A stretch of DNA of 38,246 nucleotides from a virus. A program made the position numbers and the translations under genes. The notes beneath the pieces are model-generated. The model did not search any database. It saw nothing but the letters and a program-made list of their open reading frames with translations, and was not told the DNA's origin. The DNA lies in the IMG/VR virus record IMGVR_UViG_3300030060_004054, positions 1 to 38,246 of that record; one strand, 5' to 3'. This document shows, piece after piece, positions 1-38,246 of this stretch (position 1 is the first letter of the stretch; each line of letters begins with the position of its first letter).

Positions 1-1356
1 TATTCTTCTAATATAGTAATCATTATGCCATGCATGAATACCAGAACTAGTTCCTAATGTTAATGATGTTGTACCAGCAGGTTTTACTGTTGTTGTTCTA
101 GCAGCCTTTCTAATACCAATCAATTTAGCAACACGTGCATTCTCTTTGTTAACTACTTTAGCAGCAGCTTCCATATCATAACCAAGTATTCTACCAGATC
201 CTATACCAGTCATAGACACACCAATCAATGCATCTTTTTCTGTGGTCTCTTGCCATATTGGTCTGAGATAGTGGAAGTTAGTGTATCCTGCTTGAAGTGT
301 TCCTATAAATGCAGCAGCTTTAACTCTTGCTTCTAAGTCTTCTTGGGACTCAATGTTGCTTACATTAACTTCACAAAGATTACAGAATTGAAAAGGACGT
401 AGAGCAATCTCACAACAAGGATTAGTTCCCCAGTCTTTGTCATTGTTAAAGTAGATACCAGGTTCACCGGCTTTACTTAACTCTACCCTTTTCCATAGAT
501 CCATAAAGAAAGACTTAGTTATTTTATGTCTCATAAGAACAGCAGAGTTGTTAGCTCTACCACGTTGTGGATTTAGTTCCCACCAAGCTCCAGATTTACA
601 AGCAATCATTTCACTATCATCAGCACTAAATAAACTAATAAGTGCAGCACGTCTAATACCACCGGCTAATACAGCATCTGCTATATGACAAATAATATCA
701 TGTACTTCTAATGTAGATAAAGCATCCCCATCTTCTTTGTTATCTAGTATACCTGTGATCTTAAGTATACATTCTTTTAATGGTTGTGGTCCAGGAGCTT
801 TACCACCTGATGTTACAAGTCTAGCACCTTTTGGTCTGATATCTGAATAATCAAATACTATACGTGAACCCTTACCATTTAAGTAAGACTTCATTAACAT
901 CTTAATAGCATCTGCCCATCCTTCAATAGAATCACTAATTAAATAACGTCTAGATCTTTTAGGGTATGGTTTATTTATTAATGGAAGTTTGTCTACATGA
1001 TGTTTTTGTACAGAATAACCGACACCTGTTCCACCAAGTAACAAGAACATGGTTTCACTAAAAGCATCTATATGATCTATAGGAAGGTATGCACAGTTAT
1101 ATATTCTATTAGGACTAATCTCAATTGGTTTACCACCAAACTGCATTGATCTCATAGATGGTAATACTTTTTTACTTTCTACATAACGATAGGTAGTTAT
1201 GATTTCATTCATAAGTTTTGGATATGATTTAATGTGCATTTCCATGTTTCTAGTGACCAGTTCTTTCCAGGTCTCTCTTCTTTTTAACTCAGCATTATAC
1301 CGTGCATATTTCATATGGACAGTAATGTCACTAAGGATCTTGTTATTCAATTCCAT
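1..1356 (-). CDS. nrdJ: Adenosylcobalamin-dependent (class II) ribonucleoside-triphosphate reductase, 3' end missing
   Basis: Reduces ribonucleotides to deoxyribonucleotides for phage DNA synthesis, using a B12-derived radical. I read 452 residues from an ATG at 1356 to the window edge; the C-terminus lies outside. Key residues fit the monomeric RTPR family. NCAY carries Cys88, the N-terminal redox cysteine. NPCCEI carries Asn312, the radical Cys314 and Glu316. Cys325 lies 11 residues after Cys314, the same spacing as Cys408/Cys419 in the Lactobacillus enzyme. LLLGGTGVGYS (about 105-115) and VKPAGTTSL (about 424-432) are also family-like. It is divergent from the structural block. The Gly usually following the radical Cys is a Cys here. 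Family assignment is secure; substrate form (di- or triphosphate) is inferred from the family. Confidence 0.93.
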   Translation of the reverse strand, partial: MELNNKILSDITVHMKYARYNAELKRRETWKELVTRNMEMHIKSYPKLMNEIITTYRYVESKKVLPSMRSMQFGGKPIEISPNRIYNCAYLPIDHIDAFSETMFLLLGGTGVGYSVQKHHVDKLPLINKPYPKRSRRYLISDSIEGWADAIKMLMKSYLNGKGSRIVFDYSDIRPKGARLVTSGGKAPGPQPLKECILKITGILDNKEDGDALSTLEVHDIICHIADAVLAGGIRRAALISLFSADDSEMIACKSGAWWELNPQRGRANNSAVLMRHKITKSFFMDLWKRVELSKAGEPGIYFNNDKDWGTNPCCEIALRPFQFCNLCEVNVSNIESQEDLEARVKAAAFIGTLQAGYTNFHYLRPIWQETTEKDALIGVSMTGIGSGRILGYDMEAAAKVVNKENARVAKLIGIRKAARTTTVKPAGTTSLTLGTSSGIHAWHNDYYIRRI

Positions 1357-1390
1357 TCTTTTGTTATTTAATAGTTAATAAAATGATAGC

Positions 1391-1424
1391 ACCTACGAAA
1401 AGTAGGTAATAATAATATAGTCAA
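1391..1424 (-). promoter_or_regulatory. Weak promoter-like sequence and small hairpin upstream of the reductase
   Basis: On the minus strand TTG (1424-1422) is followed 17 bases later by TACTTTTC, a 7/8 match to the Bacteroidetes -7 element TAnnTTTG. A 6-bp inverted repeat, ACCTAC/GTAGGT at 1391-1407, overlaps the -7 region. It could be an operator or mRNA leader hairpin. The spacing is short, so this is tentative. Confidence 0.3.
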
Positions 1425-1469
1425 TTTTTCAGATATAATGTTTATGTTTTCTATTTTTAGTTGTTAAAG

Positions 1470-1490
1470 TTTTTTTGTATATTATATATA
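1470..1490 (+). promoter_or_regulatory. Candidate late promoter, copy 1 of a shared motif
   Basis: TTTTTTTGTATATTAT followed by TATA lies 37 bases before the first structural gene. The same motif lies before the gene at 9927 (9888-9909) and a shorter form before 2881. It does not fit the host TTTG-N19-21-TAnnTTTG form well, so it may be a phage-specific late promoter. This is inferred from repetition and position only. Confidence 0.45.
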
Positions 1491-1526
1491 TAATAAAAAG
1501 TTTACAAATATATAAAAATTATTAAT

Positions 1527-1850
1527 ATGGGTGGTTCACTTATTGCAAAAAACATACATCAAAAGATTGAAGACAAAGTAGATTATAATGTAAATATTTC
1601 AGATAAGACTGAAACAGGTTTAGGATTTAAAGGTGCTCACTGGGTAACCACTACAACTTCTACAACAGGAAAGTTTTATGCTGTTCAAGGTATAGATGCA
1701 GGAACAATAGATGTTAGTGGCTCTACATTTGACAGTAGTATGACAGGTTTTACTGGTGCTACGGATATAGTTATTCCAAACGGATCTATAATTTATGTAC
1801 AAGCAACAGTACTGGCAACAACAGGTAAGGTAATACTATACAATAAATAA
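1527..1850 (+). CDS. Small Thr/Gly-rich probable virion protein
   Basis: A 107-residue protein, first gene of the plus-strand block. It is rich in Thr, Gly and Ser, has alternating hydrophobic residues and no signal peptide or membrane segment. A C-terminal strand pattern (IIYVQATVLATTGKVILYN) looks like a beta-sandwich. It lies 6 bases before the fibre-like gene. The composition resembles the small proteins at 4283, 4793 and 10077. A structural role is inferred from composition and neighbours; I do not recognise a named family. Confidence 0.6.
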   Translation: MGGSLIAKNIHQKIEDKVDYNVNISDKTETGLGFKGAHWVTTTTSTTGKFYAVQGIDAGTIDVSGSTFDSSMTGFTGATDIVIPNGSIIYVQATVLATTGKVILYNK

Positions 1851-1856
1851 CATACT

Positions 1857-2861
1857 ATGTTAGGAAATGTAGCAGCAAGTAATTATAATCCAAAAGCAGG
1901 GGATGATCTTTTTAATATTATAAAAGGAGGTTTTAATGAACCTGGTTCCTTTACGGCTATGTATTGGCTTGACTTCACAGATACTGCAAATCTATATCAA
2001 GCACAAAATGGTACTAGTCAGGTAATAACAAATGATCAATACATAAGACATGTAAAAAATAAAGTTAGTTTTCCTGCTTACTCATCAAACTTTTCTGGTG
2101 GTGTAACTACAAGCACAATGCCAGTGGGTTCACATTTTATTTCTTTAGCAGATAATGATACAACAGCTCCTCAGTTTAAAACAAATGTACACAATGGACT
2201 ATCAGCTGCATATTTTGATGGTGATGCAGGGTTATATTGTTCTGGAAACAGTCCTGCTGAAGGTGCTCTTTTAGAATATACAGGTTGCGTTTTTTGTGGA
2301 TTGTCTAGTAATGCTAACATGAGCCCAGAATTTGTAAGCATATGGATAGTTTTTAAAGGCACAGGAAATGTTAGTAGTGATGAAACATTATATTCAGTAA
2401 CACTTCCGGAAATGGCAATAGGTTGTGGTGCAACACAAAATTTTTATGAGTTTAAATTAGAATCATCAGATGATGATTATGAATTTATTGCTGGGCAAGA
2501 AGGTGGTGCAACAACAGATTTTGCCACAAATATAAATGCAACAACAGATGTTGAGTTGTGGACATATTGTGGAAGAAATACAGCAGCTGGAACGGCAAGA
2601 ATTTATAGAGATGGAGATACATCTGATGGGCTATCAGGTCAAACAGCCTCCACTGAACTGATGTATAATACAAGTGTTGGTGGTATAGGTACTTCTAATT
2701 GTATAAACCACTCTTTGGGTTGTAAAGTAGATTCTTCTAAAACTTTTTCTCAGCATTGGACTGGTCATGTCTTTGAATACATTGCTATAGAAGGCACTCT
2801 TAATGATACAACAAGAGAGCTAATAGATAATTACTTTAAGGGTAAATATAATATTTCATAG
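1857..2861 (+). CDS. Fibre-like protein with LamG/concanavalin A-like fold
   Basis: A 334-residue protein. AAYFDGDAGLYC near residue 120 and the ending GHVFEYIAIEGTLNDTTREL followed by a YFKGKYNI-type tail are typical of LamG-type jelly-roll modules in phage tail and adhesin proteins. The region in between (Y.F.L....., FYEFKL, ARIYRDG) fits the strands of such a fold. No signal peptide is present, which fits a virion protein better than an exported one. It probably contacts a host glycan or surface protein; the ligand is unknown. There are many Cys residues for a cytoplasmic protein. Confidence 0.65.
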   Translation: MLGNVAASNYNPKAGDDLFNIIKGGFNEPGSFTAMYWLDFTDTANLYQAQNGTSQVITNDQYIRHVKNKVSFPAYSSNFSGGVTTSTMPVGSHFISLADNDTTAPQFKTNVHNGLSAAYFDGDAGLYCSGNSPAEGALLEYTGCVFCGLSSNANMSPEFVSIWIVFKGTGNVSSDETLYSVTLPEMAIGCGATQNFYEFKLESSDDDYEFIAGQEGGATTDFATNINATTDVELWTYCGRNTAAGTARIYRDGDTSDGLSGQTASTELMYNTSVGGIGTSNCINHSLGCKVDSSKTFSQHWTGHVFEYIAIEGTLNDTTRELIDNYFKGKYNIS

Positions 2862-2864
2862 AAA

Positions 2865-2880
2865 TTTAGTATATTATATT
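2865..2880 (+). promoter_or_regulatory. Short form of the late-promoter-like motif
   Basis: TTTAGTATATTATATT directly abuts the ATG at 2881. It matches the core GTATATTAT of the motif at 1470 and 9888. With so little space before the start codon, a promoter here would give a leaderless transcript, so it may be a chance match. Confidence 0.25.
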
Positions 2881-3189
2881 ATGGAGGAGTACATCTTTAC
2901 AATTATAATTACAGCACTAACAGTGTTTTTTAGCACAGAAGCGTGGAGATATTACAAATCTAAATTACATATTAATCATACAAAAGAATCTATGGCAGCA
3001 AAAAAAGAAAGAGAGTATACAAACAGTCTTGTTGAAAGAGTATGTAAGCTTGAAGATCTTTTAGGAGAAAGTTCTGCTGAGAAAGATTATTTAAGAGAAA
3101 AAGTATTAGCCCTAACAGAAGAGGTGGCTGGCTTACGTGAAAGAGTTAAGTTTCTTGAAGCTGAGAATGAACGTTTAAAATTTTCATAA
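2881..3189 (+). CDS. Single-pass membrane protein with coiled coil, spanin-like layout
   Basis: A 102-residue protein. Residues 3-23 form an N-terminal membrane segment. From about residue 45 to the end it is a charged heptad-rich coiled coil (LVERVCKLEDLL, LREKVLALTEEV). This layout, an inner-membrane anchor followed by a periplasmic coiled coil, fits an inner-membrane spanin. A short lipoprotein at 8198 could be its outer-membrane partner. The pairing is speculative, because the two genes are 5 kb apart and a similar protein is encoded at 3543. Confidence 0.6.
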   Translation: MEEYIFTIIITALTVFFSTEAWRYYKSKLHINHTKESMAAKKEREYTNSLVERVCKLEDLLGESSAEKDYLREKVLALTEEVAGLRERVKFLEAENERLKFS

Positions 3190-3190
3190 T

Positions 3191-3541
3191 ATGAAAAAAA
3201 GAAAAAAACAAGTTAAAAAAATGAATCTGGGTGGTGACACTCCTGTGCAAAATATGTATATGCAAATGATGCAAAACATAATGCCTAAGACTGCTGTTGG
3301 AAAAGCATTACAACTTATTAAAAATAAAAATGGTGAGATAAATACCCTTAAAGGTAATCAAAATCTTATGTTTGAAAAAATGTTAAAGATGTTTACTGAG
3401 AATGATCAGTTAACAAAAATGAGAAATGTTTTAATCCAAAACCTTAATAAAGAGAAAAAAATTAATGAGGCAAGAAATTTAAAAATAAGAACAGAAAAAG
3501 GTAAAAGTTCACCAAGGAGAAGAGGTGGTAGAGTAAAATAA
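3191..3541 (+). CDS. Basic Met/Lys-rich protein of unknown function
   Basis: A 116-residue protein, very basic at both ends (KKRKKQVKK start, SPRRRGGRVK end), with a Met-rich middle and a helical region from about 45 to 105. No signal or membrane segment is visible. The basic termini suggest binding of nucleic acid or a capsid-internal role. It starts 2 bases after the preceding stop and so is in the same operon. The family is not recognised. Confidence 0.55.
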   Translation: MKKRKKQVKKMNLGGDTPVQNMYMQMMQNIMPKTAVGKALQLIKNKNGEINTLKGNQNLMFEKMLKMFTENDQLTKMRNVLIQNLNKEKKINEARNLKIRTEKGKSSPRRRGGRVK

Positions 3542-3542
3542 A

Positions 3543-3827
3543 ATGGCAAAAGAATTAAACGAAGACACAGGTTTTAAAGTTAGCATTAAAACATTAATTG
3601 GAATTGGTTTTGCAATGGCAACTGTAATTGGTATGTGGTTTGCTTTACAGGCAGATATAGAAGAGGCAAAACAACTACCAGAACCACCAGTACCAGATGT
3701 GACAAGAATGGAGTTTGATATGAAGGATAAAAATATACGTCTTACTATTGAGAATACTCAAGATGATGTAACAGAGATTAAGGAAGATCTTAGACGTATA
3801 GAGGACAAAATAGATGAACTAAAATGA
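3543..3827 (+). CDS. Membrane-anchored coiled-coil protein
   Basis: A 94-residue protein. A hydrophobic segment at about 16-36 (TLIGIGFAMATVIGMWFALQA) is followed by a Pro-rich linker (LPEPPVPDV) and a C-terminal coiled coil (IENTQDDVTEIKEDLRRIED). It is a second candidate for an inner-membrane spanin or a membrane-bound lysis accessory. The stop overlaps the next start by ATGA, suggesting coupling to the exported thioredoxin-like protein. Function is inferred from layout only. Confidence 0.6.
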   Translation: MAKELNEDTGFKVSIKTLIGIGFAMATVIGMWFALQADIEEAKQLPEPPVPDVTRMEFDMKDKNIRLTIENTQDDVTEIKEDLRRIEDKIDELK

Positions 3828-4147
3828 AAAACCTAATATATATACTTTTACTATTTGCTGCTACAGTTAGTGCACAGATAGAGGTTATACAGTATAATGC
3901 AGGATGGAATTCCAGCAATGATGTTGAGTGGTGTAAAGAGTTAACAGACTGTGATATAAGTTATGTTGACATAGCCGCTAAACCAAAACAACAAGCAAAA
4001 AATAAAATAGGAGTGGTTCCTACTATCATAATATTTGACGAAGGAGAAGAGGTAGAAAGGTTTGAAGCAGATATATCTTTTAGTATAAAAGCTACAAGAG
4101 AAGAAATACAAACCATAATAGATGAATTAATTGTAAATAAATTTTAA
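3824..4147 (+). CDS. Exported thioredoxin-fold protein without CXXC
   Basis: A 107-residue protein. Residues 1-17 are a Sec signal peptide (LIYILLLFAATVSAQ, cleavage after SA). The remainder has the thioredoxin pattern: a first strand and turn IEVIQYNAGW, a second strand ISYVDIA, then the cis-Pro loop VVPTIIIF followed by GEEVERF. The CXXC site expected after the GW turn is missing; there is NSSNDVEW instead, and the two Cys residues come later (about 40 and 46). It is therefore probably not a classical oxidoreductase; a binding or scaffold role in the periplasm is possible. It starts inside the previous gene's stop codon. Confidence 0.75.
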   Translation: MKNLIYILLLFAATVSAQIEVIQYNAGWNSSNDVEWCKELTDCDISYVDIAAKPKQQAKNKIGVVPTIIIFDEGEEVERFEADISFSIKATREEIQTIIDELIVNKF

Positions 4148-4148
4148 A

Positions 4149-4250
4149 ATGAAGAAATTTTTATGTAAATTATTATGTATAGTTACATTCAAAACTATAT
4201 GCTTAAAATGGTGTGATGAAAAGTCATGCTGTAAAAAAACTGATTGTTAA
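4149..4250 (+). CDS. Cysteine-rich micropeptide, 33 aa
   Basis: An ATG one base after the preceding stop opens 33 codons. The N-terminal half is hydrophobic (FLCKLLCIVTFKTICL). The C-terminus is Cys- and charge-rich (WCDEKSCCKKTDC). Seven of 33 residues are Cys. It may be a tiny membrane or metal-binding peptide. Support comes from tight spacing within the operon and the non-random composition; no family is recognised. Confidence 0.45.
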   Translation: MKKFLCKLLCIVTFKTICLKWCDEKSCCKKTDC

Positions 4251-4282
4251 TAAATAATTAAATAATTTAAAAAAAGATAACT

Positions 4283-4768
4283 ATGAGTACATTAAAGACA
4301 ACTTTTACTGCAACTGGTGTTTCAACGTCTCCTGTATCTAGTATCAACTCTGTTGCTCTTTCAATGACCAAGGATCTTACAGTTAATGATCCAGAGGAAG
4401 TAGGAGCCTTTAATTTAGCTAATGATGCTAAGTTTGATGTTTTACCTTTTGCTGATAATGCATCAGGAACATTTGTATATGTTGAAAATGCAAACACTTC
4501 AGGTACTTCACCATTAAAGGTTAGAGTTAACCTTGGTGTGAATGATCCTACAACTGGTAACGTAACTGCTGTTACTACTGATATAGTAATTGCAAAATTA
4601 CTTCCAGGTGAGTGGCTATGGATACCTATGGCACATGCTGCTGATGTAGCTGTTGCTGCTGCTTTAGCTGCTGCTACTTCAGGTGCACAGGTAAATAGAG
4701 GGTTAAGCGTTGTGAATGACGGAACAGGTGGTACTATTGAAGTAAAGTATGCAACGTTTAGTAGATAA
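4283..4768 (+). CDS. Small beta-rich structural protein, paralogue group A
   Basis: A 161-residue protein. The central region (FVYVENANTSG, LRVNLGVN, IVIAKLLPGEWLWIP, VNRGLSVV, IEVKYATF) alternates strands and Gly turns. It shares the order 'Y-V-x-N ... LLPG-E/D-x-x-W ... final strand with F' with the proteins at 4793 and 10077. These look like paralogues, probably virion decoration or tail proteins; the LPGEW/LPGDF segment is the clearest shared feature. An Ala-rich stretch (about 118-130) is unusual. No export signal is present. Confidence 0.6.
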   Translation: MSTLKTTFTATGVSTSPVSSINSVALSMTKDLTVNDPEEVGAFNLANDAKFDVLPFADNASGTFVYVENANTSGTSPLKVRVNLGVNDPTTGNVTAVTTDIVIAKLLPGEWLWIPMAHAADVAVAAALAAATSGAQVNRGLSVVNDGTGGTIEVKYATFSR

Positions 4769-4792
4769 TAATAATAATAAATAATAATAATC
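4766..4792. repeat. TAA trinucleotide run in a gene spacer
   Basis: About nine near-perfect TAA/AAT units fill the 24-base gap between two structural genes and include the first gene's stop. Such short AT runs can come from replication slippage and also provide an unstructured leader. No other function is visible. Confidence 0.6.
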
Positions 4793-5182
4793 ATGCCGAA
4801 TTTAACAACAAATTTAACTTTAGCACAATCAGGGATAGCTCCAGATGCAGTTACTGTTTCTACAGGTACTGTAAATTTTATAGTTGAGTCACCAGGTGTT
4901 TCAAATGGTGGTGAAACTATGACTGGTGCAACTGACTATTTGCTAAGTCCTAGTAATGCAAAAGATCAATACATTTTTATAAAGAATGTAGGTGAGTCTA
5001 CAGACACTGCTATAAAATTGTACAAAGGTTCTGGTGGTGGTACTCACATAGGGTCACTATTACCTGGAGATTTTGTATTATGGAAGTGGATATCTGGCGC
5101 AGATCTTTATGCAAGAAATGCAACTGGTGCTGGTAATGCTAAAATAGAGTGGACGTTTTTTACATCTACTACTACTGTATAG
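4793..5182 (+). CDS. Small beta-rich structural protein, paralogue group B
   Basis: A 129-residue protein. The C-terminal 80 residues read YIFIKNVGESTDTAIKLY, then HIGSLLPGDFVLWKW, then a final strand IEWTFF. This matches, strand by strand, the protein at 10077 (YVYVKNNDTTNYLKLR, WGLIEAGKWGFFTIP, SIDYIIF) and more loosely the one at 4283. No signal peptide or membrane segment is present. A virion surface or tail role is inferred. The start is preceded by the TAA run. Confidence 0.6.
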   Translation: MPNLTTNLTLAQSGIAPDAVTVSTGTVNFIVESPGVSNGGETMTGATDYLLSPSNAKDQYIFIKNVGESTDTAIKLYKGSGGGTHIGSLLPGDFVLWKWISGADLYARNATGAGNAKIEWTFFTSTTTV

Positions 5183-5198
5183 TATAAAGTTTTAACTC

Positions 5199-8100
5199 AT
5201 GTGGTTTTTTAAATCAAGTCTTGTGTGGATTGTGTTATTCCTGTGTTCTACAGTGAATGCACAATCTATAGACTCTTGGATAAATATTCAACTACAAACA
5301 GATGATTATCCAGAAGAAACATCTTGGATGCTATATAATATTAGTGGCGGTGCAGTGGCTACTAATGACTCTTTAGCAGAACTTACCTTATATGACACTA
5401 TTGTAGATTTATTATCTGGAGAATACATTATTCAGTTAGATGATGAATATGGTGATGGTCTAGGAGGTTCTCAGTGGGGAGGTGCTGATGGTTGGTTCCT
5501 TATACAAAATGAATGTCAAGATACACTATTCTATGCAGAAGGTGATTTTGGTTTACAACTAATAGATACATTAACTATAGCTCCTTGTGCACCCCCTCTT
5601 CCTGGGTGTATAGATTCTTTAGCAATAAACTTTAATCCTCTTGCAACTGTAGACGATGGCTCATGTGAGTATCCAGGTTGTGATGGGATTCTTACATCTA
5701 ACGCATATGATATATGTATAGGTGGAGGAACACAAACACAAATAATATTTGAATGGACATTAGATGACTACAATCCTAATTGTGAAGTAACTAATATTCT
5801 TGTATCAAATGAAGAAGGTTTAGGTCCTCTAAGTCTTCCACCAGCTCCTGTAAATAACTTTGGTTTCATAGCAGGTAATGGTCAAATGCCACCTAACTGG
5901 AGTGTAGAGCACTACTGTGTATTAGAATTTATAGATGGTTCTGTGTCTGATACAATAGCTTATACACCATCTCCATGTATTGCGGGTTGTACAGATCCTA
6001 CACAAATAGCTTATAACCCTTGGGCAACATTTGATGATGGTACTTGCACCGGAACATCTTGTGATACTACATCCCAGTATCAGATTACAATGGAAATTAT
6101 GTTTGATAATTGGCCTGGTGAAACAGGTTGGACAATGGTAACTAACTCTGGACCAGGAGTTGAAATGCCTGATGGATCATATAACTTTCAAGACATAGGA
6201 CAAACATATACATATACTTTTTGTGTAGATCAAAATGCACCGTGGGAATTAATTGTTTCAGATACTTATGGTGATGGTATGGCTGGCTCTTCTTCAGGTG
6301 GTAATATGGATGGAACAATTGTAGTTTATGATTGTGCTGGAGATACTTTATGGAATATGGATAATCCAGGTTTTGGTAATGTATTATATTCAGGAGCACA
6401 AAACGCAAACCCTTGTCCTACTATACCAACAATACCTGGTTGTTTAGATGATGACTATGTTGAGTTTAACCCAGAAGCCAATGAAGATGATGGATCATGT
6501 GCTACACTACATACTTATGGGTGCACTAACCCAAATGCATTTAATTATGATCCTAACGCAACTATAATGGATTTAGTTCCAGACTGTAACTATGAACTAT
6601 GGATAGGTGATGCAGGTGGTGATGGTTGGGGTAATTCTTATTTAGGAATTATGCAGAACGGGCTTATAATTGGTACATATACAATGGGTCCAGGATCTTA
6701 TGAACAAACGTTTGGTCTTATACTAGATCCAGGTGTGCCAGTTGAAGTATACTACTTTGAGGTAGGAGGGCCACAGCAACCACCTCAAGAGATAGAGTTT
6801 CAAACCTGGCACAATTCATTTAAGCTAACCAATGCTAATGGTGTTGAGTTAATGTATGAGGGTTATAACCCATTTGCTGATAACGGTCAAGGTGCTTTAC
6901 AAAACTTTACATCTCCTTTCTGGACAAAGTATGTAGCTATACCTTTTTGTGGTACATATTGTATACCAACAGTTGTTGGTTGTTTAGATCCAACAGCATA
7001 TAATTATAATGAAGAAGCTAACACTGATGACGGATCATGTGAAGCTATAGTAGAGGGATGTACAAATGATTTAGCATTTAACTACAATCCAGAAGCTAAC
7101 GTAGATGATGATTCTTGTGTAGCTCTTGTAGTTGGATGTACTGATTCTACGGCTTGGAACTACAATGCAGATGCAAATGAGGATGATGGTGCTTGTATAT
7201 ACTTAGGTTGCACTGATTATTCAGCTTGTAACTATAATCCAGGTGCAAATGCAGATAGTGGAGGATGCACTTACCCTGATCAATACTATAACTGTAGTGA
7301 TGTATGTATAAATGATGCTGACTCAGATGGAATTTGTGATGAGCTTGAAATATTAGGATGCACTAGTGTAGCTGCTATTAACTATATGCCGGAAGCAACT
7401 GATGATGACGGTAGTTGTGTTGGTATAGTATACGGTTGTACAGATCCTACTGCTTTTAACTATGACGCTACAGCTAATACAGATAATGGTTCATGTGTAG
7501 CTGTAATATACGGGTGTATAGATAGTACAGCATTTAACTATGATCCAGCTGCTAACACAGACAACGGAACCTGTATAGAATTTACATATGGTTGCACAGA
7601 TGAAACAGCTCTTAACTTTGATCCACTAGCAAATACTTTAGATAACTCTTGTTGTTATCTTGGGGGTTGTACTGATGCTACCGCACTAAACTATGATGAA
7701 GATGCTTGCTTTGATGATGGTAGTTGTGTAGTTATAATAGAAGGATGTGCTGATCCTAATGCATATAACTATGATCCGTTAGTTAACTTACCAGATAATA
7801 CCACTTGTCTTTATGATGCAGGTTGTATAGATGGTCCAGGTAATCCATATTGGTTAAATGACGGATGTTATGCTTGGGTAATAGATGTAGATTCTTATTG
7901 TTGTACTGAAGAATGGGATGCAACCTGTGAATCTATGTATAATATTTGTTTATTAGGTTGGCCTACTGATATAGATGAGTTATCAGGTAGTGATATTGTT
8001 GTATATCCTAATCCAACAGCAAATACATTTACTATAGAAACAAGATTAAATGTTGATGTACAACTATATAATATGATAGGTGAGTCTATAAATATAGATA

Positions 8101-8201
8101 ATACTAAAAGAGTTGATTTATCAGACTATCCTAATGGTATGTATAATTTAATTATTACATATGACAAAATAAGAATAACTAAGAAAATAATTAAATTATG
8201 A
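5199..8201 (+). CDS. Type IX secretion cargo: 14-repeat Cys/Asp-rich secreted protein with C-terminal sorting domain
   Basis: A 1000-residue protein. Residues 1-21 are a Sec signal peptide (cleavage A21/Q22). The mature protein starts with a domain (about 24-130) repeated at about 290-405 (W.GETGW, DTYGDGMAGSSSGG). A third glycine/aromatic domain spans about 465-590. Fourteen copies of a motif of the form GCTDPTAFNYDPxANTDDGSC run from 136 to about 870, ten of them nearly in tandem from 594. A DADSDGICDELE segment looks like a calcium-binding thrombospondin type-3 unit. Residues about 931-1000 (VYPNPTANTF, LYNMIGE, YPNGMYNLII, ITKKIIKL) are a T9SS type A sorting domain. It should cross the inner membrane by Sec and the outer membrane by the host's T9SS, then be anchored or released. 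It overlaps the next lipoprotein gene by ATGA. Confidence 0.88.
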   Translation: MWFFKSSLVWIVLFLCSTVNAQSIDSWINIQLQTDDYPEETSWMLYNISGGAVATNDSLAELTLYDTIVDLLSGEYIIQLDDEYGDGLGGSQWGGADGWFLIQNECQDTLFYAEGDFGLQLIDTLTIAPCAPPLPGCIDSLAINFNPLATVDDGSCEYPGCDGILTSNAYDICIGGGTQTQIIFEWTLDDYNPNCEVTNILVSNEEGLGPLSLPPAPVNNFGFIAGNGQMPPNWSVEHYCVLEFIDGSVSDTIAYTPSPCIAGCTDPTQIAYNPWATFDDGTCTGTSCDTTSQYQITMEIMFDNWPGETGWTMVTNSGPGVEMPDGSYNFQDIGQTYTYTFCVDQNAPWELIVSDTYGDGMAGSSSGGNMDGTIVVYDCAGDTLWNMDNPGFGNVLYSGAQNANPCPTIPTIPGCLDDDYVEFNPEANEDDGSCATLHTYGCTNPNAFNYDPNATIMDLVPDCNYELWIGDAGGDGWGNSYLGIMQNGLIIGTYTMGPGSYEQTFGLILDPGVPVEVYYFEVGGPQQPPQEIEFQTWHNSFKLTNANGVELMYEGYNPFADNGQGALQNFTSPFWTKYVAIPFCGTYCIPTVVGCLDPTAYNYNEEANTDDGSCEAIVEGCTNDLAFNYNPEANVDDDSCVALVVGCTDSTAWNYNADANEDDGACIYLGCTDYSACNYNPGANADSGGCTYPDQYYNCSDVCINDADSDGICDELEILGCTSVAAINYMPEATDDDGSCVGIVYGCTDPTAFNYDATANTDNGSCVAVIYGCIDSTAFNYDPAANTDNGTCIEFTYGCTDETALNFDPLANTLDNSCCYLGGCTDATALNYDEDACFDDGSCVVIIEGCADPNAYNYDPLVNLPDNTTCLYDAGCIDGPGNPYWLNDGCYAWVIDVDSYCCTEEWDATCESMYNICLLGWPTDIDELSGSDIVVYPNPTANTFTIETRLNVDVQLYNMIGESINIDNTKRVDLSDYPNGMYNLIITYDKIRITKKIIKL

Positions 8202-8389
8202 AATATGTAGCAGCCTTATGGGTATTATTAATTGTAGGTTGTGGATTGTTTAATCCTGCAAAATATAACCCTAATCCAACACCACCAGTGCAAGATCATT
8301 GTGTTAAAGATTCAATTAGAGTTGACACAATAAGATTAACAAATGGTGTAGATCACATAATAATGTTAGATACAGTAAAAGTAAAATAA
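8198..8389 (+). CDS. Short Pro-rich lipoprotein
   Basis: A 63-residue protein. An N-terminal hydrophobic segment ends in a lipobox, LLIVGC, with Cys15 as the likely lipidated residue. The mature part begins with a Pro/Asn-rich stretch (NPAKYNPNPTPPV), then VKDSIRVDTIRLTNGVD. Size and Pro-rich start fit an outer-membrane spanin, but it could equally assist the T9SS cargo it is coupled to (ATGA overlap). The lipoprotein call is firm; the role is not. Confidence 0.7.
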   Translation: MKYVAALWVLLIVGCGLFNPAKYNPNPTPPVQDHCVKDSIRVDTIRLTNGVDHIIMLDTVKVK

Positions 8390-8390
8390 T

Positions 8391-8822
8391 ATGTCATATC
8401 ATAATACATCAGGTTATAGTAGTCCAGCACCAAGCGGTGGTGGATCAATGATGTCTACTCCATCTACTACTACTACAGTTACTCCTGCTTCACAGCCGGC
8501 AACAACAACTACAGTAAGAAGGGGTGATCAAATAGGAACTTCAACAAGAATTAGAAGAAACCCTAATCAAAGACCTAATGTTATGAGAACAGCTGGATTA
8601 ACAGATAGAATAGCACAAAGTTCTAGACTAGTACCTAGAACTTGTCAATTAAAAGTTAAAGGTGTGAATGTATGTAATCTAAGTAAAGTACAACAAGCTC
8701 AGTTAAGAACTCATCAATCACATCATACTAAAAAACATATTGAGTCTATGGTAGATCATATGAAGAAAGGTTGGAATTTTAATACATCACATTATATTGC
8801 AATGCAAACTGTAGGGAAATGA
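8391..8822 (+). CDS. Thr/Ser-rich protein of unknown function
   Basis: A 143-residue protein. The first 45 residues are low-complexity Ser/Thr/Pro/Gly (TTTTVTP, ATTTTV). The rest is basic and Asn/Gln/His-rich, with two Cys (TCQLKVKGVNVCNLS) and HQSHHTKKHIESMVDHM. It has no signal peptide. Placed between two exported proteins and overlapping the next by ATGA. It may be a virion or scaffolding protein; the family is not recognised. Confidence 0.55.
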   Translation: MSYHNTSGYSSPAPSGGGSMMSTPSTTTTVTPASQPATTTTVRRGDQIGTSTRIRRNPNQRPNVMRTAGLTDRIAQSSRLVPRTCQLKVKGVNVCNLSKVQQAQLRTHQSHHTKKHIESMVDHMKKGWNFNTSHYIAMQTVGK

Positions 8823-9877
8823 AACAATTAATTTACATATTATTATTATTATCTTTTACGATAAATGCACAAGATGAAAGTAAGTTTAAAACAGAACTTA
8901 AAAAAACTTTCAAGTTTTCTACATTTTATGCTGCAGTAAACGGTGGTACTTCTATTTCAGATCAGAATACATATTCTATATTAGATGGACTTCAAACCGA
9001 TGTAGTAGAAACTCCATTTGATTATGCACTAACTCTAGGTGTAAGAAAGATACAAAGATTTGGATACGAGAACAAGGCTAACACATTCAAGGATGGTACA
9101 GAAACATCATACTCTGATGCCGCTACTATTGGACGAACTAGAGGATTTGAGTTTCTATTTGAAGCAGACTACAGAAGACAACAGGGTGACTCTTATGTAG
9201 ACCAACATCACTTCTTACGATACCTAGCAGATAGATGGGTTGTTAAGGTAGAGTATCTACAGGATGGCTTTGCTGATGTAGAGTACATGGAAGCATCACA
9301 ACGATATAGACAAAAGATAGGTAAGAGACTTTCACTTACTGCAGGGACAGCACAAAGGATCTCCGAGCCTTATGGTTTTGATCCATTAGAACAGTGGGTG
9401 TTATCCAACGGGAACATACACTACACAAACCTTGCTTTAGAAGAAGGGTATACAATTGACTTTGACCCAACAGGAATAAGCTACTTAGACCCTAGTGGGA
9501 CAGTCGTGGCTACAAGTACTGAAGTCTGGGAAGAGGTAGTGGTCCCACAGATGCTTGATCAGTATGTAAAGTCTAGCAAAGATGCATTACCTGTACAATG
9601 GTGTTATTCTATAGTGGTTGGTGCTGACTATTACTACTACACTAAAAAGATCTGGCTACACTCATGGGCCAACATACTTCCTTATCATCTTAATACAGGG
9701 GGAGAGTATTCATATCATAACTTTAATGGTGGTAATTGGATAGACTATTCCGGTGGTTTAATCTTTGGTTATAAGATCAATAGAAACCTAGGTATATTTA
9801 TTGAAGGTAAATATAACAAGTACTGGAATAGGGACTGGCATGATTTCAAGTTTGGAATAAATTACATCATACTTTAA
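8819..9877 (+). CDS. Putative outer-membrane beta-barrel protein
   Basis: A 352-residue protein. Residues 1-17 form a signal peptide (LIYILLLLSFTINAQ). The mature protein has many amphipathic strands with aromatic residues at the ends (TFYAAVNGG, YALTLGVRKIQRFGY, RGFEFLFEADYRRQ, FLRYLADRWVVKVEYL, GGLIFGYKINRNLGIFIEGKY). It ends in FKFGINYIIL, a C-terminal strand of the outer-membrane protein type. Insertion into the host outer membrane is inferred; possible roles are receptor masking or export of phage material. Its codon use contains more CGA, CCC and GTC than neighbours, a hint of separate origin. Confidence 0.65.
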   Translation: MKQLIYILLLLSFTINAQDESKFKTELKKTFKFSTFYAAVNGGTSISDQNTYSILDGLQTDVVETPFDYALTLGVRKIQRFGYENKANTFKDGTETSYSDAATIGRTRGFEFLFEADYRRQQGDSYVDQHHFLRYLADRWVVKVEYLQDGFADVEYMEASQRYRQKIGKRLSLTAGTAQRISEPYGFDPLEQWVLSNGNIHYTNLALEEGYTIDFDPTGISYLDPSGTVVATSTEVWEEVVVPQMLDQYVKSSKDALPVQWCYSIVVGADYYYYTKKIWLHSWANILPYHLNTGGEYSYHNFNGGNWIDYSGGLIFGYKINRNLGIFIEGKYNKYWNRDWHDFKFGINYIIL

Positions 9878-9887
9878 TTTCTAGGTA

Positions 9888-9909
9888 TTTTTTTGTATAT
9901 TATTATATA
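9888..9909 (+). promoter_or_regulatory. Candidate late promoter, copy 2 of a shared motif
   Basis: TTTTTTTGTATATTAT then TATATAA lies 18 bases before the ATG at 9927, nearly identical to 1470-1490. It sits in the 49-base gap after the beta-barrel gene, where a new transcript would be expected to start. No clear terminator precedes it. Confidence 0.45.
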
Positions 9910-9926
9910 ACCAATAATATAAAAAT

Positions 9927-10076
9927 ATGAACTGGATAAACAGTTGGCGTGAAGGAAATAAAAAGAATATTGTTGACTTCACATTTAGATTTGGGACATT
10001 GACCCTATTAGAATTAAATTGGAACCCGAGGAAAAGCTTCAGGTTTATAGTATTAAATTTTGGATTTGAATTATAA
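9927..10076 (+). CDS. 49-aa protein of unknown function
   Basis: An open frame of 49 codons follows the promoter-like motif and ends exactly where the next gene starts (TAA then ATG). It is aromatic-rich (WINSWREG, VDFTFRFGTLTLLELNWNP, FRFIVLNFGFEL) with an alternating strand pattern. The ending GFEL is like an outer-membrane strand, so it could be a truncated relic of the barrel upstream or a small independent protein. Confidence 0.45.
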   Translation: MNWINSWREGNKKNIVDFTFRFGTLTLLELNWNPRKSFRFIVLNFGFEL

Positions 10077-10436
10077 ATGGCAACATTAAATACAACGGTA
10101 TCATTAAGCAGTTTAACACTACTATCCGGCTTACTAAAGTTAGATACTAGTGCGCAAATAGATTATACATTTTCTGATGCAGTTGCTGATACAGTTAGTA
10201 TTACAGGTTCACCTACAGATATACTTGGTACAGGACATTTAGTTAATAAGTATGTTTATGTAAAGAATAATGACACTACAAATTATTTAAAGCTTAGAGA
10301 TAATGCTAGTAATATGTGGGGTCTTATTGAAGCAGGCAAGTGGGGGTTTTTTACAATCCCCTCTGGCACTGGTTTAAAATTTGAATCAAGTGCTGGTACA
10401 ATAAGTATAGATTATATAATTTTTGATGCAAGTTAA
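10077..10436 (+). CDS. Small beta-rich structural protein, paralogue group C
   Basis: A 119-residue protein clearly patterned like the 4793 product in its C-terminal 80 residues: YVYVKNNDTTNYLKLR, WGLIEAGKWGFFTIP, then ISIDYIIFDAS. No export signal. Separation from its relatives by about 5 kb of envelope genes suggests that the block between was inserted into a run of structural genes. A virion role is inferred. Confidence 0.6.
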   Translation: MATLNTTVSLSSLTLLSGLLKLDTSAQIDYTFSDAVADTVSITGSPTDILGTGHLVNKYVYVKNNDTTNYLKLRDNASNMWGLIEAGKWGFFTIPSGTGLKFESSAGTISIDYIIFDAS

Positions 10437-10439
10437 AAT

Positions 10440-10667
10440 ATGGAATTAGAAGGATTAAAAAACGTAAAAGTAACAGCACATAGATCACAGATGACCTTTT
10501 GTGCTAGCTGTAAGAGTTGTCCAGCTATAGACATCTCAACTGAATCTGATAAAGTAGTGGTAGGAGGACAAGATGAAGGTTATACTGAATTTACTAAAGA
10601 TCAATTTGAACTTTTTGTAAAGACAGTTAAAGAAGGTGCTTTTGATAGATTTTTTGAAAAAAAGTAA
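10440..10667 (+). CDS. 75-aa Cys-containing protein
   Basis: Residues 21-28 read CASCKSCP, followed by short strands (AIDIS, DKVVVGG) and a helix at the end (TKDQFELFVKTVKEGAFDRFF). The layout of Cys-rich turn, VVV strand and then 'F-T-x-x-x-F-x-x-F' helix recalls the small DUF397 family of actinobacteria, but the resemblance may be convergent. A metal site is possible with three Cys. Confidence 0.55.
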   Translation: MELEGLKNVKVTAHRSQMTFCASCKSCPAIDISTESDKVVVGGQDEGYTEFTKDQFELFVKTVKEGAFDRFFEKK

Positions 10668-10688
10668 TAACAATTAAAATATAAAATT

Positions 10689-10976
10689 ATGCCAAATACA
10701 ATGAAAGGTTTTGATGAAAAAAGAATAGCTAAAGCAATGATGGCTGGTGGAGGAATAGAAGATCCACTAGTTAAAGGAAGCTATGGAGTGTCTACAGATC
10801 CAAAAAAAGTTAAAGCAAACATGGGAATGAATGACAGAGTAATGGTTGATACACCTCAATATAAAGGTGCTGCACCAGGAATGAGAATGGGAATGGCTAG
10901 TAAAGGTTTAGAGGCCTTAGCTAAAGCAAATCCTGAGCTTACTTATAAGAAAACTAGGAGAGGTTACGAATATTAA
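10689..10976 (+). CDS. 95-aa Met/Gly/Lys-rich protein
   Basis: It contains several MGM/GMRMG segments (MGMNDRVMV, GAAPGMRMGMASKG) and a basic end (YKKTRRGYEY). No signal, membrane segment or known motif. Position before the holin and composition similar to other small phage virion proteins suggest a minor structural role. Spacing to the holin is 3 bases. Confidence 0.55.
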   Translation: MPNTMKGFDEKRIAKAMMAGGGIEDPLVKGSYGVSTDPKKVKANMGMNDRVMVDTPQYKGAAPGMRMGMASKGLEALAKANPELTYKKTRRGYEY

Positions 10977-10979
10977 AAT

Positions 10980-11381
10980 ATGAGCTTGCTTAAAAAGATT
11001 TTTTCAGGAGCCGGAAGCAACCTGATAGAATCCGTGGGTGGTGTTATAGACAACCTTGTAACTACAGATGATGAAAAGCTAGAGGCTAAAAGAAAGCTAA
11101 AAGAGCTAATCATGAATCATGAAGCTCAAATGGAGAAGAACATAACTGACCGTTGGACGGCAGATATGAACTCTGATTCATGGTTAAGTAAGAATGTAAG
11201 ACCTATGGTTCTTATATTTTTAATAGTGTGTACTATGTTATTGATCTTTATTGATGCTGGTGCACTTACATTTACAGTAGAAGAAAAGTGGACAGATCTT
11301 CTACAATTAGTTTTAATAACAGTTATTGGAGCTTATTTTGGAGGTAGAACTGCAGAAAAGTTTAATAAGAAAAAGAAATAA
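10980..11381 (+). CDS. Holin, 3-TM GTA-holin-like family
   Basis: A 133-residue protein. A helical cytoplasmic N-terminus (LLKKIFSGAGSNLIESVGGVIDNL, then EAKRKLKELIMNHE) leads to WLSKNVRPMVLIFLIVCTML (about 65-90), a hydrophobic segment DAGALTFTV and LLQLVLITVIGAYFGGRTAEKF (about 106-128). The 'S-W-L-x-K-N-V-R-P' box before the first TM and the G-x-Y-F-G-G-R end are typical of holin_3TM (PF11351). It would permeabilise the inner membrane at lysis. The endolysin is not visible in this window. Confidence 0.8.
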   Translation: MSLLKKIFSGAGSNLIESVGGVIDNLVTTDDEKLEAKRKLKELIMNHEAQMEKNITDRWTADMNSDSWLSKNVRPMVLIFLIVCTMLLIFIDAGALTFTVEEKWTDLLQLVLITVIGAYFGGRTAEKFNKKKK

Positions 11382-11383
11382 TT

Positions 11384-11944
11384 ATGGGTTATAAAAAAGT
11401 AAATAGAAATTTTTTCAAGAAAAAAATACAAAAGGGTTTACCTAAGTATCAATCAAAAGGTGAAACAGATATAGAAGAATTAAAAAAAGCTCCGGATACT
11501 GATGTTATTATGGGTGATGGCACAGGTAATGTAGATATAGGTGAGGGCACAACCAATGTTGTTGTTGATAAATCAACTGGTATACCAATTGATAGAGGAG
11601 TAGACCCTGATATGTATACTACGGAAGGAGATACTTTATCAGATGAAGAGAGAGCACTCTTAATACAAAAACAATTGGATATGATGAATTTTGCAAATGA
11701 CATGTCAAAGCTATCTGCAATAACGAATAATCCAAAAATGGGAACGGTACAAGATGTTGTAGGAAATGCAAATTTAGTAGAGCAAGGACCTACACAAAAT
11801 GATATTATAATGGCAGCAATTGAATCTGGTAAAAAAGTTAAGCTTAATAAAGATGGTACTATCAAGAAGATAAAAAAGACTGGTGGTATAGCTAGAGGTA
11901 AGTTCTTAAGACAAGGTGGTAGCACTGGTAGAAAATTCTTATAA
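11384..11944 (+). CDS. 186-aa Lys/Gly-rich phage protein of unknown function
   Basis: A basic N-terminus (YKKVNRNFFKKKIQKGLPKY) is followed by an acidic, Gly-rich middle (VIMGDGTGNVDIGEG), a predicted helical stretch (LIQKQLDMMNFANDMSKLS), and a basic Gly-rich tail (RGKFLRQGGSTGRKFL). No signal or TM. It overlaps the next gene by TAATG. Composition and place at the end of the late block suggest an internal virion protein; the family is not recognised. Confidence 0.55.
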   Translation: MGYKKVNRNFFKKKIQKGLPKYQSKGETDIEELKKAPDTDVIMGDGTGNVDIGEGTTNVVVDKSTGIPIDRGVDPDMYTTEGDTLSDEERALLIQKQLDMMNFANDMSKLSAITNNPKMGTVQDVVGNANLVEQGPTQNDIIMAAIESGKKVKLNKDGTIKKIKKTGGIARGKFLRQGGSTGRKFL

Positions 11945-12192
11945 TGGCTAAAAAAAATTGGATAAAGAAGGCTACTGATAGTATTAAACGTAGAGGCACA
12001 GAGGGTGTTTGTACGGGTAGTAAGTTTGGTAGTAAGTCTTGTCCAAAAGGATCTAAAAGATACAATCTAGCAAAAACTTTTAGAAAGATAGCTAAAAAGA
12101 AAAAGAAAAAATGTGGTGGATCAGTAATGTTTTGTGGTGGAGAATATCACACACCAATAGCAGCAGCTGTGGGCCCTAATGGTGTATTGTAA
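11944..12192 (+). CDS. Small basic Cys-containing virion-like protein
   Basis: 82 residues, opening WIKKATDSIKRRGT and continuing with SKRYNLAKTFRKIAKKKKKK. This arrangement, 'W-I-x-x-A ... L-A-x-T-x-R-K', is found in short basic proteins of many phages that are packaged or bind DNA. Four Cys (CTG, SCP, CGG, FCGG) could bind metal. Start overlaps the previous stop. Role inferred. Confidence 0.55.
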   Translation: MAKKNWIKKATDSIKRRGTEGVCTGSKFGSKSCPKGSKRYNLAKTFRKIAKKKKKKCGGSVMFCGGEYHTPIAAAVGPNGVL

Positions 12193-12323
12193 TGGCAAAG
12201 CTAAAACAATTTTATTTTAACCCTTCTATAAAGAAATCCCATGGTAGACATGCTAAAAGCAAAACTACATTCAATAAAGGGAGTAGTAATTATACTAAAA
12301 AGTATAGAGGACAAGGAAGATAG
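12192..12323 (+). CDS. 43-aa basic protein, last gene of the plus block
   Basis: ATG overlaps the previous stop (TAATG). The frame encodes 43 residues rich in Lys, Ser, Tyr and Asn (SHGRHAKSKTTFNKG, YTKKYRGQGR). Small basic proteins ending in this kind of RGQGR tail recur at the end of late operons in phages of Bacteroidetes as far as I recall, but I cannot verify this here. The stop codon forms part of the terminator hairpin. Confidence 0.55.
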   Translation: MAKLKQFYFNPSIKKSHGRHAKSKTTFNKGSSNYTKKYRGQGR

Positions 12324-12352
12324 AGGAGACTATTTGTCCCCTCTTTCTTTTA
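12321..12352 (+). terminator. Terminator closing the plus-strand block
   Basis: GAGGAGAC (12323-12330), a 5-base loop and GTCCCCTC (12336-12343) form an 8-bp stem with one mismatch, followed by TTTCTTTTATT. It also overlaps the last codons of the convergent minus gene and so separates the two blocks. Confidence 0.75.
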
Positions 12353-12650
12353 TTAATCCCTCAAGAATTATAAGATAGTTTATGGCATCTCCTATTTTTT
12401 CTTCTAACAGTTCATCTGAAGGGATCTCATCAGGAAGTTTACTTATAATGGTTTTAATACTTTCAAAGTGTTTACAAGCATAACTCCATGCTACACCTTC
12501 TGGTGTATCTTCAAAAGAAAAACCTACACCGTTTTTAAATGATTGGAATACATCTAGGTCAGTAGCATATTCGTTCATTTTAACAGTATAAGTTTCTCTA
12601 GTTTTAGTGAACCTCTGTTCTAAAAGTTCAAAAAATTTATTTATTTTCAA
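12330..12650 (-). CDS. MazG-like / DUF1599-like protein
   Basis: A 106-residue helical protein. Features are EYATDLDVFQSFKNG (about 27-41), a long helix with KHFESIKTII (about 60-69) and EEKIGDAINYLIILEGLI (about 83-100). The last segment resembles the acidic metal-binding helix of all-alpha NTP pyrophosphatases and of the DUF1599 phage family. Such proteins remove non-canonical nucleotides. The start is TTG, overlapping the stop of the preceding micro-gene (TTGA), which suggests translational coupling. Confidence 0.5.
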   Translation of the reverse strand: MKINKFFELLEQRFTKTRETYTVKMNEYATDLDVFQSFKNGVGFSFEDTPEGVAWSYACKHFESIKTIISKLPDEIPSDELLEEKIGDAINYLIILEGLIKERGDK

Positions 12651-12805
12651 TTAAAATACTCTTTGTTCTTATTTTCCATTTCTTCTTTTGTAGTATACTT
12701 ATAGTCAAACTTGGGCTCAACTTTTTCTGTATACTTATAATCAAATTTAGGTTCAAGTTTGTCTTTGTGTTTGTAGTCAAACTTTGGTGTTGTGTTTTTT
12801 TTCAT
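12647..12805 (-). CDS. 52-aa protein made of three PKFDYK repeats
   Basis: ATG at 12805 opens 52 codons ending in TGA within the next start. The sequence contains PKFDYKHK, PKFDYKYT and PKFDYKYT, separated by 6-residue acidic/basic linkers (DKLE, EKVE), then a charged helix. Period is 12 residues (36 bases) at residues 7-38. The codons differ between repeats while the residues are kept, indicating selection on protein. No function is known to me; a short linear-motif display peptide is possible. Confidence 0.6.
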   Translation of the reverse strand: MKKNTTPKFDYKHKDKLEPKFDYKYTEKVEPKFDYKYTTKEEMENKNKEYFN

Positions 12806-12838
12806 AGTGTATGAATTAATTAATTAAACAATAATGTG

Positions 12839-13024
12839 TTAGAGTTTATCATCCCCCCAACATCTTTTTAATAACTTAGTTAACTTTAGCTCTACCCAAG
12901 TAATGGACTCTGCTAAAATGGTTAAACATAGTGCTGTTAACCAGAACAATATAATAATTAGTAGAAGTATAGATCCACTAGTAATCTTTATGCAAGATAA
13001 TAAAAATAGTAATAGGTTTTTCAT
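12839..13024 (-). CDS. Small membrane protein, 61 aa
   Basis: A long hydrophobic stretch (LLLFLLSCIKITSGSILLLIIILFWLTALCLTIL) can form one or two membrane helices, followed by a basic tail (LKLTKLLKRCWGDDKL). It follows the radical SAM gene by 3 bases. It belongs with the group of small membrane proteins in the minus block. Function unknown. Confidence 0.5.
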   Translation of the reverse strand: MKNLLLFLLSCIKITSGSILLLIIILFWLTALCLTILAESITWVELKLTKLLKRCWGDDKL

Positions 13025-13027
13025 AAT

Positions 13028-13888
13028 TTAAAAAATATATCTAATCTTATTCCAAGGTATTAATGTATCATGTAGCTCTGTAAATTTATTTATAAAATCT
13101 CTTTTTAAATAGTGTTTATATCTTATATTTTTACCTCCGAATTGTGATGTTTTGTACTCTTGTATTTCTTCTCTGCGTAAATCAACTTCTGTTTCTGGAT
13201 GACGTAATAGGTTACTATAGTATTTATGTATTTCATGTGTTAAAAATATACACTCAGATAAAACTCCTTCTTTATTTTTAACATGTTTGTCTAATAAACA
13301 AAATAACTCATCATAGTCATGTAGCCATTTATCATAAACTATTATAGGACTGAAGTTAACATGTACATCATATCCTGCTTCTATGAATTGATCTATTGCC
13401 TCTATTCTTTCTTGTATTGTAGATGTGTTAGGTTCGTGTAGTTGTCTCTTCTTTTCAGGCATTAGACTAAATCTTATTCTTATTTTCTTATTTGGATTAT
13501 ACTTAAGTAATTCTTTATTTACATACTTAGTTGCTAGAGTTCCCATAGCAATATCATGATCTCTAAAAAAATTAAATATTGTTTTCCAATCATGATGCTT
13601 TAAATGTAGTGCAAAATCCTCATTACAACTTATATCATATGTGATATACTTTTCATGTGTTTGATTTGGCTTTTCTACTTCCAACTGTGCAAATGTAGCA
13701 TGTGTATTTATTTGTGTTAATAGTTCTGATGTATTAGTAGCTATTGATAAACCTTTTGGTTTATTCCTTTTCATATAACAATAGGAGCATTCATATAAAC
13801 ACCCCCATCCAAAACTAGGAGATATAAAGTCTGAAGATCTTCCAGATGGTTTTATCTTCAGACTTTTTCTTATATCTTTAGTTATCAT
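13028..13888 (-). CDS. Radical SAM protein, spore photoproduct lyase-like
   Basis: A 286-residue protein. Cys30, Cys34 and Cys37 form CxxxCxxC (CLYECSYC), the 4Fe-4S ligands of radical SAM enzymes, in a segment FGWGCLYECSYCYMKR like that of SPL-type enzymes. Later RIRFSLMPEKK and VHVNFSPIIVYDKW match strands of the TIM-barrel core. SPL repairs the 5-thyminyl dihydrothymine lesion; whether this phage form does so is not known. It overlaps the stop of the DUF932-like gene. Reactivity could alternatively be on a modified base. Confidence 0.7.
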   Translation of the reverse strand: MITKDIRKSLKIKPSGRSSDFISPSFGWGCLYECSYCYMKRNKPKGLSIATNTSELLTQINTHATFAQLEVEKPNQTHEKYITYDISCNEDFALHLKHHDWKTIFNFFRDHDIAMGTLATKYVNKELLKYNPNKKIRIRFSLMPEKKRQLHEPNTSTIQERIEAIDQFIEAGYDVHVNFSPIIVYDKWLHDYDELFCLLDKHVKNKEGVLSECIFLTHEIHKYYSNLLRHPETEVDLRREEIQEYKTSQFGGKNIRYKHYLKRDFINKFTELHDTLIPWNKIRYIF

Positions 13889-14715
13889 ACTTTGTATTCT
13901 TCAAATGTATCATATTCTTGTGCTTCCATATCAGCATCCCAGTCAGATCCTATCTTTGATAAATCCCAATTATTATCTTTTTGATGTAATCCAACTTGAC
14001 TTAATAGTTCTGCAGTCATAAACTCATGAAACTTTACTTGATCACTCATCCAAGTACGTGGGTGAGACTTTTTAAAAGAATGTGTAACATGATTATAAAA
14101 TGTCCATGCATTATTAAGATCAGCTGAGTAATGATATGATGGATCTTTCATTTCTGCTTTTATAACAGAAACTTGTGACGCATCAATAATCTCTTCATCT
14201 AAGAATAATCTTCCAACTAGTTCTGCCTGATTCTTTTTAGGTAGAAATATTTGTCTCATTTTATTCTTATCATCAATCAACTTATCAAAATATTTATTAG
14301 CTGACTTAATTTGTGAACTTATTTGAGTATGAATATCATGATCTGCTTTACCTGTATGTTTTCTAGCATAGTTTGCCATGTCTCCACATAGCATACCATT
14401 ACTACATACATTTACGAAAGCTCCTACAGCACACTGAAACCGTGTACTTTTATCATAAGAGTTAGTCCAGGCAAACATCATGCCCATTTCTTCATCTTTG
14501 GTAGAGGCAAGGTGATATACACCCTGCGCTACCTTTGCATTCATATTAGCTCTATAAAGTTCTTTTGTGATTCTAAATCCATTTTTGTCTAATAGAGTCT
14601 TAGTTGTCTCTATAACATCTTTATGAGGAATAACTGTATAAGTTTTTCCATGATTAGGTAGTGGTGCTGCCACTAGCATATCTCTTGTAGTAGTTGTTGG
14701 TCTTGTGTATCCCAT
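13885..14715 (-). CDS. DUF932-like phage/plasmid protein
   Basis: A 276-residue protein. FAWTNSYDKSTRFQCAVGAF followed by VCSNGMLCGD (about residues 80-112) matches the DUF932 core ('N-S-x-D ... G-x-x-x-x-V-C-S-N-G'). The function of this family is not established; it is common on phages and plasmids near replication genes. The C-terminus has FKKSHPRTWMSDQVKFHEFMTAELL. It starts about 80 bases downstream of a host-type promoter and a hairpin, so it begins a transcript. Confidence 0.7.
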   Translation of the reverse strand: MGYTRPTTTTRDMLVAAPLPNHGKTYTVIPHKDVIETTKTLLDKNGFRITKELYRANMNAKVAQGVYHLASTKDEEMGMMFAWTNSYDKSTRFQCAVGAFVNVCSNGMLCGDMANYARKHTGKADHDIHTQISSQIKSANKYFDKLIDDKNKMRQIFLPKKNQAELVGRLFLDEEIIDASQVSVIKAEMKDPSYHYSADLNNAWTFYNHVTHSFKKSHPRTWMSDQVKFHEFMTAELLSQVGLHQKDNNWDLSKIGSDWDADMEAQEYDTFEEYKV

Positions 14716-14733
14716 ATTTAATTAGTTTTAGTG

Positions 14734-14775
14734 CCAGAGGGGAGCCGTGCACGAATGAAACCTTGGCTCCCTTGG
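14734..14775 (-). promoter_or_regulatory. GGGAGCC/GGCTCCC hairpin in the 5' leader
   Basis: CCA-GAG-GGGAGCC (14734-14746) pairs with GGCTCCC-T-TGG (14765-14775). The same 7-bp arms form the terminator at 17685. Here no U-run follows on the minus strand (ACTAAAACTAATT), so it is either a weak terminator of the polymerase transcript or a leader hairpin of the gene at 14715. It lies between the promoter at 14799 and the start codon. Confidence 0.5.
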
Positions 14776-14798
14776 ACTTAAAATGAATTATAACAAAA

Positions 14799-14828
14799 CA
14801 AATATAATAATAAAACTTATTCAAACAA
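14799..14828 (-). promoter_or_regulatory. Host-type promoter for the DUF932-like gene
   Basis: Minus strand: TTG (14828-14826), 19 bases, TATATTTG (14806-14799), an exact match to TAnnTTTG. It lies at the end of the DNA polymerase gene. Transcription would start near 14792, giving a leader of about 77 bases that contains the GGGAGCC hairpin. Confidence 0.6.
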
Positions 14829-16721
14829 TAACAATTGGTCACTTTTTACACCAATTATGTTATTAATTTCTTTCTCAATTGCATTAAGATAGTATTTTTC
14901 ATTAATGTCATAGTCTGACCATTGTTTATGTTCTAGTTTATTAATTACAGTTTGAACCCATTGCCCAGACTCTAACTGAATCTCTCTTTTATCATTTTTA
15001 TTTATTTTAACTATCTTACAACCTTTGTTTGAAATATAATATCTATTAATTTTTTGTAATTGATCTTGTTTTGCAACACCGTCTTTTACATACACAGCAT
15101 GTTGCCTCCATGCACCTTTTGATTTAGCACCTATACAATAATCAAGAATATTTCTATTATGTTTTATTGTATATTCTGGTAAAGTTCCATCAACAAAGTA
15201 TGCGTACAGTGCTTTTGGAATGATCAGTTTAGATTTATTCTTATGAAGAGCTAACCCTTCAAACTCAAATCTACCTTTACATTTAGCTTTACCATTAGTA
15301 TCCACTGCTATGTAGTTATTTACATCAGCTAACACTAGCTTCTTGTACTGATCATGTTCAAGATTAAGACCGGTTATCTGTTCCCACTCTTCACAAACTT
15401 CCATATAAGCATCTATGTGCTCACGTGGTATGATAGTTTCTACACCATCAGTATTTTGCATAAGTGCTACAGAACCAGGAATCTTAGTCATAATCATTTC
15501 ATACAACATCATTAGTGTAAGTTGACCATTAATAGTAATAAACATAGTAAACTGTGGATCATATAGAAAAGAGTTTTTGTCATTACTAAGACCATATGTA
15601 CTATTTAGTATAATTTTATATACATAGTTCATTGGATCACTCTTTGGTATCTTCTTTCTTTCATCAAAGAACCATTGATATAATTCACAAAACTTCTCTT
15701 TAGGTATATGTGCAGGTGCATATTTATTAACGATAGCTAAGTTAGGATAGAAGCTAGTAACATCAGAAGACATTATAACTCTCTCAGTATCAGACTCATA
15801 CACTCCAGGTTTAGTAGCACCATGAGCACCACCCAATCCAAAGTCAGTCTTTACACTTTTATATATTACAGAAGATTTAAATCCTCCTTTAGTATAATTA
15901 GGATTTATCTCTACAGTTTTAAACTTTTCTAATAAAGTTTTAAATTCAGGTGTATCAAACTTAATATAATCTAATATAAGATCCTTAACTTTAATTACAT
16001 TTCTAAATGTTCTTAACTTCTTAACTTCATACCGTGGCATATCTAACTCTTTACTAAGATAGTAAGCAAAGATCTCTTTACTTATTCTTGGTTCAGATGC
16101 ACTAAACAAATTTATATTGTATTTTTCTGTTAAATTCTTTCTCAAAGCTATCAAAGGTTTACATCTATTAAAGACTTCTTTAGTTGCTTCTACATCATTA
16201 ATACAGTATTCAATAACTAGATCTAACTGATCCTGTGTATTTATTTCTGTATCATGATCTATAGGCATGTCTAAGATATTATCCCAGTCCATAGTATATT
16301 CTATCCACTTAAGACTAGATCTTTTAGCCATGTTATCCCAATGATTTAATTTAAATACATCTATTTGTTTAATACACATATGCCATTCAGGGAACTCTTG
16401 AAATTCATGATTATGTGCTTTCTCTATACATTTCTGCGCATAACTATATATCTCACCGGCAATGTCTTCTCCTTCCATTAAATCCCATTCTTTGTAATGT
16501 TTTATAATATAGTGAGTGATCTGTGCATCAAATGCTAATCCATTGTAGGATATATGCCACTCTTTATTTTCCGTATTTTCTTTAAGAAACTCTAGGAACT
16601 TACTAAAGTCATTACGCTGTTTACATATAGCAAAGACTTTAGTTTCTTCAGTTTTGTAGTGTTTAAACACACCAACAAAACAGTTCACTAGGGTTTCATA
16701 ATCCATTACCCAGTGATTCAT
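14817..16721 (-). CDS. Family B DNA polymerase with 3'-5' exonuclease
   Basis: A 634-residue protein, short for this family. The exonuclease begins at once with MDYE (Asp7, Glu9) and has NGLAFDAQ (about 60-67). Polymerase motif A is DVTSFYPNLA (about 318-327), motif B ILNSTYGLSND (about 369-379) and motif C QNTDGV (about 421-426). KLVLADVNNYIAV (about 460) corresponds to the KxY box. The first Asp of the usual motif C DTD is Asn here. It replicates the phage genome with the DnaB-like helicase and primase-like proteins encoded in the same block. Confidence 0.9.
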   Translation of the reverse strand: MNHWVMDYETLVNCFVGVFKHYKTEETKVFAICKQRNDFSKFLEFLKENTENKEWHISYNGLAFDAQITHYIIKHYKEWDLMEGEDIAGEIYSYAQKCIEKAHNHEFQEFPEWHMCIKQIDVFKLNHWDNMAKRSSLKWIEYTMDWDNILDMPIDHDTEINTQDQLDLVIEYCINDVEATKEVFNRCKPLIALRKNLTEKYNINLFSASEPRISKEIFAYYLSKELDMPRYEVKKLRTFRNVIKVKDLILDYIKFDTPEFKTLLEKFKTVEINPNYTKGGFKSSVIYKSVKTDFGLGGAHGATKPGVYESDTERVIMSSDVTSFYPNLAIVNKYAPAHIPKEKFCELYQWFFDERKKIPKSDPMNYVYKIILNSTYGLSNDKNSFLYDPQFTMFITINGQLTLMMLYEMIMTKIPGSVALMQNTDGVETIIPREHIDAYMEVCEEWEQITGLNLEHDQYKKLVLADVNNYIAVDTNGKAKCKGRFEFEGLALHKNKSKLIIPKALYAYFVDGTLPEYTIKHNRNILDYCIGAKSKGAWRQHAVYVKDGVAKQDQLQKINRYYISNKGCKIVKINKNDKREIQLESGQWVQTVINKLEHKQWSDYDINEKYYLNAIEKEINNIIGVKSDQLLLFE

Positions 16722-16723
16722 AT

Positions 16724-16948
16724 TTAATAATTTTCATAAATACAAACATCATCATTACATAATGAGCTGTTTGTAAAGTATAGTTGATTTACATTGTGAC
16801 CATTATATTCAGGATCAAAATTTGTAGCATCCCAATCACAACATATCTGTTCTTCAAGTTGCTTTTCGCAACCTACAAGAGAGGCTAAAAATAAATACCA
16901 TAAAAATAATCCAAAATAATATAATTTCCATTTACTTCTTGAACTCAT
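16724..16948 (-). CDS. Lipoprotein with one secreted-repeat-like unit
   Basis: A 74-residue protein from the ATG at 16948; a TTG nine bases upstream would overlap the glycosylase. It has a hydrophobic segment ending in LASLVGC, a lipobox. The mature part, ICCDWDATNFDPEYNG then SLCNDDVCIYE, resembles one unit of the GCTDxxAxNYDPxAxxDDGSCxY repeat of the T9SS cargo at 5199. Its placement between glycosylase and polymerase genes is odd for an exported protein. Role unknown. Confidence 0.65.
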   Translation of the reverse strand: MSSRSKWKLYYFGLFLWYLFLASLVGCEKQLEEQICCDWDATNFDPEYNGHNVNQLYFTNSSLCNDDVCIYENY

Positions 16949-16950
16949 AA

Positions 16951-17661
16951 TTACCAATTTATTGGTTCTTCACCATTATTAATTAAGTTTTCATTTATCT
17001 TTTTAAATAGATTGTCTGAATCCCATTTACCACCACGGTATGCAGCAGCTGCAGGATGTGCAACAAAATGTTTATTATGATCATCAGAAATATATTTTGC
17101 AAAAGGTTTTGCTTTAGCACCCATAAATACAAACTCAAGTACTTTAGAATGATCAGTTAAAACATGTGCAAATATACATTGACTCCAATGTTTCCATATG
17201 TTAACATGCGCCCCAATGTTATCTACTTCACATGTAAGTGCAGTATTTAACATAAGTACGCCTTGTTTAGACCATCTGCTTAGATCACAGTCTCTGGTTG
17301 CATCTGGATACTGTCTTTGAAGTTCATCAAAGATATATCTTAATGATGGTTGTTCTTTATTAGTCTTTGAACAACTAAATGCTATACCATCAGCAACACC
17401 TTCTTGAGGATATGGATCTTGTCCAACAATAACAACTTTAAGATCTCTATATGGGCACATCTCATATGCTCTAAGTAAATCACGAAATTTAGGTGTAAAC
17501 TTCTTACCATTATCAACTTCTTTAGCTAATTCTAATAGTGGATCAGAGAATGCTTTTGAATGTATTGTATTCCAAAGTGTTTCTGCCCAACTTGTATATG
17601 GACTCTCAGAAGCATCTGAAAGCTTATTCATAAATTTTTCTTGTATTTCTTTTATATTCAT
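16951..17661 (-). CDS. ung: Uracil-DNA glycosylase, family 1
   Basis: A 236-residue protein, usual length. GQDPYP (79-84) is the water-activating loop, with catalytic Asp in it. VLMLNTALTCE and LEFVFMGAKAKPF are the next conserved segments. HPAAAAYRGG (about 202-211) is the HPSPLSAYRG loop with catalytic His, although the Ser-Pro core is Ala-Ala. It removes uracil from DNA, protecting the AT-rich phage genome. It overlaps the lipoprotein start region. A strong terminator lies just upstream, so it may rely on read-through or a promoter I cannot see. Confidence 0.92.
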   Translation of the reverse strand: MNIKEIQEKFMNKLSDASESPYTSWAETLWNTIHSKAFSDPLLELAKEVDNGKKFTPKFRDLLRAYEMCPYRDLKVVIVGQDPYPQEGVADGIAFSCSKTNKEQPSLRYIFDELQRQYPDATRDCDLSRWSKQGVLMLNTALTCEVDNIGAHVNIWKHWSQCIFAHVLTDHSKVLEFVFMGAKAKPFAKYISDDHNKHFVAHPAAAAYRGGKWDSDNLFKKINENLINNGEEPINW

Positions 17662-17677
17662 AATGTGATTTTTGTGT

Positions 17678-17714
17678 AAAAAAATAGGGAGCCGTCACAC
17701 AAACCGGCTCCCTA
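17678..17714 (-). terminator. Intrinsic terminator (GGGAGCC hairpin)
   Basis: Minus strand TAGGGAGCCG (17714-17705) and CGGCTCCCTA (17694-17685) form a perfect 10-bp stem with a 10-base loop, followed by TTTTTTT (17684-17678). It ends the transcript of the gene at 17767-18282. Confidence 0.85.
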
Positions 17715-17766
17715 CTAAACAAAACAATGTTTAAGAACAATAGATCTTTTATAGTGGATCTAACAC

Positions 17767-18282
17767 TTACTCAGTTGTAGAGGTTACAATATCTGGTTTT
17801 GGTTGTGTAAATATTTGTTTATCATCTTCATCTTTTTTGAAGTATTGTTTATAGTCAAACTCGTCATGATTAACAGCAAACAATTTAATAAAGTTTTCTA
17901 TTTCATCATGTGTCATAAGATAAAACTCACTAAAAGTATCAACCAGTCTTCTTTCTTCCTTAATAGGTTTAGGGTTTTGACCTGGTCTTGCTTTACCTTT
18001 AACAGGTACTTGATCTCCATTATCATCTATCTTTGGGACAAAATGATAACTTTGTTTCATTACCTTAGATATTACTACAAACATATCTTCATGTGGAGAG
18101 TATATGCATTCCACATATGGACAGTCCATTGTTATAGGAATCATTTTAAATGATCTTTGCATAACAAACACACTGTTTACTAACATCATATTTTGACCAA
18201 TCATTTTATTATAATACTTGGATCCTTTTGTTAGTTCTTCAATAAATTTATTTGAAATTTTTTCTTCTGTCTTTTTTGCCAT
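17767..18282 (-). CDS. 171-aa phage protein of unknown function
   Basis: Mixed alpha/beta with a Lys-rich start and a Pro/Lys-rich insert (KGKARPGQNPKPIKEERR, about 98-115). It then has VDTFSEFYLMTHDEIENFIKLF and a charged tail. It lies alone between a host-type promoter (18306) and a strong terminator (17678), so it is transcribed as a single gene. That suggests a protein needed in quantity or early. The family is not recognised. Confidence 0.65.
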   Translation of the reverse strand: MAKKTEEKISNKFIEELTKGSKYYNKMIGQNMMLVNSVFVMQRSFKMIPITMDCPYVECIYSPHEDMFVVISKVMKQSYHFVPKIDDNGDQVPVKGKARPGQNPKPIKEERRLVDTFSEFYLMTHDEIENFIKLFAVNHDEFDYKQYFKKDEDDKQIFTQPKPDIVTSTTE

Positions 18283-18305
18283 TGTTTTTAATTTTAAAAT
18301 TTAAA

Positions 18306-18338
18306 CAAATATATAATAATTATTTAAACAATTCCAAA
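18306..18338 (-). promoter_or_regulatory. Host-type promoter
   Basis: Minus strand: TTTG (18338-18335), 21 bases, TATATTTG (18313-18306). Both boxes match the Bacteroidetes consensus exactly. The start codon at 18282 follows after a short A-rich leader. Confidence 0.7.
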
Positions 18339-18886
18339 GCTATAGCTTCTTTTTCAAAATTTTCTTTTTTCATATCTGGTTTATCACACAGCTGACCTAC
18401 TTTATGTAAATCCTCTACAGGGACTTTTAATATCTCTGCATAGGTATCATAAAAATAGCCCGGATATAAATAACTTTCTATATATTCTGCTATTGTACCT
18501 GTGTCTCCAAAAAAATTTTTAATTATGTGCTTAGTTATTTTAGAAAACTTTGAATATTGTCCTTGTTTAAAATACTTTAAATCCGTTTTGTATACTCTTA
18601 AATCAAATGTAAATAACCATAATTTTTTGTTATCTTTTTGTTTTACTAAATCAAATGACTCAAAGTATATATTTTCTTTGATCTGTTCTATAAAGATGTT
18701 AAATGCTTTTTTATTTTTTTTATCTATTTCATACAAGCAAAAGAGTTTGTTCTTGCTTTCTGGAACACTTGTTCCCCATGATATATAAGTTTGTAATGGA
18801 ACAAATCTTATACCCTTTTTAATACCTAATAAAGGGTATAAGAATACTTTGCTCTTTTGGAAATAATTTGAATAAATTTTTTTCAT
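18320..18886 (-). CDS. 188-aa phage protein of unknown function
   Basis: Lys- and aromatic-rich alpha/beta protein (FLYPLLGIKKGIRFVPLQTYISW, LFCLYEIDKKNKKAFNIFIE, LWLFTFDLRVYKTD, GYFYDTYAEIL). No signal or membrane segment. It overlaps the nuclease gene by ATGA. The pattern of strands resembles no family I can name. Its coupling to the PD-(D/E)XK nuclease suggests a role in the same process. Confidence 0.65.
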   Translation of the reverse strand: MKKIYSNYFQKSKVFLYPLLGIKKGIRFVPLQTYISWGTSVPESKNKLFCLYEIDKKNKKAFNIFIEQIKENIYFESFDLVKQKDNKKLWLFTFDLRVYKTDLKYFKQGQYSKFSKITKHIIKNFFGDTGTIAEYIESYLYPGYFYDTYAEILKVPVEDLHKVGQLCDKPDMKKENFEKEAIALELFK

Positions 18887-19875
18887 AAAGTTACATTACC
18901 GTTAGCAAATACATATGGCAGGTGATATTTTCTTTTACTGTAATGATAATTTGCTTCTACTAATGCTTCTCTTAGATTCTTAATCCATTCCATTAATGTT
19001 CGTTCTTGGACAGGAAAGACATATACCTGATCATACTTGTCTATAACTACAAATTTAAAAATAATTTTGTATTTCTGTTGTTTTTCATCAACATTTTTAA
19101 TAACAAGTAACGTATATATAGCTGCTTGTAGCCAATAATTGTAATAATCTACTGTTTCTGCAAAGTCATTTAATGGTTTTGCAGTAGTTTTTAAATCTAC
19201 AATAGTTATTGTTTCTGCTTCATCATCAATTATATACTTGTCAACTATACCTTTTAGTCCAAATTTATAATCAGATAAACTACATTGTAATTTTTTCTCA
19301 TTATATACTTGAATATGATCTAAATCCCAGTCAGTGCCTTCTTGCATTAGTAACTTAGTTACTTCATCATTAGCCCGGATTATAACAACACGATCCATAC
19401 AACGTGCAAATGTATCTGCATCAATTATAGTCTTACCTGTTGTTAATAGGAATTTAAAATACTCTTCACTTTCTTCTGTTATTATTTTATCTAATCTTTT
19501 ACTATCTTCCTTAAACGATTGATATAAATTCTCTTCTTTCAAAGCTTTTAATATCTGATCATCTAAATCTTTTAACTTTACATAATTATTTGGATCAACA
19601 ATTTTACTGCTGACATTTCTTAATACTTTTTTTACAGAATCCGATGGCATCTTTAGTGGTGTCATCACAAATTCTTCATTAAACCTATCTGGCTCTAATA
19701 GTAACAGGTGTATTAACCTACCTTCTATCAGATGTTTTTCCATCTTGGTTTCCCTTTCTTTAAGGATATAATCTTTATAAAAAAGTTTAGGTGAGAATAA
19801 CAACCTGTTCAAGGAAGAGTAGCTAAAGCTAAACTCTCCCTTGTAAAACAGATCTTCTTTGACTTTATCTATCAT
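18883..19875 (-). CDS. PD-(D/E)XK nuclease, exonuclease VIII-like
   Basis: A 330-residue protein. Start: FSYSSLNRLLFSPKLFYKDY followed by HLIEGRLIHLLLLEPDRF, the helical entry typical of RecE/Cas4-like (PF12684) nucleases. Catalytic core: GLKGIVDKYII (Asp) and TITIVDLKTT (D-x-K), then YWLQAAIYTLLV with the conserved Gln. It probably resects double-strand ends to give 3' overhangs for the Sak4-like annealing system at 27264-28651. Overlaps neighbours on both sides by ATGA. Confidence 0.8.
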   Translation of the reverse strand: MIDKVKEDLFYKGEFSFSYSSLNRLLFSPKLFYKDYILKERETKMEKHLIEGRLIHLLLLEPDRFNEEFVMTPLKMPSDSVKKVLRNVSSKIVDPNNYVKLKDLDDQILKALKEENLYQSFKEDSKRLDKIITEESEEYFKFLLTTGKTIIDADTFARCMDRVVIIRANDEVTKLLMQEGTDWDLDHIQVYNEKKLQCSLSDYKFGLKGIVDKYIIDDEAETITIVDLKTTAKPLNDFAETVDYYNYWLQAAIYTLLVIKNVDEKQQKYKIIFKFVVIDKYDQVYVFPVQERTLMEWIKNLREALVEANYHYSKRKYHLPYVFANGNVTL

Positions 19876-21134
19876 AATCTATGTGATTCAGTGTGCATAT
19901 CAACAAGATCTTCCATATACTGTAGATCTTCTTGACTTGGTATTACCTTTTCTTTAAGTTCCGGTTTTAATTGAATACTATCAGGACTAATACTAAAATG
20001 ATTTTTACTATCAATACCCATCTGAGATGACAGTACATCATCATACATCTTCTGAGCAACTTCTTTCCAAGCGTATTCAGTTAATGCATTATCTTTAATT
20101 AAATATTCAATTAAATAATTATAACTATGACACCAGTTCCAACCATTCATTTGTATATACTTATCAAACTTCTTCCTTACGGACTTAAAGTTAACAGTAT
20201 TCCAAACAGATGAATCTTTCATGGAGTCACTTAAGAATGAAAACAATAATGCTAGATATGTATGAGACTCTTTAATATTACAATTAGCTATCATTGCTAA
20301 TGCTAGGTTCATATTTTCTTTGTCCCTAGTTCCATTCCAACCACAACCACTTTCAGTCTTTTCCCAACCAAGCATAGTTTTAAGTTGTATATACATCTCT
20401 TCTGTTAATACTTCAGAGTCTTCTGTAGCAATATCATTAATATTGCTGTCCCAAACAAGTTTAGATAGATTAGCTTGTATATCATTCCATTGATCTAATG
20501 ATTCAATGTAATAATGATACTGAGTATTTCTACCTATATTTCTTGCTTTTTCAGCCATCTTAGAATATCTATCATGATTACTAGTACCCTCATAGTAATA
20601 TGAACTAAACCACTCTGACTCAAATACAACATGAGCATCTACAGGTATCTTGTTTAGTGCATTTACAATTTCATCATAAAGATCATCTTCAAAACAATCT
20701 TGATAAACTCCTGCCCAAGTAAGTACATCTGCAGGTTTTGCTTGTGCAAGCCATCTAGTAACAAATAATCTATCAAAATACTTTTCAGATACAATACCAT
20801 AGTCTGCCTGGTGAAAATCTCTTTTCAACTTAAGATCAAACTTTTCTTGTAGTATCTTTACCTTATCTCTTGATAAACTAAGTCTAGGAAATCTAAATAG
20901 TGACGTGGCATTTTTAAGATCATTAGATGTAATAGTTCCAATACCACTCATTATTTCTTTAATCTTTGTGTTATTAGCTCTATTTCTATATCTACCACCA
21001 TTCTCAACTGATTCTATATAATGACCCAATTGTCTTACATCAACACTTCCATGTTGCATTATTAAAGTATTATTTACTTTATCCATTTTATTTGGGTCAA
21101 TATCAATTAACCACAATTGTTTTAAATCTGTCAT
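19872..21134 (-). CDS. 420-aa conserved-looking phage protein, part of MoxR/VWA module
   Basis: Large alpha-helical protein with many Trp and Tyr residues (WLIDIDPNKM, EWFSSYYYEG, MLGWEKTESGCGWNGTRDKEN, MNGWNWCHSYNYLIEYL). No known motif, signal or TM. It overlaps the 21131 gene by ATGA, and that gene lies next to the MoxR-like ATPase. The four genes to 24625 look like one functional unit. It might be a client or adaptor of the ATPase. Confidence 0.7.
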   Translation of the reverse strand: MTDLKQLWLIDIDPNKMDKVNNTLIMQHGSVDVRQLGHYIESVENGGRYRNRANNTKIKEIMSGIGTITSNDLKNATSLFRFPRLSLSRDKVKILQEKFDLKLKRDFHQADYGIVSEKYFDRLFVTRWLAQAKPADVLTWAGVYQDCFEDDLYDEIVNALNKIPVDAHVVFESEWFSSYYYEGTSNHDRYSKMAEKARNIGRNTQYHYYIESLDQWNDIQANLSKLVWDSNINDIATEDSEVLTEEMYIQLKTMLGWEKTESGCGWNGTRDKENMNLALAMIANCNIKESHTYLALLFSFLSDSMKDSSVWNTVNFKSVRKKFDKYIQMNGWNWCHSYNYLIEYLIKDNALTEYAWKEVAQKMYDDVLSSQMGIDSKNHFSISPDSIQLKPELKEKVIPSQEDLQYMEDLVDMHTESHRL

Positions 21135-22189
21135 ATCTTTGGTTTTAAATATTTTCTATACTCTTCTTTAACTTGTACTTTAAATGTATATAACTCTCTA
21201 TTGCTAATAACAATCTCTTTACGAACAATAGGTTCAAGATATCTAAATGATTCTGAATCAAGATATTCTTCTTCTTCAAGATACTTAATCATTTCCTCAG
21301 CACTTGCACGTGAATATTTAGTAAAGTTAGATTTATCCATCCAATAGTTCATGTCTTTATCCCTATTAAATATATACATATAACCACTAACTTCTCTTGC
21401 CATATTCCATAGAAGGTGTTTCTTTTTTCTATAGTCAATAGCAGGAACCATTTTCTTAACAAGCTCACGCTCTTCAGAACTACCATGCTTAATCATTCTA
21501 ACTATATCATCCATTAGTTGATTATCAAGTACTTTTTTATTTGCTGACTCATTTAAACATGTTTCAGCATATATAACAGGTATTTGCTCATTTCTAATTC
21601 TATAAGCAATCTGAACAGCTAAAGGAGTAAATACATAAGACTCATATAAATCTGCATCATAGTCAATACTATTTCTGCTATATGTCTCAGCCATCTTACC
21701 ATCAAATACAATAGGAATAGTAGGATCTACATTTTTCTCACTATGTCTATCAGCTAAATCTTCACTTACACTAATATCCATAGCTTCATAGTTCATAGCT
21801 TTGAATAGCATACTATTAGTTCTGATTGACTCAGCATCACTATGATACTGACCATATTCATAATGAGTTATAAAACAATCAGCTTTATTAAAATCACTTG
21901 TTACAGTAATCTTATGCTCTCTTAATGCTTCCTTCATCCTAGGTAATGAAACCGGACATCCTGGAAGTATAAAAGCTTTTTTATATTGAGTTAGATCTAC
22001 TACATCTATCTCACGATCAAACATGTTTTGAAATACTTTGTAAGTGTTATTAAGGTTACAGAATATAGCTTGACCCATATCCCAACTTTGTCTAGATAGA
22101 GCAACCTGATATACAGGCTGCCCATCTAAACCAAAGTCTTCTAACTGTTCCTTTATAGCACTGAAAGTACAATTATAAACTTTTGCCAT
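21131..22189 (-). CDS. 352-aa phage protein, part of MoxR/VWA module
   Basis: Starts TTG/ATG-free of ambiguity at MAKVYNCTFS. It has a possible Rossmann-like first half (AFILPGCPVSL, KADCFITHYEYGQY, IPIVFDGKM) and a helical second half (MIKHGSSEERELVKKMV, RYLEPIVRKEIVI). One base separates it from the ATPase gene, so it is probably made together with it. I do not recognise a family. It may be the specific substrate or targeting factor for the ATPase. Confidence 0.7.
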   Translation of the reverse strand: MAKVYNCTFSAIKEQLEDFGLDGQPVYQVALSRQSWDMGQAIFCNLNNTYKVFQNMFDREIDVVDLTQYKKAFILPGCPVSLPRMKEALREHKITVTSDFNKADCFITHYEYGQYHSDAESIRTNSMLFKAMNYEAMDISVSEDLADRHSEKNVDPTIPIVFDGKMAETYSRNSIDYDADLYESYVFTPLAVQIAYRIRNEQIPVIYAETCLNESANKKVLDNQLMDDIVRMIKHGSSEERELVKKMVPAIDYRKKKHLLWNMAREVSGYMYIFNRDKDMNYWMDKSNFTKYSRASAEEMIKYLEEEEYLDSESFRYLEPIVRKEIVISNRELYTFKVQVKEEYRKYLKPKI

Positions 22190-22190
22190 C

Positions 22191-23453
22191 TTATTTCATT
22201 GTCATTTTGATGATCTCTGGATTCATCATCATCTTGTTAAACTTAGTTTTATTACCGTTGAAAATAGTTCTAACAATAAGATACTTCAAATCATTAGCAA
22301 ATACATCCTTAGTACATAATGCTATCAATCTTTCATTGATCTTAGGTGTTACAGTATTTTCATTAGCATAAACAACTGAATAGTTAGCTAGTCTTGTTGC
22401 AAGAGTAGATGCAATATCTGCTCTATATGTGTCACCTTTTCCTAGAACACTATTTAGTTCTCCAATAACCCAATCTTGGTTATCATGTGTCAACATATCT
22501 TTAGGCGTGACCAGCTTGTCCAGTTTGTTGTTAATAAACGTAGTAAACATAGAAGCAAATGTGTCCCCAACAGAACCTTCACCAATCATTTGGATCATGC
22601 TTAGGTCATCTTCAAACTTTTCAAAACTTGAAATAGAGTTGAAGAATGCTGTGATGGATCTTGCATTAGTTTCTTTATTTACTAACTCAGGATGCAGTAA
22701 CAGGAAGTTAATACAACGTGTGTCTATGTGCTGCTCTTCAGCCCATCTTGCCCATACATTTGCATCAAACTTTAGGTTAGCAGTAATATACCTAGTCTTT
22801 TGTGCTGAATCAACACTATTAACCATATAGTCACCATTATCTGGATTACTAGTTAGTATAATATGCCAATCAGCCGGTAAAGACCATGATATATATTGTT
22901 GCCTGTCAACCAATTCCATTACAGCTTGAATAAATCTAACATCTGCACGGTTCCAATCATCAAGAAGTAGGATACCACCTTTCTTCTTATCAGCAATCCA
23001 CTCTGGTGCACAGTAAGACATTCTATTCTTACCGGTCATCTTCCATCCCTTTCTTAAATACTCTTCAACTGCAAGTTCATCAACCCACTGACCAATCTTC
23101 TTAGTTATAGTAGAGTCTGCAACTTGTGCAGATGCTGCAGCTTTCTGAGCTACTGTATAAGAAAGATCATCAATCTTCTTAGGTACTTGTTTTTCTCTAA
23201 ACATTTGAAATTGTCTAACAGGAAAACCAACTAAGTCACCTAATTCTTCTATCTGTGCAAGATTAAGCTTAACAAAATCTAATTCATTTTCTTTAGCTAA
23301 ATCTAATACAGCAGATGTCTTACCAATACCTGATTCACCTACTACTTCTACAGCAACCGGGTTCTTCCCTTGCTCTTGTAAGAATCTATTATTCTTTATT
23401 ATATGGTTTACAAAACCTTTTAATTCATCAATATTTAAATTTACTTGTGCCAT
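22191..23453 (-). CDS. MoxR-like AAA+ ATPase
   Basis: 420 residues from the ATG at 23453, which follows the VWA gene's stop by two bases; a start at 23504 would need a long overlap. Walker A is GESGIGKT (39-46). Walker B is GGILLLDDWNRAD, with DD replacing the usual DE. Sensor 1 lies in IILTSNPDNGDY. ELVDRQQYISWSLPADW is the MoxR-type pore/hairpin region. MoxR proteins work with VWA partners as remodelling chaperones, for example in metal-centre insertion or protein activation. The adjacent VWA protein fits. The target is unknown. Confidence 0.85.
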   Translation of the reverse strand: MAQVNLNIDELKGFVNHIIKNNRFLQEQGKNPVAVEVVGESGIGKTSAVLDLAKENELDFVKLNLAQIEELGDLVGFPVRQFQMFREKQVPKKIDDLSYTVAQKAAASAQVADSTITKKIGQWVDELAVEEYLRKGWKMTGKNRMSYCAPEWIADKKKGGILLLDDWNRADVRFIQAVMELVDRQQYISWSLPADWHIILTSNPDNGDYMVNSVDSAQKTRYITANLKFDANVWARWAEEQHIDTRCINFLLLHPELVNKETNARSITAFFNSISSFEKFEDDLSMIQMIGEGSVGDTFASMFTTFINNKLDKLVTPKDMLTHDNQDWVIGELNSVLGKGDTYRADIASTLATRLANYSVVYANENTVTPKINERLIALCTKDVFANDLKYLIVRTIFNGNKTKFNKMMMNPEIIKMTMK

Positions 23454-23455
23454 TT

Positions 23456-24625
23456 TTAATGTGTGTTTAATTGTATTGTTTTTCCTGGTAAATGATCCGT
23501 CCAATTAGATCTTGCACTAAGAACCCATAATGTGTTCTTTGGACAATCTTCTGGAGCTGGTGCTTCACCATCTGTTAAATATATAAGGGCAGTATATCTA
23601 CCTCTCATTTCATTGAAGTGGTCAATAACCGGTTGGAAGCATGTACCTCCTCTACCTTTTATTTGCCAATCCTTTTTACTATTAAAAGGGGATATATCAC
23701 TAATACCTGTATCACATTGTGCTACAGTTATCTGATGTCCCGTTTTTTGTACATGAACCATCTCACTCATAAAGTGTTCTAGTTCCTTCGTGTTAACAGA
23801 TGCAGAAGTATCAACACCAATCAATATATGATTTTTGTGTTTGATCTTAAGACCTGGATTATCTGTATACCTTTTGTTGAATTTTCTTCTCAACTTCTTT
23901 GTGAAAGTAAACACGGAGTTACCCACAAATCTCTTTAAATAGCCCTTCCAATCAAATGACGGAGGATGTATGGTTCTTAGCTTTTTAATTAATTCAGCTA
24001 ACTCACCCGGAATAGTTCCTCTTCTCTTTTCAGTTTGTTCTGCAGTTTCTTTTAGTTGATGTTCAATTTGTTTTTCAACTAGCTTCTTCTCTGCTTCTGT
24101 AAGATCTTCAAACTCTTCCCATGTTTTATGATCATATTGACTATCACCATCCATCTGATCTAATATAGATTGTAGTGACTGACAAGGATTATCCTTGCAC
24201 TCTTGTTCCAATAAATCATAATACTTTTTAGTACCGGCTTTCTTTGGCAGCTTTAGTTCAGCAAAACTATCTAAAGTTAAACCACCTTCAGGAAGCATGT
24301 TACTATCTATATACTGATTGATCTCAAGATCTGCAGCAATATTAAACAACTTCTTGTTAGGATAAGAGTCTCTCATCATGAGATGTCCAAATGAAACGTG
24401 TAATAGTTCATGTTTAAGTAAACCTATCTGGTGTTCATCTGGTAATCCCATAAAAAAATCCGGGTTAATAGATAGTTGTATACCTATACCATTTTTACTG
24501 ACACCCGCTGTTGGGACGTCCTTTCTTATTTTCTTGTTAAGTCCAATAAGAAAGAGCCCATAAAAAGGCTCTCTTAATATTAGTGACTTACAAGCTCTTG
24601 CTAGTTTATCTTGTATATCTATCAT
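23456..24625 (-). CDS. VWA domain protein with N-terminal metallopeptidase-like domain
   Basis: A 389-residue protein. N-terminal domain: KHELLHVSFGH (HExxH at 72-76, His81) and AADLEINQYI (Glu101), as in the zinc-binding DUF2201 N-terminal domain. The middle is charged and helical. The C-terminal VWA-like domain starts ILIGVDTSASVN (MIDAS DxSxS near 270) and has LIYLTDGEAPAP near 350. This combination is usually encoded with a MoxR ATPase, as here. Whether the HExxH site cleaves protein is not known. It overlaps the next gene by ATGA. Confidence 0.85.
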   Translation of the reverse strand: MIDIQDKLARACKSLILREPFYGLFLIGLNKKIRKDVPTAGVSKNGIGIQLSINPDFFMGLPDEHQIGLLKHELLHVSFGHLMMRDSYPNKKLFNIAADLEINQYIDSNMLPEGGLTLDSFAELKLPKKAGTKKYYDLLEQECKDNPCQSLQSILDQMDGDSQYDHKTWEEFEDLTEAEKKLVEKQIEHQLKETAEQTEKRRGTIPGELAELIKKLRTIHPPSFDWKGYLKRFVGNSVFTFTKKLRRKFNKRYTDNPGLKIKHKNHILIGVDTSASVNTKELEHFMSEMVHVQKTGHQITVAQCDTGISDISPFNSKKDWQIKGRGGTCFQPVIDHFNEMRGRYTALIYLTDGEAPAPEDCPKNTLWVLSARSNWTDHLPGKTIQLNTH

Positions 24626-25044
24626 AAATTATTTACTATATTGTCTATTTCACGTTGATCCTCTTTACTAACTGGTTCTATTGGTTTTGTATGTTCCCAA
24701 TCAAGTTCAATCTTAACATCTTTAATAAATTTCCAAGTATCTTTAAAGACAGGAAGCATTTGTTTATGTACTTCAAACTCTATAATCTCTTGTTCAGTTC
24801 TTATACCTAAAGTATTATCAAGATCTTTAAACATTTCATTCCATTCTTTGATACCGTGGTAATCTATATTAAACTTTTGACAAAAGTCTTGCCTTCTACC
24901 AAAAGTCAAAGATTTAGCAAACAACATTCTTGTAACAGATGTTATTTCTTTTATGTTTTTTATATTCTCACAAGCCACATTATAATCTTCATCAGATCCA
25001 TGGAGGAGTTCTCTTAATTTTTTATATTCTTCTAAACTAATCAT
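24622..25044 (-). CDS. 140-aa helical phage protein
   Basis: Helical and charged: ISLEEYKKLRELLHGSDEDYNVACENI, SLTFGRRQDFCQKFNIDY, MLPVFKDTWKFIKDVKIELDW. No known motif. It overlaps the VWA gene by 4 bases and the 25037 gene by 8 bases, so it could be an accessory of the MoxR/VWA group. Function unknown. Confidence 0.6.
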   Translation of the reverse strand: MISLEEYKKLRELLHGSDEDYNVACENIKNIKEITSVTRMLFAKSLTFGRRQDFCQKFNIDYHGIKEWNEMFKDLDNTLGIRTEQEIIEFEVHKQMLPVFKDTWKFIKDVKIELDWEHTKPIEPVSKEDQREIDNIVNNL

Positions 25045-25384
25045 TGATTTTCATTGTTTTAATCATCCACAAGGGTAGTTTTTTCTTGTGTATATTATCT
25101 AACCATTCTTTTGCAGAGGGAATGTAGTTGTTACAATCCTCTCTTACATGCTGCTCTGCAACATATCTTGTATAAACAGGTTTACCATCTGAATTTGTAA
25201 ATACTGGCCCAAACTTTCTTTCACATTCAAATATACCTTCACTGTGATGACGAAACATTCTGTGTAAGTGATTACCCACCCAACTTTTTGTTGCATCTAA
25301 CCAGTTATGTATATGTATGTAATCATCAGGACACCCGCCAAACTTCTTTACAGAAGACTTGGCATGAATATTTGGATGTGCCAT
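25037..25384 (-). CDS. DUF6915-like His-rich protein
   Basis: A 115-residue protein: MAHPNIHAKSSVKKFGGCPD, IHIHNWLDATKSW, LHRMFRHHSEGIFECERKFG, then YVAEQHVREDCNNYIPSAKEWL. The order of His-containing segments (HNW, HR.. RHHSEG, EQHVRED) matches a small family found in phages and bacteria (DUF6915 as I remember it). The conserved His and Asp residues suggest a metal site. No activity is known. Confidence 0.65.
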   Translation of the reverse strand: MAHPNIHAKSSVKKFGGCPDDYIHIHNWLDATKSWVGNHLHRMFRHHSEGIFECERKFGPVFTNSDGKPVYTRYVAEQHVREDCNNYIPSAKEWLDNIHKKKLPLWMIKTMKIND

Positions 25385-25761
25385 TAAAAGAAATGTGTGA
25401 CATTATCAGTACTAAAGTCTATATTATCATAGTAATGATCTTCACAAACACGTTGTGTATGATTAATTTTAACATCCCATGGAGTTTTTGTACAATCAAT
25501 TATCATTTGACCATATCCTCCATCATTGTTAATCCAATCCCACTCTATATGGTGACTTAACGTACTATATAGTAAGTCATCCCATTCTGCTTCTACGTCA
25601 TCATTTAATTTAACATCAATTTTATTACCATCAATGTCTTCATATCTAGTTTCATCTAAACATCCGTCATCACCACCACCACTATAATCTACTTCTATTT
25701 TTGCTATATTGTGATCTTTAATCACTTGAACTGCTAGGTTTCTTTTTAGTTTTGTTTCCAT
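25384..25761 (-). CDS. 125-aa acidic protein, DUF6878-like
   Basis: The segment IAKIEVDYSGGGDDGCLDE and the later IEWDWINNDGGYGQMIIDC follow the pattern 'Y/F-S-G-G-G-D-S-G ... W-x-x-N-D-G-G-x-G' that I associate with DUF6878-type proteins. Very acidic. It overlaps the RusA-like gene by 44 bases in another frame. Possible DNA mimic or regulator; this is a guess from charge only. Confidence 0.5.
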   Translation of the reverse strand: METKLKRNLAVQVIKDHNIAKIEVDYSGGGDDGCLDETRYEDIDGNKIDVKLNDDVEAEWDDLLYSTLSHHIEWDWINNDGGYGQMIIDCTKTPWDVKINHTQRVCEDHYYDNIDFSTDNVTHFF

Positions 25762-26125
25762 TTTTAATTAACTTAATTTCTACACCGGGGTTTTCCTTAT
25801 CATATTCATAAGGTTCAAATACAGGTAGAATGTTTTCACAATTATCATCATCAATCCAATTATGTTTAACCATATCATCTTGCACTGTCTGTGCAGGATT
25901 TATATAATCAAACTTATGTCTAGATCCTCTGATGAACTTAAATGATATTTTAACAGGTAACTCAAGTTTAGATAGTTGTTTTCTAAACCCTTTTCTATAC
26001 ATGTCATAGTATTTGGCTGTTGCTTTTCTATATTTAGTTGTTGCTTTGCTGGACACGAAGTATCTACCTGTCCATCTACGTCCATTTTTACTACTTGGTA
26101 CGTTACCTGGTATAAACCATTTCAT
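25718..26125 (-). CDS. RusA-like Holliday junction resolvase
   Basis: A 135-residue protein. IPGNVPSSKNGRRW at the start, ISFKFIRGSRHKFDYINPAQTVQDDMVKHNWIDDDN (about 60-95) contains the Asp cluster of RusA: an Asp in FDYINP, QDD and DDDN. VEIKLIKN is the closing strand, followed by a basic tail. It would resolve four-way junctions from recombination-dependent replication. Length equals typical RusA. It overlaps the primase-like gene by ATGA. Confidence 0.72.
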   Translation of the reverse strand: MKWFIPGNVPSSKNGRRWTGRYFVSSKATTKYRKATAKYYDMYRKGFRKQLSKLELPVKISFKFIRGSRHKFDYINPAQTVQDDMVKHNWIDDDNCENILPVFEPYEYDKENPGVEIKLIKNGNKTKKKPSSSSD

Positions 26126-27075
26126 AAAACACTTTTAAGTTTAACTTTTATTTCTTTGTGAGCATCAGTAAAGCCTTTCTCTTTTACAAGATCAGCAATG
26201 TCTTTGCTACTGTCTAACCATGTGCCGGAAATGTTATACAGCTCTCTGTACTTGTGAACTGCATTATGTCCTGCAACATCATTATCAAATAAAGTTACAA
26301 CTTTTTTGTACTTTTTCTTAAGATTTTCAATTATATAAGGTTTTATTATAGTATTTTCTGAGTCAGGAGCAATAACTTCAATATTATATCCAAATTGTTT
26401 TAGACACATTGCATCTTTCAAAGAAGAACATATAATAAGATAAGGCTGATTGTACTCTAACTGATCTAATCCTTGAAGTTGAGGTTTAACTTTAATAAAT
26501 TTAAACTTCTTATTTCTTGGTTGGTAGATCTTATAAACTTCATTCTTAGAAAAGTAACCATATATATAAGGTTGTTGAATAGTTATCTTGCTATTTTCTT
26601 TAACCATATGATAGTATTCAAGTGCTTTTACATTATATTTATCTAACATCTCTGCATCAATATTAAATTGAAGCCAAAATGTTACATCATGTCTCTTCCA
26701 ATCCCTTGTCATTATACCATCAACTTTATACTTTGACTCCGGTTTTAATGTAGATTGTGTGTATGTACCTTTCTCTGTAATAAATTTGTTATAGTCTTGA
26801 CCTATTTTAAATACTGCTTTAGAATAATCTATATTAAATAGTTCTTTTACTAAATCAATTCTATTACCGCCTTTGCCTGTTGAAAAATCTTTAAACTTAT
26901 ATTGACCTTTATCCACAAATATCCACATGCTTGGAGTTCTTTCTGATGGATGAAATACAGATTTAATCTGCACATTCTGTCCATTCAGTCTTTCTGGTAA
27001 ATCCAGATAGAACTCAAACACCCATGTACTTGGAACTTTAGATCCATCTAATATGAGATTCTTAGTGCTTATCAT
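26122..27075 (-). CDS. DNA primase-like protein with Toprim domain, Cys-less zinc fold
   Basis: 317 residues from the ATG at 27075. A GTG at 27105 would start inside the terminator hairpin. Residues about 37-80 (SVFHPSERTPSMWIF, YKFKDFSTGKGGNRIDLV) keep the shape of the phage primase zinc domain but have none of its four Cys. Toprim: YLIICSSLKDAMCL and VVTLFDNDVAGHNA. The DxD motif is present; the Glu normally in the first segment is Ser. It may make primers for the DnaB-like helicase or be a regulatory derivative. Confidence 0.75.
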   Translation of the reverse strand: MISTKNLILDGSKVPSTWVFEFYLDLPERLNGQNVQIKSVFHPSERTPSMWIFVDKGQYKFKDFSTGKGGNRIDLVKELFNIDYSKAVFKIGQDYNKFITEKGTYTQSTLKPESKYKVDGIMTRDWKRHDVTFWLQFNIDAEMLDKYNVKALEYYHMVKENSKITIQQPYIYGYFSKNEVYKIYQPRNKKFKFIKVKPQLQGLDQLEYNQPYLIICSSLKDAMCLKQFGYNIEVIAPDSENTIIKPYIIENLKKKYKKVVTLFDNDVAGHNAVHKYRELYNISGTWLDSSKDIADLVKEKGFTDAHKEIKVKLKSVL

Positions 27076-27081
27076 AATTCT

Positions 27082-27136
27082 AAAAATAAAAGAGGGAGGG
27101 TGCACGTGCTAATTACTGCTCTTAACCTCCCCTTTT
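27082..27136 (-). terminator. Intrinsic terminator before the primase-like gene
   Basis: Minus strand AAAAGGGGAGG (27136-27126) pairs with CCTCCCTCTTTT (27099-27088) over about 11 bp, followed by ATTTTTA. The 26-base loop contains the perfect palindrome GCACGTGC (27102-27109). It would end the transcript of the SSB-like and Sak4-like genes. Confidence 0.75.
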
Positions 27137-27142
27137 ATAATA

Positions 27143-27170
27143 ATATAGGGACAAGTAAGTGCCCCTATAT
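27143..27170 (-). terminator. Second hairpin in tandem
   Basis: ATATAGGGACA (27143-27153) and TGCCCCTATAT (27160-27170) form an 11-bp stem with one G-U pair and a 6-base loop. Little U-rich sequence follows on either strand, so it may be an accessory terminator or part of the structured RNA upstream of it. Confidence 0.6.
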
Positions 27171-27181
27171 GTTAACTTGAT

Positions 27182-27261
27182 TGTATTGACTGATATTATG
27201 CGGTATTCACTCCGTTGCAGGACAGCCAATACACCTCTTACTAGGTAATATTATCCTGCAA
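27182..27261 (-). ncRNA. Candidate structured RNA with H-type pseudoknot
   Basis: Minus strand order: TTGCAGGA (27261-27254), a small ACCT/AGGT hairpin, TGTATTGGCTG (27233-27223), TCCTGCAA (27222-27215), then CAGTCAATACA (27192-27182). The first and third-position segments pair perfectly (8 bp). The second and last pair over 11 bp with one G-U. The order A-B-A'-B' is an H-type pseudoknot. It sits in the 3' UTR of the SSB-like gene and is followed by two more hairpins. Function unknown; it may protect the mRNA 3' end or act in regulation. Confidence 0.5.
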
Positions 27262-27263
27262 AA

Positions 27264-27962
27264 TTATAATTCAAAATCAGAACCTGATCCTGAATCTGCT
27301 TTAAATGGAGTTTCATCATTAGAAATCTCTTTCTTAACTAAAGCTTTTACATGCACAGCACGGTCAAACTTAAGAAGTCTAGAGTTTTCTTTTTCTAATG
27401 CTTCCATTGCAATTCCATCTTTAGATATACGTGGTAAGTAAAGATCATTATTTACATAACCTTCTTTATTTTCCCACTCACGACCACCTATACACATGTT
27501 AATAAGTTTAGAACCACCCATTAATCTATCACATTCAGTCATAAACTCCTCTATAGTTTGTGCTTCAATAGAATCTAATCCATCTCTCATATCTAAAGTT
27601 TCAGCAAGAGTAATCATGTGCTTTAAGATCTCTTGATCTCTACTAATTTCTCTACCACTTGGTAATGTAGTATCCTTAAAAGGAAAAGGACTAATCCTTA
27701 CTCTACCAATTTGACCGTCATATCTACCTTTAGATTGATCATTATAGTCTCTAAAGAAACCTTCAAAACCACCTCCAACAGGTGCAGTTTCTACATGTAA
27801 ATGTATATTGTATGAATCAGCATCATACGGTGTTTGATCTAGTGTAATAGAATTAATCTTTACTACATGATTACCTGGATCTAATACAGGCTTTGTACGT
27901 CCGCTTCCTGCAGACATGTCTTTAGTATTCAACATAACTTTCTTATTTTTAACTTCGTTCAT
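27264..27962 (-). CDS. Putative ssDNA-binding protein, Sak4 partner
   Basis: A 232-residue protein. VLDPGNHVVKINSITLDQTP and NIHLHVETAPVGGGFEGFF look like the strands of an OB fold. QIGRVRISPFPFKD follows. The end is an acidic, Ser/Gly-rich tail closing in SDFEL, as in SSB-type interaction tails. It lies 5 bases downstream of the Sak4-like ATPase, a known arrangement for annealing proteins with their SSB. Assignment is by fold pattern, tail and context, not by a signature motif. Confidence 0.6.
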   Translation of the reverse strand: MNEVKNKKVMLNTKDMSAGSGRTKPVLDPGNHVVKINSITLDQTPYDADSYNIHLHVETAPVGGGFEGFFRDYNDQSKGRYDGQIGRVRISPFPFKDTTLPSGREISRDQEILKHMITLAETLDMRDGLDSIEAQTIEEFMTECDRLMGGSKLINMCIGGREWENKEGYVNNDLYLPRISKDGIAMEALEKENSRLLKFDRAVHVKALVKKEISNDETPFKADSGSGSDFEL

Positions 27963-27967
27963 TTTAA

Positions 27968-28651
27968 TTAATTTTCATATTCAATAATTGCATCTTTAAC
28001 AACTTGTAATGAATTATCTATACGTGCATCATCAAACATACCGTCTGGTGACTTACAAGTATTTTCTCCATTATTAACTGTTTCAAATACATAACTTAAC
28101 TTATCATCATCTCCTTTGACAACTTTGCCAAATAGAACTATAGAGAACAGACCTTCCAAAGTTAAAGCATTATCTATCATTTTACCTACAGTTTTTGCTT
28201 TTACTTTTCTGTGTCCATTCACATCTGTTGATTCTTCAGAGTGTGTAAGAAAGAATATATATAAGTCATCTCTCATATCTTTAGGCATCTTAGCAACTTG
28301 TGCAAGATTCTTTGCAATAGAGGTAAACTTATCATAACCTTTCTCATCAGCTCTATCAAAGTACTCAAAGCTGGACATATATTGCCAGTCATCAACTACT
28401 AGATTTTTTATATGAGGCATCTTATCATTAACATGCATCATAGCTTTCATAATCCCTGCAGCTGTAGCTGTAGTAGCCATGTTACCTTTAGGATTATCTT
28501 TATTTATTGCTGTATAATTCTTTTTCCATCCTTTGAATGGTAAAGGTTTATTAGCAATGTTAATTATAAACGTCTCTTTAGGATCTAAATCCCTAATAGA
28601 TGTTGACTTACCTGACCCAGAGTCAGCTATAACTAATACAGAATGTGCCAT
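27968..28651 (-). CDS. Sak4-like RecA-fold ATPase (AAA_24)
   Basis: A 227-residue protein. Walker A is ADSGSGKST (9-17), preceded by the strand SVLVI. IKNLVVDDWQYM (about 84-95) is Walker B. DLYIFFLTHSEESTD resembles the sensor strand, and KAKTVGKMIDNALTLEGLFSIVLF is typical of Sak4 phage annealing/recombination proteins. It would load or anneal DNA strands together with the SSB-like protein at 27264 and the nuclease at 18883. Confidence 0.8.
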   Translation of the reverse strand: MAHSVLVIADSGSGKSTSIRDLDPKETFIINIANKPLPFKGWKKNYTAINKDNPKGNMATTATAAGIMKAMMHVNDKMPHIKNLVVDDWQYMSSFEYFDRADEKGYDKFTSIAKNLAQVAKMPKDMRDDLYIFFLTHSEESTDVNGHRKVKAKTVGKMIDNALTLEGLFSIVLFGKVVKGDDDKLSYVFETVNNGENTCKSPDGMFDDARIDNSLQVVKDAIIEYEN

Positions 28652-28652
28652 T

Positions 28653-29123
28653 TTATTTACTTAATTTTTGGTTTATACTTAATAACGCTCTTTCAATGCC
28701 TTTTAAAACATCTACTATATCTCTTTCATCTGGATTAACTATGTTAACTGTTTCCTTTACTTTAGATCTATCAGTAATATCATTTATTACTTTTAGTTCT
28801 GCTACAGGCACAATATGTCTTTCAAATCCAGAACTACTTGTTACTTTCTCATACTCTTCAGCCCAATGAGGATTATGTTTTAATAAATATAATGTCCTCT
28901 TTGAATCTTCTGAATCATATTGAATACTAACAAATTCTGTAAAGATGTCTTTACCTTTCTGTAATTCACTTGGAAAGAAAGATACATGTAACTCATCTTT
29001 ACCCGATGGTCTATATGCCATCTTTGGAATATATAATGCATTTACATTACCTTCTTTCTGAAAGTAATCCTCATGCTCTTTTCTTAATTCTAATACTTTT
29101 GCTTTACGCTCTTGTGGTGTCAT
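28653..29123 (-). CDS. 156-aa phage protein of unknown function
   Basis: Charged N-terminal helix (PQERKAKVLELRKEHEDYFQKEGNVNALYIPKMAY, shown in part), then SFFPSELQKGKDIFTEFV, and a C-terminal helix DVLKGIERALLSINQKL. Located between DnaB-like and Sak4-like genes with 1-3 base gaps. It could be a replication accessory factor such as a helicase loader; no sequence evidence supports this beyond position. Confidence 0.65.
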   Translation of the reverse strand: MTPQERKAKVLELRKEHEDYFQKEGNVNALYIPKMAYRPSGKDELHVSFFPSELQKGKDIFTEFVSIQYDSEDSKRTLYLLKHNPHWAEEYEKVTSSSGFERHIVPVAELKVINDITDRSKVKETVNIVNPDERDIVDVLKGIERALLSINQKLSK

Positions 29124-29126
29124 ATA

Positions 29127-30086
29127 TTATCTTCTTTGTTCTTGTTGAGCTGGTGTATCCATCTCGTGTATTTCCATTCTTTCAAATGCTGCTTTGAAGA
29201 AACTCATACGTGTATCACCATTCCTTGCTTTTAAGAAATGTAATACAAGAGTTCTATCATCTTCTATTATAAATCTATCAGGACCATAGTATCTAATCTT
29301 TTGTTTTGCAGGACGGTTAATACCAATTAAGGTATCAGCATGTTGTAGCATTGCATCTGAACCAAATATATCTGATTCTAATACATAGTTACCATACTTA
29401 CCGTTTACTGCTCTATCCGGATTATCTATGTTCCTATTTAGTTGTGATAGACATATAAACAAACAAGGGTAGTCTCTTTTACACTGTGTAAAGAACTCAC
29501 CTAATTCAAATAACATATCTAATCTGTTATTCTGATAAGGTGCACGCTTTACTAGTATACTATGATCCAACGTAATAATAGTTTTTTTACCTTTATGTTG
29601 AGTCATATACATATCAACTTGATCTCTCATTTGATTTACAGTCATTGGTGTAGTAATTTGATCTACAGGACTTTTAATTCTGTTTTTAGAATACGCATGA
29701 CATTTGTCAAATGTTTCTTTATCTAATTTACTACCTGCACTACATAATTCTTTATAAGTTTTACCTGTAATAGATGAAAACTCTCTTAATGCTGTAGTTC
29801 TACCAACCATTTCAAAACTAAACTCTAATACTCTAAAGTCTTCAGCTGGATTAAGAATGAAAGCTTCTCTTACTATCTGGTCTTTGATCAAGGTTTTACC
29901 TGATCCAGGCCGTCCCCCAATAACTGTAAGAGTGTTCCATTCTAATCCATCTGTAACTGCATCATTAAACTTAGGCCATGGTGTTTGTATAGATTTCTCT
30001 GTACCATTTTGCCTAGCAAGCATATATTTTAAAGCTTCATTAAATGCATGGTATTGACCATCCCACTCTTGTTTAATCTGACTCAT
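29127..30086 (-). CDS. Replicative DnaB-like helicase
   Basis: A 319-residue RecA-fold helicase lacking the DnaB N-terminal domain. It has LEWNTLTVIGGRPGSGKT (Walker A 57-65), VLEFSFEMVGRTTALRE as in DnaB 'S-L-E-M', KKTIITLDHSIL (Walker B), FICLSQLNRN (sensor) and FLKARNGDT near the C-terminus. It unwinds phage DNA ahead of the polymerase. It overlaps the 30083 gene by ATGA. Confidence 0.87.
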   Translation of the reverse strand: MSQIKQEWDGQYHAFNEALKYMLARQNGTEKSIQTPWPKFNDAVTDGLEWNTLTVIGGRPGSGKTLIKDQIVREAFILNPAEDFRVLEFSFEMVGRTTALREFSSITGKTYKELCSAGSKLDKETFDKCHAYSKNRIKSPVDQITTPMTVNQMRDQVDMYMTQHKGKKTIITLDHSILVKRAPYQNNRLDMLFELGEFFTQCKRDYPCLFICLSQLNRNIDNPDRAVNGKYGNYVLESDIFGSDAMLQHADTLIGINRPAKQKIRYYGPDRFIIEDDRTLVLHFLKARNGDTRMSFFKAAFERMEIHEMDTPAQQEQRR

Positions 30087-30682
30087 ACTACTTTCTCTTT
30101 AAATGGTTGATCATCTTCTACCTCTACACCATCACGAACCATATCACAATAGTCTGCTAATTCTGAATGCTTTACTTTATGTTTATCTGATTTACAAATA
30201 AAATATTGACTTGTTTTCATATACATATATTCTTTTTCTCTATATTCATTAACATACATAACAGTTGCATGTGCAACTTCATCCCATGTATAATCATAAG
30301 TATCAAAGAACCATCTAAATGCATTTTCTAAAGTTTTTACATTTTGTCTACCTGGTTTACCACTTGGTAGTTTACCTGCAGGAAATGCTTCTCTATATAC
30401 CTTAAGCATCTCTGCATAACCTTTACCAAGTAACTGTGTTGTAGTTCTTTTCTTTGCTACTCTAAAATACTGATCATACTTAACACAAAGACTTTTACCC
30501 TTTGGTGTTATATAATACCTTGCTCCTTCTTTAAATGCTAATAAACCTAACTTAATTAATGCTCCTGCATCATACTGTTTGTTTTGTATAGGAAAAGAAA
30601 TTTTATTCTTAATCCCGTACAAGAGAAGTAATTGGTTGGGTGTAAGCTTGTCCTTTAATATCTTCTGGAATAGTTCTAACAT
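30083..30682 (-). CDS. Winged-helix-like replication accessory protein
   Basis: A 199-residue protein. The first 70 residues (LTPNQLLLLYGIKNKISF, DAGALIKLGLLAF, YYITPKGKSL) look like a winged helix with the final 'I-T-x-K-G' wing. The second half (LENAFRWFFDTYDYTWDEVAHATVMYV, MYMKTSQYFI) is helical. Located between initiator and helicase genes, it may be the loader or adaptor between them. Its start lies 74 bases inside the DnaA-like gene, a long overlap; no later ATG suits. Confidence 0.6.
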   Translation of the reverse strand: MLELFQKILKDKLTPNQLLLLYGIKNKISFPIQNKQYDAGALIKLGLLAFKEGARYYITPKGKSLCVKYDQYFRVAKKRTTTQLLGKGYAEMLKVYREAFPAGKLPSGKPGRQNVKTLENAFRWFFDTYDYTWDEVAHATVMYVNEYREKEYMYMKTSQYFICKSDKHKVKHSELADYCDMVRDGVEVEDDQPFKEKVV

Positions 30683-31154
30683 AATTTCTAATATTTTCTT
30701 TTAATTTATTGTAGGCTTCACAGAACATATGATCACCAATGTCTAATAAACTTTGTGATTGTCTTATACCATGTAATACGCTTGCATGGTGTTTATTAAT
30801 ATGGTCACCTGTATACTGTAAAGTAAATCCCATTTTATTACACATGTAACAAAAAAGTTGTTTGAATAATACAAACTCTCTTTTCCTACATTCTTTACCT
30901 AAAGATCTCCAACCTTTAAATTCTGGATATAATGTACGCATTGTACTTAAGACTAGTTTTTCTACTATTTCAATAGTTTTATCTTGATGAGCCTGCTTCA
31001 TTGCATCTACCTCATCTTCCCATTGCTTTATATTGAAAAGTACTTGTGATTTTTCACTAACTAATATACTAATATTTTTACCGTACTTTGATTCAAAAGA
31101 GTTTTTAAACTGTTGAATCTCATTTGTCATTTTTAAAATATCTTCTTTAAACAT
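30609..31154 (-). CDS. DnaA-like initiator, domain IV type
   Basis: A 181-residue protein. The N-terminal half is a long helix region. Residues about 95-160 (RKREFVLFKQLFCYMCNKMGFTLQYTGDHI, then NKHHASVLHGIRQSQSL) match the DnaA DNA-binding domain IV: 'A-R-x-x-x-x-Y-L ... I-G-x-x-F-x-x-R-D-H-S-T-V-L-H-A'. The HHASVLHGIR segment is the clearest part. No AAA+ domain is present. It probably binds the phage origin or DnaA boxes. It may start at ATG 31130 instead of 31154. Confidence 0.75.
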   Translation of the reverse strand: MFKEDILKMTNEIQQFKNSFESKYGKNISILVSEKSQVLFNIKQWEDEVDAMKQAHQDKTIEIVEKLVLSTMRTLYPEFKGWRSLGKECRKREFVLFKQLFCYMCNKMGFTLQYTGDHINKHHASVLHGIRQSQSLLDIGDHMFCEAYNKLKENIRNYVRTIPEDIKGQAYTQPITSLVRD

Positions 31155-31171
31155 TGTTGTTTTATTTAAGG

Positions 31172-31203
31172 TTTGTAAAGATACTAAAATTATTGTATCT
31201 TTG
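31172..31203 (+). promoter_or_regulatory. Host-type promoter for the lone plus-strand gene
   Basis: TTTG (31172-31175), 20 bases, TATCTTTG (31196-31203): exact matches to both boxes at the ideal spacing. It lies between divergent starts, and transcription would begin about 31210, 13 bases before the ATG at 31223. This settles the start of that gene. Confidence 0.8.
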
Positions 31204-31222
31204 TTTATATAATCTTATAATT

Positions 31223-31675
31223 ATGGCTAAAAAAAAGAACTTAAAATCTAAACCATTAAGCGGTGAGCAAAAAATAGAAGCACTTGCTAAATTAGGAAAA
31301 GCTCCTAAAGATACAGTTATAACCATACCAGATGAAGCTATCATAAATGTCCCTATTTCAGGAAGCTTTAGAAAAGCAATTGAAGATGTATTATTTTACA
31401 TCATGGGTCCTATGACAGCAGAAGAAATAATGGAAACTATGGGTAAAATTAAAATACATTTTAAAGATATACCTGCAGAAAAAATTACTCAAAGAGATAA
31501 AGCTGTTTGGACTATAATGTCATTACAATCAGAAATTAATTTTCAAGCTGCTGATCAAAAGAAAACTGTTGTTGGTAACGATCCTGTAAAAGAAAAACTT
31601 TCTACATTACTTTATGATATGGATCCTGAAGGATTTATTAAAGAAAACAATGAAAGAAAATCTAACGTAGATTAA
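31223..31675 (+). CDS. 150-aa protein, lone plus-strand gene in the minus block
   Basis: Chosen start ATG at 31223, just after the promoter; an upstream ATG at 31154 would precede the promoter. Basic N-terminus (KKKNLKSKPLSGEQK), then PISGSFRKAIEDVLFYIMG and a helical domain (MTAEEIMETMGKIKIHF, AVWTIMSLQSEINF) and an acidic end. No HTH is clearly visible. As a single gene with a strong host promoter facing the replication genes, it could be early and regulatory, or act on a host target. It overlaps the 31662 gene tail to tail by 14 bases. Confidence 0.7.
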   Translation: MAKKKNLKSKPLSGEQKIEALAKLGKAPKDTVITIPDEAIINVPISGSFRKAIEDVLFYIMGPMTAEEIMETMGKIKIHFKDIPAEKITQRDKAVWTIMSLQSEINFQAADQKKTVVGNDPVKEKLSTLLYDMDPEGFIKENNERKSNVD

Positions 31676-32045
31676 CCCCCACAAAATCCCCCATTTCAAT
31701 TAAGGACTGTATAACTAAGTTTAATTCTTGTTTACTACAGTCCTTAAATGATTTACAATATTCTTGTCCATCTTTAACAAAACATAGTCCTGTCTTTCTT
31801 TTAACTTCAAGTTTCATCTCTTGAAATGTATGACCAACTTCATTAGCCACTTCTCTTATCATAGCATGTACCTTTGCAAGTTGTGCATTAGTACCGTCTT
31901 CTCCAGATACACTAACAAATATTTCTACTTTTGCACCTTCAGGTAACTCTTTAATCCAATTTTTATAAAGAGTACCTTTAGCTTTTATAGTGTGAACAAG
32001 TTCACCATCTACTTTTTTTAATATTGAAAAGAAGTTGCTTTTCAT
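31662..32045 (-). CDS. NinB-like recombination-associated protein (tentative)
   Basis: A 127-residue protein. A small beta region at the start (GELVHTIKAKGTLYKNWI, AKVEIFVSVSG) is followed by helices: QLAKVHAMIREVANEVGHTFQEMK, then YCKSFKDCSKQELNLVIQSL and GDFVGVNL. The middle 'H-A-M-I-R-E-V-A' followed by 'S-K-x-E-L-x-x-x-I' resembles the NinB/Orf family of lambda-like recombination mediators. It begins inside the stop of a membrane micropeptide (ATGA). Confidence 0.5.
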   Translation of the reverse strand: MKSNFFSILKKVDGELVHTIKAKGTLYKNWIKELPEGAKVEIFVSVSGEDGTNAQLAKVHAMIREVANEVGHTFQEMKLEVKRKTGLCFVKDGQEYCKSFKDCSKQELNLVIQSLIEMGDFVGVNLR

Positions 32046-32110
32046 CTTAACATATTAATTATTAAAAATATTATTATAAATACTAATACTTTAACTTCAA
32101 ATCTATTCAT
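32042..32110 (-). CDS. Membrane micropeptide, 22 aa
   Basis: ATG at 32110; the peptide is nearly all hydrophobic (FEVKVLVFIIIFLIINML). Its stop overlaps the next ATG as ATGA, so translation of both is probably coupled. It may be a small membrane protein or an upstream coupling ORF. No promoter is seen. Confidence 0.4.
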   Translation of the reverse strand: MNRFEVKVLVFIIIFLIINMLR

Positions 32111-32120
32111 ATTAATTTAT

Positions 32121-32222
32121 TTAAACAAAGACCTTATAAGCTGTTATTGCTAATATTATTAACAAAAATATAAAAGCATCTTTAGCTCTTTGGTCATAAA
32201 AATTTTCATTACCTGTTTTCAT
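32121..32222 (-). CDS. Membrane micropeptide, 33 aa
   Basis: ATG at 32222 lies inside the last codons of the preceding gene. The protein has a hydrophilic start (KTGNENFYDQRAKD) and a TM helix (FIFLLIILAITAYKVFV). The balance of a charged N-terminus and clean TM suggests a real product. Orientation likely N-in. Function unknown. Confidence 0.45.
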   Translation of the reverse strand: MKTGNENFYDQRAKDAFIFLLIILAITAYKVFV

Positions 32223-32469
32223 AATACTCTACTATTTCTTTTTCTAACTCATACATTGTCTCTGGACATAGTTCATAGAAAAAATCAGCCATATCAACTT
32301 GTTCATCTGTTACTATGTTAACTTCATCATTCCATAAGTATATTCCTGTAACTTCAATAGAAGATCCTGTACCAGGATAATCATGTGTAGCTGGTTCAGC
32401 TTGTATATATTTATATTCTATTTCTAAATCCCAATCATTTATTGTCTTTGTATAAGTGTTCAACCTCAT
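32209..32469 (-). CDS. 86-aa acidic protein of unknown function
   Basis: Beta-rich first half (TYTKTINDWDLEIEYKYIQ, GSSIEVTGIYLWNDEVNIV) and helical C-terminus (DFFYELCPETMYELEKEIVEYYE). Strongly acidic. No motif recognised. It overlaps the micropeptide gene downstream and the 35-residue gene upstream. Could be a DNA-mimic type regulator, but charge alone is weak support. Confidence 0.6.
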   Translation of the reverse strand: MRLNTYTKTINDWDLEIEYKYIQAEPATHDYPGTGSSIEVTGIYLWNDEVNIVTDEQVDMADFFYELCPETMYELEKEIVEYYENR

Positions 32470-32542
32470 TTTTATACTCTTTTTCTTTTATTATTTTCTT
32501 TAAATATTCTGCAGGAGTACCCTCCCATTTTTCATTCTTCAT
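32435..32542 (-). CDS. 35-aa charged protein
   Basis: ATG at 32542 lies inside the end of the zinc-ribbon gene (ATGAAGAATGA). The product is KNEKWEGTPAEYLKKIIKEK followed by EYKNEVEHLYKD, an amphipathic helix. It overlaps the next gene by 35 bases in another frame. The composition is protein-like, but the small size makes it uncertain. Confidence 0.4.
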   Translation of the reverse strand: MKNEKWEGTPAEYLKKIIKEKEYKNEVEHLYKDNK

Positions 32543-32738
32543 CTGAATGTAAATGTTTTTCATTTTTCCCATCTTTATGCTCTTTTAATATTAATCTTGC
32601 AGGAATAACTTTTAACATATTACATGTAGAACAAGCTCTTCCTTCTGAATTATATAGCGGCAATGGATTATGCCCATAACCTGTAAACTTTTTATTACAT
32701 AAACAACAAATTATTTCTTGGTTCTCTTGTCTATCCAT
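32532..32738 (-). CDS. Small zinc-ribbon protein
   Basis: 68 residues from the ATG at 32738 (MDRQENQEIICC). CxxC pairs at Cys11-Cys14 and Cys36-Cys39 flank a GYGHNPLPLYNSEGRACSTCN loop; VIPARLIL follows. This pattern recurs in short phage zinc-ribbon proteins. It probably binds nucleic acid or a protein partner. The longer frame upstream to 32810 overlaps a membrane micropeptide and is less likely. Confidence 0.6.
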   Translation of the reverse strand: MDRQENQEIICCLCNKKFTGYGHNPLPLYNSEGRACSTCNMLKVIPARLILKEHKDGKNEKHLHSDEE

Positions 32739-32830
32739 GATCCTATTTGTGTTGTAATGTACATACCTGCGGCAAAAGAAGCTCCTAATATTATAAAAAC
32801 TCCTGCCCACTCTAATATATTTACTATCAT
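32711..32830 (-). CDS. Small membrane protein, 39 aa
   Basis: ATG at 32830 overlaps the helicase stop by ATGA. A TM helix (NILEWAGVFIILGASFAAGMY) is followed by TTQIGSWIDKRTKK, giving an N-out or N-in peptide with a basic tail. It overlaps the start of the zinc-ribbon gene by 28 bases. The shape is like phage small membrane proteins; role unknown. Confidence 0.5.
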   Translation of the reverse strand: MIVNILEWAGVFIILGASFAAGMYITTQIGSWIDKRTKK

Positions 32831-33936
32831 TTTTCTAGTGGATTAAAATATTTAACTTTATCTGAATCAAATGTAGCTAATGCTGCATTGACCCACTTAA
32901 CATCTTGACTATTCTTATAGCACAGTATATGGCAAGTAGCTGTCTGATTAGGATTAAGACGTAATAAACGGCCTATTCTTTGTGCAGACTTACGCTCATT
33001 GCCATATGCATGCATAATTATACCTTGTTTTAAATTAGGTATAGTAACACCCTCATTCAACTGTAATACACAAGATAGTTTATCTATTCTACCATCACTA
33101 AATAACTGTAAGTTATCCTCCGATGCAGTGTTTTTAGAATGATAACTATGTTTACACATTCTATCAGCTTGTGCTTGTGTATTAGCAAAGACAATACATT
33201 GATCAGCTATGTTTCTAATCAAACCTTTTGCATATGATTCTTTAGTAGGATAATCCATCATGGCTTTCATACGCATTATAGATAAAAATTGTCTTTGTTT
33301 TGGTGTCTGTGCATCTCCCAATGCACCCGTATAGTACTGATAATCAGCTAGTTCTGAAGTATACCATGTTCTTCCATCTTTTGTAGACTTCTTAACATTC
33401 TTTACTTTAGATAATTCTAGCTCATGTACTATAATTTGATAGTCATTAAGTATACTATTATCCGTTGCATCATCTACACTAAACGTATATTTGACAGGAC
33501 AATACTTATTAACCATTTTAAACTTCTCACCAGATTTAGGTGGTGTACCAGTTAAACCTAGTATTCTACCATTAAATTCAGAAAGAAACTTTTCATGTGA
33601 TTCCAATAAACTATGACATTCATCAAGATAAAGTAAATCATAATCTTTTGGATTCTTTTTATTTAGTGACAAGTATGTTGTATAGATTATATGATCTTCC
33701 ATTTTATCTTGTTCACCTAATAGTTGTAATTCTTTAATCCATGCAGTCATTACAGACCACTTAGGAACTACAACTAAAACTCTTATGAAAGGATCATAAA
33801 GTTTTATTAGATGTTGTATAGCAATTCTTGTTTTACCAACACCCATAGATATACCGAGCGTTGCTCTACTGTTATTTATTGCTATGTCTAAAGCATCTTG
33901 TTGTACTTTATCCCTTGTAACTTCTTTCACTTCCAT
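32827..33936 (-). CDS. SF2 DEAD/DEAH-type helicase
   Basis: A 369-residue protein. Motif I is MGVGKT (31-36), motif Ia VLVVVPKWSV, motif II LDECH (about 103-107), and motif III GLTGTPP. In the second RecA domain CIVFANTQAQADRM is motif IV, LNEGVTIPNLKQGIIM is motif V, and AQRIGRLLRL is motif VI. It is a short, complete helicase that may remodel replication or recombination intermediates. A membrane micropeptide gene overlaps its start. Confidence 0.87.
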   Translation of the reverse strand: MEVKEVTRDKVQQDALDIAINNSRATLGISMGVGKTRIAIQHLIKLYDPFIRVLVVVPKWSVMTAWIKELQLLGEQDKMEDHIIYTTYLSLNKKNPKDYDLLYLDECHSLLESHEKFLSEFNGRILGLTGTPPKSGEKFKMVNKYCPVKYTFSVDDATDNSILNDYQIIVHELELSKVKNVKKSTKDGRTWYTSELADYQYYTGALGDAQTPKQRQFLSIMRMKAMMDYPTKESYAKGLIRNIADQCIVFANTQAQADRMCKHSYHSKNTASEDNLQLFSDGRIDKLSCVLQLNEGVTIPNLKQGIIMHAYGNERKSAQRIGRLLRLNPNQTATCHILCYKNSQDVKWVNAALATFDSDKVKYFNPLEK

Positions 33937-34004
33937 ATTTTATTTATTATTGCTTGGCTTATAAATAATAACATTATAAGTATCATAATTGCAAATGTTT
34001 TCAT
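33927..34004 (-). CDS. Membrane micropeptide, 25 aa
   Basis: ATG at 34004; sequence KTFAIMILIMLLFISQAIINK is one TM helix. Its stop lies 10 bases inside the helicase gene (ATGGAAGTGA), so the helicase may be translated by re-initiation. It fits the series of coupled membrane micropeptides in this block. Confidence 0.45.
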   Translation of the reverse strand: MKTFAIMILIMLLFISQAIINKIWK

Positions 34005-34005
34005 A

Positions 34006-34269
34006 CTAATTTAAACCTATATTATTATCTTTTAATATTCTATGTAACTCTTCATGTTGATCCATTTCTCTAAAATGTTCTTGAATTTGATCTAATTTTG
34101 AAGTTAATTCTTCTGGTAATAACTCCATTTCAAAGTCATTAACATCATTTATTATATGCAATAGTGTTTCTTGATCTATAACATCAGGGTTATTTGATAG
34201 AAACATTGCAAGATCATATAAATCTTCTTTTTGTAAATTATCTGCTAAATATTTTAATAATTTTATCAT
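34006..34269 (-). CDS. 87-aa acidic helical protein
   Basis: All-helical and acidic: LLKYLADNLQKEDLYDLAMF, HIINDVNDFEMELLPEELTSKL, and DQHEELHRILKDNNIGLN. Overlaps the HNH gene by ATGA. Might bind or inhibit the HNH protein, which is basic, but this is a guess from charge and coupling. Confidence 0.6.
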   Translation of the reverse strand: MIKLLKYLADNLQKEDLYDLAMFLSNNPDVIDQETLLHIINDVNDFEMELLPEELTSKLDQIQEHFREMDQHEELHRILKDNNIGLN

Positions 34270-34529
34270 ATTCTTTTAATTGAAAATCCTAATTCTTCTG
34301 CCTCTATTGGATTAAGCTCAATCCAATTGTGACAATTTCTACATACTGATAGCCAGGTACTTACATCATTATGATATTTACCTCTACCTTTTTTGTGGTG
34401 TACTTCTGTTGATCTACTAGTACAACGTGGCAAAGCTGCCTGACACAAAGGATATTCATCAAGAAATACCCTTCTTAATTTACTATACTTTGCATCAAGC
34501 TTTTGCATTTTTTTAGATTTTTGTCTCAT
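34266..34529 (-). CDS. HNH endonuclease-like protein
   Basis: An 87-residue protein. Cys29 and Cys36 with Cys63 and Cys66 form the zinc pairs (C-x6-C ... CRNCH). TEVHHKKGRGKYHND contains the catalytic HH (44-45) and Asn54, followed by TWLSVCRNCHNWI (59-70) with His67. This is a full HNH core in minimal form. It may nick or process phage or host DNA. Coupled to both neighbours by ATGA overlaps. Confidence 0.8.
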   Translation of the reverse strand: MRQKSKKMQKLDAKYSKLRRVFLDEYPLCQAALPRCTSRSTEVHHKKGRGKYHNDVSTWLSVCRNCHNWIELNPIEAEELGFSIKRI

Positions 34530-35014
34530 TTTAAACTTAAATAGTTTTTTGGTAGTAAACCTACACTTATAAACTTAACAATTAAATCTTCGTAGTTTAT
34601 ACCTAATTCTTTAAGAGTCATTTTATTCTTATAATCAGGTAAATATTCATATGGCATTTCATGTATAGCTTTACCAAGTTCAGACTTAGCAAATATACGT
34701 AAAATTGGCTTAACTTGTTGCCATGCCACATACTGTTTTAGATTATTAATAGCATGTTGACCACGCTTCCATACTTTAGTAATTCTTCTTTTCTTATCCC
34801 AATGCATACTATCTACTTCAACAGGCTTATACATCTTTAATCCATGCAGTATTCTTTTAAATAAAAAGTGCTGATGTGGATTTAACTTTGTATAAACAAT
34901 TGGCTGCTTCAGATCTTTCTTGATTATTTGATATTCAGATAACATACCTAAATATGTATATCTTGCTTCTTCTCTTACTTGTTTTAATTTTTGATATTGT
35001 TCTTTATTAAACAT
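34526..35014 (-). CDS. 162-aa basic protein of unknown function
   Basis: Basic, helical start (QYQKLKQVREEARYTYLGML), middle VYTKLNPHQHFLFKRILHGL and MHWDKKRRITKVWKRGQHAIN, and a final LKELGINYEDLIVKFISVGLL. May bind DNA or RNA. It follows a terminator, so a promoter is expected in 35015-35050 but I cannot see a clear one. Confidence 0.6.
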   Translation of the reverse strand: MFNKEQYQKLKQVREEARYTYLGMLSEYQIIKKDLKQPIVYTKLNPHQHFLFKRILHGLKMYKPVEVDSMHWDKKRRITKVWKRGQHAINNLKQYVAWQQVKPILRIFAKSELGKAIHEMPYEYLPDYKNKMTLKELGINYEDLIVKFISVGLLPKNYLSLK

Positions 35015-35052
35015 GGCTTTATAATTTTAATTAAATGAGTTTATAAAATAGA

Positions 35053-35078
35053 AAAGGGCCCATTCGGACCCTTCTCAT
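35053..35078 (-). terminator. Intrinsic terminator
   Basis: Minus strand AAGGGTCC, loop GAAT, GGGCCCTT form an 8-bp stem with one wobble pair; TTCTATTTTAT follows. It ends the transcript from the gene at 35112-35708. Confidence 0.75.
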
Positions 35079-35111
35079 AACATAAATTATTAACTTAAGG
35101 TGTTAATGAAC

Positions 35112-35708
35112 CTATAATTCAAAAGTTTCATCTTCCATGACTACTTCTTCTTCCTTTTGCTCTTCTTCAACTACCTCTTCTTTCTTCTTGTCTATGACAT
35201 TTTGAAGATCTTCTTGAGTTAGCTTCTTCTTAACAGGCTTAACTACTTTATCTGCAGTAGTATTATTACCTTGAGCATCTCTAATTTCTTGACCATTTAC
35301 ATGTGGTATAAGCTGATCTTTAACTGTACCACTTGCATCATACTCCATTGTATGATAGATATCTCTTACTTCACCTGTGTCAGGATCAACACCTTTACAT
35401 ATTACACCTGTATCACCAGCAATTTTAAGATCTCTTTCTGGTTCAGTATTTCTAAATGGTTCAAAAGATTCTATTCTTACTAAATTACCATCAAATGTAG
35501 TATCTGCAGTTATACCTAGCGGTTGTAACTTCTCTATTTCACCTTTCATTAAATATGATCTTGTTTTGTGATCAAAGAAACCTTGCTTGTTCCACATTCC
35601 TAGTTCTTGTTGTACTCTAATAAAACCCCATTTTGGATTGTTTTTTGATACTCTTATAATGTTCCCTAATTCATCAGGAACTACTTTAATTTTAGCATTT
35701 TGTGCCAT
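35112..35708 (-). CDS. 198-aa phage protein with acidic FEL tail
   Basis: N-terminal domain (IKVVPDELGNIIRVSKNNPKW, GFIRVQQELGMWN, LVRIESFEPF, GDTGVICKGVDPDTGEVRD) is beta-rich and resembles a small nucleic-acid-binding fold. A linker of Lys/Gln follows, then a very acidic end (EEEQKEEEVVMEDETFEL). The tail ends in the same FEL as the SSB-like protein at 27264. It may be a second ssDNA-binding protein or bind the same partner. Function is inferred. Confidence 0.6.
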   Translation of the reverse strand: MAQNAKIKVVPDELGNIIRVSKNNPKWGFIRVQQELGMWNKQGFFDHKTRSYLMKGEIEKLQPLGITADTTFDGNLVRIESFEPFRNTEPERDLKIAGDTGVICKGVDPDTGEVRDIYHTMEYDASGTVKDQLIPHVNGQEIRDAQGNNTTADKVVKPVKKKLTQEDLQNVIDKKKEEVVEEEQKEEEVVMEDETFEL

Positions 35709-35758
35709 AGTTATTGATTTTTGTGTGTTAATTATTAATTGTTCTTAGTATTTGTGAC

Positions 35759-36031
35759 TTAGTTGTCATCACGATGGAAATATTTATCATCCATTTTTTC
35801 TATATCCTTGATTTCATCAAGGCTTGGTTCTCTTTCATTAAATTCCCAGACTTCAGGTTCATCAGTTTTTCTGCCTGGATTTTTGATAGAGGATTTATAA
35901 AAAGGATTAGGAGCTTCAGAAGTATATTCTTTACCAAGACCATTAAGTTCTCTTATATCTTGTTCATCAAGTTCAAGATATTGTTCAAGAGACATTTCTA
36001 TTATTCTTCCGTTTGGTAACTGGTAAATCAT
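35759..36031 (-). CDS. 90-aa acidic protein of unknown function
   Basis: YQLPNGRIIEMSLEQYLELD followed by DIRELNGLGKEY, then a Pro/Lys-rich linker and acidic C-terminus (DIEKMDDKYFHRDDN). A compact start domain recalls small phage adaptor proteins. A TAGCTTTG box lies only a few bases before the start codon, but no -33 box is visible. Unknown function. Confidence 0.6.
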   Translation of the reverse strand: MIYQLPNGRIIEMSLEQYLELDEQDIRELNGLGKEYTSEAPNPFYKSSIKNPGRKTDEPEVWEFNEREPSLDEIKDIEKMDDKYFHRDDN

Positions 36032-36111
36032 AGCACAAAGCTATACTATTATTTTTACATTACATAGTTATATATCTCACATTAGTAAATAATAAATGAG
36101 TAGTATAGCTA

Positions 36112-36351
36112 TCATGCTACAACAAATTTTCTCCCAATTCTTTTTATATATCCTTTTTTCTTTAATTTCTGCAAATTTCTAGTAATTGTACTAGGATTTA
36201 CATCACATAGATCTGCTAATGTATTTATAGAAGGAAAACAAACTCTTTCTTTATTTGCATATGTACAAATCAGTGCGTATAATCCTTTAGCTTGCATAGA
36301 TAGTTCTGGATCAGTTAATATATCTTTATTAACTATGCCAAAGGCTTCCAT
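36112..36351 (-). CDS. Helix-turn-helix protein (HTH_36-like)
   Basis: 79 residues. FGIVNKDILTDPELSMQAKGLYALI is the entry helix and CFPSINTLADLCDVNPSTITRNL the HTH, ending in LQKLKKKGYIKRIGRKFVV as wing. This matches the N-terminal domain of replication initiators and regulators (PF13730). It overlaps the 36333 gene by 19 bases. As a lone HTH it could regulate the block or be a replication organiser. Confidence 0.8.
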   Translation of the reverse strand: MEAFGIVNKDILTDPELSMQAKGLYALICTYANKERVCFPSINTLADLCDVNPSTITRNLQKLKKKGYIKRIGRKFVVA

Positions 36352-36761
36352 AACTTTATAATATTTGATCTTCTAACTCTTATCTTTTTAAATTTACCTT
36401 CATAATTATCTTTAATTCCTATATAAGCATTTACTTTATATTCTGTTGCATAAGGATTAACTCCATCTTGATAATTAGTATCATCTATAATTACACCTTT
36501 AATATGACCATGCTCATCCATAAGTTTTGCATCCTTCATCATATCCTCTTGACATAAATCTTTAAGATCATATTTGTTATCTATTGGATCAAACCAAACT
36601 ATATCTTCTTTTTTAAATAGTACATGCTCTCTTTCATTAACTATTTCATCCATCACTGTACCTTTTTGTTCATCACTTAAATATGATATCATCATTCTTA
36701 ATATAAAGTCATCCTTTATTGATTCTTTTATTATCTTATATGTTATTTTTTCTAGATTCAT
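36333..36761 (-). CDS. 142-aa acidic phage protein
   Basis: Helical start (LEKITYKIIKESIKDDFILRMM, SYLSDEQKGTVMDEIVNE), then a beta region (VLFKKEDIVWFDPIDNKYDL, KVNAYIGIK, FKKIRVRRSNIIKLW) that looks like an SH3-like barrel. Lies downstream of a hairpin-rich leader (36787-36902). Unknown function. Confidence 0.65.
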   Translation of the reverse strand: MNLEKITYKIIKESIKDDFILRMMISYLSDEQKGTVMDEIVNEREHVLFKKEDIVWFDPIDNKYDLKDLCQEDMMKDAKLMDEHGHIKGVIIDDTNYQDGVNPYATEYKVNAYIGIKDNYEGKFKKIRVRRSNIIKLWKPLA

Positions 36762-36786
36762 ATTATTATTATTATTACAAATTATG

Positions 36787-36902
36787 GATTAAGAGGACAC
36801 GAAGTCCTCCTAATCACTACTCACTCAATTAAGGTATCTCAACCTAAGTAGTTTATAGTCATACTTAAGACTATGGTACTGTTAGCTATGCAACTGTGCA
36901 TA
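36787..36902 (-). ncRNA. Candidate structured leader RNA
   Basis: Within 116 bases there are four separate stems. GATTAAGAGGAC/GTCCTCCTAATC (36787-36798 with 36804-36815, 12 bp, one wobble). ACTACT/AGTAGT (36816-36821 with 36847-36852) encloses AGGT/ACCT. ATAGTC/GACTAT (36855-36874). TATGCA/TGCATA (36887-36902, loop ACTG). They lie between a 40-residue gene and the gene starting at 36761, on the transcribed minus strand. Could be a regulatory leader or a processed RNA. Confidence 0.45.
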
Positions 36903-36904
36903 CA

Positions 36905-37027
36905 TTACTTGTTTTTTGTTCTCTTTTTCTTTGTGATCTTAGAGTGTTTTTCTTCTACAAGTTTGTTTAATCTTTCTTGCAAGTCTGACAATACTTTTAT
37001 TGCTAAAGTTGGATTAGAATACTGCAT
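36905..37027 (-). CDS. 40-aa basic helical protein
   Basis: ATG at 37027 opens QYSNPTLAIKVLSDLQERLN followed by KLVEEKHSKITKKKRTKNK. One amphipathic helix with a basic tail. It lies between the terminator at 37050 and the structured leader. Composition and clean frame suggest a true small protein; role unknown. Confidence 0.5.
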   Translation of the reverse strand: MQYSNPTLAIKVLSDLQERLNKLVEEKHSKITKKKRTKNK

Positions 37028-37048
37028 AGTTTCTATCTTAAAGGGTTA

Positions 37049-37090
37049 AAACTAGAAAAAAGGGTGATGTGTAGCTATAGACACCACCCC
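37049..37090 (-). terminator. Intrinsic terminator
   Basis: Minus strand GGGTGGTGT and ACATCACCC form a 9-bp stem with one wobble and a loop of about 10 bases, followed directly by TTTTTT. It ends the transcript of the two-TM protein gene at 37114. Confidence 0.82.
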
Positions 37091-37113
37091 AATTTCCCTA
37101 ACTACGAAAACAT

Positions 37114-37419
37114 TTACTTCCAAGTATATGTTAACGCTGTGAATGGTAATACAATACCAAGCATTTTATCTTTCTTAGTAGGATATATAAATCCTAAAGA
37201 TATTGCAGGTACTCTTTCCATTCTGAATTTGCCTTTCTTTATTCTAGGCATGGTACTAAAACCAAGTAGTGCAACCCCAACTGCAAGTATATTTGCTATT
37301 ATAAGAAGCACAGCTGTTGCTATAAATCTTCTATCTGGTTGGAAAAATACTATATAGTCTAGTAATAATACGGTTATTGGTATAATAAATACCAATGAAA
37401 AATAAAATAATCTTTTCAT
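37114..37419 (-). CDS. 101-aa membrane protein
   Basis: Two TM helices: about 4-26 (LFYFSLVFIIPITVLLLDYIVFF, shown in part) and about 32-55 (FIATAVLLIIANILAVGVAL). A basic loop (RIKKGKFRMERV) and a third weak hydrophobic stretch follow. No signal peptide or known family. Stands directly upstream of a strong terminator. Unknown function. Confidence 0.6.
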   Translation of the reverse strand: MKRLFYFSLVFIIPITVLLLDYIVFFQPDRRFIATAVLLIIANILAVGVALLGFSTMPRIKKGKFRMERVPAISLGFIYPTKKDKMLGIVLPFTALTYTWK

Positions 37420-37448
37420 GTTAATTGTTTTAATAGTTAGTTAATTGA

Positions 37449-37526
37449 TTACATATGTGATGTACACATAATTATAACAAATATACATAGCAGTATACCT
37501 ATTATGGCTAAAATATCTTGTTTCAT
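37449..37526 (-). CDS. Membrane micropeptide, 25 aa
   Basis: ATG at 37526 opens KQDILAIIGILLCIFVIIMC, a single TM helix, ending in TSHM. It lies between the structured RNA region and the two-TM gene. Of the same type as the micropeptides at 32042, 32121 and 33927. Confidence 0.45.
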   Translation of the reverse strand: MKQDILAIIGILLCIFVIIMCTSHM

Positions 37527-37555
37527 AATTTATACAGTTTACTCTGTTAGGTTAC

Positions 37556-37697
37556 ACCAACTAACTCCACACTCCTGCTATACAGTATATGAGCTACTAT
37601 GGCTCTACTGTAGACTTACGGCATATTATAGTTGTAACTAATTTTACAGGTATTATCAATACAGACATTTGCTATCCTGTATCAATAGTTAGTTGGT
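37556..37697 (-). ncRNA. Candidate multibranch structured RNA
   Basis: ACCAACTAACT (37556-37566) and AGTTAGTTGGT (37687-37697) are a perfect 11-bp inverted repeat 120 bases apart. Inside are an extended hairpin, TACAGTA/TACTGTA (37581-37587 with 37606-37612) continued by GAGC/GCTC across a TAT bulge, and ATACAG/CTGTAT (37659-37664 with 37677-37682). This is a closed multibranch fold. GTTACA/TGTAAC (37551 with 37633) gives a possible extra long-range contact. I assign the minus strand because flanking genes are transcribed that way. Confidence 0.5.
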
Positions 37698-37705
37698 TTA
37701 AATTA

Positions 37706-37745
37706 AATAGAGGTAACTTATTTGCGAGCATAAGCTACCTCTATT
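37706..37745 (-). ncRNA. Strong 16-bp hairpin
   Basis: AATAGAGGTAACTTAT (37706-37721) pairs with ATAAGCTACCTCTATT (37730-37745) over 16 bp with a single wobble and an 8-base loop. On the minus strand TAATTT follows, a weak U-run, so it may be a poor terminator or part of a larger RNA with the neighbouring folds. Confidence 0.6.
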
Positions 37746-37767
37746 AGAGTAGGTTGATTAACATATT

Positions 37768-37876
37768 TATTATTCCAATAATATCCCTGTTAATCTGGGA
37801 TTTGTATAGCTGTCTCACTATACGGATGGACTTACATCTTTCACCAACGTTATTCTTATACAGTTCATTCTGTATA
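37768..37876 (-). ncRNA. Cluster of four further hairpins
   Basis: TATTATT/AATAATA (37768-37783), ATCCC/GGGAT (37783-37801), GTATAG/CTATAC (37804-37823) and TATACAG/CTGTATA (37857-37876) follow one another with short linkers. Alone each is modest; their succession in a gene-free stretch with the two stronger folds suggests one RNA of about 320 bases. Confidence 0.4.
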
Positions 37877-37924
37877 CTTTCATGGTTACTTTATTGAACG
37901 CCTACTTGAAGTCAAGTTTATTTA

Positions 37925-38146
37925 TTACCATAGTTGATTTTCTTCCTTTTCCAACCAATCAGATCCAGCAAACATCTGTTTTGCACTTCTAATCATAGCA
38001 TCTTCAGTATTTTGTAAACGAATCCGTTTACCTTCTTCATATGCTTCAACACATTGTTGACATTCATGTACTTCATCACAAGAACATGTTAATGATGGAT
38101 CAATGCTATATAACATAGCTTTATCCTTTGCTTCTTCATAAGTCAT
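37925..38146 (-). CDS. 73-aa Cys-containing acidic protein
   Basis: Helical: TYEEAKDKAMLYSIDPSLTC, then SCDEVHECQQCVEAYEEGK and MIRSAKQMFAGSDWLEKEE. Cys residues at about 20, 22, 28 and 31 could bind zinc (C-x-C ... C-x2-C). No recognised family. Its 3' side is the structured region. Confidence 0.6.
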   Translation of the reverse strand: MTYEEAKDKAMLYSIDPSLTCSCDEVHECQQCVEAYEEGKRIRLQNTEDAMIRSAKQMFAGSDWLEKEENQLW

Positions 38147-38246
38147 ATCATTTAATTTTAAGTAAGTTATTAATTCTTTGAGTTGCGGTTACTATGTCTC
38201 TTATCCTATAGAGAGAGAACATATAGACTATAAGTACACTATCAAC
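38147..38246. other. Right-edge non-coding stretch
   Basis: No gene start is visible besides that of 38146. CTATGTCTCT (38192-38201) and AGAGAGAACATATAG (38212-38226) pair imperfectly, giving a possible hairpin on either strand. The rest is AT-rich. The sequence ends here, so its upstream neighbour is unknown. Confidence 0.35.

Follow-up and report, generated by a model that had tools for sequence, protein, structure and literature searches.

Exchangeable structured RNA modules predicted in the non-coding regions of crAss-like phages

Among the structured RNAs described in phages, GOLLD and ROOL, of about 600 to over 800 nt, are represented by Rfam models and have a role that is not known; GOLLD carries a variable 5′ region, and both RNAs are often found near tRNA islands (PMC12286853). 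Racrs are small phage non-coding RNAs that mimic CRISPR repeats and act in trans on host immunity (PMC10651486), and an RNA of phage PhiTE mimics the ToxI antitoxin, which leads to escape from a host abortive-infection system (PMC3475682). At the level of transcription, the virion RNA polymerase of phage N4 uses hairpin promoters (PMC4496689). The element described here, called J, lies in a short non-coding stretch of a marine phage genome (IMG/VR record IMGVR_UViG_3300030060_004054, whose 38,246 nt were analyzed as a whole and are referred to as the window), and its nearest described phage RNAs are GOLLD and ROOL. As with them, J is a predicted structured phage RNA, and a tRNA-Arg gene is found near some copies of the modules presented below, but J would be a mobile module of about 100 to 150 nt with no Rfam match, whereas GOLLD and ROOL are much longer. 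The conserved J unit spans 102–143 nt, as compared to the many hundred nucleotides of GOLLD, whose members are often above 800. Neither the GOLLD nor the ROOL model gave a gathering-score match in the window or in 16 related loci, or any match in permissive searches around J, in agreement with a preliminary description of this DNA that saw no direct match to them, and the same searches (window plus 16 related loci, gathering and permissive thresholds) yielded no credible Rfam family for J.

The stretch had been described as 398 gene-free bases, and it measures exactly that (37527–37924, no ORF of at least 60 aa) between a 73-aa gene and a 25-aa ORF, both on the minus strand. The features of the region are listed below in the order of the minus strand, with L numbers designating the related viral loci.

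38176..38246, minus strand: P module (GTTCTCTCTCTATAGGATAAGAGACATAGTAACCGCAAC) and the 3′ part of its hypervariable arm, ending at the contig end
37925..38146, minus strand: upstream 73-aa gene, with a homologue in L003 (DNA 98% identical)
37857..37876, minus strand: hairpin UAUACAG-AAUGAA-CUGUAUA, resembling the start-like motif family (stem ACAG/CUGU, loop AAUGAA)
37753..37846, minus strand: structured stretch Q (z −3.0 jointly with the hairpin at 37857–37876)
37706..37745, minus strand: H16, a 16-pair hairpin directly upstream of J (z −7.2), with one G-U pair that is an A-C mismatch on the plus strand
37552..37701, minus strand: J, a predicted structured RNA module of about 150 nt (P1, P2, P3, P4 and a variable arm), from the comparative alignment
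37701-37699/37554-37552, minus strand: outer extension of P1 of J, three pairs
37697-37687/37566-37556, minus strand: closing stem P1 of J, 11 perfect pairs, ACCAACUAACU/AGUUAGUUGGU
37655..37686 (37686-37673/37667-37655), minus strand: stem P2 of J, loop GCAAA (pair 21-48: UA 4, UG 4, CG 1; pair 22-47: GU 6, AU 3)
37629..37640, minus strand: stem P3 of J, UAGU(UACA)ACUA, which is UAAC(UACA)GUUA in L046
37574..37621, minus strand: stem P4 of J (CC/GG) and variable arm, long in the window
37597..37668, minus strand: possible 23-codon mini-ORF within J (MSVLIIPVKLVTTIICRKSTVEP)
37528..37550, minus strand: start-like motif CTAACAGAGTAAACTGTATAAAT, directly after J and ahead of the next small ORF
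37449..37526, minus strand: 25-aa hydrophobic ORF downstream of the motif (DNA 98–99% identical in L002 and L003)
37114..37419, minus strand: downstream 101-aa gene (97–98% identity in L002/L003)

The stems reported previously were recovered: the perfect 11-bp closing stem around a branched interior (37556–37566/37687–37697), the 16-bp hairpin (37706–37721/37730–37745) and additional stems at 37857–37876 and within 37753–37846. The minus strand of the 398 bases folds at −99.4 kcal/mol, against −76.4 ± 5.1 in shuffled versions (z −4.47, reached by 0 of 100 shuffles), and the plus strand is nearly equal (z −3.96, 0 of 100). As both strands fold well, the energy alone settles neither the strand nor the boundaries of any RNA, and a comparison with homologues was needed. 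This comparison sustains the earlier proposal of a minus-strand structured non-coding RNA, through compensatory changes, a tetraloop swap and an asymmetry of wobble pairs, but not its size: the homologues split the stretch, formerly taken as one transcript of about 320 bases, into independent modules, with the branched part (about 100–150 nt) being mobile and lying beside separate hairpins. Judged by these homologues, what occupies the 398 bases is a row of modules and not one 320-base RNA. Among the records searched, Q is known from this one alone, with no counterpart in the relatives compared; its sole match in the collection was discarded as a chance match in coding DNA.

The evidence for the fold of J comes from nine distinct copies, whose alignment is gapless once the variable arm is trimmed to four letters. 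When P1 with its outer extension, P2, P3 and P4 are considered, standard pairs occupy 99.3% of the pair cells, whereas structures displaced by 1–3 columns are only 30–47% paired. Compensatory changes, the check set beforehand in the preliminary description, are present: five pairs are altered on both sides, a number equalled by 0 of 500 shuffles, and four remain without the outer extension (2 of 500 shuffles). The covariation score is 0.116, versus 0.079 ± 0.008 in the shuffles. Most of the pairs are invariant, and the double changes come mainly from two diverged copies, L046 and L030. The clearest case is P3 of L046, with two adjacent double changes (UAGU/ACUA to UAAC/GUUA), whilst in L030 one C-G pair of P1 has become U-A and the outer stem has been exchanged for another, largely pairing one. 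A rival P3 favoured energetically by RNAalifold (columns 57–61/68–72) was rejected, being broken in L046 and lower in score. The arm on P4 forms a long hairpin in some copies, the window's among them, but is replaced by an unrelated short hairpin in L003, L015 and L020, and by a bare cUUCGg tetraloop in L011 and L029. Energy z-scores of J alone failed to separate the strands, so that the strand was called from wobble pairs and the tetraloop: across all J copies, G-U cells outnumber A-C cells by 23 to 1, and this excess, together with the UUCG tetraloop, indicates the minus strand as the RNA strand of J. The alignment shows, at the level of comparative prediction, a J fold maintained by compensatory change with a single sense strand.

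Pattern scans of IMG/VR detected J homologues in 10 other contigs, which derive from crAss-like phages. A covariance model of J finds the window copy at 37546–37704 (135.6 bits, E 3e-25, the window itself being part of the model) and recovers only known copies, each scoring more than 120 bits apart from one shortened by a contig end (57.8 bits), and nothing in relatives of 110–122 kb; since the sequences in the model match by construction, the informative part of this search is the absence of J elsewhere. The J pattern was absent from 84,980 prokaryote genomes, and the P pattern was found in no bacterial or archaeal genome scanned. No match passed the default limit in blastn searches with J against INPHARED and PLSDB; a weak one in Acinetobacter phages (E 0.04) runs antisense within a gene and was taken as chance. 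Three further collection matches (L038, L056, L063) were rejected as chance pattern matches in unrelated, mostly coding sequence. A search of the open literature, which covers part of the published work, returned no paper on structured non-coding RNA in crAss-like phages.

Matches to the terminase of phage phi14:2 occur in 10 of 11 related records, down to E 3e-42, and six records (L005, L019, L040, L041, L042, L045) contain giant ORFs of 4,779–5,478 residues that weakly resemble the virion RNA polymerase of phi14:2. The 38-kb window record, which holds mainly replication genes, matches neither of these phi14:2 proteins, and its DNA polymerase has many phage matches, including phi14:2 at 35% identity. 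By these matches, the relatives are crAss-like phages. The 101-aa gene near J shows no PHROG match; it led to the close relatives L002 and L003.

The distribution of J among these phages does not follow that of the genes around it. In L003, most of the shared proteins are 97–99% identical to those of the window, yet its J is 86.7% identical and bears a different arm, and an extra cassette with a 62-aa gene comes after the branched element. In L002, the hairpin tail TTTAAT is followed by the motif CTAACAGAG with J cleanly missing from between them, and L014 offers an equally exact empty site between the same two features. The J copy of L027 shares 97.8% identity with that of the window over 185 nt; the gene neighbourhood of L027 is common to L005, L014 and L028, and the helicase and DnaB of L014 are just 24–30% identical to those of the window. 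The slots where J is found are also diverse: after P (L011, L029, L046), a few bases after the motif (L015, whereas in the window J precedes it), after H16 (window, L003, L020), after other hairpins (L027, L028, L031) and inside another stem (L030). Downstream of J there may be an ORF, the 62-aa gene, about 600 nt of mostly non-coding DNA (L011), a tRNA-Arg gene (L015) or the module K, and the lack of a constant downstream neighbour argues against J as the leader of one gene. These comparisons of genomic context show the passage of the predicted J element horizontally between crAss-like phage lineages and between non-coding positions.

J is also shown by the same comparisons to belong to a set of interchangeable, presumptively structured modules. 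P, a conserved element, was found in 22 stretches by IMG/VR pattern scans. Its arm, of 61–178 nt, differs in sequence among 21 phages, yet the two ends of each arm pair with one another better than with ends taken from other phages (0 of 5000 permutations; given the kinship between part of these phages, this figure is not a strict probability). K and W are found in two places, within the P arm and behind the motif, and M and Z can follow either the motif or P. K shows a compensatory change of its own, from G-C to U-A. Homologues of H16 are present in L002, L003, L007, L020 and L022. This hairpin does not have the G+C-rich stem followed by a T run of an intrinsic terminator, and lies outside the two terminator-like sites; it may be a 3′-end hairpin (end-of-cassette, terminator-like) or a processing one.

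The start-like motif, CTAACAGAGTAAACTGT in its general form, was detected in 26 viral stretches in the same kind of scans, nearly always where a gene or a structured cassette begins. It was rejected as a genome-wide promoter, with merely 0–3 copies per record. As with the N4 promoters, it is a small inverted repeat with few copies in each genome, in phages that have a giant ORF of the virion RNA polymerase type. The stem versions ACAG/CTGT, ACGG/CCGT and ATGG/CCAT were all seen. Unlike in N4, the inverted repeat is gone at 4 of 21 P loci, which weakens a universal hairpin-promoter reading and leaves the motif as a candidate promoter and a lead.

Several explanations could account for a fold that is both conserved and mobile. 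The one that we favour, with somewhat better than even confidence, is that J is a self-contained, exchangeable non-coding RNA of the early region, probably acting in trans and probably with a role linked to infection. The modules would be transcribed early in infection, either from the CTAACAG start-like motif or via read-through, and would be released as stable small RNAs that could act in trans as decoys, scaffolds or inhibitors of a host function. Their patchy, arms-race-like exchange would then parallel, with RNAs, the swapping of small accessory genes, and the trans function itself is a guess from this patchiness and from the context. Alternatively, J could be a cis-acting UTR fold that sets the stability, processing or translation of its own transcript, with H16 as a 3′-end hairpin, and would be exchanged as a spare part. 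J is indeed sense-oriented with the neighbouring genes, often just ahead of a start motif and a small gene, and other modules behave similarly, but it keeps no fixed neighbour or distance (as seen with the tRNA gene of L015 and the mostly non-coding DNA of L011) and is missing from L002 despite the same genes, as well as from most other relatives, which leaves the cis-acting fold as a possible but rather unlikely account. It is improbable that J represents a peripheral domain of one larger modular RNA starting at P, comparable to the variable 5′ part of GOLLD: although J directly follows P in three phages, and the P arm is hypervariable, structured and able to contain modules also found alone, a gene and hairpins separate J from P in the window and L003, and in L027 and L028 J follows a gene-end hairpin in a flank without P.

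The precise presence or absence of J between short common borders (TTTAAT | CTAACAG), and the ACCAC repeats that recur with 10-bp phasing ahead of P in relatives, would also be compatible with an element acting as DNA (a cruciform, part of an origin or a recombination/mobile unit) whose fold is a by-product. However, the wobble asymmetry and the tetraloop indicate a one-strand RNA, the borders of J show no constant target duplication, and its lack in near-complete relatives implies that it is not an essential origin, so a DNA element seems quite improbable; neither the origin nor the set of terminators contemplated in the preliminary description finds support for the branched part. Least credible is a mini-gene for a short hydrophobic peptide (MSVLIIPVKLVTTIIC...) behind AGGA, with the hairpin as its translational control. 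All copies share the ATG and the AGGA without change, and in none is the frame interrupted within the first 16 codons, but variable sites at codon positions 1/2/3 number 5/2/3, with no third-position excess, the C-terminus is unrelated and of different length between copies, and the double changes of L046 track pairing and not synonymy. The mini-ORF is probably non-coding.

If J is a trans-acting RNA, Racrs would provide a model for its function; J differs from them in its branched fold. ToxIN systems use short repeated pseudoknot RNAs; J, on the contrary, is a single-copy branched junction. A broader and unlikely scenario is that these crAss-like phages keep a locus of structured RNA cassettes, shuffled between phages and slots and served by dedicated start elements, whose products would act in trans against host defences; at the RNA level, such a locus would correspond to the gene islands known for anti-defence proteins. 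In phages, exchangeable accessory functions are familiar in the form of proteins, and exchangeable accessory RNAs are hardly known. If infected cells do produce these modules, several new RNA families would be found within a single short region in a widespread order of phages. With their well-defined limits, sites that naturally lack them and comparisons at hand, these families would allow a direct test of why structured RNAs are carried by phages.

Some other observations concern the same variable region. The P module (window 38176–38246, L003 3740–3870 and others), whose arm is closed by ATAGCTATAA/TTATAGTC and gives a strong signal of end pairing, is a candidate RNA family of its own. K (CGTGCCAARYAGAAKAGTACAAGG...GTACTMACGG) is a compact conserved fold present in L027 (from about 9560), L005, L014, L008 and L012, and W (L006, L007), M (L008, L012) and Z (L020, L025) each occupy two different slots. 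A tRNA-Arg (TCT) gene maps to the region in L008 (1886), L015 (2680), L022 (635) and L023 (5458). The ACCAC repeats, spaced by 10 bases (e.g. ACCACATTTTACCACTTAACACCACA), are found upstream of P in most relatives, such as L003 at about 3685–3715. They precede AT-rich DNA and could serve as a promoter, an origin or a site of phased protein binding. Finally, hairpins in L003 (about 4826–4870), L009 and L011 (about 9350–9400) have TAGTRAACCTTGGTG in common within unrelated outer stems, a possible recurrent RNA motif.
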